Virus record (IMG/VR): IMGVR_UViG_3300029915_000016
Location: 18,613 to 82,612 of that record
Reading direction: 5' to 3' (one strand)
Length of the DNA stretch: 64,000 nucleotides
Source of the DNA: a virus
The stretch's first letter is position 1. Every line of letters begins with the position of its first letter. The notes under the pieces were generated by a model that worked only from the letters and a program-made list of their open reading frames with translations, had not been told where the DNA came from and searched no databases. A program made the position numbers and the translations under genes. Below are positions 1 through 64,000 of the stretch, in pieces.

Positions 1-777
1 GTTACGGCAAACTACAACGACAACAGCGGCAACGGTCACACGGCGACGGCGGCTGGATCAGGTACGACATTCATCACAGACCCGATTGGCGGGGGTGTAC
101 ACGGCACCGTGGCAAGTCTCAACGGCTCGGGCTATGCGACGACAACGGTAGCGCAGAACACCAGCTACTCAGAATGTGGATGGGCGTATCCCACAAACGC
201 AGCGCAGCCCTATACGATACTTGGAACAGGAACGGGAACTGGTGATCAGCTTTACATAGCAATCCAGGGCACCGGCGGCGCAAATTTGTTGTGGACTTTG
301 AAAGGGATACACGAGCAAGGCTCTGGCTTGTTCTCTCTTAATGTTCAGAACCCATCCGCGATGACTATCAATAGCTGGTATCGTGTGTGCTTGACCTATG
401 ATGGCTCACGATACTTTGTGTATGTCAACGGTGTGCAAGTGGGAACCTCTGGAGGCTTCTGGCAGCAGACAACCGCATACGCGCTTGGAAGCCTTGTTCT
501 TGATGCCGCAGGGCATATACAGAAAGTATCGATTGCAGGAACCTCTGGCTCAAGTATCCCGACGTTCAACGATCTGGGAGCAACCACGGTAGATGGGACT
601 GTAACTTGGTCCGACATTGGATTGTCAACGGTGGGAGGTCGCACAGGCGGCAACATGTACATCGCTGGAAACAATTTTGGAGCGAGTTTTAACGTTGGCT
701 ATCTTCACAAGGTTGACTACTGGGCATCCACAGTGTTGACATCGGCGCAGATCGTAGTCGATGCGACACAAAACTAG
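1..777 (+). CDS. Tail/receptor protein with LamG-like domain, 3' part
   Basis: The frame is open from the first base, so the 5' end lies outside the window; about 258 residues are visible. The part encoded from about 150 to 480 has the hallmarks of a LamG/concanavalin-like jelly roll (SWYRVCLTYDG followed by YVNGVQVG). A Ser/Gly/Thr-rich repeat of the type found in phage fibres (AGTSGSSIPTF and DGTVTWSDIG) is inserted before the final strand. LamG domains bind carbohydrates, so a virion surface or receptor-binding role is inferred. The lysis cassette follows directly. Confidence 0.6.
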   Translation, partial: VTANYNDNSGNGHTATAAGSGTTFITDPIGGGVHGTVASLNGSGYATTTVAQNTSYSECGWAYPTNAAQPYTILGTGTGTGDQLYIAIQGTGGANLLWTLKGIHEQGSGLFSLNVQNPSAMTINSWYRVCLTYDGSRYFVYVNGVQVGTSGGFWQQTTAYALGSLVLDAAGHIQKVSIAGTSGSSIPTFNDLGATTVDGTVTWSDIGLSTVGGRTGGNMYIAGNNFGASFNVGYLHKVDYWASTVLTSAQIVVDATQN

Positions 778-842
778 AGAGCAGGGTCCAAGGAGAGCCG
801 TGGGATTCCGTCTAAGGCTCCTGCATCGAAGAAGGATGGCTA

Positions 843-1160
843 ATGATCTCTGACGCCGTGCAAATCGCTTTGATCGGAGCGGCAGGACTCACAGGGGCCG
901 CAGTTGGTGCCGCGTTCGTCAAGGCTTTTGGCGACAAGAAGGCGGCTCAGTATGCGCGTGAAGCCAAAGAGGGGATCGACCGGGTGATTCACATGGTCGA
1001 TGGGACGCAGACGGCTATCTTGGAAGAGTTGAGAATCTTAACCAGTGAACGCGCTGGGGCTATTGGAGAATTGAAAGGGCGCGACTTTACCCGGCAGCAC
1101 ATGGAAGCCAGACAGGATAAGTTGACAGAAAGCAGTAAAACAGGCGTAACCGAGGGATAG
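843..1160 (+). CDS. Small membrane-anchored protein
   Basis: 105 residues. Residues 8-28 form one hydrophobic Ala/Gly-rich segment, probably a membrane anchor. The rest is charged and helical and ends in Lys/Gln/Glu-rich sequence. A purine-rich site (GAAGGA) precedes the ATG. It opens a run of small membrane proteins leading to the endolysin, so a lysis or envelope role is possible. No family was recognised. Confidence 0.55.
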   Translation: MISDAVQIALIGAAGLTGAAVGAAFVKAFGDKKAAQYAREAKEGIDRVIHMVDGTQTAILEELRILTSERAGAIGELKGRDFTRQHMEARQDKLTESSKTGVTEG

Positions 1161-1163
1161 CTG

Positions 1164-1628
1164 ATGGGACTGGACGAAGATGATCGCAGGCGAGTGGATA
1201 GCGGAACGAGGGAGATTATGAACGCTTTTGAACTCATGCTTGCACGGCACGTCAATGGGTGCCCAGCTATGCAGTCGCAGGGCCGTCTCGACAAAGTGTA
1301 TAAAGAGCTATTCAACGGGGATGATGGTGAACACGGGTTCGTCGCCGAGCATCGCAAATTCCAGCTTGATATAACGAACAAGGTTTCGTTCGTGCATGGA
1401 GCTGCGAAGGCGTGGTCAATCATTTTCGCCGTTCTCCTCAGCGCATGTATGAGCTTTTTCGTATGGGCTTTTCACGAGGTCTATCCAGCCTTCCGACAGA
1501 TCATGGCTGACTACTACACGCACCATCCAGAGGCAAAGATTCCACAACAAAAGAGCATCGTTGAACCGAACGAGGTATATACTGTGCGTATGAACTCTTC
1601 CACACAGCAAGCAGGAAAGGATTGGTAA
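1164..1628 (+). CDS. Membrane protein near lysis cassette
   Basis: 154 residues, 3 bp after the previous stop. A charged N-terminal domain of about 75 residues contains HVNGCP. It is followed by one transmembrane helix at about residues 80-103 (AWSIIFAVLLSACMSFFVW) and a soluble tail. This single-TM layout resembles accessory lysis proteins, but I do not recognise the family. Transcription is probably shared with its neighbours. Confidence 0.55.
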   Translation: MGLDEDDRRRVDSGTREIMNAFELMLARHVNGCPAMQSQGRLDKVYKELFNGDDGEHGFVAEHRKFQLDITNKVSFVHGAAKAWSIIFAVLLSACMSFFVWAFHEVYPAFRQIMADYYTHHPEAKIPQQKSIVEPNEVYTVRMNSSTQQAGKDW

Positions 1629-1629
1629 A

Positions 1630-1815
1630 ATGTCATCAAGACCATCAGGACCGCCCCCTATTCCCAACCAGCCGGACCCGCCAATCGACTGTGTTGTAGC
1701 ACCATCCCCCGCCGATGGCCCTAAACGCTCCAATCTGGATAGAATTCCAGACGAGCCGCTCACCGACGAGGAGCGGGAGTTGATACAAAGGATAAGAGAG
1801 CAGGGAACGGTATGA
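1630..1815 (+). CDS. Small proline-rich protein
   Basis: 61 residues. The first half is Pro/Ser rich (PPPIPNQPDPP) and the C-terminal part is a short charged helix. It starts directly after the previous stop and its own stop overlaps the next start (ATGA), so it is probably translationally coupled. No function can be assigned. Confidence 0.45.
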   Translation: MSSRPSGPPPIPNQPDPPIDCVVAPSPADGPKRSNLDRIPDEPLTDEERELIQRIREQGTV

Positions 1816-2087
1816 ACAAGCTGATTGTAGCATTAAACTCACTAAACACACCATGGATCGCTATTCTTGTGATCATAATAGGAGCGGTGTTTTCTGTAGT
1901 TTCACACACGTATGGGATGAGCGGAGATGGAGCCTCTGGTATCATCGGTGCTGGTATCGGATTACTAACGGGACAGGCTTTGTCTAAATCATCGCAAACT
2001 TCAGAGCCTATGCCTCCTCCGCCAACCATCCCAACTAAACCAGACGCACCAACCGCCGCGCAAGTCGATGCGGCAACGACGAAGTGA
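1812..2087 (+). CDS. Holin-like small membrane protein
   Basis: 91 residues with two hydrophobic stretches, about residues 14-34 (WIAILVIIIGAVFSVVSH) and 41-60 (Gly-rich). A soluble Pro/Ala-rich tail follows. Two helices, small size and position four genes before the endolysin fit a class II holin. The C-terminal tail is less basic than in typical holins, so this is inferred from topology and context. Confidence 0.5.
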   Translation: MNKLIVALNSLNTPWIAILVIIIGAVFSVVSHTYGMSGDGASGIIGAGIGLLTGQALSKSSQTSEPMPPPPTIPTKPDAPTAAQVDAATTK

Positions 2088-2099
2088 AAGAAGGAACAC

Positions 2100-2519
2100 A
2101 TGAAACGAATCACCGCAATCACCGCCGTCCTGATGCTGGCGTTTTGCCTTACCGCCTGTACACACAAGACTGCACCACTGCCCTCTGGAGCAATCAACGC
2201 AACCGACGCCTCGATCAATGCTAATCTTCAGGCCGTCCGTGCTGGATTGGTTCAATATGAGGCCGACGTGGCCAACGGAACCCACATCCCGGACGCAACC
2301 GAAAAAGCTATCGTCAACAAGGTCATCGTCTCACTCAACTACGCCGACCTGCTCTATTGCGGAGCGCCGAATATAGGATCTCCATGCGCCCCCGCGAGTT
2401 ACCACGCGCAACTTATCGCCAACCCGGCAGCGGGTGAGCCTCAGCAGCTTATCGACGCCCTCACAGCCGTAACCACGAACTTTTCTGCGCTTCAGACTCT
2501 CATCAAGGCGGTGAAATAA
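2100..2519 (+). CDS. Lipoprotein of the lysis region (spanin candidate)
   Basis: 139 residues. The N-terminus is a classical lipoprotein signal: basic start, hydrophobic core, lipobox LTAC with Cys20 as the expected lipidated residue. The mature part is helical and holds a second Cys pair (LYCGAP, SPCAP). Between holin candidates and endolysin, an outer-membrane spanin role is plausible and would imply a Gram-negative host. GAAGGA precedes the ATG. Confidence 0.55.
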   Translation: MKRITAITAVLMLAFCLTACTHKTAPLPSGAINATDASINANLQAVRAGLVQYEADVANGTHIPDATEKAIVNKVIVSLNYADLLYCGAPNIGSPCAPASYHAQLIANPAAGEPQQLIDALTAVTTNFSALQTLIKAVK

Positions 2520-2851
2520 TGCTAGTCACGATCATCACCCTCATCGGCTCCCTGCTTCCGTCAGTGCTCGGCGCGTTCGGCGTTTCCTCTACCATTGACA
2601 ATCTGATCCCTGCCCTGCTCACGGCAATTACACAGATCATCGCGGGAATCACGAACAAGACGCCTGTTGACTCGACACTGGTTGCACTTCAGACTGCGCT
2701 CACTGCGCTTCAGGCCGATACCAGCCTAAGTCCGGTCATCCTCGGAGACATTTCAGAGGGTGTGCGCGATCTTCAGAAGGCTATCGCGGCGTATCAGGCA
2801 GCGCAGTTGAAGACAGACCCATCGACGCTGCAACCGCTTCCTACCGTCTAA
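2519..2851 (+). CDS. Hydrophobic small protein, possible holin
   Basis: 110 residues. The stop of the lipoprotein gene overlaps this start (TAATG). Residues 1-45 are strongly hydrophobic and could form one or two membrane helices; the rest is an amphipathic Ala/Leu/Gln helix. It lies directly before the endolysin gene, so it competes with the 1812 gene as holin candidate. Confidence 0.45.
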   Translation: MLVTIITLIGSLLPSVLGAFGVSSTIDNLIPALLTAITQIIAGITNKTPVDSTLVALQTALTALQADTSLSPVILGDISEGVRDLQKAIAAYQAAQLKTDPSTLQPLPTV

Positions 2852-2934
2852 CCAGCTTGCGGGTGACCATCCGCAGGACCAAAGCAACATTGGGCGGCTT
2901 CGCAAAAGCTGCCCGTTTTTTAGAGGGGAAAGCG

Positions 2935-3426
2935 ATGTCAGATTGGGAAACATGCTACAACTTTATGATTGACAATGAGGATTCAAGCCGCGAATATAAA
3001 ACTGTTCCTGATGCTGGAGGAATGGCTATCAGTGGAATAAACAGCAATTCTTTTCCTCTTCAGTTTGCCAAGATCAACGAGCTTCCACAGGATCAGAGGG
3101 GAGTCGAGGTAGAAAACTTCTATCATGCTGTATTTTGGAACAAATGGTTCGATCAAATATCCAGTGATGAGGTTGCGAAGCGGGTATTCGACGCCAGTGT
3201 GAATATGGGATATGGAACGGCAGTTAAGATATTACAAGGTGTTTTAGGATGCCAAGTAGACGGTAGATTAGGTCCAAACACGGTATCATTTACGAACGCA
3301 AGTCCATCTCAAGCACTGGTTGCTAATTTTATCCTAGCCCGTTGCCAGCACTACAAGGACATTGTTGCGAAGAATCCAGACGATGAGAAGTACTTAGCAG
3401 TTTGGCTTGTGAGAGCATCTCGATAG
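2935..3426 (+). CDS. Endolysin, GH108-like muramidase
   Basis: 163 residues from the ATG preceded by GAGGGG; an upstream TTG in frame has no good ribosome site. The N-terminal part resembles glycoside hydrolase 108: a Glu in MIDNED at the place of the catalytic Glu, then VPDAGGMAISGI matching the PDPGG-T-GI block. The later segment CQVDGRLGPNTV resembles the peptidoglycan-binding turn found in this family. It would cut the glycan backbone of peptidoglycan. The usual EGGY motif is degenerate here, so the residue assignment is tentative. Confidence 0.7.
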   Translation: MSDWETCYNFMIDNEDSSREYKTVPDAGGMAISGINSNSFPLQFAKINELPQDQRGVEVENFYHAVFWNKWFDQISSDEVAKRVFDASVNMGYGTAVKILQGVLGCQVDGRLGPNTVSFTNASPSQALVANFILARCQHYKDIVAKNPDDEKYLAVWLVRASR

Positions 3427-3435
3427 GAGGATACC

Positions 3436-3657
3436 GTGCCGACAGAACACTTTAAAGACGAGGAATCATATCGTAAGAGTCGTGCATATACCCATATTCA
3501 CGGAATTCCTACTCGCGCCGTCGATGTAGTTGTTGGAGGAAAGAAACATAAGGTTAAGCATTCCAAGATCAAATCAGGAAAAGGTGCAAGCGGTAGAACT
3601 GGGAAGTATGTCGGAAAGAGGAAGACGAAGAAGAAAAAAGTGGCGTCAAAGCGTTGA
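3436..3657 (+). CDS. Very basic small protein (Lys-rich)
   Basis: 73 residues starting at GTG with a strong AGGAGG site. The C-terminal half is almost entirely Lys, Arg, Gly and Ser (for example RKTKKKKVASKR), as in nucleic-acid-packing tails. Four such genes lie in a row before the tail genes. They may be virion-internal or DNA-condensing proteins; that is inference from charge only. Confidence 0.55.
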   Translation: MPTEHFKDEESYRKSRAYTHIHGIPTRAVDVVVGGKKHKVKHSKIKSGKGASGRTGKYVGKRKTKKKKVASKR

Positions 3658-3774
3658 ACGTGGTAGAGTTTAAGAGATAAATGAGCAACCTGCCCTGACC
3701 TCATCCGGGAGATATTGAGGCCAATAAGCAACGGCTCTGGCTGAGAGGCTAGGGCCTATTTCTTTTGGAGTGAG

Positions 3775-3924
3775 ATGGTCAACGAGATCAACGCATCGAC
3801 TCAGGACTCAAGGGCGGGGAAGTCTCGTAGAAAAGTATCTCGTGCTGGTGTAGTAGACAAAGTGAAGAGTGAAAATCTGAAGAAACACGGAACCAAGAAA
3901 CGGTCTGTTCGGAAGAGGGTTTGA
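3775..3924 (+). CDS. Very small basic protein
   Basis: 49 residues, ATG preceded by TTGGAG. It is Lys/Arg-rich throughout (KSRRKVSRAG near the middle and KKRSVRKRV at the end). It ends 1 bp before the next start. It belongs to the basic-protein cluster 3436-4510. Confidence 0.5.
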   Translation: MVNEINASTQDSRAGKSRRKVSRAGVVDKVKSENLKKHGTKKRSVRKRV

Positions 3925-3925
3925 T

Positions 3926-4216
3926 ATGTCAAAAGAGACATATGATCTCGTAAATACGGTCAAAGATGGATGGAAGACGGCGGCTGATTGGATGAGCGGT
4001 GGCCCAGTCAAAAGACTTTTCGATTCCAAGCCGAAAGGCGAACCGATTAAATTCGATGGCCCAAAAGAGAAAGAAGAACAACGGAAGGCAAACCAGAAGA
4101 CTACTCCAAAGCCAGCACCAGCAAAGAAAAAAGTAGGTGGTGGATCTCAATCTGGTACGCAGATTAAGACTGTCAAGAAGAGCGCACCAGCAAAGAAATA
4201 CGCAGCGAAGAGGTAA
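3926..4216 (+). CDS. Basic small protein with Pro/Lys-rich tail
   Basis: 96 residues. Residues 1-45 look globular and amphipathic. The rest is low-complexity Lys/Pro/Ala with a repeated PAPAKKK / SAPAKKYAAKR motif like a histone-H1-type tail. Part of the basic-protein cluster; DNA binding is plausible but unproven. Confidence 0.5.
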   Translation: MSKETYDLVNTVKDGWKTAADWMSGGPVKRLFDSKPKGEPIKFDGPKEKEEQRKANQKTTPKPAPAKKKVGGGSQSGTQIKTVKKSAPAKKYAAKR

Positions 4217-4222
4217 AGGACA

Positions 4223-4510
4223 ATGGCGAAGAAGAAAAAGAATGTCGGTACGAGTGCAGCGCCCGCATCACCGTCTAGCTCTGGAAAGAGCCGAATCACT
4301 ACCGAAATCGAAAATGCAGAAAACGGTTTTGTAATCCGAGTGTGCAGTGATGGGCAAGGACCAGAAGGAAAGTATGAGAGCAAGAAATTCGTAGCTCCAG
4401 ATCACGCTTCCGCTCTCAGGATCGCAAACCAAGGGATGCTTGGAATGGGATTGAAGAGTGGAAAGAAAAAGAGAGCCAAAGGTAAAAGGTTGGTAAGCAA
4501 GAAGGCTTAA
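4223..4510 (+). CDS. Small protein with basic termini
   Basis: 95 residues with Lys-rich ends (MAKKKKN at the start, KKKRAKGKRLVSKKA at the end) around a central folded segment of about 50 residues containing ENGFVIRVCSDG. AGGACA lies just before the ATG. Last member of the basic cluster; function unknown. Confidence 0.5.
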   Translation: MAKKKKNVGTSAAPASPSSSGKSRITTEIENAENGFVIRVCSDGQGPEGKYESKKFVAPDHASALRIANQGMLGMGLKSGKKKRAKGKRLVSKKA

Positions 4511-4514
4511 GACT

Positions 4515-5867
4515 GTGGCAGGATCATATAGTTGGTTGACGTTTTTATCTGCTCGTCAACAGTTAGCCTCTCGCCTAGCTGATAGCGGGATGGTGTTCTG
4601 GACTGATAATGAGTTAAAGACCTATATCATTAAAGCACTTAGGATGTTCAACTGCATGACATTTACATTTAAGACTGATTTTTCATATAACCCCACAAAC
4701 CTATGGAACTCGCTAGGATCACTTACGGGGAGTCCTCGTCTTCGCACAGTCACCGATACGCAATCCTATATAAACATGGAGTACATGCTTTTGGAAAAAC
4801 CTTCTGGCGGGGTTTGGACGGGTACAACTCAGTTTGATATTGCGAGCATGAGCAGTGCGTTACAGCATCGTAGGGATGAGATGCTGCAAGTTTCTAACGC
4901 GAATCAATCTCTCATGCCGGGGATAGGATTAACACCGGGAACTAGACGTACAAATTTACCGGATACGGTTATAGACGTGGCAAGGATGAGGTATATCCCG
5001 GTAACTGGAAACCCTGCAACTCTCTATCGTGATGACTCGGTAGCGCAGGAGTTTTACGAGGCAGGATATTTGCAAGCGCCATCAGGAACGCCCCAAACGT
5101 ACATGGTATCGTCCGAACCTCCATTGTCGTTTGACGTGGATATTACACCAGATCAACCCGGAACCTATGAGGCTGTAGTATCACAATCAGGAACAGCGTT
5201 AAATCCTCCTACTGCTACTATATTAGGCATCCCCAACGACTACGCATGGGTAGCCGAGTATGGAGCCTTGGCAGATTTGCTAGGACGTGAATCAGAGGCG
5301 ACAGATAGGGAGAGATCGGCATACTGTTTGAAGCGTTATCAGGATGGTTTGAATCTTTTACTGCATACACCGTGGATTATGTTGGCAAACGTAAACGGAA
5401 TAGCGGTAAGCGTGGACTCGATCAAAGATATGGACAACTACAGTCCAGAGTGGGACTCAAACCCAACCGGATTTGGACCAGTGGTAGTGGCTGGAGGGAT
5501 TGATTTCATCGCAGCGCCCGTAGGATTGTCCATAGGTTTAACGGTTCTCGGTAACGCTCCAGTTCCAACACTTGATACGGATTATTTGCAAATTTCAAGA
5601 AGCGATGTCGATATAATTTACGATTTAGCGCAGTCGCTCGCGTGCTTCAAGCTCGGAGGGGCAGACTTTAAGTCTGCTCTCGAACTAGAATCAAGGGCAA
5701 TTCAGGCATGTGCAGCAGAGAATTCTCGCCTAAAATCGACAGGATCGTTCGCTGACATCATCATCCAGCGCGGTCAGGCACAAGATAGGAGTCAGAACAG
5801 GTACAACGACATTACGGATAGCAAGATACAAGCACTCCGTAAAACACATCCTGAGTATTTTCAGTAG
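4515..5867 (+). CDS. Putative structural (neck/adaptor) protein
   Basis: 450 residues, GTG start just after the previous stop. The N-terminal helix (TFLSARQQLASRL, then WTDNELKTYIIKALR) resembles phage head-tail adaptor or neck proteins that begin with helical repeats. The C-terminal part is helical and charged. Position immediately before the large tail protein supports a virion role. No enzyme motif is seen. Confidence 0.5.
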   Translation: MAGSYSWLTFLSARQQLASRLADSGMVFWTDNELKTYIIKALRMFNCMTFTFKTDFSYNPTNLWNSLGSLTGSPRLRTVTDTQSYINMEYMLLEKPSGGVWTGTTQFDIASMSSALQHRRDEMLQVSNANQSLMPGIGLTPGTRRTNLPDTVIDVARMRYIPVTGNPATLYRDDSVAQEFYEAGYLQAPSGTPQTYMVSSEPPLSFDVDITPDQPGTYEAVVSQSGTALNPPTATILGIPNDYAWVAEYGALADLLGRESEATDRERSAYCLKRYQDGLNLLLHTPWIMLANVNGIAVSVDSIKDMDNYSPEWDSNPTGFGPVVVAGGIDFIAAPVGLSIGLTVLGNAPVPTLDTDYLQISRSDVDIIYDLAQSLACFKLGGADFKSALELESRAIQACAAENSRLKSTGSFADIIIQRGQAQDRSQNRYNDITDSKIQALRKTHPEYFQ

Positions 5868-5888
5868 TTGAGATTTTCTGGAGCACTA

Positions 5889-6026
5889 ATGGCGAAGATC
5901 AAAATTAGCGACAACAGGTGTAATCGTTGCGGAGCACATCAACTTGTGGCAACAACTCTTTGCCCTAAATGCGCTCAGAGTTTCCAACAAGAGGATAACG
6001 GAAAGCCGATCACGAAGAAGGAATAG
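5889..6026 (+). CDS. Small zinc-ribbon protein
   Basis: 45 residues: CNRCG near residue 11 and CPKC near residue 30 form one treble-clef or zinc-ribbon unit. GGAG precedes the ATG and the next gene follows immediately after the stop. Function unknown. Confidence 0.5.
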   Translation: MAKIKISDNRCNRCGAHQLVATTLCPKCAQSFQQEDNGKPITKKE

Positions 6027-9000
6027 ATGGCTCTGAAATTCATAGGCGTCGATCTTACAAGTCCCCTCAACAGAATTCCTGCTGGTAGGACGAGTATAGC
6101 TCAAAATATCCGCGCTTATGCGCTTGGAGGAATATCTTTTCGTAATCTTCTCACGGCAGCGATAGAAACCCTTGGAGCAGCCGTTCATTCCCTAGCCAGG
6201 CTCAACGATTCTACCCCAAACGGACCTGTTTCAGGATACATAATCATTGGTGGAGCAGGAACAACTCTCTATGCAGGTTCTACAGCAATAGCAACCAGCA
6301 TGAGCGGTCATCCTCTATCGATGATTACATTTCGGCCTAATGCATCAGTTCAGCCATGGATGTATATTGGAGATTCTGCCCCTGCAAACACAGTAACTCT
6401 TCTCACAAAGTATCTTGGAGCTAACAGTTTTGGACCAGCAGGAACGCCTGTAAACTTTGTATCTAATGGATTAATGAAAGTTCGGTCGGATGGAATTGTT
6501 TACAAGACAGGTATCCGCGAGCCTCAACTTGCCCCTCTAGTCTCTACCGGAAATATTGTCACGAGCGCGACAGCAGTACCGCTTTCGGCAAAAACTATTC
6601 CGTGGACAAATGTTGGCGGGGCTAACTCGACAAATTACTCATACAATCAGACAAACCCATCAGACGGAACCCCTCCTTTTATTATCACTGGCGGAGGACC
6701 AGAGTTGGTTGCCGGATCAACTATACTTTTATCAGTAATAGCATCTCTGATAACCCCTCCAGTAGTGAACGGATCGGCACCCGGAGTAAGTCCAGCAACA
6801 CCTGGACCAACCGCAGGTTCACCGGGTCAGTTTGTCACATTCCCTACTCCGGGGTCGAGTTCGATCATAGTCGGAGCGTTTACTGATTCTAGCGGAAATA
6901 TCATCGCTCCGGGTGGACTGATTCCCATCGTCTTTTCAATTGGCACAGGAACATCTGTTACAGTTCCTACTGGTGCCTCACAATTGCATGTGGGGATCAA
7001 CTCGGTAGGATCAACGCCGTTAGGTTTTTCGTTCAATAATAACAGTGGAGACTTTCTTCTCGATTGGACGGTCACGATCAATCCTATTGCGGCGAACGTT
7101 GCCACGGTTGGGGACGTAACGGCTTATGTATGGGGATCTGTACCGGGAGGAATTGGTACAGGCGGAGGATCTCCACACTCGGGACCAGTGGCTCAATACA
7201 TCTGGAAGAACCCTGCTGATGGAGGTTCTGGCATTGTTCGAGGAATAACCAATCCAGTCCCCGACGTATCACCGACAAGCAATTCGTGGATATTTGACTC
7301 TACCCCTGAGAACGACACACTGCCTGTAAATTGGAGTGTATTGAATCCAGACGGTTCGGTTGCAAGCACGATCCCGCTTTTCACTCCCGCGCTGGAGCCG
7401 GAAGGAAACTATGCCGACTTCAATGTGTGCGTAGTTGGTAGCCTCTTCATTCCAGCGGCAGGGACGCACACATTCACGATTCAATACAAAGATCAGATAA
7501 TGTTCGGCATCGGTGGAGGGGCAACGCTTGTAGGGTCGTTCTCCAGCGGTCTTTTACGCGGCCAAACAATGACTGTAGTTCAAGCTCTGCCGCTTCTTTT
7601 TGGCGGAGTTATTGACGGTTCAGGATCGTTCCACACAGCAACTATCACAGTATCCTTTCCCGGTACTGGTCTGTACGACGTAGAGATTGACTGGGATTAC
7701 TGGTCCCACACTGGAAGGTCTCTCATTCTGACTTGCGATGGAGTTGTAATTCCTCCAATCTCTTCTAATATCCGCCAGAATGTTCAATACCGATATGTGT
7801 ACCGTAGCACAGCTACAGGAGCATTATCGAATCCATCTCCCGAATCAACAGCGCAATCTCTTCCGGTCATCGCAAATTCTGTATCATCTATATGGTCGAA
7901 TGACCCGCAGGTTGATGTAGTTGACTATTATCGACTTGATGAAAACACCACCAATTTCACTTATGTAGCAACAGGACCAAACGATAATCTTGGACCGGGT
8001 GGTACTAATACGCCGATTGTTGATCTGTTGACGGATTTGGAACTAGGAAACCAGTTGCTAGACTTTGACAACTTTGAGCCATTTCCATCTATAGATTTGC
8101 CTCAAAAGGGAACGGTTAGCATCTCTGGTGGAGTTATAACTTGGTTGACGGGTGGAGCGATTGGAGGGACTACTACTGGATTTAATGTACGTTGGTTGGC
8201 TGGTACGATAATCCTTATAGGATCACCAACATCACTGGCTTACATCCTCGTTGCAAGACCAACATCTACCACAAGCATGACGATTCCCGGAGTTCCAGAT
8301 GGAACCAATTTATCATATGAGATTCCAGAGCCTATCCTAGCCAATCAACCTCTGCCATATCAGTTTGGACCGACAGATAATATCAACTTCACTTTTGCGG
8401 TAGGAGACCCATTAAGGCCGGGGACTCTCTACTGGTGCAAAGGGTCTAATCTTGATTCCGCACCCGACACAAATCAATTAGAGGTAACCGATCCCGGAGA
8501 GACGTTAGTCAATGGTGCCATGAGCGGTGGACGGGGAGTTTTAGCGTCGATCAAGAGATTTTGGGTTATCATGCCTAACTTCTTTGATTTGACATCGACG
8601 GTAACAGGGACTCAAGGATCGACATGGACGCTACAAGAAACCAGCATTAATCGTGGTTTGTATATGCCACGGTGCTTGGCGGTTGAAGGAGGAGGAACGA
8701 TATTTTTCAGAGTGTCTGACGGTATCCACGCATCACCGGGAGGAGCCGCTTCGGTTTCCATTACCGATCAGGATTTGTATCCTTTATTTAGTCACGAGAA
8801 CGCAGACTCAGCGCCTAGTGTTCCTCAACCGATAACAAGGAATGGAGTAACCGTTTATCCACCAGACGACTCACAGCCACAAGGACAAAGATTCTCTGTA
8901 GTAAACGGTTTCCTTTACTATGATTACTTGGACGCCACCAGTACGCCAAGGACTCTAGTCTACGACATTAAGAATCACGGATGGGTATGGGATGTATATC

Positions 9001-9464
9001 AATTCCCTGCCACAATCCATGCATCAAGTGAGGGTTTAAGCCAACAAGGAACTCTGGTAGGATGCGCTGATGGGTCAGTACGTCAGATGGCGAGCGCAGG
9101 AATAGAAACAGGAACATCTATTGTTATGACTCCAGCGATAGGAGGAAAAGAATGGCAGCATTTGTATGAAGTAACGGTTGAATATGTGTCATCTAATCCA
9201 ATCACGTTATCTTTTGTTGTGTCTGACACAGGAAACGGAAGCTATGGTCCACCGAATATAATCCTTCCAAGTTCGGGTGGAACTTTAACGAAATTCAACA
9301 CCAAAGCTGGCGCTAACAAGTGGAAGTTGATGGCATTCCAATTCTCTTCTACGGATCAATTTCAATTAAATATGCAGGGAACCACCTTCGAGGTAAAGGA
9401 GTGGGGTAGTAACGCGGAATATCGTTTAGTGAATCCGTTTGGCGACAGTGGGGGTGAGGGATAA
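6027..9464 (+). CDS. Large tail protein with PA14-like domain (nozzle/stabilisation candidate)
   Basis: 1145 residues. The first 160 residues (LTSPLNRIPAGRTSIAQNIRAY, then a Gly-rich GYIIIGGAGTTLYAG and SDGIVYKTGIREP) resemble the start of podovirus tail-nozzle or DNA-stabilisation proteins, which form beta-propeller rings. Residues about 460-585 look like a PA14-type carbohydrate-binding domain (AGTHTFTIQYKDQIMFGIGG and YDVEIDWDYW). A fibronectin-like stretch follows (RYVYRSTATGALSNPSPE). It is the largest gene in the window and precedes a fibre-like gene. Assignment is by composition and context. Confidence 0.55.
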   Translation: MALKFIGVDLTSPLNRIPAGRTSIAQNIRAYALGGISFRNLLTAAIETLGAAVHSLARLNDSTPNGPVSGYIIIGGAGTTLYAGSTAIATSMSGHPLSMITFRPNASVQPWMYIGDSAPANTVTLLTKYLGANSFGPAGTPVNFVSNGLMKVRSDGIVYKTGIREPQLAPLVSTGNIVTSATAVPLSAKTIPWTNVGGANSTNYSYNQTNPSDGTPPFIITGGGPELVAGSTILLSVIASLITPPVVNGSAPGVSPATPGPTAGSPGQFVTFPTPGSSSIIVGAFTDSSGNIIAPGGLIPIVFSIGTGTSVTVPTGASQLHVGINSVGSTPLGFSFNNNSGDFLLDWTVTINPIAANVATVGDVTAYVWGSVPGGIGTGGGSPHSGPVAQYIWKNPADGGSGIVRGITNPVPDVSPTSNSWIFDSTPENDTLPVNWSVLNPDGSVASTIPLFTPALEPEGNYADFNVCVVGSLFIPAAGTHTFTIQYKDQIMFGIGGGATLVGSFSSGLLRGQTMTVVQALPLLFGGVIDGSGSFHTATITVSFPGTGLYDVEIDWDYWSHTGRSLILTCDGVVIPPISSNIRQNVQYRYVYRSTATGALSNPSPESTAQSLPVIANSVSSIWSNDPQVDVVDYYRLDENTTNFTYVATGPNDNLGPGGTNTPIVDLLTDLELGNQLLDFDNFEPFPSIDLPQKGTVSISGGVITWLTGGAIGGTTTGFNVRWLAGTIILIGSPTSLAYILVARPTSTTSMTIPGVPDGTNLSYEIPEPILANQPLPYQFGPTDNINFTFAVGDPLRPGTLYWCKGSNLDSAPDTNQLEVTDPGETLVNGAMSGGRGVLASIKRFWVIMPNFFDLTSTVTGTQGSTWTLQETSINRGLYMPRCLAVEGGGTIFFRVSDGIHASPGGAASVSITDQDLYPLFSHENADSAPSVPQPITRNGVTVYPPDDSQPQGQRFSVVNGFLYYDYLDATSTPRTLVYDIKNHGWVWDVYQFPATIHASSEGLSQQGTLVGCADGSVRQMASAGIETGTSIVMTPAIGGKEWQHLYEVTVEYVSSNPITLSFVVSDTGNGSYGPPNIILPSSGGTLTKFNTKAGANKWKLMAFQFSSTDQFQLNMQGTTFEVKEWGSNAEYRLVNPFGDSGGEG

Positions 9465-9467
9465 TCT

Positions 9468-10523
9468 ATGTCTAATAACCCAACATCAATGAGATTTCCT
9501 TTTGAGAGCCAAATCTCTGGTTTACCTCCAGAGGTTCAGCAGGTTCACAGAAACTCATGGAATGCTATTGTTGACATTCAAAATGCAGTCAAGGCTCTAC
9601 ATGCCAGCACAAGTTCAAACGCTACGACTATAAATAAAGTCACTCAGACTATTAACTCATCAAACGCATCGACGGCTGGAGTATCGTCATTCAACTCTCA
9701 GACTGGTAACGTTACATATTTTCCTTTCCTTGGAGGGGTCAACACAGAGACGGCATCGTATGTGACTCAGACCAGCGACAACGGGATTCTTATTTTGGTT
9801 AACTCGTCTTCTCCGGTAGTAGTCACGTTGAACTCTGCCATCTCAAATCCCTATTTCTTCTTCGTCGAAAATCAGGGGACGGCTACGGCGACACTGAATC
9901 CATCTACGGGGCTAATAAACGGATCGGCTTCGTTTGCTCTATTGCCGGGATACTTCACGATTACGTTCTTTGACGGGAATAACTGGCAAGCAATGAGTCT
10001 TCCTATTGTCCCGGTAAACACCCCTTCAGTGGTTCATGAATGGCTAAATTCATACAATTCGATGACAGGGGCATTCACGGCAACTCAGCCTTCCTTTAGC
10101 GATATATCCGGCACTGCCGCACCGTCTCAGTTGCCAAATCCAACCACGACCACGCTAGGAGGTGTAGAGGCGGTTAACGCGGTAACGCATCAATGGGTAG
10201 ACTCGATCAGCAATACCGGGGTTCCGCATTTAAGCCAACCGGCATACGGGGATGTTTCAGGAGCACCTTTAGCGTACCTGAGCGGAAACACGGCAAGCAT
10301 GGGTGGCTCTCCAATGACGGTAGGGCAGACGATCACGGCTACGGCGACGGTCACAGGGGCCACGACGACGATGGTAGCGGTGTGCAGCCCCCAAACCAAT
10401 CCGGGGGCAGGATTCTGCTTCGATTCATTCGTATCGTCGGCGAATACGGTAACAGTTAGATTGACGTGCGTACTGGCTGGAACACCAACGGCCAGTCTGT
10501 ACTCAGTCCGAGTAATTCAATAA
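9468..10523 (+). CDS. Tail fibre-like protein
   Basis: 351 residues, 3 bp after the large tail gene. Low-complexity Thr/Ser/Asn/Gly sequence with collar-like motifs common in phage fibres (SSFNSQTGNVTY; FSDISGTAAPSQLPNPTTTTLGG; YGDVSGAPL). The C-terminus is a beta-rich head. Likely a short fibre or adhesin. Confidence 0.6.
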   Translation: MSNNPTSMRFPFESQISGLPPEVQQVHRNSWNAIVDIQNAVKALHASTSSNATTINKVTQTINSSNASTAGVSSFNSQTGNVTYFPFLGGVNTETASYVTQTSDNGILILVNSSSPVVVTLNSAISNPYFFFVENQGTATATLNPSTGLINGSASFALLPGYFTITFFDGNNWQAMSLPIVPVNTPSVVHEWLNSYNSMTGAFTATQPSFSDISGTAAPSQLPNPTTTTLGGVEAVNAVTHQWVDSISNTGVPHLSQPAYGDVSGAPLAYLSGNTASMGGSPMTVGQTITATATVTGATTTMVAVCSPQTNPGAGFCFDSFVSSANTVTVRLTCVLAGTPTASLYSVRVIQ

Positions 10524-10524
10524 T

Positions 10525-11280
10525 TTATAGACCGAATAGCGATCCCTGCCCGTCATCTTGTTCATCTTTGCTGCTGTACTTGTTGAGGTAGAATTTTGCT
10601 TGTTTAACCCACTCGCCCAACTCTAGAACACCAAGACGAGTATTACATTTAGTGCATAGTAGGCCGCGACGGCACTTTTCGCAGCCACGACCAGTAGGAC
10701 AGCATTTATGATTATGGTCGATAGACATACGTTTCCTTCCGCTCTCTTTATCGGGAATTCCGCATATAGCGCAATTTCCATTCTGATCTAAATACGTCTT
10801 CTCGTACCACTCCCTAGTTACGCCGTAATACGTAAAATTCTTGGTTTTTGATTTGTCTTGACAATACCCCTTATTAGCATCTCTCCACTCTTTATTTTTC
10901 CTCCTGTTTAATTCTGGTGGACGAGGCTGTTTTGCCCATTTTGCTTTATATATGGCAGATGTGCAAGTTTTGCATATATTGCTTTTCCCGTACAGACAAG
11001 AGTCGTGTTTATAGAAATCATCTAGAAATTTTTGAGTATTACATAAAAAACAGGTTTTCTTCTTTTCTGTAGAAAAATCAAGTGCGTGTTTTTCTTTGAG
11101 TTTCTCAGCGTATATCTTCGCACAACTTTTACACCTATAGCAAAGCCCGTCATGCCTATTAGTATCTTTACCGAAATTTGTTAAAGGCTGAGGAGTCTTA
11201 CAAGTTGAGCACATTTTTATTTGTGAATCCATTTGCAATACAGGTTGTTCTGGGTATAATGTGGCAGATGGAAGGGTCAT
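10525..11280 (-). CDS. Recombination endonuclease VII-family nuclease
   Basis: 251 residues, opposite to its neighbours. The C-terminal part has the T4 endonuclease VII signature: CAICG, then SIDHNHKCC (His-Asn-His core), then CxxC pairs and RGLLCTKCNTRLG. Two further CxxC modules lie upstream. AGGAG sits at the right distance before the ATG at 11280. This family resolves branched DNA, but single genes placed against the operon direction usually act as mobile homing nucleases. Its end abuts the fibre gene. Confidence 0.75.
   Translation of the reverse strand: MTLPSATLYPEQPVLQMDSQIKMCSTCKTPQPLTNFGKDTNRHDGLCYRCKSCAKIYAEKLKEKHALDFSTEKKKTCFLCNTQKFLDDFYKHDSCLYGKSNICKTCTSAIYKAKWAKQPRPPELNRRKNKEWRDANKGYCQDKSKTKNFTYYGVTREWYEKTYLDQNGNCAICGIPDKESGRKRMSIDHNHKCCPTGRGCEKCRRGLLCTKCNTRLGVLELGEWVKQAKFYLNKYSSKDEQDDGQGSLFGL
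11233..11260 (+). promoter_or_regulatory. Candidate rightward promoter
   Basis: TTGCAA at 11233-11238 and TATAAT at 11255-11260 with a 16-bp spacer. It lies inside the 5' end of the leftward endonuclease gene and would restart transcription of the ejection-protein genes interrupted by that insertion. Confidence 0.4.
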
Positions 11281-11425
11281 ATTCGCTCTCCTTAGCGATA
11301 GGATTCGTCCGGGGTGGCAACCCTTGACCCTTCTAGTGTATACTATTTCAAGGAATTGTGCTTATCCGGGAGTGGGCGCGATTCAAGAGAATACAGGAAA
11401 ACTTTGTCTCTCTTGGAGGTGTGAT

Positions 11426-11929
11426 TTGAGTTGGTTAACTTCTATGTGGGGGAACGACAAAACAGCGACAAAAGCTAGTGATTCTCTCCTTAACAATGGC
11501 AGTTGGGCTACCGGACAAGGACAGTCTGACGTTGGGAAAGCGTCGAATTTCTTTAGTTCTATATTAAGCGGTGATCCATCCAAAATAAGTCAGACTCTAT
11601 CGCCAGAAATAGGCGCGGCGAAAACATCTGCGCAGCAGGAGAATAAAACTAAGGCCGAGTTTGGTTCTCGTAGCGGTGGTACAGCAGCTTCAGCGGCAAT
11701 GACGGATGATAAACTCCATTCAGATATTGCGGGATGGACTGCCGCTTTGACTGGTCAAGCAGCAGAAACTTTAGGCTCAATGGGATCAAATCTTCTTCAA
11801 ACGGGTACTTCCGCAACGACATCAGGGGCGCAGATAGACCTTGCGAATAAACCATTCTGGCAACAGTTGCTTACATCTGTTGGTGAGGGTGCCGGAAAAG
11901 CTGCTGGTTCTGCGATGGCCGGAGGATAA
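11426..11929 (+). CDS. Putative internal virion protein, Ala/Gly/Ser-rich
   Basis: About 167 residues from a TTG start (SWLTSMWGND) with GGAGG 6 bp upstream; a GTG at 11261 is in frame but lacks a ribosome site. The protein is rich in Ala, Gly, Ser and Thr. It starts a run of ejection-type genes. No catalytic motif. Confidence 0.5.
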   Translation: MSWLTSMWGNDKTATKASDSLLNNGSWATGQGQSDVGKASNFFSSILSGDPSKISQTLSPEIGAAKTSAQQENKTKAEFGSRSGGTAASAAMTDDKLHSDIAGWTAALTGQAAETLGSMGSNLLQTGTSATTSGAQIDLANKPFWQQLLTSVGEGAGKAAGSAMAGG

Positions 11930-11931
11930 AA

Positions 11932-13701
11932 ATGGCGCAAAATGCAGGAGGAGGACTTCTCGGCGGCTTATTGTTGGGGGTTGGAGAAGGGTATTTAGGA
12001 AGAAAAGAAGAGCAACATGCCCGTAAGCAGGGGATGAAGGCGCAAGAGTTTCAGGATAAGCATGATGAAATTCAAGGACAGATTGCCAACCTACAAACTA
12101 AACTTGCGTCAGTTCCCGAAGAGTCTAGGAATACTCCAGATTACCTAAAACTTCAAGACCAACTAGCCCAAGCCACTCAATCCCGTAACGAGCATTGGAA
12201 AAGCCTCGATCATCCTAACGCGATAATGAAGTTTGGGAAGATGCTTGGGAGAGACTTGAAGTTTGGGAATAAGAAGGATGATACGACTGTAGCTCCACCC
12301 GTTTACGGCCAGCCCACGATGGATATAGATGGGGAGAAAGTCCCGACAGGACCAGCGTACAAGGTTCAAGGACCACAGACTCCAGAACAAGTAAAAGCAC
12401 AGACTGAAGCGGGAAAGATGATTTCCGCTTTGCCTTTATCACCTGAGAGGCAAGCATTACAGGGAGTACAGACGGATGCATCTACAAAACTTGCATCGTT
12501 CAATGCATCGGTAAAGAACTTTCAAGCGATGAATCCTGATGCGACTCCTGAAGAGATTCAGTCATTCAGGAACGATCAAATCCAAAAGATGTACGTCATG
12601 ACCACGGCTGGAAATTGGGCGAATGTGAAGGGAAAGATGAATGGGCAGGATGTCACCCTTCTCTTTGACAAGAAGACTCATCAGTATCGTCTGCAAAACG
12701 GTGAGGCTGTACCTCAAGACATGCTTGCAACGTTTGTTCCTGAAACAAACACCACGGAATCGACTAGGACTCGTGCCGACTTCGCAGAGTATCAGAAACA
12801 GCATCCTGAATATAAGGGGACGTTTGAACAATGGAAGAATGAGCAGGCTGGAATAGGCAGAAATACGGCGGCTGCATCTAAACCTGAATCGTTTGACAAG
12901 CAGTACCAAGCTGTTCTTCTTAAAGAGGCGTCTGGTCAACCTCTTACCCCGGATGAGATTGCGCGTAAGGCCGCATGGCAGATTTGGAACAAGGAAACAA
13001 AAATCGATCCGGGTGTGGCGAGAATGGCAGCAGCAGGAGCCAATCGTTATATTATGGTCTACAATCCTGCCGATCCTGAAAACGTTATTCCTATGCGTGC
13101 TGGAGATGCTGCTAAAGCAGGATTTAGATCACCGCAGAGTATCGCATTCCAAACAGACAAGGCCATTACGCGTTACATGGTTGCTGGTCAAGGCGCGGTT
13201 AATATCAACTACTTCAATACTGCCACAGACCACTTGGAAATTCTTCGTCAAGCTGGAGAAGCGTTGAATAATGGGGATTACCCACTGTTCAATAAATACG
13301 CTAACAGCTTTGCAACTGCGACAGGAGCGCCTGCACCGACTAATTTTGATGCGGTAAAGAGCGCCGTGGCTGGTGAGTTGTCGAAGACGTTTAAGGGCAC
13401 AGGAGCAACAGATCAAGAAATCGCAGAGATCAACCAGACTATCAATAATGCTCAATCTCCACAGCAGATTCAAGGTGCAATTGAGTATTACACGAAACTG
13501 ATGGGAAGCAAGTTGAATGCATTGAAGGGGCAGTATGATGCTGGAAAGAGCGGAAGGCCAAACTTCCCCGGCGCATCTACTACGCCGCAAAGTGGAGGTG
13601 CAGGAGCAAAGCACAAGATCAAGATTGGGAACAAGTTTTACACCTACAACGGAACAGGAGACACGTCGGATATTAAGAGCTATACTGAGGTGCCAAAATA
13701 A
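11932..13701 (+). CDS. Putative internal virion/ejection protein
   Basis: 589 residues. A Gly-rich N-terminus (GGGLLGGLLLGVGEGYLG) could insert in membranes, followed by a coiled-coil-prone region (about residues 25-85) and long helical Gln/Lys/Glu-rich sequence. Such composition is typical of podovirus ejection proteins. The stop overlaps the next start (TAATG), so the two are probably made together. Confidence 0.5.
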   Translation: MAQNAGGGLLGGLLLGVGEGYLGRKEEQHARKQGMKAQEFQDKHDEIQGQIANLQTKLASVPEESRNTPDYLKLQDQLAQATQSRNEHWKSLDHPNAIMKFGKMLGRDLKFGNKKDDTTVAPPVYGQPTMDIDGEKVPTGPAYKVQGPQTPEQVKAQTEAGKMISALPLSPERQALQGVQTDASTKLASFNASVKNFQAMNPDATPEEIQSFRNDQIQKMYVMTTAGNWANVKGKMNGQDVTLLFDKKTHQYRLQNGEAVPQDMLATFVPETNTTESTRTRADFAEYQKQHPEYKGTFEQWKNEQAGIGRNTAAASKPESFDKQYQAVLLKEASGQPLTPDEIARKAAWQIWNKETKIDPGVARMAAAGANRYIMVYNPADPENVIPMRAGDAAKAGFRSPQSIAFQTDKAITRYMVAGQGAVNINYFNTATDHLEILRQAGEALNNGDYPLFNKYANSFATATGAPAPTNFDAVKSAVAGELSKTFKGTGATDQEIAEINQTINNAQSPQQIQGAIEYYTKLMGSKLNALKGQYDAGKSGRPNFPGASTTPQSGGAGAKHKIKIGNKFYTYNGTGDTSDIKSYTEVPK

Positions 13702-16124
13702 TGGCTCCCAAAAAGATGAAACTCCCTCCCGGTGCTGAGTTGGTCGATGATTCTTCGTCTATGAAGTTACCTGCTGGAGCGGAATTAGTTACAGACGAAG
13801 ATAGCTCTCAAACTCCCACCGAAGACACCACCGAGTTCGCATTCAAGCCGGGTGACCAACACGGAAAATACAGGATGAAGAGTCCTTCCGGTAAGGATAT
13901 TGACGTTGGTTACGAGAACGTGATGAATGCTTCCAAAAAAGGATACAAAATTCATCCAGACGACAGGGAAGTTTACGCAAATGATTATGTAGCAGATTTA
14001 CAGAAAAAAGCGAAAACAAGTGGACGCAAAGGATCGGAGTTTATCAATAAGCCGGTTGCCCAGCACATGCTTAACCCGGATACCGATCTACCACAATCAT
14101 ACGACGTGGTGAAGGCTGGACCTGAGAAGTGGAGTTTGGATTGGGTTAAGCAGAAAGCGAACAATTTAACGAGCCCACACGCGATATTGGACCAGCTTCC
14201 TACCGCTGGTAGCATCGCTGGTGGTGCTGCTGGCGCTACTGCTGGCGCTACGACTAGCCCGATAACTGGACCAGTTGGACCAATCGTCGGAAGGGTAGCA
14301 GGAGCGGGGGTAGGGGCAGGAGTGGGAGAGTCTGCTAGGCAGAAATTGGAGACAGTTGTATACCCATACGAGCATAGGCCAAGCGCGGAGGAGAATAAGA
14401 GACGGATTGCGATAGAGGCTGGTATGGGAGCAGCAGCGGAGGGTGCTGGATTAGGAGGGTCTAAAAGTATTGGTATCGCTGTTAAACCTCTACAGGAAAC
14501 CGCTCTTGCATCTGAAAAAGCAGGGGTTAATTTATTGCCATCAGAGGCGGCAGGAAAAGCACCTAGTTTCGTTGAGAGATTTATGAAAGGCTCCGTTCTT
14601 ACAAGCGGAAAGATGGAAAAGTTTCGTCAAACTCAAAACGCTGAGACGAAAGCGGTAGTAGAGAAAGTGGCAAATGATATATCAAAATTCAATGGAACCC
14701 CTGAAGAACTTGGTAATTTAGTTCAAGATGGAATTGAAAATCACAAAAAAGGTTTCCGCGTAATCCAGAATCAGATGTACGACGACATCGCCACAGATGT
14801 AAACGAGAGAACTATCAAGGTTCCGGTACAAACTCAGGTTCAATCGAAGGTATTGGATGCCCACGGCAAGCCAGTGATGACCACGGTTACAAAATTGGAA
14901 GATAGAGTTGTCGATGACGTTATGCCTTCCATGAAATCGTTGAAGGATTATGCGAAAGAAAAAATGGCAGATTTAGAACTAAAAAAAGACTTACTACCTA
15001 AGAAAGACCTAGAAGATTCCGAAGAATTGTTTAAGAAAATAATCAATTCTCCAGACAATGTACCGTTTAGAGTTGTAAAGGATATACGTAGTGATTATTT
15101 GGAAATATCCAGAAAACTAGACGAAGCATTGTCTACAAAGGCTGGAGGATTTGCGAAACACATGTCTGGTCTCTTCGATGAGTCCATGATGGATGCTGCT
15201 GAGAAAAGTGGGATACAAGGACTGCCAGAGAAGATTCGTGCGGCCAACGCTTTCACTGCGAACGAACACAAGATGTTTGAGCAGGCTCTCGTTGAGAAGA
15301 TAGTCAAGACGAAGAAGCCAGAAGCTATTGCTACGTTAATTCGTAATCCGAATATAGGGAATCAAGAGACACGTGATCTATTCGCAGTCCTTCCAAAACA
15401 ACTACATCAACCTGTCCAACGACAGATCATTATGGACACCATGCGGCAGTCTGTAAACTTAAACACCAAAGCGTTCAACGAGCGCAGGTTTGCAGAAACC
15501 ATAGCTAAAATAGGAGACGAAAGAGGACAGATAATATTTGGACCTAACTGGAAGAATGTAAAAGAGCTAACTGGAATTATGGAGAGGATCAACGGCCCTG
15601 TAGGAATAGGAGCCAGCGGTGGAGCATCGTTGCAGAACTTTGCGCTACTCAAGAATGCTATGTTGCTGGCAATTCCGGGAGGAGAGGCAGCAAGAGGACA
15701 GTATGGAAGTGCGGCGGCATCTCTAGTAGGAGAATGGGCGTCACTTAACTTATTAGCGTCAGCGATGACTCATCCTGCAACGGCTGTAAAGATGTTGAAA
15801 GTAGCTCAAGGGTTCGCTCGCACTCTACCCTACGCAGGGTATGTTCTAGGAAACGTAGGTCGTGGTGAGGAAATAGGAAAGGGAGAGACTCCAGACGAGA
15901 GACGGTTGGATGCAGTTAAACAGAAAGCGAAGGACTTGCAAGATAAGATGAGTCCTACGCCTGCCCCTGTCGCTCAACCTGCCGTGCAGCCAGTCGTTCC
16001 AGCACCCGTAGCCGTGCCTCAAATGCTGTACGATGAGGATGGTAATCCTGTTGGTCCACAATCTTCTAATCAAGGACACACGCATATATGGGACGCAAAG
16101 ACACAATCCATAGTGCCTGTATAA
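13701..16124 (+). CDS. Large ejection/DNA-transfer-type virion protein
   Basis: 807 residues. It begins with a duplicated short motif (MKLPPGAELVDD and MKLPAGAELVTD). Residues about 170-220 form an Ala/Gly-zipper region likely to insert in membranes, and a second Ala/Gly-rich hydrophobic stretch lies near residues 660-700. The rest is helical and charged, ending in a Pro/Ala/Val-rich tail. Likely injected with the genome to help DNA cross the envelope. Confidence 0.5.
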   Translation: MAPKKMKLPPGAELVDDSSSMKLPAGAELVTDEDSSQTPTEDTTEFAFKPGDQHGKYRMKSPSGKDIDVGYENVMNASKKGYKIHPDDREVYANDYVADLQKKAKTSGRKGSEFINKPVAQHMLNPDTDLPQSYDVVKAGPEKWSLDWVKQKANNLTSPHAILDQLPTAGSIAGGAAGATAGATTSPITGPVGPIVGRVAGAGVGAGVGESARQKLETVVYPYEHRPSAEENKRRIAIEAGMGAAAEGAGLGGSKSIGIAVKPLQETALASEKAGVNLLPSEAAGKAPSFVERFMKGSVLTSGKMEKFRQTQNAETKAVVEKVANDISKFNGTPEELGNLVQDGIENHKKGFRVIQNQMYDDIATDVNERTIKVPVQTQVQSKVLDAHGKPVMTTVTKLEDRVVDDVMPSMKSLKDYAKEKMADLELKKDLLPKKDLEDSEELFKKIINSPDNVPFRVVKDIRSDYLEISRKLDEALSTKAGGFAKHMSGLFDESMMDAAEKSGIQGLPEKIRAANAFTANEHKMFEQALVEKIVKTKKPEAIATLIRNPNIGNQETRDLFAVLPKQLHQPVQRQIIMDTMRQSVNLNTKAFNERRFAETIAKIGDERGQIIFGPNWKNVKELTGIMERINGPVGIGASGGASLQNFALLKNAMLLAIPGGEAARGQYGSAAASLVGEWASLNLLASAMTHPATAVKMLKVAQGFARTLPYAGYVLGNVGRGEEIGKGETPDERRLDAVKQKAKDLQDKMSPTPAPVAQPAVQPVVPAPVAVPQMLYDEDGNPVGPQSSNQGHTHIWDAKTQSIVPV

Positions 16125-16142
16125 AATATTTCTTGTTAACTC

Positions 16143-16170
16143 TTGACAATAGTAACCATAGGTATATACT
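16143..16170 (+). promoter_or_regulatory. Sigma-70-type promoter
   Basis: TTGACA at 16143-16148 and TATACT at 16165-16170, 16-bp spacer. Only 6 bases separate the -10 box from the ATG at 16177, so the transcript is predicted to be leaderless. Confidence 0.6.
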
Positions 16171-16176
16171 TAAAGT

Positions 16177-16320
16177 ATGCCACAGCGAATAGAAAAAAGG
16201 ACAATCTGGGTCTGTAGCCGGTGCAAGCACGAATGGGAGAGCAAAGACGGGCAGAAGCCTGTATGCTGCGCCAAGTGCAAATCTCCGTATTGGGACAGAG
16301 AACCTAAATCTGACCGCTAA
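16177..16320 (+). CDS. Small zinc-ribbon protein, leaderless
   Basis: 47 residues with CSRCKHEW at the start and CCAKCKSPYW in the middle, a two-knuckle zinc ribbon common in small phage proteins. The ATG falls at the predicted transcription start and there is no ribosome-binding site. It opens the transcript containing the next conserved gene. Confidence 0.6.
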   Translation: MPQRIEKRTIWVCSRCKHEWESKDGQKPVCCAKCKSPYWDREPKSDR

Positions 16321-16343
16321 TCCAATGGCATACGAGGCAGTAA

Positions 16344-16964
16344 ATGGATGCGAAAGTAACCGCTTTGAGTGGTGTGTCTAACGATGCGCAGTTGGACATT
16401 GAAATTCAAACCCCATACATGGTTGAGGCGACAATCGAAGGAACGGCACCGATTCTATTTCATCGCTGGTCGTGTGATGCAGTTGAGGAAAAGTCGAAGG
16501 CGGCAAAAGGTTCAGCGGCCAAGAAGACAGATAATGTTGAGTCATACTTATACAGGGACGAAAAAGGAGAAGTGTCGATTCCAGCAGAATACTTCCGGCA
16601 ATCTGTTATTTCTGCCGCTAAGTTCAAGCAAGATCCTCGCTCCCCGCGCAAGTCGGCTATGGACTTATTTAAGGCTGGAATTGCAACACTCGGAGAACTC
16701 TGCTCTTTCGGGTTAAAAGAACCTGATTATATGGATCGTCGCAGGGTGGTAATTCAACGAAGTGCAATCACTCGTGTTCGGCCTGCGATGGCGATAGGAT
16801 GGAAATGCACTGTTGGTTTCCAGATTCTTCTTCCCGAATACATCAATCCTGCGCTGATGAATGATACTCTTCAATACGCTGGACGGATTGTAGGAGTAGG
16901 GGATTTTCGCCCGTCATTTGGTCGCTATCAAGTGACAGGATTTAACGTGATAAGATTAAATTAG
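16344..16964 (+). CDS. Conserved phage protein of unknown function
   Basis: 206 residues. It has the marks of a family widespread in phages: PILFHRWS, an AAKG / KK-T spacer, IPAEYFRQSVISAAKF followed by QDPRSPRKSAMDLFKAG, and a C-terminal Gly-rich GRIVGVGDFRPSFGRYQV. The Gly-rich end recalls RAMP-type folds, but that is only resemblance. A 5-bp periodic GGCNN repeat starts 1 bp after its stop. Confidence 0.6.
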   Translation: MDAKVTALSGVSNDAQLDIEIQTPYMVEATIEGTAPILFHRWSCDAVEEKSKAAKGSAAKKTDNVESYLYRDEKGEVSIPAEYFRQSVISAAKFKQDPRSPRKSAMDLFKAGIATLGELCSFGLKEPDYMDRRRVVIQRSAITRVRPAMAIGWKCTVGFQILLPEYINPALMNDTLQYAGRIVGVGDFRPSFGRYQVTGFNVIRLN

Positions 16965-16965
16965 C

Positions 16966-17090
16966 ATGGCTTGGCTTGGTTCGGCGGGGCATGGCTCGGT
17001 CTGGTGGGCTAAGGCGAGGCAAGGCATGGCCCGGTAAGGTCCGGCTCGGCACGGCTTGGAACGGCAAGGCGTGGTAAGGCATGGTAGAGC
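16966..17090 (+). repeat. Pentanucleotide-periodic GGCNN repeat
   Basis: About 25 consecutive 5-bp units of the form GGC/GGT + two variable bases (GGCTT, GGCAT, GGCTC, GGCAA, GGCGT and so on). The first positions are nearly fixed; the last two vary. It begins right after the stop of the upstream gene and ends at a terminator hairpin. Confidence 0.85.
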
Positions 17091-17121
17091 GGCGAACTTA
17101 GGTTCGCCGTTTCTTTTATTT
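17091..17121 (+). terminator. Rho-independent terminator
   Basis: GGCGAAC / GTTCGCC with loop TTAG, followed by GTTTCTTTTATTT. It ends the transcript after the GGCNN repeat. Confidence 0.8.
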
Positions 17122-17137
17122 GAGGTATAATCTCGGT

Positions 17138-19771
17138 ATGCCTGATTCTAAGAAAACCACGAAAATTGTTCAGGTTAAAGGATTGGGGACCATATCTTTT
17201 CCGTCCGACATGGACGATGAGCATATCTCTCAGCAGATCATGTCGCATCTGAAGAAGAAGAAAACATCTCCCATCACAACAGAGGAGAGCGAGCACGCAC
17301 GGCAACTGAAGCCTGCGCAGCCGTTGAGCACGGCGATACCTAAGATGCCTGAGTGGGCTAACAAGCCTATACTCTCAGGTCTGACGGTTGATGCACAGAT
17401 TGAGAGAGCAGAGAAAGGTGGTCACCAAAAAGATGCAGATTGGTTAAGGAAACAGAAGGCTCTACAAGATAAGGCTTACGAGAAGAACAAAGAGAAATAT
17501 CCTATCGCCACAGGAGTAACCACGGGCGTAGGAGAATTCGCTGATAGTATGACGAGTCCTGCAAATCTGGCTTTGATTGTAGGATCTCCACAATCCAAAC
17601 TACTCAGTGCTTTCTTCTCTATCCAAGCTCTCAAAGGCTCATACCAGAACGCGAAGCAGGCTCAGGATGCATACGACAAAGGAAACAACCAAGAAGCTAT
17701 AAAGTACGCCACAGAAGCGGGTCTAGGGATCGGATTGGCCTACGGAGCAGGAAAACATGCAGTCAAGGATCTTCCTGTACCGGCTCCTGTACGGAACTTT
17801 ATGGAGAACGAGGAAGGAAGTCTTACCTACAAAGCATCCGATAAATCTCAGCCATTCTTTTTGAAGTCAGAGAAGATACTGAATGACAAGGTTCGGGGTC
17901 CAATGCCGGGTGAGGACATTCACAAGATGCTTTTGGCGAACGGCGTAGGACCGGAAGAGATGAAGTGGACTGGCTTGGATGACATGTTGAAGGGGAAGGG
18001 AAAAGAGAAAGTAACCCCTGCCGACATTCAGAAGCATATTGCAGAGAATGATATACAGATTAAGGAAGTGACAAAAGGAGACAATAGTGAAGAAGAAGCG
18101 TTAAGGAATGAATATTATCGTCTTGGAAATGCTCGTCAAGCTGCGTATAAGAAAGCAGAAGCGTCTGGAGATAAAGCGGATTATGAAGAATCTATACGAC
18201 TAGGACAACAAGAGAGCGAAGCACATAATAGATGGAACGAATACCGCGATAAACCGCGTGAATCAACTAAATTCGCAGGATACACTCTTCCCGGAGGCAG
18301 TAACTACCGGGAGATGCTGTTGACGATGCCTCAAGACAAATTTATGCCTTCGTTTGATGAATGGTCTAGAGCAAACGGATATGGAGACCATGAAGGATCT
18401 AGAAATCTATACGAAAAAATAAGGAATGGAGAGTCTCCAGATACCACTGGGAATTCCAACCAATTCCGTTCCTCTCACTGGGAAGAACCCAACGTACTAG
18501 GACACGTCCGCTTTAATGACCGTACTGGTCCTAATGGGGAGAAGATACTGCACGTCGAAGAGTTGCAGAGCGATTGGCATCAGAAAGGTAGATCGGAAGG
18601 GTATCGTCTTCCCGTATCTGAAACATCGAAGATGGACTCGGAATATCGTGCATTAGTTCACAAGAACGCAGATTCCAGAGCTAATGGAGGAACTCCTAAT
18701 CCGGCAGATGTTGCCAGAGCGAAGGAACTTGAGGAGCATTTAATAAGATCAGATAAATCAAAGATGCCCGATGCTCCATTTAAGAAGGAATGGCCAGAGC
18801 TTCTATTCAAGCGTATGCTCCGGTACGCGGCAGAGAACGGCTATGACGGCATTAGCTGGACGCCGGGAGAAGAGCAGGCGTCACGATACGACTTGTCGAA
18901 GCAGATCAGCCGAATTGAATATAAAAAAGGAATGAAGTATAACCACACCGACCCTCAGAAGTGGACGATCAACGCTTTTGATCTTGACGGTAATGGTGTG
19001 ATGAAACAATTCGTCACAGGTGATGAACTACCAAATATTGTTGGGAAAGAGGTAGCCGCAAAGATTATAGGCGATAAGGAAGACCAAGGAGAACTTTCCG
19101 GTCTCGATCTCAAGGTTGGCGGGGAAGGAATGAAGGGATTTTACGACAAGATCGTACCCGACATAGCCAACAAGCTAGGAAAGAAGTGGGGAACGAAGGT
19201 TGGAGAGACGAAGATACCAGTACAAGGAGATTTTGAATACAAATACAGTGGACCAGAAAGGACAATGGACGATGTAAACACTCTCTTGTCCGTAGCTCAG
19301 GGGAGAGGAAACACGAAGATTTCTCCGATCACTGGCAAGCCTATGATGTTTGTTGCGGAACGTGTGGATGTTGAAAACGGTCTGCAAAGAATAAAGAGAG
19401 AGATGAAGCAAGGCAAGACTTTCTCTCAAGCAATGGGAATAACAGGAACCCCTGAATTAGCAGAATGGTTTGGCGGAGAGGTAAAGGAAGCAGCTAACAT
19501 CAACCAGAAGCCAGTACCCTACATGCCTATCACTCCAGAGATGCGTAAGGGAGTGAAGGGGGAGCAGCACAGCCTATTCGGATCAGGAACGGCACCGACA
19601 CTATCTGATGTGAAGGCGAAAGCAGAAAAGTTGAATCCTAAGCAGATCAAAGAGTCCGTTGCTCACTCTCAGTCAAACGGAGTGAAAGTTACCGATCCGA
19701 ACGGACACATCCATACATTTCCTGACGAGCAGAGCGCGTCAAGGTTTAAGATGGCAGCAGGTATACAGTAG
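17138..19771 (+). CDS. Large polyvalent-type virion protein
   Basis: 877 residues from the ATG at 17138, which lies 6 nt after TATAAT (17126-17131). Residues about 440-600 carry a block found in phage polyvalent/ejected proteins: SHWEEPNVLGHVRFNDR, ILHVEELQSDWHQKGR, APFKKEWPELLFKRMLRYA and YDGISWTPGEEQASRYDL. The function of that domain is not established to my knowledge. An Ala/Gly-rich hydrophobic stretch lies near residues 120-210. Probably injected or internal. Confidence 0.55.
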   Translation: MPDSKKTTKIVQVKGLGTISFPSDMDDEHISQQIMSHLKKKKTSPITTEESEHARQLKPAQPLSTAIPKMPEWANKPILSGLTVDAQIERAEKGGHQKDADWLRKQKALQDKAYEKNKEKYPIATGVTTGVGEFADSMTSPANLALIVGSPQSKLLSAFFSIQALKGSYQNAKQAQDAYDKGNNQEAIKYATEAGLGIGLAYGAGKHAVKDLPVPAPVRNFMENEEGSLTYKASDKSQPFFLKSEKILNDKVRGPMPGEDIHKMLLANGVGPEEMKWTGLDDMLKGKGKEKVTPADIQKHIAENDIQIKEVTKGDNSEEEALRNEYYRLGNARQAAYKKAEASGDKADYEESIRLGQQESEAHNRWNEYRDKPRESTKFAGYTLPGGSNYREMLLTMPQDKFMPSFDEWSRANGYGDHEGSRNLYEKIRNGESPDTTGNSNQFRSSHWEEPNVLGHVRFNDRTGPNGEKILHVEELQSDWHQKGRSEGYRLPVSETSKMDSEYRALVHKNADSRANGGTPNPADVARAKELEEHLIRSDKSKMPDAPFKKEWPELLFKRMLRYAAENGYDGISWTPGEEQASRYDLSKQISRIEYKKGMKYNHTDPQKWTINAFDLDGNGVMKQFVTGDELPNIVGKEVAAKIIGDKEDQGELSGLDLKVGGEGMKGFYDKIVPDIANKLGKKWGTKVGETKIPVQGDFEYKYSGPERTMDDVNTLLSVAQGRGNTKISPITGKPMMFVAERVDVENGLQRIKREMKQGKTFSQAMGITGTPELAEWFGGEVKEAANINQKPVPYMPITPEMRKGVKGEQHSLFGSGTAPTLSDVKAKAEKLNPKQIKESVAHSQSNGVKVTDPNGHIHTFPDEQSASRFKMAAGIQ

Positions 19772-20911
19772 ATGCCCACACCGAACAAGCCGAAGGAGTT
19801 CTATCATTCCTTAGCGAAAACGCATGGTGCAACGTCCAGCGTGATACCTGATACCGGCTCTGTGATGCCGCCAGAAGAGCAGAGAATCGAACACGCCGTA
19901 GACGCTCGATACGTCAAAGCAGCACCGTATCAGGACGCCATATCATCGGTAGGAAAGAACGAACCGCACGAGATACAAATCAACGATCCTTCGCGCTTTT
20001 CTCTTGATCCGGTGCAGACAAAATCACACGAGTTGATCCATCTGGCGATGAACCAGCTTGCAGGCCCACTAAGGAACGCTATCCCGAAAGATGATCCGAA
20101 GAAGCCTTACGATATATCCAATATTGACGATCTTAGGAAGAAAGGACTCAAGTTGTGGCAACTACCACAAGAGCAGGCCGCAACTATTCTCCAGACCTAC
20201 ACAGCCGATCCTAGCCAGCGTAAGAGGCTTCAGGAGTGGGTGAACGACCTGAATAATATGCCTTTATCTGTGATGAATCCAACGAGTCCTAACCAAAAAG
20301 GGATCAACACAACAATACGACCACCAGTGCCACCGATAGAGGGATACGAGAGGCTGAAGGACATAAAAGCAAAGGCTCAAGAGCTACATAATCATTTCGT
20401 CAAGTCTGGATACGCGCAACCAAGTAAAGATATTCCTCTTCCATCACAGCCAAAGGACGCATTAAACAAGTATGCCAACCCTGAGCAGCAACCGCCGAAG
20501 GTATCGTTTGAGTTCAATAAGGGATGGTCGAAACCGGGTCCATACGCGACGAAACTTATTCCTACAGAGGAGCAGGAGTTCCGTCAGTGGGCGGCAAAGA
20601 ATCCTAATTCTATACGTGGCGAAGTAGGACCAGCACCGAAATTTGAGCCTATTCCTACGGCAGATTATGACGTGAGAGGACACTTTCATGCGGCCAAGAC
20701 AGGAGATCCTGCGGCGACACTGACACCTAACAAGTGGGATGGGAAGATACACGGTAATGATCGATTCAAGACGCCTTACAATGGAGGGTTTTCTAATGAG
20801 AGCATGTACGCTCTGCCTCATGCTCCACGGTGGGTAGTAAACAGATTGATGACGCATGATGGTAAGCTGGTAACAGACGAAACACCACGTAAGCCGGGAG
20901 GACAAAAGTGA
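19772..20911 (+). CDS. Putative zincin-like protein (HEXXH) of the ejection module
   Basis: 379 residues, starting directly after the previous stop. Residues near 90 contain SHELIHLAMN, the HEXXH motif of zinc metallopeptidases, with the following Met/Asn typical of a helical active site. A third ligand is not obvious. The remainder is Pro/Lys-rich. A virion peptidase acting on host or phage protein is the inferred role. Confidence 0.5.
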   Translation: MPTPNKPKEFYHSLAKTHGATSSVIPDTGSVMPPEEQRIEHAVDARYVKAAPYQDAISSVGKNEPHEIQINDPSRFSLDPVQTKSHELIHLAMNQLAGPLRNAIPKDDPKKPYDISNIDDLRKKGLKLWQLPQEQAATILQTYTADPSQRKRLQEWVNDLNNMPLSVMNPTSPNQKGINTTIRPPVPPIEGYERLKDIKAKAQELHNHFVKSGYAQPSKDIPLPSQPKDALNKYANPEQQPPKVSFEFNKGWSKPGPYATKLIPTEEQEFRQWAAKNPNSIRGEVGPAPKFEPIPTADYDVRGHFHAAKTGDPAATLTPNKWDGKIHGNDRFKTPYNGGFSNESMYALPHAPRWVVNRLMTHDGKLVTDETPRKPGGQK

Positions 20912-21132
20912 TTGAGCTAATTGAAGGTCAGTGGTTCAACCCGTATGAGATTGTATCGGTAAAGTCAATCAGCAAGGATAAATGTGTTTTATGGACGACA
21001 GGACAACCATCGACAGAAGGACACGTATTAGAATTTCCTGCCGAAGAAGTCGTCCAAGCAATTGAGGATGCAATAGAAGAGATCGAGAGCGAAGAAGTAG
21101 ACGACGAAGACGCCGATCAGAACGAAGAATGA
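20908..21132 (+). CDS. Small acidic protein
   Basis: 74 residues; start overlaps the previous stop (GTGA) and its own end overlaps the next start. The N-terminal half is a small beta-rich fold (WFNPYEIVSVKSI); the C-terminal 25 residues are almost all Asp/Glu. Unknown function. Confidence 0.5.
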   Translation: MIELIEGQWFNPYEIVSVKSISKDKCVLWTTGQPSTEGHVLEFPAEEVVQAIEDAIEEIESEEVDDEDADQNEE

Positions 21133-22052
21133 CAAGTCCATTCCTTTTATCTCACATAGAGCATTGCATACGTGACGGTTTCTGGACCCGCGATTGGAAA
21201 CGCTGGAAACTTGAGCCTAACGAGATGATCCAGCGTGGCCTATTGGCTGGACTAACCTCACCGCGACAGGATTACGGAGTAGTATGCGGTGAAGAGATCA
21301 TGGGTCTTGGTTCAGAACCGGGATTAGAGACCAAAGAACACAACTTATACGATCAAATAGTTCACTTAGCGGCACTCGCAGACATCGTATGCTCGGCCAT
21401 CCGTAAGCCCACCGAGGGCCCGTGGCTGCGCCCTGAGCCTGTTACGTTGGCGGAAGGATCAACGTGGCGATCAGGAGCCTATATGTCTCCAGATGGTCGT
21501 TTCTTGAGACGCATCGTCCTAGCGTCGGCGTGGAACGATGACCGTCACTACTCAGAGGCTCGTAGCTGGTATACATTGGGAGAAGTCTGTGCCTACGATC
21601 TTCCAATGCAGCAAGCCGTTATCATCCTTGGCCAACACCGGGAAGGAAAGCGACACGGCTACTGGTCGAAGGGACTCAGGCACCCGGTCAACAAAAAATT
21701 GCGATTCAGGAAGCGCAACGATGTGTCAACCGGGTTCAAGAGTTCATGGAACTCTGTATGGCGCGAGGATTATGACGAGATTACCACGAAAGAGTGGCTC
21801 GACGCCATGTATGAAGATGGGGTTTTACAGGACGTAGCATTCAACGTCGATATTCCTGTCCCTGTCAAGGAAGTTAGGAAGAAGATCGTAGACTTGGCGG
21901 CTAGGAAACTGGAAGAGATTGAAGAGATGAAAGAAATTCCAGATATGCAATTATCAACATGTTCATGGCCTGTGAAGTGCCAGTTTATCAGACCGTGCCA
22001 TAATTTCGAGACGCCCAATGGAAGGTATGGATTTGTTAATATCAATACCTGA
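21129..22052 (+). CDS. Conserved phage protein, possible Cys-cluster nuclease
   Basis: 307 residues. The C-terminal cluster STCSWPVKCQFIRPCH recalls Fe-S cluster ligands at the end of Cas4/RecB-type nucleases, and CGEEIMGLGS lies in the first third. A full PD-(D/E)XK motif set is not evident, so the nuclease idea is weak. Overlaps the previous gene (ATGA). Confidence 0.45.
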   Translation: MTSPFLLSHIEHCIRDGFWTRDWKRWKLEPNEMIQRGLLAGLTSPRQDYGVVCGEEIMGLGSEPGLETKEHNLYDQIVHLAALADIVCSAIRKPTEGPWLRPEPVTLAEGSTWRSGAYMSPDGRFLRRIVLASAWNDDRHYSEARSWYTLGEVCAYDLPMQQAVIILGQHREGKRHGYWSKGLRHPVNKKLRFRKRNDVSTGFKSSWNSVWREDYDEITTKEWLDAMYEDGVLQDVAFNVDIPVPVKEVRKKIVDLAARKLEEIEEMKEIPDMQLSTCSWPVKCQFIRPCHNFETPNGRYGFVNINT

Positions 22053-22165
22053 TTAACTTCTTTGGAGACAAGCACTTATCAACACTTAATCCTTTGCTGA
22101 TACGTTTACGTATTCCTGCTTCAGTTATTCCTATTTTTCTAGCCCAATCAGATACGCATAAGGTT
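22042..22165 (-). pseudogene. Fragment of HTH domain from a homing-type protein
   Basis: In one frame the minus strand encodes SDWARKIGITEAGIRKRISK and then GLSVDKCL, a helix-turn-helix repeat typically found at the C-terminus of phage HNH/AP2 proteins. It has no start of its own and overlaps the 3' end of the next gene in another frame. It looks like the leftover of an inserted endonuclease. Confidence 0.4.
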
Positions 22166-22405
22166 TCGGATAGGATTAGGAGACGGTTTCCACCATTTAC
22201 TATCCCACGGCCATTCCCAACGAGATGGTTCATCTTTAGGAGCATAATCAACCCCTGTTGCTACTTGAGCGGAAGCAACGCGAGTATAAGAAATAGCTGC
22301 TCTTGCTAGTGTTGTATCCTTATGCTTATCATCATGTTCTGGAGTCCATTTCTCAACATCGATTTGACGTTTCCTCTCTGCTGCGATTAGCTCTATTCCG
22401 TTCAT
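22148..22405 (-). CDS. Conserved small phage protein, C-terminus probably lost
   Basis: 85 residues. IELIAAERKRQIDVEKWTPE then HDD and WPWDSKWWKP...NPIRNL match a family common in phages and bacteria. Relatives I recall continue for some 15 residues past NPIRNL; this one stops at MRI where an HTH remnant begins in another frame. Probably 3'-truncated. Function unknown. Confidence 0.6.
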   Translation of the reverse strand: MNGIELIAAERKRQIDVEKWTPEHDDKHKDTTLARAAISYTRVASAQVATGVDYAPKDEPSRWEWPWDSKWWKPSPNPIRNLMRI

Positions 22406-22827
22406 CGTTTCTCCTTCTGGCTTTCAGACACCTGTACTCCATCAAACTTAAACCACCTGTTGAACTCGTACATCTCAGCCTCTCTAATCGTTCCGCCGAT
22501 GATTTCTCGGATAATATCCTCTGGTTTCATTACTTCAAAATGGTAGCGTGAGAAACTTCTGTAGTATCGAAACGTAGTCCTTTTCCGAACCGTTTTTCCG
22601 ATTGAGATAGCTAAACGTTCTCTCGCTCCAGACACCGTAGAGTTCTCAAGGCAAACAGGATCAAACGCAGCGTTCTCTGACTCGTATCCCTCATAAGTAC
22701 AGATCACTGAAATCATGTCCGATATGAGATCTTCGTGCAGACGTATCTTCCAACCGGGTTTGTACAATATTCTCTTGAGAAAATCGCTAACAGTATTCAC
22801 GGATTGTGAGGAAAAAAGAGGAGGCAT
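22402..22827 (-). CDS. Hypothetical protein
   Basis: 141 residues in the leftward operon; its ATG overlaps the stop of the upstream gene and its stop overlaps the next start. Mixed alpha/beta sequence with no motif recognised (GWKIRLHEDLISDMISVI and RYHFEVMKPEDIIREII are the most regular segments). Confidence 0.5.
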   Translation of the reverse strand: MPPLFSSQSVNTVSDFLKRILYKPGWKIRLHEDLISDMISVICTYEGYESENAAFDPVCLENSTVSGARERLAISIGKTVRKRTTFRYYRSFSRYHFEVMKPEDIIREIIGGTIREAEMYEFNRWFKFDGVQVSESQKEKR

Positions 22828-23618
22828 TACTTGTCCTTGTTTTCTTCTGGGAGCAACACCTTATCGTACAGCCCGGCATCCTCTTCAGATTGAGCAATCC
22901 GGTTTATCGCATCAATCTTCGCATCAGGATACCGTTTCTTGGCCTCTTCGATGGTCATCTCTTGCACGATTTCTGCATCGTAAGGACCGAATAAGTGACG
23001 ATGAAGCATATAAACCTGCATAGCGTCCTGTTCGGTTGGTGGAACTCCGCGATGCACACCAGTATTGTCAACGTATCCACCGGGTAGTGGACGATAGGCA
23101 TACGGATCAAGTGGCTTAAATTCCAATGTTTTCATCGCAAGACGCATAGCGTGATCCCCCAATGTACACACGTCCTTAATCTTGAAGTAACCTCCGTCCT
23201 CTGGCTTCGCTGCCCACGACGATAAGATAAACGTCGTCACCTTACAAATTGGGCAGTACATCGCAATAGGCCACCCCTGCTCTGGTGGAGTGATGGATGC
23301 GATGTGGATTCCTGTTGTCGCCTCATGGATTCGATCAAGAAGATCATTGCTGACAAAGAAGTGATCGTATGTGTTCTTATTGGCCATACTCCATTCGATA
23401 GGAGGTTGCTTAGGAACATCAGCAAGAAGAGCATCTAAGTCATTCTTCATCTTCGTCAATTGGTCGATGGTCAACGGTTCGGAGTTGGCTGCTGTAGGAC
23501 GGTAAGGAGTCGTGTTTATGGGTGTACCAGACAAACCGGAAAAGATTTCCTTTTCAAACTCTTCTTTCAGTTTGGCAGACAGGTCATCAAGTTCCTTGGG
23601 AGTGAGATCGTCGCTCAT
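22827..23618 (-). CDS. Hypothetical protein
   Basis: 263 residues from the ATG with AAGGAG upstream; a further 13 residues are open but lack a ribosome site. The N-terminal 40 residues are charged and helical. CPICKVTTFILSSWAA suggests half of a zinc knuckle. Unknown function, part of the 22.1-26.5 kb leftward operon. Confidence 0.55.
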   Translation of the reverse strand: MSDDLTPKELDDLSAKLKEEFEKEIFSGLSGTPINTTPYRPTAANSEPLTIDQLTKMKNDLDALLADVPKQPPIEWSMANKNTYDHFFVSNDLLDRIHEATTGIHIASITPPEQGWPIAMYCPICKVTTFILSSWAAKPEDGGYFKIKDVCTLGDHAMRLAMKTLEFKPLDPYAYRPLPGGYVDNTGVHRGVPPTEQDAMQVYMLHRHLFGPYDAEIVQEMTIEEAKKRYPDAKIDAINRIAQSEEDAGLYDKVLLPEENKDK

Positions 23619-23631
23619 AGCTTTTTCTCCT

Positions 23632-23943
23632 TTACCTTCCATACCCAACGGAAGCACGCCGATATGCCTCGATGACTTTATCGTTCACTTCTGGATTATC
23701 TGTCAACAAGTCCTTAATGTGCTCAAGAGTTACATATCTTGGGCGGGAATAATATGATCCGTTTTGATCAGACCATTGTGTTCTTCTTCCCGTTCCGCTA
23801 CACGATGAACATGTGACAGCAGCCGATCTTCCATCGAAGGTTGGACCGCAGTCGTTGAAACCGGAACCATCGCAACTTTAGCACATGGCAACATATTCTC
23901 TCACTTTAAGTTTCTGCAACAAGATGTCATCAGGATTAGTCAT
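23632..23943 (-). pseudogene. DnaJ-type zinc-finger protein with in-frame TAA
   Basis: The frame starts at ATG 23943 (MTNPDDILLQKLKVREYVAMC) and continues after one TAA codon (23880-23878) with SCDGSGFNDCG and CSSCSGTGRR. Together these are CxxCxGxG-type knuckles as in DnaJ. The stop falls exactly between the first two Cys of the finger, where Lys (AAA) would fit. The gene fills the gap between its neighbours and overlaps the upstream stop by 4 bp, so it was once a normal operon member. Nonsense mutation, sequencing error or readthrough are all possible. Confidence 0.6.
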
Positions 23944-24176
23944 TTCTCATCCTTTTCTGTACTCCAGTGAACAAACTTCAGAGTTGAATTAGGAGGAATA
24001 GACTTCATAGACTCCATCTGTTCTTTGGTTACTTCTCCAATCTCAGATAAATGAATCATCGATCCGCACTGCCTAGCCTTGCAAATCATAACGTGCATAT
24101 CAGGAAAGGATGGATCGAACCCCAACTCCTTACCGATTATCTTTTGTATTTCAGTTGGCTTAAACTTTTCCATCAA
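23940..24176 (-). CDS. Hypothetical protein
   Basis: 78 residues. Contains HVMICKARQCGSMIHLSE, a possible half zinc site. Ends with the ATGA overlap to the next gene. No family recognised. Confidence 0.45.
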   Translation of the reverse strand: MMEKFKPTEIQKIIGKELGFDPSFPDMHVMICKARQCGSMIHLSEIGEVTKEQMESMKSIPPNSTLKFVHWSTEKDEK

Positions 24177-24483
24177 CTTTCTCCTTTTCTTGATACATAA
24201 AAGGAACGACTGTAGAGGTCATTGCTTTTAGATTCATGGTATCAAAGTGCAACTCTTCAATGTGCCGAGTCCTAGTCAGCAATTCCTCTTCCACTTTCTC
24301 GCAAAACTCGACAAACAGTGACGGCCAATCCATTCCTGATCCTTTGATGAAACGATCTACCTCATAGCGCATAGAACCGAACTTCCACGTTAGGAAAGCC
24401 TCAGCGCGTCGATAGTTCTCTCTGCGTTGGGACTCTTTGAAGTCCTGTTGCATCATCCACATAGTCTCTTTGTTGTCGTTCAT
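24160..24483 (-). CDS. Hypothetical helical protein
   Basis: 107 residues, predominantly helical and charged (KESQRRENYRRAEAFLTWKF). Overlaps both neighbours. Unknown function. Confidence 0.45.
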   Translation of the reverse strand: MNDNKETMWMMQQDFKESQRRENYRRAEAFLTWKFGSMRYEVDRFIKGSGMDWPSLFVEFCEKVEEELLTRTRHIEELHFDTMNLKAMTSTVVPFMYQEKEKVDGKV

Positions 24484-24719
24484 GCCTCTCCTCGTATTCC
24501 CGCCGCATCAATCAATAACCGAGCAGCTAGTTTCTCAAGATCGTTCAATTCATCGACTCCTGCGGCTTGCAGGAGGAGTCTTTTCTTTAGACACATCACA
24601 GCCGCCAATACCTCATCGTTATCGGGATACAATACTGGTCGTAAAGCGCAAATCTTTAGCGGTCCTTTTAACTCAAATGCCGCAATAAGGTCATCGATAA
24701 TTACGGAATCAAATGCCAT
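24480..24719 (-). CDS. Small hypothetical protein
   Basis: 79 residues from MAFDSV, chosen because AGGAG lies just upstream. Helical (DEVLAAVMCLKKRLLLQAAG) and ends in AARLLIDAAGIRGEA. Overlaps the next start. Confidence 0.45.
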   Translation of the reverse strand: MAFDSVIIDDLIAAFELKGPLKICALRPVLYPDNDEVLAAVMCLKKRLLLQAAGVDELNDLEKLAARLLIDAAGIRGEA

Positions 24720-24727
24720 TGTGTCTC

Positions 24728-25153
24728 CTACCGGATGTGAAAATCCATACACTCAGAAGTTCCTACCCCGCCAAGGAACTCCATCGTCTCAAACGTCATC
24801 GAGTTTCGTTCAACTACCCAAGGCCACACATCATCCGTAACCCAACACTGTGGCCGTCCATCAGCGCATCCATCACGAACTCTATCCAGCGTTAGGACGA
24901 TAGGTTTCTCGTCATCGGGAAACATGTGTCGATACTGATACTCGATCTCTTTGGCCATTATATGATTACCTGTCACGATGTAGCAGAATCCAGAACAGTA
25001 TTCGTGAACAAATCCCAAAAGAGCTAAAGTTTTTCCTGTCCTACGGTCACGATGAACCACCACACCTTTGCCTAGTTCGGCTTTGATGGAGTTGATAGAC
25101 TCAGCAAGCGTGGACAATCCAACGCTACGAGGTTTTAGCTTAATATCGGTCAT
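24728..25153 (-). CDS. Degenerate P-loop-like protein
   Basis: 141 residues from MTDIKL. HRDRRTGKTLALLGF is close to a Walker A loop (one Gly short), followed by a beta-strand-helix pattern and VTDDVW that could be a Walker B-like Asp pair. The small size suggests a stand-alone ATP-binding core, or a relic of a helicase or terminase-type ATPase. Confidence 0.5.
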   Translation of the reverse strand: MTDIKLKPRSVGLSTLAESINSIKAELGKGVVVHRDRRTGKTLALLGFVHEYCSGFCYIVTGNHIMAKEIEYQYRHMFPDDEKPIVLTLDRVRDGCADGRPQCWVTDDVWPWVVERNSMTFETMEFLGGVGTSECMDFHIR

Positions 25154-25311
25154 CTCACCCAACTCAGAAACAGAATGTACCCCACAGCCAAAGTGAAGAG
25201 AGACGATCTGAAAAAATCTCCCCAACCGTATGTAAATGACGAGTTTTCAAACCACTCAAGAGCGATAAAACATACGACTACAAACGTCGCTAGGATATGT
25301 AAGAGCATCAT
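25150..25311 (-). CDS. Small two-helix membrane protein
   Basis: 53 residues, overlapping the next start (ATGA). Two hydrophobic segments (LLHILATFVVVCFIAL and FTLAVGYILFLSWV) separated by a short loop. Function unknown. Confidence 0.5.
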   Translation of the reverse strand: MMLLHILATFVVVCFIALEWFENSSFTYGWGDFFRSSLFTLAVGYILFLSWVR

Positions 25312-25965
25312 TTACAGCCATCCTCTCTCGCTGTTGATACCGATTGTATCGCCAGCAATGCCAACATCTCCGGGACCGGGATCGTCTTCCATCATGTCTT
25401 CTGGTATGCCTCCTATTGCGCCACCCATGCCAGCGGCGATAGGACGCGAAGGACCATCATTCGTGGTAAGGGTAGGGCGCACCATCTGCTGTAGTGGTTG
25501 AGTAGACTGTAGGGGCATGGATTCAGTCTCTATGGTTCCTCCTAGCGCCCTGATGGTCTTGATTAGGCGTGGCATCTTGGAGGTTAGACGTGCAACCATC
25601 TCTTCGTGATAGGCAAGGGCTTCTGCGGCTTCCTCGTAGTCTTTATTAGCGATTTCCAGAGCCTTTCCATAGACCTTTGAGACAGGCTTTTCTTTGAGGG
25701 CACGCATCCTACCTTTTTCGGCAGGAGTAGGCTCTGCTGGAATGACAGGAATAGGATCTATTTCAACGACAGGAACAAGTTCGGTAGTAGGAGACGGTAG
25801 CGATGTTTCTCCTGTCTGTGAGTTGACGTATGTTATTGTTGTGTTCTCAGCTTTCTTTTTATCCCATCGTGCTCGTGCTCCTGCTTTTGCAATGGCGCTT
25901 CTTTGCTCTTTCGAGAGCTTTGCCCTTCTCGCATTGCCGCCTCTTGATCCTTTTTTCTCAATCAT
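25312..25965 (-). CDS. Hypothetical protein with basic N-terminus
   Basis: 217 residues. The N-terminal KLSKEQRSAIAKAGARARW is a helical basic motif seen in many small phage and bacterial proteins. The middle is Pro/Glu/Ser rich, followed by a charged helix; the C-terminus is Gly/Pro rich. Function unknown. Confidence 0.5.
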   Translation of the reverse strand: MIEKKGSRGGNARRAKLSKEQRSAIAKAGARARWDKKKAENTTITYVNSQTGETSLPSPTTELVPVVEIDPIPVIPAEPTPAEKGRMRALKEKPVSKVYGKALEIANKDYEEAAEALAYHEEMVARLTSKMPRLIKTIRALGGTIETESMPLQSTQPLQQMVRPTLTTNDGPSRPIAAGMGGAIGGIPEDMMEDDPGPGDVGIAGDTIGINSERGWL

Positions 25966-26510
25966 TTTGTGTCCTTTATTGACTTCAATTCGCGGTGTAA
26001 TGAGCAGATGATTTCTCTATTATGAAGGCATCCATAGCAAAGTGTAGGACTACCGGGCTTGGCACGGCAAGTGTCACACTCCACAAAAGACTCTTCCTTC
26101 TTTTTATTAAAAGAGGGGTTCCTGAACACACCCGGAGAAGAGTGGATGTCGCAATTTCCATCGCCATCATTGTCGCGCTCACATAATTTTAGAGGATCAG
26201 GAACGTTGGTTGTATATATCTTTCCACCAGACCATACGCCGATAGGAATAGTCGTACCAGCTCTCCAGACCACAGTACCGTCCTTGTGTTCAGGAGTGAC
26301 GCGAAACATGCGGCGAACATCTTCAATCGCCACGTTGTATCCAGCCTGCCACGAGTTCGTATTTGAGTTGTGATGTCTCTTTAATTCTCCGTCTAGCCAC
26401 TTGAGAGCCGCTTCAAGCATAGCTTCGACGGCAGGCATTGCAAACGAGGCGGGACAGTATTCATAAGCAGCCGACAACATTCCGTCTGGTACATTCATTT
26501 TATCGTCCAT
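25962..26510 (-). CDS. Hypothetical protein with zinc finger
   Basis: 182 residues from the ATG with AGGAG. Near the C-terminus CDTCRAKPGSPTLCYGC forms a two-knuckle zinc site. First gene of the leftward operon. Confidence 0.5.
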   Translation of the reverse strand: MDDKMNVPDGMLSAAYEYCPASFAMPAVEAMLEAALKWLDGELKRHHNSNTNSWQAGYNVAIEDVRRMFRVTPEHKDGTVVWRAGTTIPIGVWSGGKIYTTNVPDPLKLCERDNDGDGNCDIHSSPGVFRNPSFNKKKEESFVECDTCRAKPGSPTLCYGCLHNREIICSLHRELKSIKDTK

Positions 26511-26577
26511 CTTTTTCTCCTGATTCCAAACTCTACGCTTGCTTGCGACAATATGCAAGCATAAAAAGTAAGAAAGT

Positions 26578-26605
26578 TTGCACATCCACCAAACAGGTGT
26601 ATTCT
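26578..26605 (+). promoter_or_regulatory. Candidate rightward promoter
   Basis: TTGCAC at 26578-26583 and TATTCT at 26600-26605, 16-bp spacer, upstream of the small rightward gene at 26624. Confidence 0.45.
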
Positions 26606-26623
26606 ATCGGCAGAGGACCACAA

Positions 26624-26833
26624 ATGGAATCTCCAGACGCTCTTTCAATCGCCTTCCAAGTGGCTGAGGAATCGGCCACACTCGTTAAACTACTCGTTAT
26701 TGGCGTGCGTGCCAACGGATCTGTGCTTATATTAGACAGCGGTCTATCGTTAGACGAAGCTCAGAAGATGGGCAAGGATTTGGGCCTCTGGGTGGGTGGG
26801 CAACTGGAAAAAGAATTTCTCAAAACCTCTTGA
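26624..26833 (+). CDS. Small hypothetical protein
   Basis: 69 residues with AGAGGA before the ATG. Helix-strand-helix pattern (LVKLLVIGVRANGSVLILDSG). First gene of a rightward group. Confidence 0.45.
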   Translation: MESPDALSIAFQVAEESATLVKLLVIGVRANGSVLILDSGLSLDEAQKMGKDLGLWVGGQLEKEFLKTS

Positions 26834-26858
26834 CAAATGCAAACTCTGCGCCTATGGT
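26830..26858 (+). promoter_or_regulatory. Sigma-70-type promoter
   Basis: TTGACA at 26830-26835 and TATGGT at 26853-26858, 17-bp spacer, upstream of the gene starting at 26878. Confidence 0.6.
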
Positions 26859-26877
26859 ATGCGAATGGAGTGCAAGC

Positions 26878-27099
26878 ATGAGAATGCACGAGAGAGAAAT
26901 TCCCGTACAAAAAGCGCATAACGATATGGCTATAGTGGTCACGGAGGCCATTGGACGGCATCCGGGTCTGACCTATTTGGAACTTCTTGCCATACTAAAC
27001 CAAGTGGCCGCATCGTGGATTAAGATAGCTATTCGGGATGAAAGAAATACTAACGAAGCAATACAACCGGGAGGAGAAAGATATGTCGAAAAGCAATAA
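26878..27099 (+). CDS. Small hypothetical protein
   Basis: 73 residues. The start was set at the ATG downstream of the -10 box and of GGAG; earlier in-frame codons lie inside the promoter. TYLELLAILNQ suggests a winged-helix-like segment, but it is too short to call. Overlaps the next gene. Confidence 0.4.
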   Translation: MRMHEREIPVQKAHNDMAIVVTEAIGRHPGLTYLELLAILNQVAASWIKIAIRDERNTNEAIQPGGERYVEKQ

Positions 27100-27346
27100 C
27101 CATAGCATGACATCAAAAGGAGTAGGATTTAGCGAATTGTTAACCGTGTTGTTTATCGGCCTCAAGTTGGGACACGTTATTAACTGGAGTTGGTGGTGGG
27201 TGCTATGTCCATTGTGGATTGGCGCTGCTTTCATCTTTGCGATCCTTGCGCTTGTGTTCGTCGTCGCTATTCTTGTTAGCTCCGACAACAGAACGGAAAA
27301 GGAAGAGACGTTTGAGCCGCGTGCTGGAAAGACGCTGGGATTATGA
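27083..27346 (+). CDS. Small membrane protein
   Basis: 87 residues with GGGAGGAG before the ATG. Two membrane helices (residues about 17-35, and WVLCPLWIGAAFIFAILALV at about 43-62) and a charged tail. Stop overlaps the next ATG. Confidence 0.5.
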   Translation: MSKSNNHSMTSKGVGFSELLTVLFIGLKLGHVINWSWWWVLCPLWIGAAFIFAILALVFVVAILVSSDNRTEKEETFEPRAGKTLGL

Positions 27347-27645
27347 CACGAGAAGATCATCTCTTGGTAATTATCGCTGAAGAGTGCGTTGAGATTGCCA
27401 AGAATGCGACTAAGGCTCTCAGATTTGGTCTGGACGATTGTGAACCGGGACAGCCTGACACCAACGGAAGACGCATCTGCTTAGAGTGCGCTGATTTACA
27501 AGCGGTGTTGGAAATGCTTGCTGAGTCGAATTGTTTATTCCAACTCACAGGTAATAGCATAGACATGAAGCGCGCTATGGATGCGAAGAAGGTAAAGGTG
27601 GAGAAGTTTTTGAGGTATTCATCAGAACGAGGAAGGTTGGACTAA
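27343..27645 (+). CDS. MazG-like nucleotide pyrophosphohydrolase
   Basis: 100 residues. AEECVEIAKNATKALRFG is the EExxE helix of all-alpha NTP pyrophosphatases and RICLECADLQAVLEML matches the second ExxD-type metal site. Such proteins hydrolyse (d)NTPs or alarmone-type nucleotides and are common in phages. The small size fits the single-domain phage form. Confidence 0.65.
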   Translation: MTREDHLLVIIAEECVEIAKNATKALRFGLDDCEPGQPDTNGRRICLECADLQAVLEMLAESNCLFQLTGNSIDMKRAMDAKKVKVEKFLRYSSERGRLD

Positions 27646-27899
27646 TGAGCAAGCCGCATGAATACTACATCTTTACCACCGCTCACGGAGGCTGTGATGA
27701 AGCGTTGTTTTGGAGGCCAGAAGAAGCCGGATACACGCGATTCCTAGCGGCAGCAGGACGATACTCTAAAGAAGAATCCGATGCAATTTGTAAGATGAGA
27801 GGACAGGACTTCGCTATTCCATGTGAAATTGCAGAGGAACGTGCTATGAGGATGGTTCCGTGGGATTCGGTACAGGAGTTTGTGAAGGAGGCGAAATGA
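27645..27899 (+). CDS. Small hypothetical protein
   Basis: 84 residues; start overlaps the previous stop (TAATG). Aromatic-rich middle (DEALFWRPEEAGYTRFLAAAGRY). Unknown. Confidence 0.45.
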   Translation: MSKPHEYYIFTTAHGGCDEALFWRPEEAGYTRFLAAAGRYSKEESDAICKMRGQDFAIPCEIAEERAMRMVPWDSVQEFVKEAK

Positions 27900-28276
27900 G
27901 AGCAGATAAAATTAGGGAACAGAAACTAGAAGGAGCGGGAGGAGTTAATTATTCTGCACACTACGAAAGGGATTGCGCTATATTTTTGAGAGAACTTGCA
28001 GCGCAAGCGGCTGAATTGAACGATAAACTGAAGATCATACTCAATCCTCCTCTCATATACGACACGAAAACGATTGATCCTAGTGATATGATGGGATTTT
28101 CTGACGATCTTCCTCATCCAATATTTACCATGAATGAGCCACGAGCTACGCTCCGTGACCAGTTTGCTATGGCTGCTCTGACTGGACTACTGTCCGATCC
28201 TACTAGCTCAGGACCAAAAGGATGTGCGGAAGCTGCGTACTCCTACGCTGATGCCATGATGGAGAGAAGAAAGTGA
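27896..28276 (+). CDS. Hypothetical protein
   Basis: 126 residues from the ATG with GGAGG and ATGA overlap. Helical first half, then an acidic loop and a helical end. Unknown. Confidence 0.45.
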   Translation: MRADKIREQKLEGAGGVNYSAHYERDCAIFLRELAAQAAELNDKLKIILNPPLIYDTKTIDPSDMMGFSDDLPHPIFTMNEPRATLRDQFAMAALTGLLSDPTSSGPKGCAEAAYSYADAMMERRK

Positions 28277-28623
28277 CCGTCAAGAAGATCAAGCCACGCT
28301 ATCCCTGCCCTCTTTGTGACTCTGAAATGAGTTTTGAGTTGACTATCAACGCGCACAGAGGATTCAATGATTACGTGGCAGTGAACGTGAAAGCGAGTTG
28401 CTCAAACGATAAGTGTCGGTACGAGGAGCGAACAAAGGGACACTCCAAAAACATGGAAACCGTAGAAAAGATGCGAGATGTAGTGGCATCCTATCGCGGT
28501 GCGGAGATGTTCAAGCAGGGAAGATTTGAGGAAGGCAACATAGGAATCAATCGGCGTCGGCATACCGGCATAGGACACTTTGAACCCGTAACCGCAGAGG
28601 AAGTGAAAGGGAGGAAACGATGA
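28273..28623 (+). CDS. Zinc-ribbon hypothetical protein
   Basis: 116 residues starting at GTG that overlaps the previous stop. YPCPLCDSEM and ASCSNDKCRY form a zinc ribbon; the C-terminal half is basic. Possibly nucleic-acid binding. Confidence 0.5.
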   Translation: MTVKKIKPRYPCPLCDSEMSFELTINAHRGFNDYVAVNVKASCSNDKCRYEERTKGHSKNMETVEKMRDVVASYRGAEMFKQGRFEEGNIGINRRRHTGIGHFEPVTAEEVKGRKR

Positions 28624-28898
28624 GCGCAGGAAAGCACAAGTATGATGGAATTAACCCGTTGAATAGGTTGCACGAAGGCGAACCGTGGTTTTTTGTTAGG
28701 GGACAGGATAGGCTAAGTGTTGATGCGGTAATCGAATACAGCCATCTCCTACGCCGTGAGGCAAACAAGGCGTCTCTACGAAATGATTACGACCTGTCGG
28801 ATTCTCTTTCCAAACAGGCCGCAGATGTGCTTGAGTTTGCTCAAGATTTCGTGGATTGGCAGAAAGAGAACAACGATCTGGTCAAGTATCCAGACTAG
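28620..28898 (+). CDS. Small hypothetical protein
   Basis: 92 residues, overlaps the previous stop. Helical (HLLRREANKASLRNDYDLSD). Stop overlaps the end of the convergent membrane gene by 4 bp. Confidence 0.45.
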   Translation: MSAGKHKYDGINPLNRLHEGEPWFFVRGQDRLSVDAVIEYSHLLRREANKASLRNDYDLSDSLSKQAADVLEFAQDFVDWQKENNDLVKYPD

Positions 28899-29095
28899 CG
28901 GACTAACGGATGACCGAAACCACCCGATCCGATAAGAGGAACAAGAGCATAGATGAGCCAAATAAGGAAGATAACTCCAACAATTGCTGCTGCAATGTTT
29001 ATCCATGGCTGAGGCGCTCCAAGTGTACGGGCAACGTAGAAAATCAACGCGACGATCAGCATGAACACAAGGATTGTAATCAGAAATCCGATCAT
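28895..29095 (-). CDS. Small two-helix membrane protein
   Basis: 66 residues from the ATG after GAGGTG. Two strong hydrophobic helices (IGFLITILVFMLIVALIFYV and NIAAAIVGVIFLIWLIYALV). It resembles small membrane proteins scattered through phage genomes. Single leftward gene between rightward neighbours. Confidence 0.55.
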   Translation of the reverse strand: MIGFLITILVFMLIVALIFYVARTLGAPQPWINIAAAIVGVIFLIWLIYALVPLIGSGGFGHPLVR

Positions 29096-29165
29096 GGGAC
29101 ACCTCACATCTCAGTAAACGACGTTTTTATCCTTTGCGATGTATCGGATTGAACAGGAGAGTGCA

Positions 29166-30047
29166 ATGAAAAACAGACGATGGGGCGATAACGACAAGTA
29201 TTGGGGTCCGTTTACATACGCGCATTCGGATAAAGAATACAATCCTTTCGCGGTTATACTTGGATCTGGAGACGAGGAGCATCCGGGGTGCTATCTCAGG
29301 CTTGGTGCATTCCATAGGACGCTGATCTGTTCGCTCCCGCCGATCATTCCACCGTATCGCAGGAAGGTAGTTGCGAAGTTTTGGAACGAGGATGACATTA
29401 AGCGTCTAGGACGCAACTGGTACTACGACGTTCATGAGCGTGAGTACGGATTCTCCTATGCCGCGAGTGGATGTATCGGAGATGGTGGATTTCTGCAAGT
29501 CTTTCTTGGCCGTCAGACGCACGACAGCAGCAACGAACAGCGGTGGTCATGCTTCACGCCATGGAATAAATGGAATAACTGGCGTCATGTGAGGAATAGT
29601 TATTACGGTTTGTATGGAGAGTTTTTTGCATCCGAACCACAGCATCGTATCGACTTCACTACGAAGGCAGGAAACGACAAGTACGCGGAGTGGACGGCGA
29701 TTGTGGATGCTTGCCCTACGTTTACGTTCGCATTCAATGACTTTGACGGTGAGTTGCTAACCGCCAAAACTCGTATCGAGGAGCGCCAGTGGGAACTTGG
29801 AACTGGATGGTTTAAGTGGCTATCTAATTTCCATAAGCCAATCATTCACCGTTCGCTTGATATTCAATTCTCAGGCGAAACCGGAAAGCGCAAAGGATCA
29901 TGGAAGGGTGGCACGGTAGGACATTCTATCGAGATGCTACCCGGAGAACTGCACGAGTCGGCGTTTAAGAGATACTGCAAAGAGCACGATATGGTATTCC
30001 TTGGCAGGAGCGGAATAGGAGCATTTGACAATTCCCGTAGTGTGTGA
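29166..30047 (+). CDS. Conserved phage protein of unknown function
   Basis: 293 residues from the ATG with AGGAG. Motifs familiar from many phage genomes: RRWGDNDKYWGPFTYA near the start, TLICSLPPIIPPYR, YGFSY, and GTGWFKWLS with RRxDIQFSGETG-like spacing near the end. No biochemical function is known to me. It precedes the terminator that separates it from the tRNA array. Confidence 0.6.
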   Translation: MKNRRWGDNDKYWGPFTYAHSDKEYNPFAVILGSGDEEHPGCYLRLGAFHRTLICSLPPIIPPYRRKVVAKFWNEDDIKRLGRNWYYDVHEREYGFSYAASGCIGDGGFLQVFLGRQTHDSSNEQRWSCFTPWNKWNNWRHVRNSYYGLYGEFFASEPQHRIDFTTKAGNDKYAEWTAIVDACPTFTFAFNDFDGELLTAKTRIEERQWELGTGWFKWLSNFHKPIIHRSLDIQFSGETGKRKGSWKGGTVGHSIEMLPGELHESAFKRYCKEHDMVFLGRSGIGAFDNSRSV

Positions 30048-30157
30048 GAGGATTTACCTCATGAAGAACTTGTGCTTATCTCTATCGTCTTATTGCTCAC
30101 TCAGTCTGAGTGGACGAGAGGCTATGGGATAAGTCCAAGTTTAGGATTTGTACCACG

Positions 30158-30185
30158 AGCCTCCAGAAATGGGGGCTTTTGTTTT
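30158..30185 (+). terminator. Rho-independent terminator before the tRNA array
   Basis: AGCCTCC / GGGGGCT around loop AGAAAT, then TTTTGTTTT. It lies 2 bases before the first tRNA, so the array must be read through it or have its own start. Confidence 0.7.
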
Positions 30186-30187
30186 GT

Positions 30188-30266
30188 GGGAGAGTACGCC
30201 AACGGAAGAGCGTTTGGACTTAAAATCCAAAGGATATGACGGGTTCAAATCCCTCCTCTCCTACCA
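30188..30266 (+). tRNA. tRNA-Leu(UAA)
   Basis: Acceptor GGGAGAG / CTCTCCT, A73, encoded CCA. Anticodon loop CTTAAAA gives UAA. The variable loop is short (class I), unusual because bacterial tRNA-Leu has a long arm. Confidence 0.8.
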
Positions 30267-30268
30267 TT

Positions 30269-30341
30269 GTGCCGTAAGCGAAGGACGAGCATCCGATCTG
30301 CAAAATCGGAGAACAGGGTTAAAGTCCCTGACGGCACTCCA
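30269..30341 (+). tRNA. tRNA-Cys(GCA)
   Basis: Acceptor GTGCCGT / ACGGCAC with U73 (a Cys identity base), anticodon loop CTGCAAA, CCA encoded. Confidence 0.85.
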
Positions 30342-30353
30342 AGTTTAAGATGT

Positions 30354-30439
30354 GCGCGTGTAGCAAAACGGCAAAGCGCAAGGTTTAGGCCCTTGAGGTG
30401 GAAACACCATTGGGAGTTCGAGTCTCCCCACGCGCACCA
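30354..30439 (+). tRNA. tRNA-Leu(UAG)
   Basis: Acceptor GCGCGTG / CACGCGC, A73, CCA. Anticodon stem CAAGG / CCTTG with loop TTTAGGC. Long variable arm, as expected for Leu. Confidence 0.85.
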
Positions 30440-30452
30440 GATTTTAGAAGTA

Positions 30453-30530
30453 CCTCGCATGGCGAAATGGAAGAGCGGCGCTCTCAAAAAGCGTGTCATA
30501 TTCCCGGTTCGAGTCCGGGTGCGAGGACCA
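30453..30530 (+). tRNA. tRNA-Leu(CAA)
   Basis: Acceptor CCTCGCA / TGCGAGG, A73, CCA. Leu-like D arm start TGGCGAAA, anticodon loop CTCAAAA. The variable loop is short for Leu. Confidence 0.8.
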
Positions 30531-30531
30531 C

Positions 30532-30620
30532 GGAGAAGTGCCAGAACGGTAAATGGGCCGCACTGCTAATGCGGTGGTCCTGAAAAGGCCACGTGGGGTC
30601 AGCACCCACCTTCTCCGCCA
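30532..30620 (+). tRNA. tRNA-Ser(GCU)
   Basis: Acceptor GGAGAAG / CTTCTCC, G73, CCA. Anticodon loop CTGCTAA, long variable arm closed by a GAAAA loop. The T loop is GTCAGCA, not TTC-type. Confidence 0.85.
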
Positions 30621-30627
30621 TGTTTAC

Positions 30628-30718
30628 GGAAGGATGAGCGGAATTGGTATCGCACTCGCTTGGAAAGCGAGCTTATGTCGAAAGGCATATGCAGGTTCGA
30701 GTCCTGTTCCTTCCGCCA
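30628..30718 (+). tRNA. tRNA-Ser(GGA)
   Basis: Acceptor GGAAGGA / TCCTTCC, G73, CCA. Anticodon loop TTGGAAA, long variable arm with GAAA loop. Confidence 0.88.
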
Positions 30719-30722
30719 GTTT

Positions 30723-30813
30723 GGTATACGCCGTCAACGGTGAGACAATCCGCCTCGAAAACGGATGGGGTGTCAGAGATGGCACAGGAGTTCAATTCTC
30801 TCGTATACCGCCA
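30723..30813 (+). tRNA. tRNA-Ser(CGA)
   Basis: Acceptor GGTATAC / GTATACC, G73, CCA. Anticodon loop CTCGAAA closed by a C-A mismatch; long variable arm. Confidence 0.85.
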
Positions 30814-30818
30814 AGTTA

Positions 30819-30906
30819 GGCGAGTCCCGCAGACGGCTCTGCGAACGGCTTTGAATACCGTTGGCTCCTGAGAGGGATGGGGGATCGACACCTCGACTCG
30901 CCGCCA
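30819..30906 (+). tRNA. tRNA-Ser(UGA)
   Basis: Acceptor GGCGAGT / ACTCGCC, G73, CCA. Anticodon loop TTTGAAT; long variable arm; non-standard T loop. Confidence 0.8.
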
Positions 30907-30912
30907 TGTTGT

Positions 30913-31003
30913 GCGTTGGCTGTAGTGACGGTGGACTGCACCAGACTGTAAATCTGGATTCTCTTTGAGGACACTGGGGGTTCAAATCCCTCCCAACGCA
31001 CCA
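30913..31003 (+). tRNA. tRNA-Tyr(GUA)
   Basis: Acceptor GCGTTGG / CCAACGC, A73, CCA. Anticodon stem CCAGA / TCTGG with loop CTGTAAA; long variable arm as usual for bacterial Tyr. Confidence 0.88.
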
Positions 31004-31006
31004 GTA

Positions 31007-31426
31007 TTAAATATCCGAGTTGTACCAGCGAATCATCTTCCTAAATTCGCTTAATCTAATACAGATACAATGATTAATATATTGGCGAAGTGGAGAAATA
31101 ATAACTACATCTGGCATCTTCTTCATTATCCATTTCCCTTTTACCTTGACTCCAATCCGGGTAACTATCTCTGCGCCATAGGAACCTAACCTTAATCCAT
31201 CATTAGGTTTTTTATCTGTTAAGGTGGTCATGTCAAACGTGCTGACAAAATCTACTGCTTTACGGAAGTCTTTGATCGGAATCGTCACATCAGAAAAGTA
31301 TCCACGTACAGACACACGGAACCACATCCTTTTTCCGTCTGCCGTGACGCGAGCATCAAAACCCGGTGCTTCAAACACCGCTACGTTTACATCCCAATTA
31401 TTCCCGTTCAGATCGCGTGGTTTCAT
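31007..31426 (-). CDS. Hypothetical protein in tRNA array
   Basis: 139 residues from the ATG at 31426, 6 nt downstream of a TATAAT on the minus strand; a longer open frame lacks a ribosome site. Beta-rich sequence (MWFRVSVRGYFSDVTIPIKD). Its 3' end abuts tRNA-Tyr. Unknown function. Confidence 0.5.
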   Translation of the reverse strand: MKPRDLNGNNWDVNVAVFEAPGFDARVTADGKRMWFRVSVRGYFSDVTIPIKDFRKAVDFVSTFDMTTLTDKKPNDGLRLGSYGAEIVTRIGVKVKGKWIMKKMPDVVIISPLRQYINHCICIRLSEFRKMIRWYNSDI

Positions 31427-31636
31427 GAAAGCATTATACATCAAATCAAATAAGGCGCATTTTTTCCTTGACAACTCGCAAGGATAGCGATACGCTTTCT
31501 TTGGGTCTGGATGGCTTCGTATCCCGTTCAAGACGGACCCCACAAATGTCTACCAACGGGAGATAGGAGATAGCTTCTCGGTAGCTATCTGACTTGGTGG
31601 AGTCCTATTCAATACGAAATGGGCCAGAATTTGACG

Positions 31637-31670
31637 CGGGGAGACGGTATTTATACGTTTCCCCGTTTTC
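31637..31670 (+). terminator. Terminator-like hairpin before HNH gene
   Basis: CGGGGA...TCCCCG, extended inside by ACG / CGT, followed by TTTTC. Upstream at about 31569-31590 is a second palindrome (GATAGCT / AGCTATC). Confidence 0.55.
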
Positions 31671-31734
31671 TGTTATACTAGGGGTGTCGGATGTGTCACC
31701 ATCCGGCAAAGCCTCATCGTTCGGAGGAACGAAT

Positions 31735-32475
31735 ATGACACCCCTATCCAAAGATACACCTATTACTCGTAAACGCGAAAGAGCATTATATTATCGAGAG
31801 TATAGGAAGAAAAAAGGTGCAAATCAAAGATCAGAACAAGAAGCCTTGCGTCTAAAAGCATTAGAAGAATACATCAAAAACCCAAACGTATGCTTGTTTT
31901 GCTCAAAAGTAATTGAACCTAAAATAACAGAAAAACTCTCGATAACTAAACGTAAGAGATACTGTGACGTTAAATGCTCAAGTGCGTCAAGAAAGAGAGA
32001 GTGTAAGTGTGTACCATGCATCTACTGCGGTAAACCATTAAAGAGACACCTAAAGAAATTCTGCACGAAAAGCTGCGCGTCTCGGTCAAGGGGAATCTTG
32101 CAATCTATTACGAAAGGCGATCTTTTCTCGAAAAGATCTGGATACCAATCGGCGAGGAGCGCCATACAAAGGGATGCTAGAACTGTGTACTTGTGGAGTA
32201 AAAGGAAACTGGAGTGTTTAATTTGTGGATACTCGAAGCATGTGGATATAGCGCACATCAAACCTGTTTCAGATTTCGATGATGCGTGTACTGTCGCTGA
32301 GATAAACGCGATGGATAACCTTGTTTCTCTATGTCCTAATCACCATTGGGAATTTGATCACGGTTTTTTGAAATTCAACGCTGGTTGCTTTGAAGGATCG
32401 AATACACGTAAAGTAATCCGAAAACGTGATTACGATCAAATAAACCTATTTCCACTAGCGCAGAATAATTCTTGA
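31735..32475 (+). CDS. HNH endonuclease
   Basis: 246 residues from the ATG after GGAGG. Basic N-terminus, several Cys pairs (CLFCSK, CIYCGKPL, CTKSC), and a C-terminal HNH core: CLICGYSKHVDIAHIKPV, then INAMDNLVSLCPNHHWEFDHG. Free-standing homing-type endonuclease inside the tRNA array. Confidence 0.8.
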   Translation: MTPLSKDTPITRKRERALYYREYRKKKGANQRSEQEALRLKALEEYIKNPNVCLFCSKVIEPKITEKLSITKRKRYCDVKCSSASRKRECKCVPCIYCGKPLKRHLKKFCTKSCASRSRGILQSITKGDLFSKRSGYQSARSAIQRDARTVYLWSKRKLECLICGYSKHVDIAHIKPVSDFDDACTVAEINAMDNLVSLCPNHHWEFDHGFLKFNAGCFEGSNTRKVIRKRDYDQINLFPLAQNNS

Positions 32476-32500
32476 CAACTGTATATAATTGCGTTATCGT
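32472..32500 (+). promoter_or_regulatory. Promoter for tRNA-fMet and next gene
   Basis: TTGACA at 32472-32477 and TATCGT at 32495-32500, 17-bp spacer. The tRNA begins 7 nt after the -10 box, at about +1. Confidence 0.6.
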
Positions 32501-32506
32501 TTAATT

Positions 32507-32584
32507 CGCGGGGTGGACTGGAGACGGTTCCAGCTTGGTCTCATAAGCCAAATCACGTCGGTTCGATTCCGATTCCCGCAACCA
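32507..32584 (+). tRNA. Initiator-type tRNA-Met(CAU)
   Basis: CGCGGGG / TCCCGCA keeps the C1-A72 mismatch that marks bacterial initiator tRNA. A73 and CCA are present. Anticodon loop CTCATAA. The three G-C pairs of the initiator anticodon stem are only partly present (GGT / GCC). Confidence 0.85.
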
Positions 32585-32658
32585 TTTCGAGACGTGACCT
32601 GATCTGTCTCAACGGGCTTGCACGATGACAAGCGCATCTAGCAATAAGGAGAATTGAG

Positions 32659-33018
32659 ATGCGTACACGCTGCAAGTTCAAAGTTGTGTCGGTGGAAGAA
32701 ATAGAAGGCGAAATCAGCCGCAAATCATTTAAGGGCGATTACGGAACCAACATCGATGAGTACGGTGGTCTAGCTGGACCGGAATACACCGAGAGTCAGG
32801 GTTTAAGAAACGGTGAACAGTACAAATGGGTTCCAACTGGGAAGTATTGCCAGAATGTACGGCTGGCCGCACAGTATGATTCGCGGGACTCGGAAGATAT
32901 GAGTTTTGCAGCGGCGACACCTTCAGGAGAACTCAAGATTCTTGTGAGTAACCCTGTGGTGGTTGGGAGTTTTAGGCCGGGGAAGAGTTTTTATCTCGAC
33001 CTGATTCCGTGTGAATAA
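32659..33018 (+). CDS. Conserved small phage protein
   Basis: 119 residues with AAGGAG. Beta-rich; VRLAAQYDSR...FAAATPSGELKI...NPVV...PGKSFYLDL resembles a family common in phages, of unknown function. Lies between tRNA-fMet and a structured non-coding segment. Confidence 0.55.
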   Translation: MRTRCKFKVVSVEEIEGEISRKSFKGDYGTNIDEYGGLAGPEYTESQGLRNGEQYKWVPTGKYCQNVRLAAQYDSRDSEDMSFAAATPSGELKILVSNPVVVGSFRPGKSFYLDLIPCE

Positions 33019-33238
33019 GGTTCCACGTCCCCTCACGGTATGGTGACGTGGTGGTGGTCCGGTGGGGTGCAAACCCTATTGGGGTCTGACAGCCGGGAAA
33101 GACCGGCAAGGATTGATGGGTTGCGTCGGCGCATCCCTTAACGGGTGGCCTAGGAGTTAGGAAACCAGACGGTTGTTACCGTTGGACGGAGAATACCGCT
33201 AGAACAGTTGGGCCGATGAGATGGGCGCTGTGGCACTC
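33019..33238. ncRNA. Highly structured non-coding segment, class unknown
   Basis: About 220 bp without a gene but with many nested inverted repeats: CCACGTC / GACGTGG, GCCGG / CCGGC, GGGTTGCG / CGCATCCC (one mismatch), CCTA / TAGG and ACGGT / ACCGT. GC-rich relative to its surroundings. It lies between a rightward gene and the 3' end of a leftward tnpB, so the strand is undecided. It does not match a riboswitch or ribozyme core I know. Confidence 0.45.
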
Positions 33239-33253
33239 GTGAATCACCGTCAT

Positions 33254-34441
33254 CTAAATCAGACAGTTTCCGGCTTCAATGGCATCTGCGTTAGCTAAAG
33301 ACTTGCGTCCCAACTTCCGTCTTACGTTGCCTCCACCAGCAGTAGCGCCAATCCCTGACGCCAGTATCCGTAAACCTTCGTCACGGATATTCTTCGCCGC
33401 ATTTATATCGCGGTCATGATGTGTTGAGCAGGATGGGCAGGTCCAAGAACGAACAATTAACGGCATCTTACCATTCTGAAATCCGCACTCGGAACAAACT
33501 TTGCTTGACGGAAAAAAGCGTCCTATTTTTATGAAAGCCTTACCATCGCGCTCTGCTTTGTACTTGAGAAACAATGTTAGTGTTCCCCACCCTACATCTG
33601 ATACTGCTTTCGCAAGGTTATGGTTAGCTATCATTCCCTTCACATTCAAATCCTCTACGATCACGACTTGGTTCTCATCAATGATCTTGCGAGAGACTTT
33701 GTGAAGGTAATCACGGCGCTGGTTTGTGATATGTTCATGAACTCGTGCAACCTGAATACGTGCTTTGTTGCGACTTGATGAGCCTTTCTTTTTGCGACTC
33801 AAAGATTGCTGCTTACGCTTTAGATTCTTTTCTGACTTGGCAATCCAGCGAGGATTATTAAACTTCGATCCATCGCTAGTAATTGCTAAATGCGTTAAAC
33901 CTACGTCTACACCGATTGCCTTCCCTTCGATAGAAATAGGAGGAACAGGAATAGAATCATCGGTAAGAATCGAAGCGTAGTAGTGGCCGCATGGATTCTT
34001 GCTCACCGTGACCGTCTTGATTCGTCCAACAATCTCACGGTGTATGACAGCCTTAACTTTGCCAACTTTAGGAAGATTTATTATACTCCCGTCTATTTTA
34101 ACGTGTTGCGGATACTGAATCGACTGTTTTCTATGCTTAGATTTGAATCGTGGATATCTAGCCCTCTTCTCAAAGAAGTTCTGGAACGCTGCTGCCAAAT
34201 TACGAATTGATGATTGAAGGACTTGCGCGTATGCGTCTTTCATCCATTCATGTTCTGTTTTCAATTCAGGCAAACGATTCGCCATTGCAACAAATGTGAG
34301 ACTTTTTCCGGTTTCCTTGTACACTTTCTGCGTTTCCGCCAAAGCCCAATTCCACGTCCAACGAGCACATCCAAACTGGCATACAAGTAAATTTTCCTGC
34401 TCAAAGGTGGGATAGAGACGAAATTTTGTCGTATTCAACAT
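33254..34441 (-). CDS. tnpB: TnpB (IS200/IS605-type RNA-guided nuclease)
   Basis: 395 residues, complete. RuvC residues: Asp in GVDVGLTHLAITSDG, Glu in VVIVEDLNVKGM, Asp in HDRDINAAKNI; zinc ribbon CSECG...CPSC between the last two. TnpB proteins are RNA-guided DNA nucleases that keep the parent element in place and are ancestors of Cas12. The guide RNA normally comes from the 3' end of the gene and its flank. A consensus promoter ends 7 nt before the ATG, so the mRNA should be leaderless. Confidence 0.9.
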   Translation of the reverse strand: MLNTTKFRLYPTFEQENLLVCQFGCARWTWNWALAETQKVYKETGKSLTFVAMANRLPELKTEHEWMKDAYAQVLQSSIRNLAAAFQNFFEKRARYPRFKSKHRKQSIQYPQHVKIDGSIINLPKVGKVKAVIHREIVGRIKTVTVSKNPCGHYYASILTDDSIPVPPISIEGKAIGVDVGLTHLAITSDGSKFNNPRWIAKSEKNLKRKQQSLSRKKKGSSSRNKARIQVARVHEHITNQRRDYLHKVSRKIIDENQVVIVEDLNVKGMIANHNLAKAVSDVGWGTLTLFLKYKAERDGKAFIKIGRFFPSSKVCSECGFQNGKMPLIVRSWTCPSCSTHHDRDINAAKNIRDEGLRILASGIGATAGGGNVRRKLGRKSLANADAIEAGNCLI

Positions 34442-34448
34442 TTATTTA

Positions 34449-34477
34449 ATCCTACCATGTATACGATTAAATGTCAA
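34449..34477 (-). promoter_or_regulatory. Promoter of tnpB 1
   Basis: On the minus strand TTGACA (34477-34472), 17-bp spacer, TAGGAT (34454-34449), then 7 nt to the ATG. Confidence 0.6.
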
Positions 34478-34546
34478 TATTTCTCTATTTTTGCGTTTAC
34501 TTATTTCACTAAGATGTGATATAAAAAGTAACAGCAACAAGTTTAC

Positions 34547-34620
34547 GGTCCCATGGTCTAACGGTATGATTCATCTCTGTCTAAGATGCGTTCGGGGTTC
34601 GACTCCCCGTGGGATCGCCA
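34547..34620 (+). tRNA. tRNA-Asp(GUC)
   Basis: Acceptor GGTCCCA / TGGGATC, G73 (Asp identity), CCA. Anticodon stem CATCT / AGATG, loop CTGTCTA. Confidence 0.88.
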
Positions 34621-34627
34621 TAGTTGT

Positions 34628-34710
34628 GCTGCCGTTCTCGGTACTGGTATCTGAGCACCGTCTTTCAAGCGGTTGAATTTAATGCGAGTTCGATTCTCGT
34701 CGGCAGCGCC
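34628..34710 (+). tRNA. tRNA-Glu(UUC)
   Basis: Acceptor GCTGCCG / CGGCAGC, G73, CCA. Anticodon loop CTTTCAA. Variable region somewhat long. Confidence 0.8.
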
Positions 34711-34718
34711 AAGTTTAT

Positions 34719-34793
34719 GTCCTTGTCTTCCAACGTTTAGGAACTCCGGCTCTCTACCGGATAACGCGGGGTAAGCACCCTCCAAGGACACCA
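34719..34793 (+). tRNA. tRNA-Glu(CUC), odd T arm
   Basis: Acceptor GTCCTTG / CAAGGAC, A73, CCA. Anticodon stem TCCGG / CCGGA, loop CTCTCTA. The T arm is GGGT-AAGC-ACCC, a 4-nt loop without TTC. Confidence 0.7.
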
Positions 34794-34805
34794 TTTCGAG
34801 AACGT

Positions 34806-34907
34806 ATGACGAGAACGCAGATCGCAATAGGATTTGTAGTCAAGGTAGCAACCAAGATGTTTTGGTGGATAATTTTGATATTCCTGTTGTGGATACAAAG
34901 TTTGTGA
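34806..34907 (+). CDS. Possible membrane micro-protein
   Basis: 33 codons between tRNA-Glu and a tRNA-like RNA. Basic N-terminus followed by a hydrophobic helix (MFWWIILIFLLWI). GAG lies upstream of the ATG; the ribosome site is weak. Confidence 0.35.
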   Translation: MTRTQIAIGFVVKVATKMFWWIILIFLLWIQSL

Positions 34908-34910
34908 GTT

Positions 34911-35033
34911 TGTGCGGCGGCGTGGAGCGACACGCTAAACCTTATCGTGATATTCATCCCCCACGAGATAAGATAAGGTGAGGAAGATTGGGGGAACGAC
35001 CTGTATGCCGGTTTCGTACCCGGCCCGCACAAA
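34911..35033 (+). ncRNA. tRNA-like structured RNA with 8-bp acceptor and long insert
   Basis: TTGTGCGG pairs perfectly with CCGCACAA. A D-like arm (GCGT / ACGC) and a T-like arm (GCCGG-TTTCGTAC-CCGGC) sit where expected. About 71 nt replace the anticodon arm; they contain two mutually exclusive helices (ACCTTATC / GATAAGGT and TCCCCCA / TGGGGGA), suggesting a pseudoknot or switch. No CCA is encoded. Confidence 0.5.
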
Positions 35034-35048
35034 TAAATCACAAACTGC

Positions 35049-35078
35049 TTGACATTTGAAAACGAACAAGGATATAGT
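35049..35078 (+). promoter_or_regulatory. Sigma-70-type promoter
   Basis: TTGACA at 35049-35054 and TATAGT at 35073-35078, 18-bp spacer. Downstream are a 24-codon frame (35086-35160) and a hairpin (35205-35233, AGGCCCG / CGGGCCT) before the endonuclease gene at 35252, as in an attenuated leader. Confidence 0.5.
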
Positions 35079-35251
35079 GAAAAACATGATGACCTTTACC
35101 ACACATACCGCGACACAAGCACCGACGCAGCCAGCCGGTAATCGCGGAAGTGCAGGATAGGGTCTCAGTAGGATTTTTACTCGCATAGCGAATAAAACTG
35201 AAGAGGCCCGGTTCAAACCAACGAATCGGGCCTTAGTGCGTAGGAGTAGCA

Positions 35252-35689
35252 ATGGGGAAAGCGATTCACGTTATTAGCAATGTTGATGAAGATATGAAGA
35301 CGGCAGATTGTGCGTTTTGTGGTCGCGTGAAAGTGAAACTGAAAAATAATGGTAAGGGTAGATCAAGGCGGTGGGCATGTACTATCGCGCAGAAAAAATG
35401 GGACGGTGCAAGATGTAAAACAGGAAAACCGCTTCGCAATATGACAGACGAGCAAATGGCTCACTACGTATTCAATCGACACGGAAGTTGTGATATTTGC
35501 GGTAGCGTACCACGCCGAATGTTGAACCGAGATCACTGCCATGTAACAGGAAACCTTCGCGGCTTGCTGTGCTATCGCTGTAATACGCTGCTAGGAAAAT
35601 TTGATGACAGCATCGAGAAACTCCGTATAAAGGCAGATATTTTCCTGAAGGCGGCATGTTATCTCGAAAGGAACGATACAAAGTTTTGA
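35252..35689 (+). CDS. Recombination endonuclease VII-family nuclease
   Basis: 145 residues. CAFCGRVK near the start, CDICGSVPRRMLNRDHCHVT and GLLCYRCNTLLGKF near the end give the endonuclease VII zinc/HNH core. GGAG lies upstream of the ATG. tRNA-Asn begins at the base after its stop codon, so it sits as a mobile insert in the tRNA array. Confidence 0.8.
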   Translation: MGKAIHVISNVDEDMKTADCAFCGRVKVKLKNNGKGRSRRWACTIAQKKWDGARCKTGKPLRNMTDEQMAHYVFNRHGSCDICGSVPRRMLNRDHCHVTGNLRGLLCYRCNTLLGKFDDSIEKLRIKADIFLKAACYLERNDTKF

Positions 35690-35778
35690 TGTGCGATACC
35701 CGAGAGGTAGCAGGGACGATACTGTTAATATCGAGAGGTTTATCCTCCACCGTAGGTTCGAATCCTACTCGCACAGCC
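35690..35778 (+). tRNA. tRNA-Asn(GUU), class II variable arm
   Basis: Acceptor TGTGCGA / TCGCACA, then GCC (no full CCA). Anticodon stem CGATA / TATCG, loop CTGTTAA gives GUU. A long variable arm (GAGG / CCTC) and G73 are Ser-like features, unexpected in tRNA-Asn. Confidence 0.75.
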
Positions 35779-35791
35779 TTTAGTAAGAAGT

Positions 35792-35865
35792 ACCTCGTTC
35801 GTTCAACGGCAGGACGACTGACTCTGACTCAGTTAATTGACGTTCAAATCGTCAACGGGGTGCCA
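35792..35865 (+). tRNA. tRNA-Gln(CUG)
   Basis: Acceptor ACCTCGT / ACGGGGT, G73, CCA. Anticodon stem ACTGA / TCAGT, loop CTCTGAC. Confidence 0.82.
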
Positions 35866-35876
35866 AAGATTAACGT

Positions 35877-35950
35877 GGGATCGTCGTTCAACGTTAGGAC
35901 ATTGCCCTTTGGAGGCAATTATCAAGGTTAGAATCCTTGCGATCCTGCCA
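35877..35950 (+). tRNA. tRNA-Gln(UUG)
   Basis: Acceptor GGGATCG / CGATCCT, G73, CCA. Anticodon stem TTGCC / GGCAA, loop CTTTGGA. Confidence 0.85.
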
Positions 35951-35958
35951 AACAGTAA

Positions 35959-36033
35959 GCGGGTGTATATCAACGGTAGATAGTCTCGTTGCCAACGAGA
36001 AGGAAGAGGGATCGTCACCCTCCACCCGCTCCA
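35959..36033 (+). tRNA. tRNA-Gly(GCC)
   Basis: Acceptor GCGGGTG / CACCCGC, U73 (Gly-type), CCA. Anticodon stem TCTCG / CGAGA, loop TTGCCAA. T loop is ATCGTCA. Confidence 0.8.
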
Positions 36034-36128
36034 TATTAGGAATAGTAGCCGACATGGAACATAAGATGATTTTGATGAGTGCCGACTTCCGAGAGGTACA
36101 CAAGGTTGTAGTGGCAAAACGTAAACAT

Positions 36129-36203
36129 GCTGGTATGGCCGAGAGCTTAGGCGCTGACCCCGTAAGTCAGAACACACAGGTTGAAATCCTGTTGCCAGCC
36201 CCA
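36129..36203 (+). tRNA. tRNA-Thr(CGU), C33
   Basis: Acceptor GCTGGTA / TGCCAGC, C73, CCA. Anticodon stem CTGAC / GTCAG, loop CCCGTAA: position 33 is C, not U. The 95 bp upstream (36034-36128) hold only a doubtful short frame. Confidence 0.75.
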
Positions 36204-36238
36204 TTTCAAGAGAGTCAAGCTACGGATTGAGGTACGTG

Positions 36239-36784
36239 ATGAGCACGTTGATGAAAAAGCCGGTTTTGGTCCTTAACGCCTCGTATGAGCCGATCAGGAT
36301 AGTTCCAGCGCGTCGTGCTCTCACGTTGATTTGTAAGGGTGCTGCAATGGTTGAGCAACCTACACGGATAGAAGTCTATCCGGGTATAACTCTACCATCT
36401 GTAATCCGGCTTAGGACATATCGGCATATTCCTATACGCCTTCAAATTGTCAGTCGCAAGAACATTTATATCCGTGACGGTCATAGGTGCGGATATTGTG
36501 GACAGCAATTCAAAGGTGATGAACTGACGTTAGATCACATTCAACCAAGATCCCGTGGAGGAAAGAACGACTGGTCTAACCTAGTAACTTGCTGCCGAAA
36601 AGACAACCATCGTAAGGCAGACAGGACGCCAGAGGAGGCAGGAATGAAACTGCTCCGTAAGCCTCTTCCGGCAACAGTTCACACAGGACGTGGATTGCTA
36701 CGTTCCATGGCGCTTGAAGTTGGGGCGTGGGAAAAGTATTTGTATTCCGACTCAAAAGGAGAAACGAAGTTGCAGTTTTCGTAA
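36239..36784 (+). CDS. HNH endonuclease
   Basis: 181 residues from the ATG after GAGG; a TTG 12 bp earlier is also in frame. The N-terminal part matches a bacterial HNH family (VLVLNASYEPIRIVPARRA). The core is CGYCGQQF...LTLDHIQPRSRGGKNDWSNLVTCC. Lies between two tRNA-Thr genes as an independent mobile unit. Confidence 0.85.
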   Translation: MSTLMKKPVLVLNASYEPIRIVPARRALTLICKGAAMVEQPTRIEVYPGITLPSVIRLRTYRHIPIRLQIVSRKNIYIRDGHRCGYCGQQFKGDELTLDHIQPRSRGGKNDWSNLVTCCRKDNHRKADRTPEEAGMKLLRKPLPATVHTGRGLLRSMALEVGAWEKYLYSDSKGETKLQFS

Positions 36785-36788
36785 GTTT

Positions 36789-36860
36789 GCCGAATGCTCT
36801 GAGTAGCAGCGGGAGCTTGTATCTCCTGCCCGGTCGGTTCGATTCCGACATTCGGCTCCA
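36789..36860 (+). tRNA. tRNA-Thr(UGU)
   Basis: Acceptor GCCGAAT / ATTCGGC, U73, CCA. Anticodon stem GGGAG / CTCCT, loop CTTGTAT. Short D arm. Confidence 0.75.
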
Positions 36861-36861
36861 A

Positions 36862-36953
36862 GTGGCTGAGGAAGCCAATCCGTTAAGCGTGGAGCACATG
36901 GCTTAACGGGCTAGGGGACACGGGGCGAGTGCTACGCAATCCGACTCCACCAA
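36862..36953 (+). other. Degenerate tRNA-like segment
   Basis: Holds a D-arm-like hairpin (GGCT / AGCC), a 9-bp hairpin CCGTTAAGC / GCTTAACGG whose loop (GTGGAG) can pair with CTCCAC near the end, and a terminal CCA. No T arm or clear anticodon. Possibly a decayed or rearranged tRNA. Confidence 0.35.
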
Positions 36954-36960
36954 AGTTCAT

Positions 36961-37036
36961 GGCGGCTATAGTTCAGAGGCAGAACGCCGGTCTGTGGCAT
37001 CGGATGTCGGGATTTCAAAATTCCCTAGCCGCCCCA
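36961..37036 (+). tRNA. tRNA-His(GUG)
   Basis: Eight-pair acceptor including G-1:C73, the His hallmark (GGCGGCTA / TAGCCGCC), then CCA. Anticodon loop CTGTGGC. Confidence 0.9.
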
Positions 37037-37043
37037 TTTTAAC

Positions 37044-37118
37044 GGGCCAGTAGCATAGATGTAATGCGTCACCCCTGCAAGGTGAAGTTCGAGGACTCAA
37101 GCCCCTCCTGGTCCACCA
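37044..37118 (+). tRNA. tRNA-Ala(UGC), C33
   Basis: Acceptor GGGCCAG / CTGGTCC, A73, CCA. Anticodon stem TCACC / GGTGA, loop CCTGCAA with C33. The G3:U70 pair, the main Ala identity element, is present. Confidence 0.85.
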
Positions 37119-37127
37119 GTTTTGTAC

Positions 37128-37204
37128 GGCACTGTAGCTCAGAATGGTAGAGCAGGACTCTGAAAAGGTCCGTGTCGCGGTCTCGATAGCCGCCAGTGCC
37201 ACCA
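37128..37204 (+). tRNA. tRNA-Phe(GAA)
   Basis: Acceptor GGCACTG / CAGTGCC, A73, CCA. Anticodon stem GGACT / GGTCC, loop CTGAAAA. Confidence 0.85.
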
Positions 37205-37205
37205 T

Positions 37206-37283
37206 CGGAATGTAGCGTAGTCTGCTTAACGCGCTCGCTTCGGGAGCGAGAGATCGCAGGTCGAAATCCTGCCATTCCGACCA
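37206..37283 (+). tRNA. tRNA-Pro(CGG)
   Basis: Acceptor CGGAATG / CATTCCG with C1:G72 (Pro-type), A73, CCA. Anticodon stem CTCGC / GCGAG, loop TTCGGGA. Confidence 0.88.
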
Positions 37284-37289
37284 GTTTAA

Positions 37290-37364
37290 CGGGGTGTAGC
37301 TCAAAGGAAGAGCACTAGTTTTGGGAACTAGAGGCTGTGGTATCGTGATCCACCACCCCGACCA
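37290..37364 (+). tRNA. tRNA-Pro(UGG)
   Basis: Acceptor CGGGGTG / CACCCCG, A73, CCA. Anticodon stem CTAGT / ACTAG, loop TTTGGGA. T loop enlarged (TATCGTGAT). Confidence 0.85.
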
Positions 37365-37380
37365 TCTATTAGGAGTAGCG

Positions 37381-37626
37381 ATGAGGGATATAACAATACA
37401 GGAAGCATCCGAGTGTATCAAGAGAACGCTACCGCGCTGCACGCCTGATATTTGGTTTCTCACGCGCTTCAAGGATTACGTGAATAACAACACAGAAGTT
37501 GACGATATGGAGGAAGATGAATTTTTCGATAGTTTTCTTCCTTGCGCTTTGTGGGCTTTCACTGAAGCGATGTACAGCACGATTATGCCAGTTACTAGGT
37601 TTGGCGAATGTGCGCCTCTAGCTTAA
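37381..37626 (+). CDS. Small acidic hypothetical protein
   Basis: 81 residues from the ATG after AGGAG. Acidic middle (EVDDMEEDEFFDSF). Its last 15 bp overlap tRNA-Arg(ACG). Confidence 0.5.
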   Translation: MRDITIQEASECIKRTLPRCTPDIWFLTRFKDYVNNNTEVDDMEEDEFFDSFLPCALWAFTEAMYSTIMPVTRFGECAPLA

Positions 37627-37687
37627 TGGAAAGAGCGGCACTCTACGAAAGTGTCAGGTTCCCGTTCAAGTCGGGAGGGGCGTACCA
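37612..37687 (+). tRNA. tRNA-Arg(ACG)
   Basis: Acceptor GCGCCTC / GGGGCGT, A73, CCA. Anticodon stem GCACT / AGTGT, loop CTACGAA. The following 178 bp (37688-37865) hold two hairpins (GCAAGC / GCTTGC and CAGGAATGG / CCATCCTG) but no gene I can name. Confidence 0.85.
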
Positions 37688-37865
37688 AAGATTTTCACAT
37701 GCAAGCAAAAATAGTGCTTGCAATTGCGCAGAGTTTGATGTAAGGTTGGAAATGTTGAGTTTGAGCTTCGGTGCAGGAATGGAAACATGACCATCCTGAC
37801 GAATTAGGTCTCAGAGTATCGAGCCTTGTAGCTAGGTTACAGGACGGCTACCACCGGAAATAAGT

Positions 37866-38011
37866 AAGCGAGAGCCGGAAGAGTTGGATTATCGCCTATG
37901 GAGCGGGTTATACGGGTTCGAGTCCCGTCTGGGGAACCAATAACGAATCGACTTCCCCGGTCGTCTAATGGCAGGACGCCTAAACATCCAGTTCGCTATT
38001 TGTTCTCGCTT
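37866..38011 (+). ncRNA. Y1: Y-RNA with permuted tRNA-like module and CCA
   Basis: Terminal stem AAGCGAGA (37866-37873) / TCTCGCTT (38004-38011), 8 perfect pairs. Internal loop GCC... / CTATTTGT. Inner stem GAGTTGGAT (37881) / ATCCAGTTC (37986), 9 pairs with wobbles. Inside, the tRNA parts are in reversed order: T arm ACGGG-TTCGAGT-CCCGT (37912-37928), acceptor 3' strand CTGGGGA, A73 and CCA (37929-37939), an 14-nt linker, then acceptor 5' strand TCCCCGG (37954-37960) and D arm (37963-37977). The Y stem occupies the anticodon-arm position. This matches bacterial YrlA, a Ro60 ligand that mimics tRNA; the encoded CCA is remarkable. Confidence 0.8.
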
Positions 38012-38018
38012 TAAGTTT

Positions 38019-38148
38019 TGCACGAGCCGTCCGAATTTCGTTATCCTCCGCCAAACTGGGGGCGTAGCTTAATGGCTAAAGCGCCAGAGTAATCTGGATA
38101 TTGGGTTCGAGTCCCACGTCAACGCGAAGTTCAATTTTTGTTCGTGCA
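38019..38148 (+). ncRNA. Y2: Y-RNA with tRNA-like module in normal order
   Basis: Terminal stem TGCACGA (38019-38025) / TCGTGCA (38142-38148), 7 pairs. Loop GCC / ATTTTTGT. Inner stem GAATTTCG (38033-38040) / CGAAGTTC (38125-38132), 8 pairs with one wobble. Inside: short acceptor GGCG / CGTC, D arm GCTT / AAGC (38067-38082), a mini anticodon arm CCAGA-GTAA-TCTGG (38084-38097) capped by a GNRA tetraloop, and T arm TGGG-TTCGAGT-CCCA (38102-38116). Here the Y stem extends the acceptor end, the opposite topology to Y1. Confidence 0.78.
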
Positions 38149-38155
38149 GTTTTTT

Positions 38156-38214
38156 GTACGGGTCGGAAGCCAGCGTTACCTTGTAAATATCGCTGTCTGA
38201 TTATTTATCCGTAC
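38156..38214 (+). ncRNA. Y3: short Y-RNA
   Basis: 59 nt. Terminal stem GTACGG / CCGTAC, loop GTCGGAAG / ATTATTTAT, inner stem CAGCG / CGCTG (38171-38175 / 38191-38195) and a 15-nt loop. No tRNA-like module. The HNH gene starts 16 bp downstream. Confidence 0.7.
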
Positions 38215-38230
38215 CAATGGAGAGTGAATC

Positions 38231-38710
38231 ATGGGTTTCATAGCCGAAGTTTCAGCCACAGATAGGTTTTGGAGTAAGGTTGATAAATCGGCTGGGCATG
38301 GTCCAAACGGGGACTGTTGGGTTTGGACTGCACGTAGGAATTTAGATGGCTATGGGCAGTTTCGTCCTTCCTCTTGGAGATCAGGTGGTAAACTTGTAAG
38401 CGCACACGTATTTTCGTATCGCGAGAGTTTTGGCGAGTTTGATGCTGGATTACAAGTCCTGCATCGCTGCGATAATCCGGCTTGCGTTAGGGCAGAACAT
38501 TTGTTTGTAGGTACGCAGGGTGACAATGTTCACGACATGATAGCGAAAAATAGATCGGGCCTAAATTTTCTTGGCTCTGATGTGATCGCTAACATTCTCG
38601 CGATGCATGGCAAAGGGATTAAACAGACAGAAATTGCCAAGAACGTTGGGATACACAAGCAATCTGTCTGGAGAATCATTAAGAGGATGGCGGTAAAATC
38701 CTTGGCGTGA
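38231..38710 (+). CDS. HNH homing endonuclease with C-terminal HTH
   Basis: 159 residues. Classical phage HNH_3 pattern: GDCWVWTA, GYGQF, SAHVFSYRESFG, VLHRCDNPACVRAEHLF, GTQGDNVHDM. The C-terminus is a resolvase-like helix-turn-helix (GIKQTEIAKNVGIHKQSVWRI). GGAG precedes the ATG. It sits between Y3 and Y4 and so splits the Y-RNA array in two; probably a homing insertion. Confidence 0.85.
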   Translation: MGFIAEVSATDRFWSKVDKSAGHGPNGDCWVWTARRNLDGYGQFRPSSWRSGGKLVSAHVFSYRESFGEFDAGLQVLHRCDNPACVRAEHLFVGTQGDNVHDMIAKNRSGLNFLGSDVIANILAMHGKGIKQTEIAKNVGIHKQSVWRIIKRMAVKSLA

Positions 38711-38717
38711 TAAGTTT

Positions 38718-38787
38718 TGCATGGGTCGTTTGGCTCAGCGTTATCCTTCTAAGATAAAACCGCTGGCTGGTTGTTTTTATCCATGCA
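38718..38787 (+). ncRNA. Y4: short Y-RNA
   Basis: 70 nt. Terminal stem TGCATGG / CCATGCA, loop GTCGTTTGGCT / GCTGGTTGTTTTTAT, inner stem CAGCG / CGCTG continued by TTATC / GATAA. No tRNA-like module. Close relative of Y3 in sequence. Confidence 0.72.
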
Positions 38788-38795
38788 GTGTTTCA

Positions 38796-38938
38796 AAGTG
38801 CGAGTCGAAAGAAGTTGATTATCTCAACATGAATGTCATGGGTTCGATTCCCATCGTCGTAGTAATACGATGTAGCTCAGTTGGTAGAGCGTCTGGATGC
38901 CGAAAGGCGTATTCGACTTCAACCATTTATTCGCACTT
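38796..38938 (+). ncRNA. Y5: Y-RNA with permuted, GUAA-capped tRNA-like module
   Basis: Terminal stem AAGTGCGA / TCGCACTT (38796-38803 / 38931-38938), 8 pairs. Loop GTCGAAA / AACCATTTAT. Inner stem GAAGTTG (38811-38817) / CGACTTC (38914-38920), 7 pairs. Then T arm ATGGG-TTCGATT-CCCAT (38838-38854), acceptor 3' strand CGTCGTA, tetraloop GTAA (38862-38865), acceptor 5' strand TACGATG, bases UA and a fully canonical D arm GCTC-AGTTGGTA-GAGC (38875-38890). The acceptor is thus a closed 7-bp hairpin and the order is circularly permuted. A GCC-GAAA-GGC hairpin lies before the return strand. Confidence 0.82.
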
Positions 38939-38942
38939 AAGT

Positions 38943-39044
38943 TTGTCAGAGCCGGATGGGTTTGGTTATCGGTTCAAATCCGCTACACCGCAAGGTGAAT
39001 GGCTGTCCGCAAGGACAATCCAAATCCGCTATTTGTTCTGACAA
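38943..39044 (+). ncRNA. Y6: Y-RNA with reduced permuted tRNA-like module
   Basis: Terminal stem TTGTCAGA / TCTGACAA (38943-38950 / 39037-39044), 8 pairs. Loop GCC / CTATTTGT. Inner stem GGGTTTGG / CCAAATCC (38958-38965 / 39020-39027). Inside are a T arm CGG-TTCAAAT-CCG, an acceptor hairpin CACC-GCAA-GGTG (38986-38997) and a D-like hairpin TGTCC-GCAA-GGACA (39004-39017). Same permuted layout as Y5 with shortened arms, closest to published YrlA drawings. Confidence 0.78.
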
Positions 39045-39050
39045 TAAGTT

Positions 39051-39127
39051 TGCAGGGTCGGAAGTTCACTGTTCTCTACTACGAATAGAATGCCGAAAGG
39101 CGCACGGTGGGCACTATTTATCCTGCA
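39051..39127 (+). ncRNA. Y7: short Y-RNA
   Basis: 77 nt. Terminal stem TGCAGG / CCTGCA, loop GTCGGAAG / GGCACTATTTAT, inner stem CACTGT / ACGGTG (39067-39072 / 39104-39109), and an apical region with GCC-GAAA-GGC. No D/T arms. Confidence 0.7.
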
Positions 39128-39136
39128 TTGAATGTC

Positions 39137-39179
39137 CATAAGGGTCGAGCGGCAAAGCCGTTCCAATTTTATCCTTATG
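39137..39179 (+). ncRNA. Y8: minimal Y-RNA next to ro60
   Basis: 43 nt. Terminal stem CATAAGG / CCTTATG, loop GTCG / TTCCAATTTTAT, inner stem AGCGGC-AAA-GCCGTT. It ends 3 bp before the GGGAG ribosome site of the Ro60 gene, so Ro60 binding here could block translation. Confidence 0.65.
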
Positions 39180-39195
39180 ACCGGGAGAAAGACGA

Positions 39196-40881
39196 ATGAA
39201 GAACTATATCACCAATGTAATTGATCCATCCACCACGCCTCAGACTGAGGCACTTCCAAACAAAAACCAAGTGAAGAACTCCGCTGGCGGATTCGTGTTT
39301 GCTGTGACGCCATGGACCCGGCTTGAGAGGTTCCTTGTACTGGGAACTGAGGGCGGATCATACTACGCATCAGAGCGCGATCTGACCAAGACCAACATCG
39401 ATGGCCTCAAGTCTGCTTTGGCTGAGGATGGCATCCGGTTTGTCAACACGGTTGCCCAAATCAGTCATGCTGGCCGTGCGCCGAAGAATGATCCTGCGTT
39501 GTTTGCATTGGCTTTGGCTGTTGCCGACAAGCGCAAGGATGTATCCGCATACGCCCTGAGCAAGCTGTCAGACGTGGCGAGAATTCCCACACACCTGTTT
39601 TCCTTTGCACAGTACGTGCAGAGCCTACGGGGTTGGGGAAGGGCGCTGCGTGGTGGAGTGGCTGATTGGTATCTGTCTAAGCCTGCTGACAAGTTGGCTT
39701 ACCAACTTGCAAAGTACCAGTCGCGTAACGGATGGTCAAACGCAGACCTTTTGCGCCTGAGTCATGCCAACCCTGAGTTGCAGCCTGACCATAAGATTCT
39801 TTTGAATTGGGCTGTGAAGGGATGGGAGTCTGTTGGTGACGATCCTCATCCGTCAAAGGCTGTTCTTCCGGTGTGGGCATTTGAAAAGGCAAAGCGCCTC
39901 ACTCCTCAAACGGGAATCAAGGAACTGGTTAGTCTCATTGCGGATTACGATCTTCCGCGTGAGTGCATTCCTACCGAGTTCTTGTCTCATATTGAGGTAT
40001 GGGATGCATTGCTTCAGAAGATGCCAATGACGGCCATGATTCGCAACCTTGGAAAGATGACTTCCATCGGACTAGTCTCGCCAAACAGTGAGGCGGCAAA
40101 GATGGTAGGAAAGCGCCTTGAGGACGCAGAACTGCTCCACAAGGCACGGATTCATCCTATCTCTGTGCTGATGGCACAATCTGTCTACAAGTGCGGTCAT
40201 GGACTCAAAGGCAACTTGTCATGGTCTCCTGTACCGCGTGTTGTAAACGCTCTAGAGAAGGCTTTCTATGCTTCTTTTGCCAACGCACCAAAGACCGGAA
40301 AGAGGTTCTACATCGGCCTTGACGTTTCCGGTTCGATGGGAAGCGGATATGTTGCCGGAAGTCAATTGACTCCTCGTGAGGCTGCTGCTGCTATGGCAAT
40401 GGTAACCATGAAGACGGAGGACGAGTATTACATCGCTGGATTCACGAACGGCACATCCCGCTCTGCATGGTCTAGCCAAGGATATGGCTCTGGTGTCACG
40501 AAGTTGGAATTGACTCCTGATATGACTTTGAAAGCTGCTTGCCGGTACACTTCTGATTTGCCTTTCGGTGGAACAGACTGCGCTTTGCCAATGATCGATG
40601 CTTTGGAGAAGAAGATCCCTGCGGACGTGTTCATGGTCATCACTGACTCTGAAACGTGGGCAGGAACCAAGCACCCAACCGTTGCTTTGCAGGAATACCG
40701 CAACAAGATGAAGATCGACGCCAAGTTGATCGTCATGGGAATGGTATCGAACGAGTTCACGATTGCCGATCCTACCGATGCGGGACAGATGGACGTGGTT
40801 GGATTCGATGCGTCCGTTCCACAGGTCATCGCTCAGTTCATCGGCGTGGATGAGCCTCTGGCTGTTGAAACAGACGACTAA
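39196..40881 (+). CDS. rsr: TROVE-domain Ro60/Rsr protein
   Basis: 561 residues, complete. The HEAT-repeat TROVE part begins with the family signature GGFVFAVTPWTRLERFLVLG and TEGGSYY. The C-terminal von Willebrand A domain has the full MIDAS: DVSGS at residues 376-380, Thr in FGGTDC near 460 and ITDSETW near 480. Ro60 is a ring that binds misfolded or 3'-ended RNAs in its cavity and Y RNAs on its outer surface. In bacteria Rsr works with Y RNAs and exonucleases such as PNPase in rRNA processing and stress decay. Eight Y-RNA genes lie directly upstream. In a phage, roles in tRNA quality control, host RNA decay or protection are possible. Confidence 0.93.
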   Translation: MKNYITNVIDPSTTPQTEALPNKNQVKNSAGGFVFAVTPWTRLERFLVLGTEGGSYYASERDLTKTNIDGLKSALAEDGIRFVNTVAQISHAGRAPKNDPALFALALAVADKRKDVSAYALSKLSDVARIPTHLFSFAQYVQSLRGWGRALRGGVADWYLSKPADKLAYQLAKYQSRNGWSNADLLRLSHANPELQPDHKILLNWAVKGWESVGDDPHPSKAVLPVWAFEKAKRLTPQTGIKELVSLIADYDLPRECIPTEFLSHIEVWDALLQKMPMTAMIRNLGKMTSIGLVSPNSEAAKMVGKRLEDAELLHKARIHPISVLMAQSVYKCGHGLKGNLSWSPVPRVVNALEKAFYASFANAPKTGKRFYIGLDVSGSMGSGYVAGSQLTPREAAAAMAMVTMKTEDEYYIAGFTNGTSRSAWSSQGYGSGVTKLELTPDMTLKAACRYTSDLPFGGTDCALPMIDALEKKIPADVFMVITDSETWAGTKHPTVALQEYRNKMKIDAKLIVMGMVSNEFTIADPTDAGQMDVVGFDASVPQVIAQFIGVDEPLAVETDD

Positions 40882-40945
40882 CAACAACCGATTGTGAGCA
40901 GGGGGTGCGGGAATATTCGCACTCCCTATTTTTTCAGGAGTAAAC

Positions 40946-41269
40946 ATGTATATCGTAGCTCTAATCTGGATGCACTTTGTATCTGATTTCGTCCTACAAT
41001 CGGACAAGATGGCGATCAATAAGTCAAAGGATAACCGTTGGCTCTTCTTTCACTGCCTTGTGTACTCTACACCATTCTTTGTCTTTGGATGGAAGTTTGG
41101 ATGCGTCACACTCCTATTCCATTTCGTGACAGACTACTTCACATCTCGTGGAACGTCCTACTTGTGGAAGAAAGAGATGCGCCACTGGTTCTTCACTTTA
41201 ATCGGCTTCGATCAAGCGATCCATCTGACGACATTATTTTTCACGTACCGATTTTTATGCTTGCGTTAG
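40946..41269 (+). CDS. Membrane protein, DUF3307-like
   Basis: 107 residues with AGGAG. HFVSDFVLQSDKMAINKSKD is the conserved start of DUF3307, a small membrane family with an aspartate-rich motif; LFHFVTDYFTSR repeats the HxxxD pattern. Three to four hydrophobic helices. Reported in bacteria and phages; function unknown. Confidence 0.6.
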   Translation: MYIVALIWMHFVSDFVLQSDKMAINKSKDNRWLFFHCLVYSTPFFVFGWKFGCVTLLFHFVTDYFTSRGTSYLWKKEMRHWFFTLIGFDQAIHLTTLFFTYRFLCLR

Positions 41270-41337
41270 GACTCGAAGTGGTGTACATTGATTTTACACC
41301 GCAGAAGATCGTGCAGTCGCAGTCGGAAGGATTGAAT

Positions 41338-41412
41338 ATGCAGATCAGGACCAAATCCGTGAGATCCATAACCATGACCGGGAAGCGGGTCATTTGGGGA
41401 ACTTGCGTATGA
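41338..41412 (+). CDS. Possible basic micro-protein
   Basis: 24 codons with GGAAGGA upstream (MQIRTKSVRSITMTGKRV...). A promoter-like pair TTGCGT / TACATT lies about 50 bp before. Ends just before a hairpin (GGTCTG / CAGACC) and terminator. Confidence 0.3.
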   Translation: MQIRTKSVRSITMTGKRVIWGTCV

Positions 41413-41440
41413 GGGTCTGAGTGCATTTGTGGTACACAGA

Positions 41441-41466
41441 CCTTCGCCTAGAGCGAGGGTTTTTTG
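41441..41466 (+). terminator. Rho-independent terminator
   Basis: CCTTCGC / GCGAGGG with loop CTAGA, then TTTTTTG. It closes the Ro60 transcript before the next tRNA block. Confidence 0.75.
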
Positions 41467-41484
41467 TTGGAGTTCTTTGACAAT

Positions 41485-41558
41485 AGGGGATTAGTCTAAT
41501 GGCAAAACGTCTGCCTCCAGAGCAGAATTTACGGGTTCGAGTCCTGTATCCCCTGCCA
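41485..41558 (+). tRNA. tRNA-Trp(CCA)
   Basis: Acceptor AGGGGAT / ATCCCCT, G73 (Trp-type), CCA. Anticodon stem TCTGC / GCAGA, loop CTCCAGA. Confidence 0.9.
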
Positions 41559-41563
41559 GATTT

Positions 41564-41632
41564 GGCACGTATCCAAGGCGGAAAGCGGCTCTCATAAAGC
41601 CGTAAACTGGTTCGAGTCCAGACGTGCTACCA
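41564..41632 (+). tRNA. tRNA with CAU anticodon (Met or Ile2), short D arm
   Basis: Only 69 nt. Acceptor GGCACGT / ACGTGCT, A73, CCA. Anticodon stem CGGCT / AGCCG, loop CTCATAA. The D region is reduced to CC-AAGGC-GG. Elongator Met or a lysidine-type Ile cannot be told apart by sequence. Confidence 0.75.
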
Positions 41633-41635
41633 AGT

Positions 41636-41684
41636 TCACGGCGGTTTAAACCTAAACCGATGGCGCAACACCATCCTGCCGTGA
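41636..41684 (+). ncRNA. Mini cloverleaf lacking T arm
   Basis: 49 nt: stem TCACGGC / GCCGTGA (7 perfect pairs) enclosing GGTTT-aaacct-AAACC and GATGG-CGCAACA-CCATC. It sits in line between two tRNAs at normal spacing. No T arm, no CCA, position before the 3-nt anticodon is G rather than U. Confidence 0.55.
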
Positions 41685-41693
41685 TTAGTTTTT

Positions 41694-41771
41694 GGGGGTG
41701 TAGCTAGTGTTGGCACCAGCAGTCTCCTTATAAGAGACCGTCCGAAGGTTCGATTCCTTCCACCCCTACCA
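41694..41771 (+). tRNA. tRNA-Ile(UAU)
   Basis: Acceptor GGGGGTG / CACCCCT, A73, CCA. Anticodon stem GTCTC / GAGAC, loop CTTATAA. Confidence 0.85.
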
Positions 41772-41775
41772 TAGT

Positions 41776-41862
41776 GGGACTGTGGCCTAGTCAGGTTTTG
41801 GGCACCCGGCTCTTACCCGGCGCGGAAACGCAACGTAGGTTCAAATCCTACCAGTCCCACCA
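41776..41862 (+). tRNA. tRNA-Lys(CUU), class II variable arm
   Basis: Acceptor GGGACTG / CAGTCCC, A73, CCA. Anticodon loop CTCTTAC on a CCGG / CCGG stem. Long variable arm with GCG-GAAA-CGC, unexpected for Lys. Confidence 0.75.
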
Positions 41863-41873
41863 ACACTTTTAAC

Positions 41874-41949
41874 GGGTTTGTCCTCCAACGTCTAGGAAAC
41901 TCGCCTTTTAAGCGAAGCAATGTGGGTTAGAGTCCCACCAAACCCACCA
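41874..41949 (+). tRNA. tRNA-Lys(UUU)
   Basis: Acceptor GGGTTTG / CAAACCC, A73, CCA. Anticodon loop CTTTTAA on TCGC / GCGA. Confidence 0.82.
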
Positions 41950-41950
41950 T

Positions 41951-42028
41951 GCACTCGTACCGGCCTCGCCTTCTAAGCGAGTTCACCGTAACTGGAATAT
42001 GCGAGTTCGACTCTCGCCGAGTGCCCCA
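41951..42028 (+). tRNA. tRNA-Arg(UCU), apparently D-armless
   Basis: Acceptor GCACTCG / CGAGTGC, C73, CCA. Only TACCGGC separates acceptor and anticodon stem CTCGC / GCGAG (loop CTTCTAA). A 19-nt segment with CCGTAACTGG replaces the variable loop; its CTGG can pair with the CCGG. T arm GCGAG / CTCGC is normal. Confidence 0.7.
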
Positions 42029-42033
42029 GTTTT

Positions 42034-42110
42034 GCCGCTGTATCTCCCCTGCCTCCTAAGCAGGTAAGAGTAAGTGGATGATGACGGTTCGAGTCCGTCC
42101 AGCGGTTCCA
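42034..42110 (+). tRNA. tRNA-Arg(CCU), apparently D-armless
   Basis: Acceptor GCCGCTG / CAGCGGT, U73, CCA. TATCTCC leads directly into anticodon stem CCTGC / GCAGG (loop CTCCTAA). The long following segment shares GTAA-N-TGGA with the Arg(UCU) gene. T arm normal. Confidence 0.7.
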
Positions 42111-42125
42111 TGAGGGAGAAGTGAA

Positions 42126-42401
42126 ATGCGAAAGTCATCATTAACCGATCCATTGACGGACGAGGAAGTAGACGCAGCAAACGCCGATCCTAGCGACATG
42201 TGGATTCATGTGCGGTGCAAGGATTGTGGGGATGTTGAGTGTTGCTTCAACCGGACAGTAACGTCATGGCAACGTCGGTGTTTTCCTTGCCAGATGGGTT
42301 GGAAGCCGATGAAGAGCGTTAAGAAGATCGCAGAGGTCAACGGATTCAAGCCAGTTCCTATGCGACAACAGGAAGATACGTTTGATCGTGAAACACGATG
42401 A
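42126..42401 (+). CDS. Small zinc-ribbon protein
   Basis: 91 residues with GGGAG. CKDCGDVECCF and RRCFPCQ form a zinc ribbon at residues 32-56. Ends 7 bp before the next tRNA. Confidence 0.5.
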   Translation: MRKSSLTDPLTDEEVDAANADPSDMWIHVRCKDCGDVECCFNRTVTSWQRRCFPCQMGWKPMKSVKKIAEVNGFKPVPMRQQEDTFDRETR

Positions 42402-42408
42402 ACTTTTT

Positions 42409-42483
42409 GCAGGCGTGGTGAAACGGAGATCACAAAGCCCCCCGAAGGCTTAATTCTCGGTTCGAATCCGAGCGCTTGTACCA
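42409..42483 (+). tRNA. tRNA-Arg(CCG), C33
   Basis: Acceptor GCAGGCG / CGCTTGT, A73, CCA. D arm GTGA / TCAC. Anticodon stem AAGCC / GGCTT, loop CCCCGAA with C33. Confidence 0.82.
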
Positions 42484-42491
42484 TAGTTTTT

Positions 42492-42566
42492 GCCCCGCTC
42501 GTCTAAAGGTAAAGACCGAAGTCCTACAAACTTCAGATCGGCGTTCAATTCGTCGGTGGGGCACCA
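42492..42566 (+). tRNA. tRNA-Val(UAC), C33
   Basis: Acceptor GCCCCGC / GTGGGGC, A73, CCA. Anticodon stem GAAGT / ACTTC, loop CCTACAA with C33. Confidence 0.85.
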
Positions 42567-42570
42567 AGTT

Positions 42571-42633
42571 CGGAGTCTGAGGGTTGGTAGCCCTTGGAGG
42601 TTACAACGCACAGATCGAACACCTGTGACTCTG
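42571..42633 (+). ncRNA. tRNA-like RNA lacking an anticodon arm
   Basis: Acceptor-like CGGAGTC / GACTCTG, D arm AGGG-TTGGTAG-CCCT and T-like arm CACAG / CTGTG, but only a 14-nt linker (TGGAGGTTACAACG) where the anticodon arm should be; no CCA. Position and spacing are those of an array member. Confidence 0.55.
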
Positions 42634-42645
42634 GGATGTGTAAAT

Positions 42646-42719
42646 GTCGATGTAGCACAGTGGCAGTGCCATTGCTCGGTAAGCAATAGACCCGCGTTCG
42701 ATTCGCGGCATCGGCTCCA
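42646..42719 (+). tRNA. tRNA-Thr(GGU), C33
   Basis: Acceptor GTCGATG / CATCGGC, U73, CCA. Anticodon stem ATTGC / GCAAT, loop TCGGTAA with C33. Confidence 0.83.
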
Positions 42720-42720
42720 T

Positions 42721-42798
42721 GGCGGTCTAGCTCACATTGAGAAGAGCGTTCCCCTGATAAGGGAGAGGCACCCAGTTCAATTCTGGGGACCGCCACCA
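42721..42798 (+). tRNA. tRNA-Ile(GAU)
   Basis: Acceptor GGCGGTC / GACCGCC, A73, CCA. Anticodon stem TTCCC / GGGAG, loop CTGATAA. Confidence 0.88.
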
Positions 42799-42806
42799 TA
42801 CGTTGT

Positions 42807-42890
42807 GCGGGTCTTGAGTAATTGGTTGCTCAGTGGTCCTCCAAACCACCGCCGTAAGGCATACGGGTTCGACCCCCGTGACCCGCTCCA
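42807..42890 (+). tRNA. tRNA-Gly(UCC), C33 and long variable arm
   Basis: Acceptor GCGGGTC / GACCCGC, U73, CCA. Anticodon stem GTGGT / ACCAC, loop CCTCCAA with C33. Variable arm GCC-GTAA-GGC, unexpected in Gly. Last tRNA of the window. Confidence 0.82.
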
Positions 42891-42893
42891 TCT

Positions 42894-43223
42894 CTAATTT
42901 AGAAAAACAGGATCAACTATATCTATTTTAGATTTAGGTTCCTGTATTTTTACCGGCTGAGGAATAATACCTTGAACTAGAACAAATATTCCTCGAAATG
43001 TCTCTCTCGTCTCAGCGCACCGCATTCCGAAAAGCTCTTCGCCAAAGTAAACTCCTGCCATATTGGAACAATGCGGATAGGACGTGCTCACGGTGTATCC
43101 TTCTCCTTCTACCCAGTAGAGGGGTTGACCGTATTCTGCAAATTCCTTTTTGTCGATGGTCACTGCTATATATGTTTGTCGTGCATCAGATATACTTAAA
43201 CCGAACGCTATTTCATTATTCAT
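42894..43223 (-). CDS. Hypothetical protein
   Basis: 109 residues with GGAGG. Beta-rich; no motif recognised. Its stop lies 3 bp from the end of tRNA-Gly(UCC). Confidence 0.5.
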   Translation of the reverse strand: MNNEIAFGLSISDARQTYIAVTIDKKEFAEYGQPLYWVEGEGYTVSTSYPHCSNMAGVYFGEELFGMRCAETRETFRGIFVLVQGIIPQPVKIQEPKSKIDIVDPVFLN

Positions 43224-43298
43224 ATTTTCCTCCGTATTTGAATTGTACTCTTGGATAGGAACTAAAGCGCAGATTAGACAGAAAAATAGGACTTGTGT

Positions 43299-43400
43299 TT
43301 AGATAGTCCTAGCGCGTAACAATCCCAGTTGCGCAGCCGTTGTACTGTCCTCTCCACGATGGGCCAGCACCTTCCCGGTTGTCGGCCCTTTGTGTTTCAT
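43299..43400 (-). CDS. Very small basic protein
   Basis: 33 residues; ATG overlaps the stop of the gene upstream (ATGA) and has GAGGAG. Basic N-terminus, helical C-terminus (TAAQLGLLRART). Confidence 0.5.
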   Translation of the reverse strand: MKHKGPTTGKVLAHRGEDSTTAAQLGLLRARTI

Positions 43401-43642
43401 AGAACCAACTCCTCTGGTAGTACCTTAACGGCATCTATGATCCTTTCCGCCTCTCTTTTGGCTACTTCAGGTGTTTCGTAAACAGGACCGCTTTCGAGTA
43501 GCACTCGTGGCCTTGAGCATCCTGACGGCGTTTTGTCGTCGAACACAATAGCAAGACAATACTTTCCATCTATGGGTCCTAAAGAAGCGCCATAGATTAG
43601 ATTCTCTGGATTGCGGATTATAAGAGCAGTCAATCGCGTCAT
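43397..43642 (-). CDS. Small hypothetical protein
   Basis: 81 residues; start overlaps the previous stop. Beta-strand then helix (YETPEVAKREAERIIDAVKVL), a common small phage fold. Unknown. Confidence 0.5.
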   Translation of the reverse strand: MTRLTALIIRNPENLIYGASLGPIDGKYCLAIVFDDKTPSGCSRPRVLLESGPVYETPEVAKREAERIIDAVKVLPEELVL

Positions 43643-43923
43643 TATTCCTCCAAAAGTTTCCTATACTTCTCTTCTTCTTCCTTGCCGTGGATATGCAGGA
43701 TCGTGCTCATAGTTTCTTCGTAGCGTCCTGTACCGCCATCCAAAGTCTTGTCCTCATCGGCGGCTAGGACTTTCAACTCAGACGCTTTCGGTCCTAAATC
43801 CCACTCACTTACGCAGAACATCAACGTCTCTTCTCTTGTCATATCGTAGGCTATGAAGTGGTCTACAATATCGCTGAATGCTGCGTACTTCCCGTTAGGT
43901 GTCTTAACGATTCTCTGTCCCAT
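43642..43923 (-). CDS. Small acidic hypothetical protein
   Basis: 93 residues. Acidic and mostly helical, ending EEEEKYRKLLEE. Unknown function; coupled to the next gene. Confidence 0.5.
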   Translation of the reverse strand: MGQRIVKTPNGKYAAFSDIVDHFIAYDMTREETLMFCVSEWDLGPKASELKVLAADEDKTLDGGTGRYEETMSTILHIHGKEEEEKYRKLLEE

Positions 43924-44050
43924 TATTCCTCTCCCGAATTTTGTTTCCCATGCGCGTTAGGATTCCGTTGATCCTTCCTATTCTGTTCTTAATCAGTCTT
44001 TTTGACTTATATGCCGCGTATTGAGCAGAGCAAAGAGGACACTCGTTCAT
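43904..44050 (-). CDS. Small basic protein with Cys pair
   Basis: 48 residues beginning MNECPLCSAQY, then strongly basic and helical. It overlaps the next start by 20 bp. The ribosome site is weak, and a TnpB element inserted just upstream may have removed its natural leader. Confidence 0.4.
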   Translation of the reverse strand: MNECPLCSAQYAAYKSKRLIKNRIGRINGILTRMGNKIRERNNGTENR

Positions 44051-44117
44051 TGTGAGGTTTGTGCGAGGATACCGTCTGCTTTAGCTGACGGAGGAATCGC
44101 ATCGTCCTTTCTGTAGA

Positions 44118-44146
44118 TTGACAATTACATCGTAACATAGTATTGT
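44118..44146 (+). promoter_or_regulatory. Promoter of tnpB 2
   Basis: TTGACA at 44118-44123, 17-bp spacer, TATTGT at 44141-44146; GTG start 6 nt later. Confidence 0.6.
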
Positions 44147-44152
44147 GTGAAT

Positions 44153-45286
44153 GTGAGCATTAAACGCGCATATCGTTTTCGAGTTACCCCCACGCCTGCT
44201 CAAGAGAACATCCTTGCTCGGACGTTTGGGAGTGCGCGTTTTGCCTACAATTACATGCTTCGTCTGCGAACGGATGCATGGTTCAACGAACAGAAGAGAA
44301 TCGGCTACCATGAAACCTCCGCTATTCTGACAAAACTAAAGGATAATCCAGAATTCGAGTGGTTGAACGAAGTCAGTTGTGTTCCCGTCCAGCAATCGTT
44401 AAGGCACCTCCAAACCGCTTTTGGAAACTTCTTTGCGCACCGGAACAAGTATCCTATGTTCAAGAAGAAGGACGGAAAACAAGCTGCGGAGTACACAACT
44501 AGCGCATTCAAGTGGGATGGGAAAGAACTGAAACTGGCGAAGATGGATGAACCATTAAATATTATCTGGTCCCGTTCTATCCCTAAAGCGGCTAAGGTAA
44601 CAACTTGTACAGTGTCTAAAGACTGCTCAGGCCGATACTTTGTTTCAATGCTATGCGATGATTCAGTAAGCGCAAAGCCTGAAGTTGATGGGAAAGTTGG
44701 AATTGATCTTGGATTGACACACTTTGCAATTCTGTCCAATGGAGAAAAGATTGCATCTCCTAATACTTTCCGTAAGAACGAAGCTAGACTTGCCATACTG
44801 CAAAGGAGACTAGCAAAGAAGCATAAAGGTTCCGCCAATCGCGCAAAGGCAAAGCTGAAAGTAGCACGTATCCATGCCAAGATAGCCGATACGCGAAAAG
44901 ATTTTCTCCACAAACTCTCTACACGGCTGATAAACGAAAACCAAGTGATCTCCGTCGAGAGTCTAGCAGTAAACAACATGCAAAAGAACCATAGTCTTGC
45001 AAAGTCAATCTCCGATGCGAGTTGGTCAGAGTTTGTGAGGCAACTGGAGTACAAAGCACTTTGGTACGGACGCACTTTAATAGGAATTGATCGCTGGTAT
45101 CCATCTAGTAAACGATGCAACGATTGCGGGTATACCATCGGTTCTCTTCCGTTGAACGTTCGAGAGTGGACTTGTCCAGAGTGCGGCGTGGTCCATGATC
45201 GAGACATAAACGCAGCACGTAATATCTTGGCCGTAGGGCTTGCGGTGTCAGTCTGTGGAGAGGATGTAAGTCCCGTGTTGCTGTAA
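44153..45286 (+). CDS. tnpB: TnpB (IS200/IS605-type RNA-guided nuclease)
   Basis: 377 residues from the GTG at the expected transcription start; a GTG two codons upstream is also in frame. RuvC Asp in IGIDLGLTHFAILSNG, Glu in VISVESLAVNNM, final Asp in HDRDINAARNI; zinc ribbon CNDCG / CPECG. Complete and presumably active. Related to tnpB 1 but clearly diverged. Confidence 0.9.
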   Translation: MSIKRAYRFRVTPTPAQENILARTFGSARFAYNYMLRLRTDAWFNEQKRIGYHETSAILTKLKDNPEFEWLNEVSCVPVQQSLRHLQTAFGNFFAHRNKYPMFKKKDGKQAAEYTTSAFKWDGKELKLAKMDEPLNIIWSRSIPKAAKVTTCTVSKDCSGRYFVSMLCDDSVSAKPEVDGKVGIDLGLTHFAILSNGEKIASPNTFRKNEARLAILQRRLAKKHKGSANRAKAKLKVARIHAKIADTRKDFLHKLSTRLINENQVISVESLAVNNMQKNHSLAKSISDASWSEFVRQLEYKALWYGRTLIGIDRWYPSSKRCNDCGYTIGSLPLNVREWTCPECGVVHDRDINAARNILAVGLAVSVCGEDVSPVLL

Positions 45287-45371
45287 AGCGACATTGGCAG
45301 TCCTCGGTGAAGCAGAAAGTCTCAACAGTGATGTTGGGAATCCACCCTCTTTAAGGGGTGGAGGATGTCAA
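45200..45371 (+). ncRNA. Candidate omega (guide) RNA of TnpB element 2
   Basis: In characterised systems the guide scaffold spans the tnpB 3' end and stops at the right end, with the guide read from the flank. Here the scaffold would end at GGATGTCAA (45371) after the TCCACCC / GGGTGGA hairpin; the guide would start at TTAGATGATTCAC. The 5' limit is a guess. Confidence 0.4.
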
Positions 45372-45927
45372 TTAGATGATTCACAGCCCGTAGAAGTATA
45401 GACCTACCCACCATCAGGTTGACTATTGTTTGGGACTTCTTTTGGATACCCCGTACCTTTTGTTGCTCGTCACAGAATTTACCGATCCATAGCCTTCTCT
45501 CATCGTCATACTTGATGATCTTTTCGTAGTCGTAATAGGCATAGGTTGGTCCAGTGTACGTGGCTCTCAGGGATGCTAGGTCTTCTAGTGTGATGGAGGC
45601 TCCATGGAACACATAGCATCTTTTCAGACCTTCTACGTCCCTAACCGTGATGTCCGTGTACCCTTTCTTGCATGTTTGCCACCAATAATCCTTGATTTTC
45701 TTGGTAGACCCATCGGCCATCTTCAACGTCAATTCTCGTCCAGCGAAGGCTTTCATGCCGCATCCGCAACTATAACCGAGAAAATCACGGAATGGGCCAT
45801 CCACTCCGATGAAACTCTTTCCGTCTTTTGGGTCTATGTCGTAGACGAACTCGATAGGACGGTTCAAAACCAGAGCTTCACCATCATTGAATTTAACAAC
45901 AGATACCACCTTGAAATCTTCGATCAT
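45322..45927 (-). CDS. Hypothetical protein, C-terminus replaced by TnpB end
   Basis: 201 residues. Beta-rich with CGCGMKAF near residue 55. The last 17 residues (LIDILHPLKRVDSQHHC) are encoded by the right end of TnpB element 2 on the other strand, so insertion cut off the original C-terminus. Function unknown. Confidence 0.55.
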   Translation of the reverse strand: MIEDFKVVSVVKFNDGEALVLNRPIEFVYDIDPKDGKSFIGVDGPFRDFLGYSCGCGMKAFAGRELTLKMADGSTKKIKDYWWQTCKKGYTDITVRDVEGLKRCYVFHGASITLEDLASLRATYTGPTYAYYDYEKIIKYDDERRLWIGKFCDEQQKVRGIQKKSQTIVNLMVGRSILLRAVNHLIDILHPLKRVDSQHHC

Positions 45928-45993
45928 CTAACTCTCCTATAAGAATAAGTCTGCGCTTTTGAAGAGGATAAAGCAAGAGGAAAATAAGGAATT

Positions 45994-46215
45994 TTACGCA
46001 GCTAATTTATCGAATTCAAGGCAGAACTGCTTGCACTTAAATTGCTGATCGACAATCAGGCTCTCAGGATCGTGATGAGTCATGCGGCCAAGATTCAAAT
46101 CCGGCCAATCGACGATAACTCGTCCTCTCTGGTCAAATCCATAGACAATACCGGGTTCACCGGCTACTGCGTTTGCCAGATACACACGAGAACCGGGTTG
46201 GAATATGACGCTCAT
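45994..46215 (-). CDS. Small KOW/SH3-like protein
   Basis: 73 residues (second of two ATGs). PGSRVYLANAVAGEPGIVYGF resembles a KOW/SH3 barrel start. First gene after a strong leftward promoter. Confidence 0.5.
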   Translation of the reverse strand: MSVIFQPGSRVYLANAVAGEPGIVYGFDQRGRVIVDWPDLNLGRMTHHDPESLIVDQQFKCKQFCLEFDKLAA

Positions 46216-46229
46216 CACACTTGTATATA

Positions 46230-46258
46230 ACTATAAGCGCATTCTTTCACCTTGTCAA
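46230..46258 (-). promoter_or_regulatory. Leftward sigma-70-type promoter
   Basis: On the minus strand TTGACA (46258-46253), 17-bp spacer, TATAGT (46235-46230). Drives the gene ending at 45994. Confidence 0.7.
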
Positions 46259-46374
46259 GTTTTATTTCACCGAATAGGACTAAAAAGCGCAGTTTCTACT
46301 CTTTAAGACAGAGGTTCGTTTTGCTCATCCACTGTTAAAGATTTAGGTGTACTATTCTATTTGAGGTCGTCCCC

Positions 46375-46923
46375 TTGGAACATCACGAAAAAGATCTATT
46401 TGAGAGAGTCCTCAAGGGCCAAGAGAAGCTGGATCATGAGCTTAAACGCGGCCTTGAGCGCATTGACCGGGACTTTGAGCACGTTAACCGCAGATTGAAC
46501 GAGATTGAGCGGGAGATCAATAAACCAAAACCAATAACCGCTTCCGTAGCAAACGTATTCACAGGAGATGTAACCATGGCAGACAATATCCTCGTTTTCA
46601 ACGTCGGTCAGACAGCTATCGACACCCTGACCCCTCGCCTAACTGATGGCGTTACACCTTCTGGTGGTGTGATTAGCAACGTCGTTGTTACCTTCAGCGA
46701 CCCATCGGCAACCGCAGTCCTTCAGCCCGACAACACGATCCTGTTTACCGGCGTTGCGGCATCTGCTGCCCCTGTAAGCGGATCTACGGCACTGACCATC
46801 ACAGACACGGACGGAGTTGTGTCCACATGGAACATCCCGTTCACGGTCCAGACCAACGCTCCTGTTCCTCCAGCGCAGTTGACGCAGAGCGTTGCGAACG
46901 TGTTCTCGACTCCAACCCCGTAA
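46375..46923 (+). CDS. Ig-like protein with coiled-coil N-terminus and internal start
   Basis: 182 residues from a TTG with GAGG upstream. Residues 1-50 form a charged coiled coil (RVLKGQEKLDHELKRGLERI); residues 70-170 are a beta-sandwich (DTLTPRLTDGVTPSGGVISN, AVLQPDNTILFTG). An internal ATG at 46576 (residue 68) has its own AGGAG, so a free Ig-like domain may also be made. SVANVF occurs before and after the domain. Possibly a virion decoration protein. Confidence 0.55.
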   Translation: MEHHEKDLFERVLKGQEKLDHELKRGLERIDRDFEHVNRRLNEIEREINKPKPITASVANVFTGDVTMADNILVFNVGQTAIDTLTPRLTDGVTPSGGVISNVVVTFSDPSATAVLQPDNTILFTGVAASAAPVSGSTALTITDTDGVVSTWNIPFTVQTNAPVPPAQLTQSVANVFSTPTP

Positions 46924-46940
46924 TCCAAGGGAAGACAGAG

Positions 46941-46976
46941 ACGCCCCCGGCTAACCAGTCGAGGGCGTTTCGTTTG
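46941..46976 (+). terminator. Rho-independent terminator
   Basis: ACGCCC / GGGCGT stem with inner CG / CG pair, then TTTCGTTT. Ends the isolated gene above. Confidence 0.75.
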
Positions 46977-46983
46977 TCGAATA

Positions 46984-47160
46984 TTATTTCCAGTCTTTTC
47001 CAACGCATCGTGGGCAACTATTCTCGTGTTCCATGCGTCTTTTCTCTATAACCTCAGCGCATTTATCCCATTCGATCCTGTCGTCGTCGTGGCATGTCCT
47101 AGCGATTCTTACACACGCGACTTGCTGCTCAATCAAGTATTTTTCTACATTACAACTCAT
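46984..47160 (-). CDS. Small zinc-knuckle protein
   Basis: 58 residues from the ATG after GGGAGG, overlapping the previous stop. Cys near the middle and CPRCVGKDW at the end; helical centre. Unknown. Confidence 0.45.
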   Translation of the reverse strand: MSCNVEKYLIEQQVACVRIARTCHDDDRIEWDKCAEVIEKRRMEHENSCPRCVGKDWK

Positions 47161-47819
47161 ACTACCTCCCGGAAAGCCTCTGATCTTCTGCACCCTAAAC
47201 GCTCGAAATGACCTTCCCAGTCACTCACAGGGCAGTGGTGGATAGGACATATCTCAAGGCGTGATCTTTCCTCGCGCACAGGACGCTTAACTGAGACGCG
47301 CTTTGCAGGTTTTCTATCCCTTTGTTGTACTTGTGCTTCTCCCTTTGGACGCCTCGATTCGCATAAGACTATCCCAAGACATTTCGCTTTACGCAGGACT
47401 GTGCTAGTGTCCTTACCGAGCTTCTGAGCCGCTTCCTTGGCGCTCTTGGACTGGCGTAGAACTTCGATTTTATCCTCAGTCCATTCCACGTAGGGAAGAA
47501 AATTGATCTTGAACTTTTTGGCGTGATTATAGGTAGAGTCCTTTAAAGTCCCATACTGAGTCATAAACTGCTTTGCAGTCATAGTAGGACCGCATATTTT
47601 CAAGCTCTCGACAAGAGAATCAGGCCACTGCTCACACTTATTGTCTTTACGGTTTTGGAGTCCTAATCGCTTTACTCTTTTAAGAACCCCGTTCTTATTG
47701 CGACCACCGATCTTTTCTCCGATCTTCTCAGAGGTCATCTTCCCAAGCAATTCGCGCAACAGATTATCTTCGTCCTCTGTCCATTTGTCGCACGCTCTCT
47801 TTTTAGTTATCTCAACCAA
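47157..47819 (-). CDS. Myb/SANT-like DNA-binding protein
   Basis: About 220 residues. Two Myb-like repeats: KWTEDEDNLLRELLG...KRLGL near the N-terminus and EWTEDKIEVLRQ...KCLGI near residue 110, with a diverged repeat between. The C-terminus has CPIHHCPVSDWEGHF. Start uncertain: the TTG with AGAGGG was used; a GTG at 47858 is in frame. Probably a transcription regulator or DNA-recognition protein. Confidence 0.6.
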   Translation of the reverse strand: MVEITKKRACDKWTEDEDNLLRELLGKMTSEKIGEKIGGRNKNGVLKRVKRLGLQNRKDNKCEQWPDSLVESLKICGPTMTAKQFMTQYGTLKDSTYNHAKKFKINFLPYVEWTEDKIEVLRQSKSAKEAAQKLGKDTSTVLRKAKCLGIVLCESRRPKGEAQVQQRDRKPAKRVSVKRPVREERSRLEICPIHHCPVSDWEGHFERLGCRRSEAFREVV

Positions 47820-47989
47820 TTCTTTTCCCTCTCTATCTTTGCGGGTTTGCACATCCACCTGTCAATCTGTTCGTGGCTGTGTTTAGTACAGAATCTTTGG
47901 TTACTTTCGTGGTTGCGATAATACCCGTTAGGGTTTACATCGCCGCAGATAGGACACACTGTCCCTCGCATTAAAGCGTCATCATTCAT
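47807..47989 (-). CDS. Small zinc-finger protein
   Basis: 60 residues. CPICGDVN and a later Cys/His group (FCTKHSHEQ) suggest a zinc finger. Overlaps both neighbours. Confidence 0.45.
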   Translation of the reverse strand: MNDDALMRGTVCPICGDVNPNGYYRNHESNQRFCTKHSHEQIDRWMCKPAKIEREKNWLR

Positions 47990-48194
47990 CGAAAATCCCC
48001 TTCATTGCAGTAACCATTTTATCACCAGTTGGCATCTGGCAGTCGCGGTGCTGGAGGAGTCCGTTACTTCCTATCCGGTACTTATGCCTCTTACGGATAG
48101 GATTACCGCACAGACAGCATATACGCCGCCCTGCCGTCTGCATTCCAATGCGAAGAGATCTATTACATAGAGGGCAAATATCAGTTGTGCTCAT
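47982..48194 (-). CDS. Small zinc-ribbon protein
   Basis: 70 residues with two CxxC pairs (CPLCNRSL and CCLCGNPI) and HRDC, as in small phage zinc ribbons. Confidence 0.5.
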   Translation of the reverse strand: MSTTDICPLCNRSLRIGMQTAGRRICCLCGNPIRKRHKYRIGSNGLLQHRDCQMPTGDKMVTAMKGIFDE

Positions 48195-48205
48195 TATTTT
48201 CTTCC

Positions 48206-48571
48206 TTACGGGACACTGTTGTAATCAATTCTAACTGATCCCTTCTTGCTGTTACAGATAAAATGGGCGGCTCCGTTGATATTCTTACCGTTAACCGAAG
48301 TCCTGTCGTCCCTATGTCCACCGCCATGACCTCTACCAGCCTCGTGCTCAAACGTAGACTCTGCCAACGCTAACTTTCCAGGACATCCCTCAACACGGCC
48401 ATAGAGACAGCATATCTTTCCTTGGCGCTCCCACATCTCACGAATCCTACGCGCATACTCATCTTTTCCAGACTTAATGAGCAAATTACAAGCCTCGCGT
48501 CCGTCTTTGAATATGCGCACAGGAACAGGAGCCTTCTTTTGATCTTTAGGTTTCGGAAACATCAGATTCAT
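48206..48571 (-). CDS. HNH-like conserved phage nuclease
   Basis: 121 residues. EMWERQGKICCLYG, FEHEAGRGHGGGHRDDR and NGAAHFICNSKKGS resemble a small phage HNH family. The ATG lies at the edge of TnpB element 3, so its own promoter was probably displaced. Confidence 0.6.
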   Translation of the reverse strand: MNLMFPKPKDQKKAPVPVRIFKDGREACNLLIKSGKDEYARRIREMWERQGKICCLYGRVEGCPGKLALAESTFEHEAGRGHGGGHRDDRTSVNGKNINGAAHFICNSKKGSVRIDYNSVP

Positions 48572-48633
48572 AGGTTTTGTGCGAGGATACCTCTTCCTTT
48601 AGGTAGCGGAGGAATCGCATTCCTTTCTCAGAT

Positions 48634-48662
48634 TTGACAAGTCAATTGTACCACGATATACT
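48634..48662 (+). promoter_or_regulatory. Promoter of tnpB 3
   Basis: TTGACA at 48634-48639, 17-bp spacer, TATACT at 48657-48662; ATG 8 nt later, so nearly or fully leaderless. Confidence 0.65.
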
Positions 48663-48670
48663 TCAAACAG

Positions 48671-49741
48671 ATGAAACTGGTAGCTAAAATCCGGTTGGAT
48701 TCCAACGCAGAACAAGCAAAACTTCTTCTGCGCACGTTGGAAACAGCAAACGAGTGTGCCAATTGGATGAGCCATGAAGCGTGGGAAAACAAAGTATTTA
48801 CGCCATTCTCGCTCCACAAATTTCTCTACCATGATGCTCGTGAGCGATTTCCACTCTCTGCTCAGATGGTTGTTCGACTGTTTTCCAAGGTCTGCGATGC
48901 CTACAAATTGGACAAGAAGACGGAACGTCGTTTTTCCAAGCATGGAGCCATCAGCTACGATTCTCGCATTCTGAGCTATGGAGAGAACAAGGTTAGCATT
49001 TGGACGTTGGACGGAAGAGAGCCAATCTCGTACTCGGCTGGACCGCGCCAAAAGGAATTGCTTCTCAAGCAACAAGGCGAATCGGATCTGATCTACCATC
49101 GCGGCAAGTGGTTTCTGGCTGCAACGTGCGATGTTACCGATCCCGAACCGATTGTTATTGACGACTTTCTCGGGGTTGATCTTGGCGTAGTTGAGATTGC
49201 CACCGATTCCGATGGACAATCGTTCTCTGGTTCTATGGTCAAAGGGGTTCGTTACAGATGCCGTAAACTCCGTTCTAAACTCCAAGCGGCGCAGAGCAAA
49301 TCTGCTAAACGACATTTGAAGAAACTTTCCGGCAAAGAAGCGCGTTTTGCTGCTGACGTAAACCATTGCATTGCGAAACAAATCGTTGAAAAAGCCAAAC
49401 GCACGAATCGTGGTATTGCCATTGAAGAACTTACTGGTATACGCACGAGGATTAGGGCTAGGAAACCTCAACGAACGATATTGCATTCTTGGGCATTCGC
49501 GCAGTTGGGAACATTCTTGACATATAAGGCCGTCCTTGCGGGCGTACCTTTGGTCAAGGTTGATCCTCGTAATTCTAGTCGTGAATGTTCCAAGTGTGGG
49601 CATACTAAAAAGTTGAACCGTCCTTCGCAATCCAAGTTTCGGTGCAAGTCTTGTGGTTATGAGGCAAACGCCGATTTTAACGCTGCTCTTAATATTCGGA
49701 GCAGGGCCTCAGTCAATAGGCCAATCGTAGCCTGTATTTAG
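48671..49741 (+). CDS. tnpB: TnpB-family RNA-guided nuclease (distinct subfamily)
   Basis: 356 residues, complete. RuvC Asp in LGVDLGVVEIATDSDG, Glu in IAIEELTGIR, final Asp in NADFNAALNI; zinc ribbon CSKCG...CKSCG. The sequence differs strongly from the other two TnpB genes, for example KAVLAGVPLVKVDPRNSS before the ribbon, so it belongs to another subfamily that nevertheless uses the same end hairpins. Confidence 0.85.
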   Translation: MKLVAKIRLDSNAEQAKLLLRTLETANECANWMSHEAWENKVFTPFSLHKFLYHDARERFPLSAQMVVRLFSKVCDAYKLDKKTERRFSKHGAISYDSRILSYGENKVSIWTLDGREPISYSAGPRQKELLLKQQGESDLIYHRGKWFLAATCDVTDPEPIVIDDFLGVDLGVVEIATDSDGQSFSGSMVKGVRYRCRKLRSKLQAAQSKSAKRHLKKLSGKEARFAADVNHCIAKQIVEKAKRTNRGIAIEELTGIRTRIRARKPQRTILHSWAFAQLGTFLTYKAVLAGVPLVKVDPRNSSRECSKCGHTKKLNRPSQSKFRCKSCGYEANADFNAALNIRSRASVNRPIVACI

Positions 49742-49743
49742 AG

Positions 49744-50391
49744 CTACAAGCCGTCTGATTTAGCTGGCGGTATTTGACTTGATTTCTCTTTCTCTAAATC
49801 TTCTTTGAGTTGCTTCCAGAGATGTTCCATATTGATCCTCTGCTTACCGGGGTGCCAACACGATGGCCCTTGCGCCTTAATTACGGCGTTGAGGGCGTCT
49901 ATGGCCTCTCCTACTTCGTCTGATAGTTCACCCTCATCTGCAAGATCGTCTTCCCACTCGCTTCCATCGAGTTGATGCAGGTAATGAGGCTCACATATGA
50001 CGACGTGCATCTCTGGTTCCTCTCCGCGCTTCGTGGACTCTTCCAGTTGCCAGTACATTTCGTCAAGCAACTGCTCTTTATCCCAAAAATACTTATCTCT
50101 GGAATCGTCGCAGGTTGGCGTTTCTCCGTCCCATTCCGCGATAGGAAGAGTGTAATACTTCTCGCAGTCAATCTTAGCTTGGCAGGAATCGCAACGTGTT
50201 ACTCCTTGCCGCATAACTTTTCCACATTTGCAAAACTGGTGAGTGCATCCTGACCACCGTGCCCCGTGCTCACTGCTTGGGTTATCTCCGGGGTAGAAGT
50301 GTCCTAGTCTGGATTTCCAACCCGGCATCTCAACTCGTGTAGCCGCTTCAGGACTGTCATACATCACGATCTTCTCTGTCTCTTTAATCAT
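49744..50391 (-). CDS. Hypothetical zinc-binding protein, C-terminus replaced by TnpB end
   Basis: 215 residues. CTHQFCKCGKVM and TRCDSCQAK form a zinc ribbon. The final QIPPAKSDGL is encoded by the right-end hairpin of TnpB element 3. Acidic middle. Unknown function. Confidence 0.55.
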   Translation of the reverse strand: MIKETEKIVMYDSPEAATRVEMPGWKSRLGHFYPGDNPSSEHGARWSGCTHQFCKCGKVMRQGVTRCDSCQAKIDCEKYYTLPIAEWDGETPTCDDSRDKYFWDKEQLLDEMYWQLEESTKRGEEPEMHVVICEPHYLHQLDGSEWEDDLADEGELSDEVGEAIDALNAVIKAQGPSCWHPGKQRINMEHLWKQLKEDLEKEKSSQIPPAKSDGL

Positions 50392-50404
50392 GTCACTCTC
50401 CCGG

Positions 50405-50605
50405 TTAGTACTTTTCGGATATATCCCTGAGATAGAACAATTGCTTCACGCTCACAAATCGAGCATCGTTCATTTGCATCACAAATTCTCGTTCTTTGTG
50501 AGTTAATTCATCTTGGCAAGCTGCAAGACGGTTTGTAATCCTACCAGCCTCTGCAAGCCTCTCGTCGTCAGTTAGGCTGCATTCGCTTAGGTCGTGGTAT
50601 CCCAC
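50405..50605 (-). CDS. Small hypothetical protein
   Basis: 66 residues, helical and charged (ELTHKEREFVMQMNDA); start overlaps the previous stop. The LTxKEREFV pattern recalls a helical motif in small phage proteins. Confidence 0.45.
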   Translation of the reverse strand: MGYHDLSECSLTDDERLAEAGRITNRLAACQDELTHKEREFVMQMNDARFVSVKQLFYLRDISEKY

Positions 50606-50856
50606 TAAGACTCCTTCCCTTCACAGCTACCGCATACAATCCCATCGGCGAGTAGTTTCTTCACGTCGGAATCCAACTCAACGGAAACGCGATGCTGTAC
50701 CTCTTCCGTTGACCTTATTGACCCATCGTCGTTTTTATTGAATAGATTGACGGTGTGTGTAACAGAAACATATCTATTTCTCATTTTCCCGCATACGTTG
50801 CATTTGACACGAACTTTACGTTTGCGGGTGACCTGTTCAAATCGCATGGTAATCAC
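50605..50856 (-). CDS. Small zinc-ribbon protein
   Basis: 83 residues: KCNVCGKMRNRYVSV and CGSCEG give a split zinc ribbon around a beta segment. Operon member. Confidence 0.5.
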   Translation of the reverse strand: MITMRFEQVTRKRKVRVKCNVCGKMRNRYVSVTHTVNLFNKNDDGSIRSTEEVQHRVSVELDSDVKKLLADGIVCGSCEGKES

Positions 50857-50858
50857 GA

Positions 50859-51041
50859 TTAAGACTCCTTTCCTCTGACGAATCCAGCATGTACGGCTCC
50901 TTGGATATTCTCCTCAAAATACCGTACTCGGACGTATTCCTTGATTGCGTCTGCTTCCTCTTGAGTGAGAGTCATACCGACGCTAGGCATAAAGAAAGAG
51001 GCGGTTATTAGGTCAACAATTTCTTTGCTTTCCTGATTCAT
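50859..51041 (-). CDS. Small hypothetical protein
   Basis: 60 residues from the ATG after AAGGA. Helical with GMTLTQEEADAIKEYVRVRYF. Overlaps the previous stop. Confidence 0.45.
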   Translation of the reverse strand: MNQESKEIVDLITASFFMPSVGMTLTQEEADAIKEYVRVRYFEENIQGAVHAGFVRGKES

Positions 51042-51406
51042 TGGTTTTCCTTTCCTTCCTCCGGTAAGCGGCAGTCGATCAACCGTTTTCCCGGTTCCCA
51101 TTGATAACGTCCTGCTTCGGCACGCTCGCCTTGTAACCCGCCGCTCAATTTCTCTGATTCCTCATCGGAAATAAGAAACTGTTTCCCGGTTTTGTAAACC
51201 TCACCCGCCACATCAGCCGGATTACCATCAGCTACAGCTTTGGCACGGATAGCGCCATACAAGGCCACGATACGAACCAAATCGCACCATCTCTGCGCAA
51301 TTTGTTGATCGCCTGTAGGATGCAAATCGTTCGTCTTTGAGCGCATCAGGAGAATAAATTTCTCTGCCGCGTCCAGTTGCTCTTGAGTAAGGTCTGATCC
51401 TCTCAT
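51038..51406 (-). CDS. Hypothetical helical protein
   Basis: 122 residues, helical (SDLTQEQLDAAEKFILLMRS, ARAKAVADG-like segments). Overlaps both neighbours. Unknown. Confidence 0.45.
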   Translation of the reverse strand: MRGSDLTQEQLDAAEKFILLMRSKTNDLHPTGDQQIAQRWCDLVRIVALYGAIRAKAVADGNPADVAGEVYKTGKQFLISDEESEKLSGGLQGERAEAGRYQWEPGKRLIDCRLPEEGKENQ

Positions 51407-51618
51407 TTACCCTCCCTCTCTTTTGAGTCCTGTCGCGCTACGCTACGTTCGGCACACGTCACTTGCCTAATCGCGTTCTCGACACACTGCATCGCTGTCT
51501 CGTACTGACACTTTGCGGAGATATTCTTGTGGATGAATTCCTCACCGTGCGCTTGTGCTGCACATTGCCCATGTGCGCGGAGCAGGAGTCCAAGGATACT
51601 CTCGTCTGTTGTGCTCAT
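51403..51618 (-). CDS. Small hypothetical protein
   Basis: 71 residues starting where the upstream stop overlaps (ATGA). Helical, Cys/Gln/His-rich. Unknown. Confidence 0.45.
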   Translation of the reverse strand: MSTTDESILGLLLRAHGQCAAQAHGEEFIHKNISAKCQYETAMQCVENAIRQVTCAERSVARQDSKEREGK

Positions 51619-52205
51619 CACGCAACCGCCTTCCAGCAACTAATCCACCGCTGCTCGCATTTCTGAATTGAATTGAAATCCAGTCCAAACCCGCTTACCT
51701 CATCCCCACTCTGGCGCAGGCTAGGATGCTGCAAAAGTAATTCCACAGCCGAGTCCAAGTTTCCACCCCCAAACCGTACCAGCGTCTTGACCCATGGTTT
51801 TTCAGACAGCGGTGGGACTTTCAACTCTGCAATTCTTTTATCCCTGATTACCTCTGGATCGTGCCGCAAGTCGCGTAGGACTTTCAGGACTTTAGCGAGT
51901 GCATCCAGTGCCTCTTTTTCCATTCTCTCAGCTTCAGTTGGAACACCGGCCAAAACCAGCAACTCAGCCGCACTTGGCCAAAAGCGGCATTCCTTCAATG
52001 ACTTTGGGATGAGTTTTTTCACTTGCTCTGGACTCAATTCCGTCAAAAGCGTCAAAGCATAAATCCCCAACATCTGATCCGTTAGGACTCGATTGTGGGC
52101 TACACAGAGAGCCGCCATTAGAGCCTGTACCTGCCCTTGCCCGTCCGATAACGTCTTGGACAGACTGAGTGACTGTCCTTGGGTCGTTTGATCTGCCATT
52201 CGCAT
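51618..52205 (-). CDS. Putative replication-associated protein
   Basis: 195 residues. The helical segment LTDQMLGIYALTLLTELSPE then KSLKECRFWPSAAELLVLAG resembles phage replication proteins that follow an O/DnaD-type initiator. Its first 242 bp overlap the end of the initiator gene in another frame. Confidence 0.5.
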   Translation of the reverse strand: MRMADQTTQGQSLSLSKTLSDGQGQVQALMAALCVAHNRVLTDQMLGIYALTLLTELSPEQVKKLIPKSLKECRFWPSAAELLVLAGVPTEAERMEKEALDALAKVLKVLRDLRHDPEVIRDKRIAELKVPPLSEKPWVKTLVRFGGGNLDSAVELLLQHPSLRQSGDEVSGFGLDFNSIQKCEQRWISCWKAVA

Positions 52206-53013
52206 ATCCTCCGTTTGGTTTATTTAATCCGTAAGGGTTTGTGATTGCTTTCTCGATATTCTCAGAATTTTTCACTAACCAATCAAACGTTGCCACCCAA
52301 CCACTGTCGTTTTCTCCCATCAAAAACGGTTTGACTCTGCAATTTTCAACCGCCTCTGAAAATCTTTCGATGGTTAATCCAGCCCTGATTCGCGCTTGGA
52401 CTTTCTTTCTTCTCCCATCTGTGAACTTGTCCACTTTTGGTAGTTTTCCTCTAAGGCGGTTCCATGTGTTCGCAAATTCTTCAGGACGAATATTTGTATC
52501 TACGGGAGCCGTAGGCAACAAGGGTGATAACCCTTGTTCTTTATCGCTCTCTAGTTTCTTGTCTCTAGTATCTACTCTTGCGGCACTGTCATTGACACCA
52601 TCATTGCCATTGTCATTGACATTCTCATTGACACCATCAAGGCGAATATCGTAAATAATATTATCGCAACTAGATGATTTATCAGAGTTTACATATAATC
52701 CGCTCATGGCACCAGAAGAGCATCGAAACTTGTTAACTAGAATAGGGTATGAACCATGCTTCCCACGGGTAGGAAAGCGCCGTAGGTAGCCTTTTTGTTC
52801 GAGTTTTTCCAGAGCATCACGACATGTACGAGTTGGTACAGAGTAGACCACAGAAAATAACCCTGCCGACCCATAGCAGAGTCCAGTAGACGGGTTGGTG
52901 TCCGATAAAATAGCCACGTAAAGAGAAGCCTCAAAAAACGATAAACGACCATCCCGGACGTGCTCAAAGAGTCCGCGTCGAAGCTGTACAAATCCAGATC
53001 CACCTATTGCCAT
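51964..53013 (-). CDS. Replication initiator-like winged-helix protein
   Basis: 349 residues. The N-terminus (GFVQLRRGLFEHVRDGRLSF, YGSAGLF..VPTRTCRDALEKLE then GYLRRF) is a winged-helix DNA-binding domain as in gpO/RepA-type initiators. The middle is Asn/Asp-rich, followed by a DnaD-like helical block (WVATFDWLVKNSENIEKAI). Likely recognises the phage origin, probably in or near this operon. Confidence 0.6.
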   Translation of the reverse strand: MAIGGSGFVQLRRGLFEHVRDGRLSFFEASLYVAILSDTNPSTGLCYGSAGLFSVVYSVPTRTCRDALEKLEQKGYLRRFPTRGKHGSYPILVNKFRCSSGAMSGLYVNSDKSSSCDNIIYDIRLDGVNENVNDNGNDGVNDSAARVDTRDKKLESDKEQGLSPLLPTAPVDTNIRPEEFANTWNRLRGKLPKVDKFTDGRRKKVQARIRAGLTIERFSEAVENCRVKPFLMGENDSGWVATFDWLVKNSENIEKAITNPYGLNKPNGGYANGRSNDPRTVTQSVQDVIGRARAGTGSNGGSLCSPQSSPNGSDVGDLCFDAFDGIESRASEKTHPKVIEGMPLLAKCG

Positions 53014-53023
53014 TAGTAAAACC

Positions 53024-53578
53024 TCAAAAAGGACAGTAATTTGGATCGTTTTCGATCCTTTTTTGTAATTCTGAACGCTGTCTCAAAGTTTCGCTAATGA
53101 CCGGTAAAATGTCCTCAAGAGGAATCTTATTGAAATGAATAAAACTGCAAAATTCAACAACCATAGCTTTCCAAATAGGTTGATTATCTCTTGGATCAAC
53201 ACAACCTAATCGCAACTCAATTGGTAAATCCTCACCCATAAAAGAACGACAAACAGGGCATAATCCACCATAAACATCCCAATGAGTCTTCCTGCATATA
53301 TCGCATTTTGTTCTTTTTGGAGCGCGAAAATCAGATCTACCATAAGTTTCAATGTCGTGGCATCGGCGGCAAAGAACCTGTACGTCTGTATACTCCTCGT
53401 GACCTAAATTTGCGTAGTTAAGATGGTGAACATGTAAATCTTGATCGTAAGCAATAGCGGCCAACCATCTTGGCATATCGCATTTTTCGCAGATATTACC
53501 CGCGTCAATTATGACTTTTCGACGAAATTCCTGCCAATGCTCCGACTGAATATACTTCGCGTATTCTGATTTCTTCAT
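53024..53578 (-). CDS. HNH endonuclease with zinc ribbon
   Basis: 184 residues. HNH core CEKCDMPRW...LHVHHLNYANLGHE...VLCRRCHD, then a second ribbon CDICRKTHWDVYGGLCPVC. First gene of the leftward replication operon, with GAGGGTG before the ATG. Confidence 0.75.
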   Translation of the reverse strand: MKKSEYAKYIQSEHWQEFRRKVIIDAGNICEKCDMPRWLAAIAYDQDLHVHHLNYANLGHEEYTDVQVLCRRCHDIETYGRSDFRAPKRTKCDICRKTHWDVYGGLCPVCRSFMGEDLPIELRLGCVDPRDNQPIWKAMVVEFCSFIHFNKIPLEDILPVISETLRQRSELQKRIENDPNYCPF

Positions 53579-53752
53579 ACACCCTCAAAGGGCAAGGCTC
53601 TCCCGACCGCGTGAACTTCAAGGTCTGCGTGGGATAGGTTGCCAGCGATTTATGTTACGCCTTCACCTTTGAAAGTTTCGCGGGGTCAGCTTGGAAGCCA
53701 ACCCCGGAACTTTTCGCTGGCGGGGCATCTAGCAGATCAGGCTAGACAGTTC
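53579..53752 (-). promoter_or_regulatory. Structured leader RNA of the leftward operon
   Basis: Transcript from the leftward promoter would have a leader of about 170 nt. It contains a long-range stem GCCAGCG / CGCTGGC enclosing AAAAGTT / AACTTT and GGGGTTGGCTT / AAGCTGACCCC. No protein frame is evident. Could be a regulatory RNA or part of an origin. Confidence 0.45.
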
Positions 53753-53754
53753 CC

Positions 53755-53784
53755 ACCCTATTCGCATCCTTTGCTATTTGTCAA
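53755..53784 (-). promoter_or_regulatory. Leftward promoter of the replication operon
   Basis: On the minus strand TTGACA (53784-53779), 18-bp spacer, TAGGGT (53760-53755). Confidence 0.55.
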
Positions 53785-53929
53785 GGATTTTCTTTGGGAA
53801 GGCTGATTTTGAATTTCCTATCGCGCTCAGGAAAATAGTCGTCCTATTTATATTCTTAGCGGTAATAAAAATGTAAACTATAGATAACAAAGTAGATAGA
53901 AAATAAATACGAATTATTGAAAATAAGTC
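53785..53929. other. AT-rich intergenic segment between divergent promoters
   Basis: About 145 bp without a gene. The part 53855-53929 is strongly AT-rich (TATTTATATTCTTA, AATAAAAATG, AAAATAAATACGAATTATTG). A location for operators or an unwinding element; no clear iterons seen. Confidence 0.4.
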
Positions 53930-53958
53930 TTGACAAACTATGCGCCTAAGACTACGTT
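53930..53958 (+). promoter_or_regulatory. Rightward promoter of the recombination operon
   Basis: TTGACA at 53930-53935, 17-bp spacer, TACGTT at 53953-53958. Precedes the gene at 54000. Confidence 0.55.
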
Positions 53959-53999
53959 TAATTCATTGCAGCCGTAATCCAACGGCGAGGAGAAAGAAA

Positions 54000-54482
54000 A
54001 TGAGCGACAAGTTGACGTTAATCACCAACCTTGATTTCGTGAAGCCGCATGATTCTGATATTCGTTTGTATGTGTGGGCTTTGTTGATTGAACAAAACAA
54101 CGAGAAACAAGGTTTTCTTGGTCCTACGCGGAAGGTGCGCGGTTTCTTGTCTGACGGTAGCCTTCCTGTCTTCGACAAATTCCTAGCCGCTGATCCACTA
54201 CCGCTAAAATTCACTGATGCACAGGGTGCTGATATTTTCATCGGCTGCGATGGGGTACGGAAGCCACTGTTTTCGGGTATGATTCTTGAACTCGCTGGCG
54301 GAGAGAAGTTCGATCTGTTTTTGGATGACGGTAACCGCCCTTTGGACGTGATGGAGTTCACAGATTACCTTGAGGTATGGGAAGCATTGCCGGGGAAGGT
54401 GGCCGAGTATTGGCATAGGCCAAACATGCCGCTTCCGAATTGGGTATCCGCAGAGTCCGTGCGTAGGACGGTGAAAGCATGA
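54000..54482 (+). CDS. Hypothetical protein
   Basis: 160 residues from the ATG after GAGGAGAAAG. Mixed alpha/beta; GTTR-like Gly/Phe segments (GFLGPTRKVRGFLSDGSLPV). First gene of the rightward operon. Unknown function. Confidence 0.55.
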   Translation: MSDKLTLITNLDFVKPHDSDIRLYVWALLIEQNNEKQGFLGPTRKVRGFLSDGSLPVFDKFLAADPLPLKFTDAQGADIFIGCDGVRKPLFSGMILELAGGEKFDLFLDDGNRPLDVMEFTDYLEVWEALPGKVAEYWHRPNMPLPNWVSAESVRRTVKA

Positions 54483-54865
54483 GCGATATTGAGAAGGATT
54501 ATTTCACTCCTAAGAAATCATTCCGAGAGTTTTTGGAGAAGAAATACCCTCGCATAAAATCCTACATCGGAATTGACGGACTTTTGGAAATAGCAAAGCG
54601 TCACGGTTTGGAGTCTTACACGACGGCGATAGGACCCGGAGCGGATGGGTTGGAGTGTGTTGCTGTTCTTCACTGGAAGGACAAGGATACAGAATTTCGT
54701 GCAACACGTAATGAAGCCATACTAGATGGCAGACGCTCCTCTAAAGTGTGGGACGAGTACCCGGATAGGATGCTTGAACGGTACACGGTAGGAAAAGCCA
54801 TCGAAGCTGAGTTGAAGGACGAACTTGAGCGGGTGAAGTCTCAGGCTGAAGGGAAGCTCGTATGA
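54479..54865 (+). CDS. Hypothetical protein
   Basis: 128 residues, ATGA overlap with the previous gene. A central beta-hairpin segment (GADGLECVAVLHWKDKDTEF) lies between charged helices, a plausible small nucleic-acid-binding fold, but no family was recognised. Confidence 0.5.
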   Translation: MSDIEKDYFTPKKSFREFLEKKYPRIKSYIGIDGLLEIAKRHGLESYTTAIGPGADGLECVAVLHWKDKDTEFRATRNEAILDGRRSSKVWDEYPDRMLERYTVGKAIEAELKDELERVKSQAEGKLV

Positions 54866-55221
54866 AAGGTGAACTTTTCATCAGCGATTGCGGCGGTTAC
54901 TACGCCAGAGATTTAGGTGGTTGTAATTTTGAAGTATGGACAAGCAACGGATGCGTTCACTACAGGAATGAAAACCGAAGGCCGATGTGTGAATATCCGA
55001 TGGTTTACCAATTAGGCGGATATTCCGGCACAAAATTAGGACAAAAGAAAGGTTCATTCACGCTCAACCTTTTGCATTGCAACACATCCATCAAAATTAT
55101 AAACTTTAGTGGAAACACGATCATCGACAAGAGAGACGTGATATTCCGTCGCAAGGTTCAGAGTAACCACGTAAAGTCTGTATTGAGAAAGATTGGTGCG
55201 GCTGAAGGGAGACTGGCATGA
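54862..55221 (+). CDS. Hypothetical protein
   Basis: 119 residues, ATGA overlap. Cys-rich start (DCGGYYARDLGGCNFEVW) then beta-rich and basic. Unknown. Confidence 0.5.
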   Translation: MKGELFISDCGGYYARDLGGCNFEVWTSNGCVHYRNENRRPMCEYPMVYQLGGYSGTKLGQKKGSFTLNLLHCNTSIKIINFSGNTIIDKRDVIFRRKVQSNHVKSVLRKIGAAEGRLA

Positions 55222-55508
55222 GATTGACACTCTATATAGCAGATCGAAAAACAAACGCATTTATGGCTGCTGCTGATTTGTGTCCATCATATAAAGTCTT
55301 TGTCAAACCCGTTGAACAAGAAACAGAGAGAAAAGGTGTGGGTTCAGACGAGGATTTCATTAACCGTATTATCCAATTGTCTAAATCCGAAAAGGATTAT
55401 TGGATTCCAGCCGTTAAGTATAACGGGTTGATTTACGCCGACGAAGGTATCAGAGAGATTTCTGATGGAAACAAGATCATGTTTATCCAGCAAGGAGTTG
55501 CGGCATGA
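55218..55508 (+). CDS. Small hypothetical protein
   Basis: 96 residues, ATGA overlap. Beta-alpha-beta with a basic first third. Unknown. Confidence 0.5.
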   Translation: MRLTLYIADRKTNAFMAAADLCPSYKVFVKPVEQETERKGVGSDEDFINRIIQLSKSEKDYWIPAVKYNGLIYADEGIREISDGNKIMFIQQGVAA

Positions 55509-55798
55509 GCATATCTAAATTTGAACCAAAGCCTTTACCTGACGATGAAATCCGTCTTGCACAAGAGTTGTGCGTAGAGATGGGTGAGTGCGCAGCTACT
55601 TATCACATCGTCATCCAGTTGGGCGAGATTGAACGCCTGAAGCAAGTCAACAAGGAGATGTACGAGGCGCTGAGTAATATCCTGATTTGGGCGTCAACTA
55701 TTGCGTCTCTGTATCCCGGACACGAGAGGAACGAAGGAACAGTAGAGGGAGACATTGCGGCTGCTCGTGCGGCACTTGCTAAGGCAGTGAAGGAATGA
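55505..55798 (+). CDS. Small helical protein
   Basis: 97 residues, ATGA overlap. Long helical segment (QLGEIERLKQVNKEMYEALS) with coiled-coil tendency. Unknown. Confidence 0.5.
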   Translation: MSISKFEPKPLPDDEIRLAQELCVEMGECAATYHIVIQLGEIERLKQVNKEMYEALSNILIWASTIASLYPGHERNEGTVEGDIAAARAALAKAVKE

Positions 55799-56097
55799 AA
55801 CCAGAATACATCATCAAGCAGGGAATCTACAAGATCATCCGCGTAAATGGAACAGAGGAATTGGTATTAGGAAAACCATCCTCTAAGAAGATCATGGAAG
55901 TAATCGACGCGGAAGGACTCGACACGGTAATTCTGGATTTCAAGAACTGCCAAGTGATGATGGTGGACGATACAGGATTGATAGACGGAAAGCCTGAGAA
56001 TCCTATCGCGACACAGCTTTACCGTTCGGTATGCAAGCCGGGAAGTAAGGGAACGATTCACGGGGATGTGGTTTTGGTGAACGACAAGGACTTTTAA
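55795..56097 (+). CDS. Small hypothetical protein
   Basis: 100 residues, ATGA overlap. Beta-rich, ending in GTIHGDVVLVNDKDF. The 126 bp after it hold two hairpins (GGTGAG / CTCACC and GGGAG / CTCCC) and no gene. Confidence 0.5.
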   Translation: MKPEYIIKQGIYKIIRVNGTEELVLGKPSSKKIMEVIDAEGLDTVILDFKNCQVMMVDDTGLIDGKPENPIATQLYRSVCKPGSKGTIHGDVVLVNDKDF

Positions 56098-56223
56098 CGT
56101 TTCGGTTCGCTCGCTCCTGAGCAGCCGATTACTGGTGAGAGGGATACTCACCCATTCTGACTAGTTAAGGTCATGGATCGCGGTGGGGAGTCGAAAGGCT
56201 CCCTGCTGCTGAAAGAAGGAAAA

Positions 56224-56586
56224 ATGTCAACAACTGATAAGAAATACACACTGCTTGAGAGTTTCTTTATTTTCGTATTTGGTGGATTGGCGGCTGGAGT
56301 AGTGATTCCCTTGATTGGATTGGTCACTTTTCCTCTGGTCATGCTTGTCGCGTGGATCAGGTTGACTGAATGGAATTGGTTTGCTGTTACATATCTTCAT
56401 CTCCCAACCGTCCCGTATTGGGTTGTAGTAGGACTTGGATATTTTATATCCACGTTTAGTCATACAAACTCGCCTAACGGCTATAAACCAACCACCAAAG
56501 ACACCGTAGGCGTGATATTGTTGCCTATTGTCGCTCAACTTATCGGTCTTGGAATCTGCTACATCATCCACATTTACTTGCGGTAA
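56224..56586 (+). CDS. Membrane protein with about three helices
   Basis: 120 residues from the ATG after GAAGGA. Hydrophobic helices at about residues 13-45, 55-80 and 95-118; the last ends RxxIHIYLR-like. Unknown function in a recombination operon. Confidence 0.55.
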   Translation: MSTTDKKYTLLESFFIFVFGGLAAGVVIPLIGLVTFPLVMLVAWIRLTEWNWFAVTYLHLPTVPYWVVVGLGYFISTFSHTNSPNGYKPTTKDTVGVILLPIVAQLIGLGICYIIHIYLR

Positions 56587-56616
56587 CCCGGTAATACCGG
56601 AGAAGGATACAGAACA

Positions 56617-57789
56617 ATGGCAACCGATTTGACTATCATTGATCCTAAAACGATTGGATCAGAACTTCAGAAGTACAAGGGACAAATGGAAGCAGCCTTA
56701 CCGCGTCACATGACGGCGGATAGGATGGCAAGAATTGCCTTAACATCCTTGCGTGTTAACCCAAAGCTGTTGAACTGTACTCGTGAGTCGTTTTACGGGT
56801 CACTCATGGCCGCGTCTCAGTTGGGTCTTGAGCCGGGAATTAACGGTCAATGCTATCTGATCCCCTACAAGGCAACTTGCACCCTCATCCCCGGATGGCG
56901 TGGGTACATGGAGTTGCTGAACAGGACAGAGAGGGCGTCGGCGTGGACTGAGGCTGTCTATGATGGTGATGAGTTTGATTACGCTCTTGGAACCAATCCA
57001 ACCATCCATCACAAGCGCGGAAAGTGGGCAGGTACGGAAGCTGCTTTGCAGTTTGTGTATGCGGTAGGACGCATCAAGAACTCCGACTTCCCTATCATCG
57101 ACGTATGGGATATTGCGAAGATTTGGGCGCATCGGGACAAGAATAACAAGTGCTACGACAAATCCGATCATTACTCGTTCAAGCATCCTGAGATGTATTC
57201 ACGGAAGATTCCTCTGCTCCAAGTGTTGAAGTATCTTCCATCGTCTATCGAGTTGGCGAACGCCTCTGCGCTTGACGTGACGGGAACTGAGGGACGGCAA
57301 GCTCTCACTATCGACATGGCTCTTACGGGAGCTTTGGAGAACGGTGCTGATTCCGGGACGCCTAACGAGAATGATCCACGCGAACAGGAACTTGAAACGT
57401 TGTTTGAGAAGTTGGGCAAGAACCCCACCGAGCGCAAGATGTTGCGGGACTCGTATCTGCCACAGGGTAAGATTGACGAACTGATTGCCTCTCTGAAGGG
57501 GCGGTTAGCGCCTGAAGTGAGGACTCAACAGACTCAGGAGCAGAAGCCATCAGAGACAGTGCAACAGACCACCACAGCGGCACAGGACACGCCTCAGACT
57601 CAGCAGACCACCGCACGGCGTCGTGGACGGCCTACACGGGAAGAGATGGCAGCACGGCAACAGGCGGCAGCGCAGCAGGAAACCGCTCAACCTGACACGC
57701 AAGCATCGGCGCAAGCACAGACCGAGCAACCGGCACAGGAATCAAAACCAGTGCAAGCATCGGAATCAGGGCAGTTCTCGTTCGTGTAA
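56617..57789 (+). CDS. recT: RecT-family single-strand annealing protein
   Basis: 390 residues. The RecT signature is clear: ARIALTSLRVNPKLLNCTRESF, GSLMAASQLGLEPGINGQCYLIPY and TLIPGWRGYMELLNR, then RKIPLLQVLKYLP. RecT coats single-stranded DNA and anneals it to a complementary strand, working with a 5'-3' exonuclease. The nuclease and the Rad50-like ATPase downstream are likely partners. The C-terminal 110 residues are Gln/Ala/Pro-rich with an AT-hook-like RRRGRPTREE, unlike most RecT proteins. Confidence 0.88.
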   Translation: MATDLTIIDPKTIGSELQKYKGQMEAALPRHMTADRMARIALTSLRVNPKLLNCTRESFYGSLMAASQLGLEPGINGQCYLIPYKATCTLIPGWRGYMELLNRTERASAWTEAVYDGDEFDYALGTNPTIHHKRGKWAGTEAALQFVYAVGRIKNSDFPIIDVWDIAKIWAHRDKNNKCYDKSDHYSFKHPEMYSRKIPLLQVLKYLPSSIELANASALDVTGTEGRQALTIDMALTGALENGADSGTPNENDPREQELETLFEKLGKNPTERKMLRDSYLPQGKIDELIASLKGRLAPEVRTQQTQEQKPSETVQQTTTAAQDTPQTQQTTARRRGRPTREEMAARQQAAAQQETAQPDTQASAQAQTEQPAQESKPVQASESGQFSFV

Positions 57790-57911
57790 TCGACCTTTCC
57801 ACGGAAGGTGGAGAGAAGGGTGCGAGTTCACGTTGGCTCGTGAGAGAAATCTATCCGAGGGGCGCGTCTTGGACAACCCAATCGCGCATAGGATTCAACC
57901 GGGAGGGGAAC

Positions 57912-58220
57912 ATGAAAATCATCGCGACAGTTAACAGTAGAAACTTTATTGCCGAATTATCTATCTCGGAGATTGATTACCTAGCAGGTAAGAAGATCGG
58001 AGAAGAAAAAGTATACTACGGCAATGAGAGATCTGTCACGACTGGAACAACCTTCAATATCGTAAAAGCATTCGATCAGATTCACAGAAATGATGAGAGA
58101 AAGAAGCAGGTAGAGTATTTACGCGCCACACTGAACGCGATGCTTGTTGGTTTGGATATGATTGAACCTCTGATTGAGGAGCCAAAGGTTGAGGAAAAAG
58201 AACCGGAGGCTCAATCATGA
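57912..58220 (+). CDS. Small hypothetical protein
   Basis: 102 residues from the ATG after GGGAGGGG. Beta-rich start, then helical and acidic (EPKVEEKEPEAQS at the end). The 122 bp upstream contain hairpins ACCTT / AAGGT and GCGCG-type repeats but no gene. Confidence 0.5.
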   Translation: MKIIATVNSRNFIAELSISEIDYLAGKKIGEEKVYYGNERSVTTGTTFNIVKAFDQIHRNDERKKQVEYLRATLNAMLVGLDMIEPLIEEPKVEEKEPEAQS

Positions 58221-58645
58221 ACGCTCTGACAAAGTACGTGTATGACAATACGGAGAGAGGGGAATGTAAATGCGGAAAATGCATAGATTCCGGCAACTCT
58301 CCCGATCCAACCGGGCATACAATCGACATGGTTTTCTTCAAAGTCGCCGTTGATGATGGGGCGTCAATAGATACGTTCAAAGAATTAACGGAAGGGAATC
58401 AAGATGGAGATTTCTGCTCTCTCAATCCGTTGGACGGCAAGGAACATAACTACATGGAACTAGGAGCGTGGATAGGTGACCAAGGACTCGCAATGATGTA
58501 CATGGCTCTTGGCGTGTCTGTTGGTGCGTTCACTCTCCTAAGTCCATCAATGCTTGGATTGAGTGGTCCAGATGCTCTTCAGTTGGCTGGAATGGGTATG
58601 CTGGCAATTCAAGTGAAGAAAGATCAGGTTGAGGTAGCGGCGTGA
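58217..58645 (+). CDS. Hypothetical protein with Cys motif
   Basis: 142 residues, ATGA overlap. ERGECKCGKCIDSG near residue 15 is a small Cys motif seen in several phage proteins. A hydrophobic Met/Gly-rich stretch lies near residues 90-125. Unknown. Confidence 0.5.
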   Translation: MNALTKYVYDNTERGECKCGKCIDSGNSPDPTGHTIDMVFFKVAVDDGASIDTFKELTEGNQDGDFCSLNPLDGKEHNYMELGAWIGDQGLAMMYMALGVSVGAFTLLSPSMLGLSGPDALQLAGMGMLAIQVKKDQVEVAA

Positions 58646-59664
58646 AAATCGATAATGGATTCAATCTCTACGTTGACGTAACATCTGCCTGCAATGCATC
58701 GTGCCCGTTTTGTATTGCCCCTACTGTTGGCAGGAAAGACGGGATAGGATTCCTTTCTGGCTTGCAATGGGGTTTGACTTTTACAGAAAAGCATGATGGC
58801 TCTGTGCAAGTTACAGGTGGAGAGCCTAGCTTTAGCAGACGATTGCCGATTGTGCTCAACGAAGTAGGAAATCATTCATTCCATCGAAAAGTATTCAACA
58901 GCAACGGGAGTGGAATTGATAGGAGAGTGGTTGGATTATTCTTAGATGCAGGAATTACGCACGTTAATCTGAGCCGTCACCACTACGTTGAGCAGCGTAA
59001 TCAGGAAGTCATGCGCTTCAGCCATGCAGAGTGGGGAAGCGATGAAAGATTCAAGGCGGCAGTTCGGTTGATTCATGAGGCTGGAATTCTTGTACGTGTG
59101 AACTGCAACCTGCTTGCTGGTTATGTGGATTCCGTATCGTCTATGGAGAGGTTTGTTTCGTGGTGCGAATCGTTCGGCGTGAATGACGTGGCATTTTCTG
59201 AGACATTCCATCTCGGTATGTACGAACATAACCTTCCAATCGAATCAGGATACGCAGAGAAGATGGGTGTTGATCTCCAGTATATCGTCAGACGACTCGA
59301 TGCAGAGTGGAACCCTGTCTATGAAACCGCATCAGAGAAGATGGCGAGTTGGGGGCAAACGCAATGGATAAGTTCTTTCTTGGTTGGTGGTCATCGGCGT
59401 TTCTGGAACACGTCAATCGGTGGTCAGATTTCAATTAAGACTATGGCTGGATGGAATCAAGATGGTACTCCGAAACCTCCAATATATTCCAAGGCGGACG
59501 ATCCAGAGTTACGGGATGGAGAAATCTACTTTGCTGTAGTTCATCCAGACGGAGTAGTATCTGCATCGTGGGATAAGAGTGAAAGAAAACTCTTTGTTCC
59601 GAGCGATCTTATTGTTTTAGAACCATTGAAGATGAAGGGTGATTTTCTGGAGGCTTATGCATGA
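58642..59664 (+). CDS. Radical SAM enzyme
   Basis: 340 residues, GTG start overlapping the previous stop. The Fe-S motif CNASCPFC (Cys17, Cys21, Cys24) and the SAM-binding GGEPSFS at about residue 60 place it in the radical SAM superfamily. The C-terminal part lacks an obvious second cluster; it ends with HPDGVVSASWDKSERK. Substrate unknown; nucleotide, tRNA or peptide modification are all possible. It lies within the recombination operon, an unusual context. Confidence 0.85.
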   Translation: MKIDNGFNLYVDVTSACNASCPFCIAPTVGRKDGIGFLSGLQWGLTFTEKHDGSVQVTGGEPSFSRRLPIVLNEVGNHSFHRKVFNSNGSGIDRRVVGLFLDAGITHVNLSRHHYVEQRNQEVMRFSHAEWGSDERFKAAVRLIHEAGILVRVNCNLLAGYVDSVSSMERFVSWCESFGVNDVAFSETFHLGMYEHNLPIESGYAEKMGVDLQYIVRRLDAEWNPVYETASEKMASWGQTQWISSFLVGGHRRFWNTSIGGQISIKTMAGWNQDGTPKPPIYSKADDPELRDGEIYFAVVHPDGVVSASWDKSERKLFVPSDLIVLEPLKMKGDFLEAYA

Positions 59665-59873
59665 GACACCGTAAGCAAATGATACCGCGCAAGCCAAAGG
59701 ATATTCTAGGACTTGCTTTGAAGAATCTATCGGTAGGTGAGGAAGTGTTCTGCACATCCAAGACCTACGATGCGATCAAGGACCGAGTACACGAGTTTAC
59801 ACAAGCTCGTCAGGACCGTAGCTGGTCGATATTACAGTGGGGATCGATCAAGAAGATCAAGAGGACCGCATGA
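59661..59873 (+). CDS. Small basic protein
   Basis: 70 residues, overlapping both neighbours. Basic with SVGEEVFCTSKTYDAIKDRV in the middle and a basic C-terminus. Unknown. Confidence 0.5.
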   Translation: MRHRKQMIPRKPKDILGLALKNLSVGEEVFCTSKTYDAIKDRVHEFTQARQDRSWSILQWGSIKKIKRTA

Positions 59874-61180
59874 GCACAGAACTGGTAAAGATTCAACCGA
59901 GTCCTATCCCGCCACTGAGACAATCAACTCAGGAGTGTCTTAGTTGCCCTAGATTCTACGTTGAAGTCTTCATCAAGGGGCGTAGGACTCCAAGCGGTAT
60001 GGACGCTATGCGCGGAACCGAAATCCATAATACGATGTCTCTGTACCTGTCACATTGCGCTCGCAAGGGTGTAGGAATGGATTTAGACGCCTTCGATAAT
60101 TTTAGCCGTGGTGCAGGACCGCAGGCGTTTAAGATTCTCTCAGGGCTTAGAGATGGTTATCAAGTTGATTACAACAACCTTTTTGCCACGGAAATACGAA
60201 TGGCGTTGGATGAGAATTTTCAACCAACCGATATTGCAGAAGGGTTTCAAGGTCTAGTACAGGACAGCGGTCTACCTGTCGCATACGAGGGTACTCTGGA
60301 TGGACTCTACATGTTCCGCTCAGAGAACACTATTCTAATTGACGACTTCAAATCTCACGTTAAGCCATACGAGCCGAAGGATAAGCCGCAGGCAAAAGAA
60401 TACGCGCTGTTCGTTTTCCAGCACTTCCCTTGGGTTATGACGGTTAAGTTCAGATTGACATTCGTCAGATACAAGCGTTTGACTCGTGAGGTTGTGTTTG
60501 AGCGTTCTGACGTTCCAACTCTTATTGAGGACTTACGTGCTGCTCGTTCAAAACAGATAATGGTGCATGACAATTACGATGCAGGGAACGATATTCAACC
60601 AATCGGCGGATCTCACTGCTTCTACTGCCATCTTCTATCTAACCGTACCTGTCCTATCGCTGAATATAACGAAAACATGCAGTTGACAATGGAAGACAGG
60701 TTGAGTTGGGATAATTGGAACAGTGCTTTCAGTAGGGCAAACAAGAAAGTGTTGAGAGATTATGTGCAGGCAACTGGTAGACGTGTCGTTCTCCGTGACT
60801 ATATGGGGAAGTCGTATGTGTTCGATAAAGAAAGTAAGGAATCAAACGTATATCCGTTGTTTGTAAGAAACGGAAAGGATATTCTAACAGACCCGTCAGG
60901 ATCGCCTATTATGCCTATAGTAGGTCTGTTATTGACACATCGAGAAATTTCACCAGAGGATTGCGATTGGTTGCCGAATATCGTGATTTCCTCTAGCAAA
61001 CTGGAGAGTTATTTGAAAGCGTCTAAGAGGGTAATCACTCACAACGCGGTACAGGACACGGCAGAGAAAGTAACCAAGGTGATAATGAAAGTATCAAAGC
61101 CTTTAGATGTTCTTCCCCCGGACGACTTCGAGGATGAGGACGGAGACGATGGGGAGTTTGGTGAGGACACAGATTTCTAA
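59870..61180 (+). CDS. PD-(D/E)XK exonuclease (Cas4/RecB-like)
   Basis: 436 residues from the ATG overlapping the previous stop. An early Cys pair (CLSCPRFY, residues about 26-29), a GTEIH motif near 45, then YEGTLDGLYMF and LIDDFKSH (catalytic Asp...Asp-x-Lys), QAKEYALFVF (helix with Gln) and a later CFYCHLLSNRTC. This is the layout of Cas4/AddB nucleases with a four-Cys Fe-S cluster. It probably supplies single strands for RecT. The C-terminal 25 residues are Asp/Glu-rich. Confidence 0.75.
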   Translation: MSTELVKIQPSPIPPLRQSTQECLSCPRFYVEVFIKGRRTPSGMDAMRGTEIHNTMSLYLSHCARKGVGMDLDAFDNFSRGAGPQAFKILSGLRDGYQVDYNNLFATEIRMALDENFQPTDIAEGFQGLVQDSGLPVAYEGTLDGLYMFRSENTILIDDFKSHVKPYEPKDKPQAKEYALFVFQHFPWVMTVKFRLTFVRYKRLTREVVFERSDVPTLIEDLRAARSKQIMVHDNYDAGNDIQPIGGSHCFYCHLLSNRTCPIAEYNENMQLTMEDRLSWDNWNSAFSRANKKVLRDYVQATGRRVVLRDYMGKSYVFDKESKESNVYPLFVRNGKDILTDPSGSPIMPIVGLLLTHREISPEDCDWLPNIVISSSKLESYLKASKRVITHNAVQDTAEKVTKVIMKVSKPLDVLPPDDFEDEDGDDGEFGEDTDF

Positions 61181-61209
61181 AGGTAAGACAACCGGGAGAA
61201 AGGGAAGAC

Positions 61210-63120
61210 ATGCACATCAAAAAAATTAGGCTCCAATCGATAAGAAACCACGCAGATTCCACGCTCGACCTGTCCGACGCCAAGTTCGTTGTCATCAGAG
61301 GCGTGATGGGCGCAGGTAAGAGCAGTATCGCGCAAGGACTCAGCTTAAACGTGGCTCAATCCACCATGGATTTGTCGGCAGACGGTAAGGGCTTTGTATC
61401 TAAGATCAAGCGTGGGGAGAGTAAAGGTACGATCACGGCTGAGATCCAAGGAAAGCATCTTATCCGTAACGCTGTCACTCTTGATGCTGTGAAGTCTGAG
61501 AGATCGTCTTATGTGGAGTGCTTGGACAATCCAGACGAGAAGGGAATCATCATCGGATTTGCCAACTTCCTGAAGGCGAAGCGAGAGCCTTTGCTGGTGG
61601 CGACGAACACTCAGTATCTCATGTCGGTTAAGGATGAGGCAACGCTGAAGAACATCCTAGCCAAGTTGGTCCTTCCTGCCCATCATGACTTTCCAGAGGA
61701 TAAGATTGCTGCTGTAAACAGTGCGCTTGGGACAGGAATAGTGGACTTCTCAGGAGAGCCGTTTGGGATCATCGAGAAGGCGTATAAACTACTCTACAAA
61801 GAGCGTGAGACGATCAACCGTCAAGTGAAGGAGTTTGTAGTTCCTGATCCCCTACCGGCAGTGCAGGGAGTGGACTCTGCGGCATTGCAGATTAAGCTGA
61901 ATCAGGCTCGTGAGGAGAGACAGAAACTCTCAAACGACAAAGACGAAGCGGTACGCAAGGCGAATGAGATTGAGGTTAAGCGGACACGGTTGCAGACGAG
62001 GATTGAAGGTCTTCAAACCAAGATCACCGATGAGACGAACCGGCTCAAGACGGCAGGGGATAATATCCTGTCTGATGCGAAACTGAAGTCTCTTGCCAAG
62101 ATCGCAGAGGGAAAGGACGCACTGATAAAACTGGAGCGCGAGAGGACCATCCTTTCATCTACTATCGAAGATAACAAGAAGCAGATGGACAGGTTTGAGG
62201 CGTTGCCTGATGCGGGTACTACTTGCCCAACATGCGATCAAGTGATTGATGGGAACAAACTATCGCAGATGGCGGTTAAAGCTGAAATAGACTTTAGGAA
62301 TGCTCAACAGAGGGATAACGAGATCCTGCGCCAGATGCATGAGTTAGGAGACGTAGCAGGAGCACTCTCGTCACTTGCCAAGCACGAGACGGCCATCAAG
62401 GAAAAGGCTGCGATTGAGAGCATCCTAGCGGAGAAGTCTAAGCTGTTGAAGGCAGACCGTACCGAACTGGACGCGCTAGGTATGCAACAGGATGCAACTC
62501 AGGCATTCATCCAGCCTTTAGCCGATGTGGACACGAAGATCAACGCTATACTTTCCCAACTACAGCCAGTCATAGCGGCAGAGCAGAGAAAGACGGAGAT
62601 CGCAACCAAGACAGAGCAGTTGAAGAAACTGCAAGTCAAAGCGGCGAGTCTAAATTCTCTTGTAGTCTATTTTGACAAGGATGGCGTCAAGAAAGATTTG
62701 ATTGACGATAACATAGGTCAATTCGAGGATGACATCAACGAAGTATTGGGAGTATGCGGATACGAGACAACGCTATGCATGGAACCGTTCAGTTTTGAAG
62801 TGAAGACTCCTACTGCCGACTTTGGACCAATGAAGGAACTATCTAAGGCTGAGAGACAGCTATTCCTACCCGCTTTCCAGTGCGCTGTGAGCATCGCGGC
62901 AGGAATCAATATGGTCGTAGTGGACGACATGGATACGTATCTCAAGGAAACCGGACTACGGGGCAAGATTTATGGAAAACTCTACGAACTGATTAGCAAA
63001 GGATTGCTTGAGCAGGTAATCATGATCGAGGCTAGTTCCGACGATAAGTTACCGAATCCACAGGCTCCCGGAAGTTGCTATTTCTTTGTTGAGGGCGGGA
63101 CTGTCAGACGGTTAGGATAA
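61210..63120 (+). CDS. Rad50/SbcC-like SMC ATPase
   Basis: 636 residues. Walker A GVMGAGKSS near residue 35, long coiled coils from about 230 to 470, a zinc-hook CPTCD near residue 340, and a C-terminal Walker B-like MVVVDDMDTYL with preceding LSKAERQLFLP as signature-like motif. Smaller than bacterial SbcC (about 1000 residues) and closer to T4 gp46. Such ATPases act with a nuclease on DNA ends. No SbcD/gp47-type phosphoesterase is visible, so the PD-(D/E)XK protein may be its partner. Confidence 0.8.
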   Translation: MHIKKIRLQSIRNHADSTLDLSDAKFVVIRGVMGAGKSSIAQGLSLNVAQSTMDLSADGKGFVSKIKRGESKGTITAEIQGKHLIRNAVTLDAVKSERSSYVECLDNPDEKGIIIGFANFLKAKREPLLVATNTQYLMSVKDEATLKNILAKLVLPAHHDFPEDKIAAVNSALGTGIVDFSGEPFGIIEKAYKLLYKERETINRQVKEFVVPDPLPAVQGVDSAALQIKLNQAREERQKLSNDKDEAVRKANEIEVKRTRLQTRIEGLQTKITDETNRLKTAGDNILSDAKLKSLAKIAEGKDALIKLERERTILSSTIEDNKKQMDRFEALPDAGTTCPTCDQVIDGNKLSQMAVKAEIDFRNAQQRDNEILRQMHELGDVAGALSSLAKHETAIKEKAAIESILAEKSKLLKADRTELDALGMQQDATQAFIQPLADVDTKINAILSQLQPVIAAEQRKTEIATKTEQLKKLQVKAASLNSLVVYFDKDGVKKDLIDDNIGQFEDDINEVLGVCGYETTLCMEPFSFEVKTPTADFGPMKELSKAERQLFLPAFQCAVSIAAGINMVVVDDMDTYLKETGLRGKIYGKLYELISKGLLEQVIMIEASSDDKLPNPQAPGSCYFFVEGGTVRRLG

Positions 63121-63153
63121 TAAAACAATCAACCGAAAGGAAAGGGAACGATT

Positions 63154-63357
63154 ATGCAAGGCTCTGTAATCTGGTTCAACAACGCGAAGGGAATAGGATT
63201 TATCAAGCGTGACGATGGTGGTAAGGACGTGTTTACACACTACAGCGCAATTGAGTGCTCAGGTTACAAGAGCCTCAAGGAAGGTCAACGGGTCGAGTTC
63301 GACATTGAGCAAGGTACGCAGGGAATTCAGGCTGCAAAAGTGAAAGTAGTGAAGTAG
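63154..63357 (+). CDS. Cold-shock domain protein (CspA family)
   Basis: 67 residues, full length. [20 protein letters not shown] is RNP1-like (K-G-I-G-F-I) and [10 protein letters not shown] is RNP2-like. Binds single-stranded RNA or DNA. AAAGGAAAGGG precedes the ATG. Confidence 0.9.
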
Positions 63358-63358
63358 T

Positions 63359-63916
63359 ATGGCTAAACCTATTGGAGTTGGGGCGTTGTTTCAGGAAGAT
63401 AGCCATAGTGTTTTTATGCGTATCACTGGATCGCGTTACGATGGATTATGTGACCGACTTGAGAAAAAGAAACTGCCACCACTTACGTTTTCTAAGGTTC
63501 AGTTCCGTGCTCACGTCCTAGCGGCGTTAGGAGGCCGTGAGGATGGAGCCTGTAAATGCCGCTACTGCAATTTTCATTTTTCACTACCTGATCTTGCTGT
63601 GGATCATGCAAACCCTTTGAGTCGAGGAGGGAGTACGGGACTAGATAATCTTGAATTTCCATGCAAGCCGTGCAATAACAGGAAAGGCAGCATGAGTCCG
63701 GGTGAGTATCTATCCTTGCTTGCGTTCCTAGAAACCATACCACTGGCAAGGATTGACGTGCTGAAGCGCCTAGAGCAGAGTGTAGCTCTGGCGGCTGGTG
63801 CTAGAGGGAATGCGGCGGTGATTCATACGCTAAAGCAAACAGGACAATGGCAAGCGGTACAGGCTTCTCGTAGGGAAAAAATGAAGGCAAAGAAAGACGG
63901 ACTACCGAAGTTCTAG
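63359..63916 (+). CDS. HNH endonuclease
   Basis: 185 residues, 1 bp after the previous stop. Core CKCRYCNFHF...LAVDHANPLSRGGSTGLDNLEFPCKPCNNRKG is a complete HNH motif with zinc-binding Cys pairs. C-terminal part helical and basic. May be an operon nuclease rather than a homing gene because spacing is tight. Confidence 0.85.
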   Translation: MAKPIGVGALFQEDSHSVFMRITGSRYDGLCDRLEKKKLPPLTFSKVQFRAHVLAALGGREDGACKCRYCNFHFSLPDLAVDHANPLSRGGSTGLDNLEFPCKPCNNRKGSMSPGEYLSLLAFLETIPLARIDVLKRLEQSVALAAGARGNAAVIHTLKQTGQWQAVQASRREKMKAKKDGLPKF

Positions 63917-63929
63917 AAAGGCAAGAAAA

Positions 63930-64000
63930 ATGAAAACATTATCTCTCCACCAGCCGCACGCACAGGCAATCGGGTTGAAGTTGAAAACTTTCGAGACCCG
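63930..64000 (+). CDS. ASCH-domain protein, 5' part
   Basis: 23 residues visible before the window ends. LSLHQPHAQAIGLKLKTFETR matches the start of ASCH domains (SLxQPwAxxIxxGxKxxExR). ASCH proteins are RNA-binding folds linked to RNA cleavage or modification. Confidence 0.65.
   Translation, partial: MKTLSLHQPHAQAIGLKLKTFET

Follow-up and report, generated by a model that had tools for sequence, protein, structure and literature searches.

A predicted radical SAM enzyme from a mostly viral family without a curated model, carried in an exchangeable slot of a phage recombination operon

What does a radical SAM (rSAM) enzyme do among the recombination genes of a phage? The question arose from an earlier note on a 64,000-nucleotide stretch of virus record IMGVR_UViG_3300029915_000016 (the window), in which the gene at 58642-59664 was read as a radical SAM enzyme and true operon member that might modify DNA, nucleotides or tRNA.

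The gene and its family

The open frame runs from GTG at 58642 to TGA at 59664 (340 amino acids) and is the sole rSAM gene of the 82.6-kb record. It combines CxxxCxxC with the PF04055 core of the radical SAM superfamily, scoring 41.9 bits against Pfam Radical_SAM (cut-off 29.5), far above chance. The motif set, described earlier as complete, was found to be so: C17-N-A-S-C21-P-F-C24 (CNASCPFC), G59GEP62 and N86SNG89. The features of the gene are as follows.

58642..59664, + strand: radical SAM enzyme, 340 aa, GTG start (PF04055; AlphaFold model; nearest solved fold MoaA)
58690..58713, + strand: C17xxxC21xxC24, ligands of the SAM-binding [4Fe-4S] cluster (read from the sequence; no exceptions in alignments A3 and A6)
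58816..58827, + strand: GGEP motif, residues 59-62 (sequence; alignments)
58972..58983, + strand: S111-R112-H113-H114, family signature ending a core strand (in A3, S111 invariant and R112, H113 and H114 nearly so)
59104..59106, + strand: C155, conserved non-cluster cysteine in a core strand, candidate H-atom donor (alignments)
59542..59574, + strand: C-terminal HPDGxxSASWD hairpin, probably like a SPASM-type hairpin minus the cysteines (alignment; profile-profile comparison)

The only cysteines are C17, C21, C24, C155 and C175, with none after residue 175. Since these are the cluster ligands plus C155 and C175, no auxiliary cluster is expected. The start overlaps a 142-aa ORF at 58217-58645 (GTGA), with GAGG lying 5' of the GTG, and the stop overlaps a 70-aa ORF beginning at 59661 (ATGA), as had been claimed. 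The same overlap of a small ORF with the rSAM gene was found in two related loci, L007 and L008, whose enzymes are 68% and 63% identical to that of the window. Compared with these two, the window gene gave pN of 0.22-0.25 and pS of 0.76-0.80, nonsynonymous differences being far rarer; between L007 and L008, dN was 0.19 and dS 2.3. Judged from its sequence, the gene is a genuine, intact radical SAM enzyme under purifying selection.

By profile and signature the enzyme is assigned to an uncurated, mostly viral rSAM family, here called SRHH. Members have S-R-H-H following a core strand, C155 in the strand after it, CNL..GYxDS and a C-terminal HPDGxxxxSW hairpin; the window enzyme is recovered by family profile A3 and carries S-R-H-H, C155 and HPDGxxxxSW. 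Scans of viral and genome contigs with a single sequence as query returned no relatives, and alignments were needed. Alignment-based scans yielded 60 viral loci, 35 from cellular assemblies, nearly all of them MAGs, and more; in some MAGs the locus may sit on a phage contig that was binned with bacterial ones. Profile A3, applied to 17 genomes, gave 134-331 bits for family members and at most 94 for other rSAMs. Among about 1,180 sampled bacterial genomes (392, 395 and 398 from three phyla), no member was found at 1e-30, seed genomes aside. Profile-profile alignment (hhalign) matched the window clade to the rSAM2 enzymes at 99.9% over 286 columns and to a megaphage branch at 99.7% over 180 columns (the core). 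A tree of 77 rows grouped the window, L007 and L008 with the virus locus L012, with L067 from Pacearchaeota and with L074 from Pseudomonadales (support 99/90). No report on the family was found in the literature. The 'molybdenum cofactor biosynthesis enzyme' of Dulem virus 40 (XCD03711.1) belongs to the same family (24% identity to the window enzyme; SKAH..N motif, HPNGxxxGSW tail) but has a short second rSAM before it and a GNAT gene after it.

Comparison with known enzymes

The window rSAM came nowhere near a cut-off of the curated subfamily models (NCBIfam), the top one being MoaA at 37.8 bits of 284, and PHROGs gave weak matches only. An AlphaFold model was obtained with pLDDT of 81.5 and pTM of 0.83, residues 227-249 and 327-340 being poor. 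A full-length fold search with this model placed MoaA first (TM 0.64 over 333 columns, 14% identity), followed by SuiB, SkfB and viperin-like enzymes; EpeE was also among the nearest folds. A family profile built from 38 relatives was searched against PDB sequences and gave MoaA at 1.5e-19, SuiB at 6.5e-14, viperins at about 2e-12 and QueE at 0.0018, with MiaB absent among the matches. The comparison with MoaA, viperin, QueE and MiaB that the earlier note proposed thus left MoaA nearest and none assigned.

Although MoaA (GTP 3',8-cyclase) is the best match by both full-length fold and profile, its identity to the window enzyme is low, the three C-terminal cysteines of its second [4Fe-4S] cluster are missing, and other Moa genes were not detected in the record; MoaA was rejected on the equivalog score and the second-cluster cysteines. 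Viperin (pVip, ddhNTP synthase) shares the rSAM core, with a PADLOC pVip match of 34 bits over residues 11-155, but this match ends with the core, the C-terminal domain is unlike, and NCBIfam NF038283 gave 23.2 bits against a cut-off of 180. Viperin was rejected on that equivalog score, and a PADLOC defence-system assignment because the pVip match is partial. The peptide-modifying SuiB, SkfB and EpeE resemble the window enzyme in part of the fold, whereas the latter has neither SPASM/auxiliary cysteines nor an N-terminal extension, and no precursor peptide was recognised at its locus; a SPASM/twitch peptide maturase was excluded by the missing auxiliary-cluster cysteines. QueE was discarded for want of a QueE model match and of QueC/QueD partner domains in the record, and a MiaB/RlmN RNA modifier for want of a UPF0004/TRAM domain or RlmN model match. 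Assignment to NrdG or to a peptide maturase, the outcome that the earlier note set against its own reading, was not obtained: NrdG2 (TIGR02495) scored 16.9 against 131 bits, the record has no NRDD domain, and no maturase model matched.

The slot and the rest of the record

The genes around the rSAM are listed below.

56617..57789, + strand: RecT-like annealing protein (PF03837; phrog_148, 192.7 bits)
57912..58220, + strand: 102-aa backbone ORF, left border of the cargo slot (occurs with and without rSAM)
58217..58645, + strand: 142-aa ORF with CKCGKC near the N-terminus, extra slot content in the window phage only (no family match)
59661..59873, + strand: 70-aa ORF, right border of the slot (52% identical to an L119 ORF beyond a different cargo)
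59837..61180, + strand: exonuclease-like protein with a late C-x2-C...C cluster (phrog_69, 38.5 bits)
61210..63120, + strand: SbcC-like ATPase (phrog_77, 77.2 bits)

The order RecT-like, 102-aa ORF, rSAM, exonuclease, SbcC-like is common to the window, L007 and L008 (the RecT-like match being weak in L008). The 142-aa ORF lacks homologues in L007 and L008 and matched neither Pfam nor PHROGs. The relatives retrieved with the 102-aa ORF included L119 and L120, a 12.3-kb stretch present in identical form on two contigs. Its left flank is 94-95% identical to L007 in nucleotide sequence and its right flank 79%. There the rSAM is exactly swapped for DnaJ/kinase-like, PHROG-2971 and adenylosuccinate-synthetase-like genes (L119:6300-9617; PF00709, 174 bits, for the last). 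The last gene was rejected as PurZ (30 bits against 300), so a Z-genome is not claimed. In L150, retrieved by an exonuclease search, the exonuclease gene directly follows the 102-aa ORF and cargo is absent. Across these few loci, the slot between the 102-aa ORF and the exonuclease gene holds an rSAM in three (window, L007, L008), the kinase/unknown/adenylosuccinate-synthetase-like module in one (L119) and nothing in one (L150).

This comparison of gene orders marks the window rSAM as optional, swappable cargo, apart from the recombination machinery. Its operon membership, as claimed before, stands as far as the operon-like overlaps go; a fixed place in the recombination operon does not, the slot being variable and, in one relative, empty. 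For the same reason a requirement of the rSAM for recombination was dismissed. The 102-aa ORF, found also where the rSAM is missing, was dismissed as a dedicated substrate or partner. The slot shows a place at which phages of this group carry accessory genes that can be exchanged.

Among 62 ORFs of the 82.6-kb record, Pfam found no QueC, QueD, QueE, NrdD, thymidylate-synthase-like or NAD-synthesis domain, which bears out the reported lack of partners for 7-deazaguanine. The large tRNA array is real (30 tRNAs by ARAGORN; 25 by Rfam in 29-43.5 kb); its suggested link to the rSAM amounts to co-occurrence. An Acb3-type CBASS inhibitor (window 29139-30044; PF25187, 251 bits) lies just 5' of the array. 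A Ro60/TROVE protein (window 39196-40878; PF05731, PF25045) is encoded within it, and in the array around this gene Rfam at gathering thresholds gave nothing but tRNAs. Three IS605 OrfB/TnpB-type genes were seen at window positions 33257-34441, 44147-45283 and 48671-49738.

Possible substrates and the sister branches

Our best explanation, held tentatively, is an accessory cargo enzyme acting on a small nucleotide-like metabolite, probably in counter-defence or host takeover. C17, C21 and C24 would hold one [4Fe-4S] cluster, at which SAM would be cleaved to a 5'-deoxyadenosyl radical. The substrate would be small, most likely a nucleotide or nucleotide-derived metabolite by analogy with the nearest folds, MoaA and viperin. 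Its predicted site is at the barrel mouth, formed by R112/H113/H114, N154/C155/N156 and F185-E187 beneath the C-terminal hairpin, and C155 may give back the H atom. A gain to the phage in counter-defence or host takeover would be in keeping with the Acb3 CBASS inhibitor of the same phage, and the sister branches in NAD-salvage modules, described below, count for a small metabolite. Against it must be said that fold likeness is a poor substrate predictor among rSAMs, with SuiB and SkfB close behind MoaA, that genes for NAD or nucleotides are missing beside the rSAM of the window and its two closest relatives, and that one sister branch looks peptide-directed.

Modification of DNA bases, deoxynucleotides or tRNA, the earlier proposal, is suggested by the place of the gene among recombination genes, by the 30-tRNA array of the same record and by the use of nucleotides by MoaA and viperin. 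It seems unlikely to us, as QueC/D/E, thymidylate-synthase-like and other modification genes are absent among the 62 ORFs, TRAM/MTTase, RlmN and QueE models do not fit, and the operon also exists without the rSAM; no positive evidence emerged, MiaB being unmatched and QueE far down a list led by MoaA. A nearby-encoded protein or peptide is an equally improbable target. SuiB, SkfB and EpeE are among the nearest folds, and in 14 of 15 loci of the megaphage branch a small ORF ending at the rSAM start has Cys as its last residue (remaining loci, 0 of 51; ORFs at large, 2.3%), with endings such as RSSC, SNGRC, RPSC and TNSRC. At the window, however, the 102-aa ORF upstream does not end in a Cys tail and is present where the rSAM is missing, the 142-aa ORF is not conserved, SPASM clusters are missing, and the protein starts at the core, with no space before it for an RRE; a Cys-tail precursor was rejected there, the neighbouring ORFs having tails without Cys. 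The window enzyme also lacks C19, C248 and C250 (L041 numbering), extra cysteines that are invariant in the megaphage branch and compatible there with an auxiliary cluster whose open site would meet the terminal Cys. For the window clade, both kinds of modification have less support than a small metabolite.

A part in pyridine-nucleotide (NAD) metabolism, such as some of the sister branches seem to play, is more doubtful still for the window enzyme. The orders found in relatives are PncA-Prs-rSAM-NAMPT-NadE (L032), PnuC-NadR-rSAM (L003, L037, L041-45), PncA-rSAM-NadD-NadE (L050, L056), NadD-rSAM1-rSAM3-rSAM2 (L070, L075, L078) and PncA-Prs-NAMPT-NadE-Nudix/wHTH-rSAM (L076, in which the Nudix/wHTH protein resembles NrtR). 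There is also enrichment near the rSAM within genomes: of 14 distinct virus contigs that carry NAPRTase, 7 have it within 8 kb, where 1.7 would be expected (p about 0.0004, or 0.002 when one near-copy contig is left out). Proximity of NadE alone was not significant at 8 kb (p 0.09), so the NAD link is carried by NAPRTase distances and gene order. Yet NAPRTase is more than 8 kb away in half of the contigs bearing it, and no NAD genes lie near the rSAM in the window clade or in L012, L067 and L074, its closest kin. In the window, L007 and L008, the genes next to the rSAM include none for NAD or nucleotides; NAPRTase and NAD synthase were not found in the L008 contig, nor any NAD gene in the window record by Pfam or phmmer.

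The more surprising results concern the sister branches. The family, mainly from uncultured phages, occurs in three settings, namely the cargo slot, NAD-salvage modules and precursor-like proteins with a C-terminal Cys, and each leads to a concrete, testable substrate hypothesis. A long shot is that the whole family is a viral toolkit for making or attaching a new group derived from a nucleotide (possibly from nicotinamide), either free or on small Cys-ended carriers, with the window enzyme as its stand-alone, swappable anti-defence form.

Family rSAMs in or beside NAD salvage/synthesis modules were noted in L031, L032, L037, L041-L045, L050, L056, L075, L076, L078, L087, L092 and L093, the nearby genes being PncA, Prs, NAMPT/PncB, NadD, NadE, NadR and PnuC. 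Cys-tail ORFs were noted in L003, L023, L024, L025, L033, L037, L040, L044, L045, L048, L052, L061, L135 and L143. Their products are small and RiPP-precursor-like, often with a G/S/C-rich tail, and no report on such ORFs preceding these rSAMs was found in the literature. A short RlmN-like rSAM of about 260 aa is encoded about 1-4 kb upstream of the family member in L024, L025, L033, L039, L040, L048, L052, L054 and L061. Short rSAM1 is the tandem partner of rSAM2 at many loci, and in several bacteria the tandem is accompanied by an AMP-binding ligase. Chromosome-like loci with rSAM2, mostly together with rSAM1, are L072, L077, L079, L084, L085, L088 and L089; the ligase is near rSAM2 in five of these seven (L077, L084, L085, L088, L089). 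An N-terminal DHH/DHHA1-phosphoesterase-like domain was recognised by eye on rSAM2 in L071:4918-6891, L076:4957-6729 and L094:3554-5503. At L029:4548-8885, a family member was seen, also by eye, next to NeuB/PseI-like, PseB-like and GNAT genes, neighbours that suggest a nonulosonate pathway.
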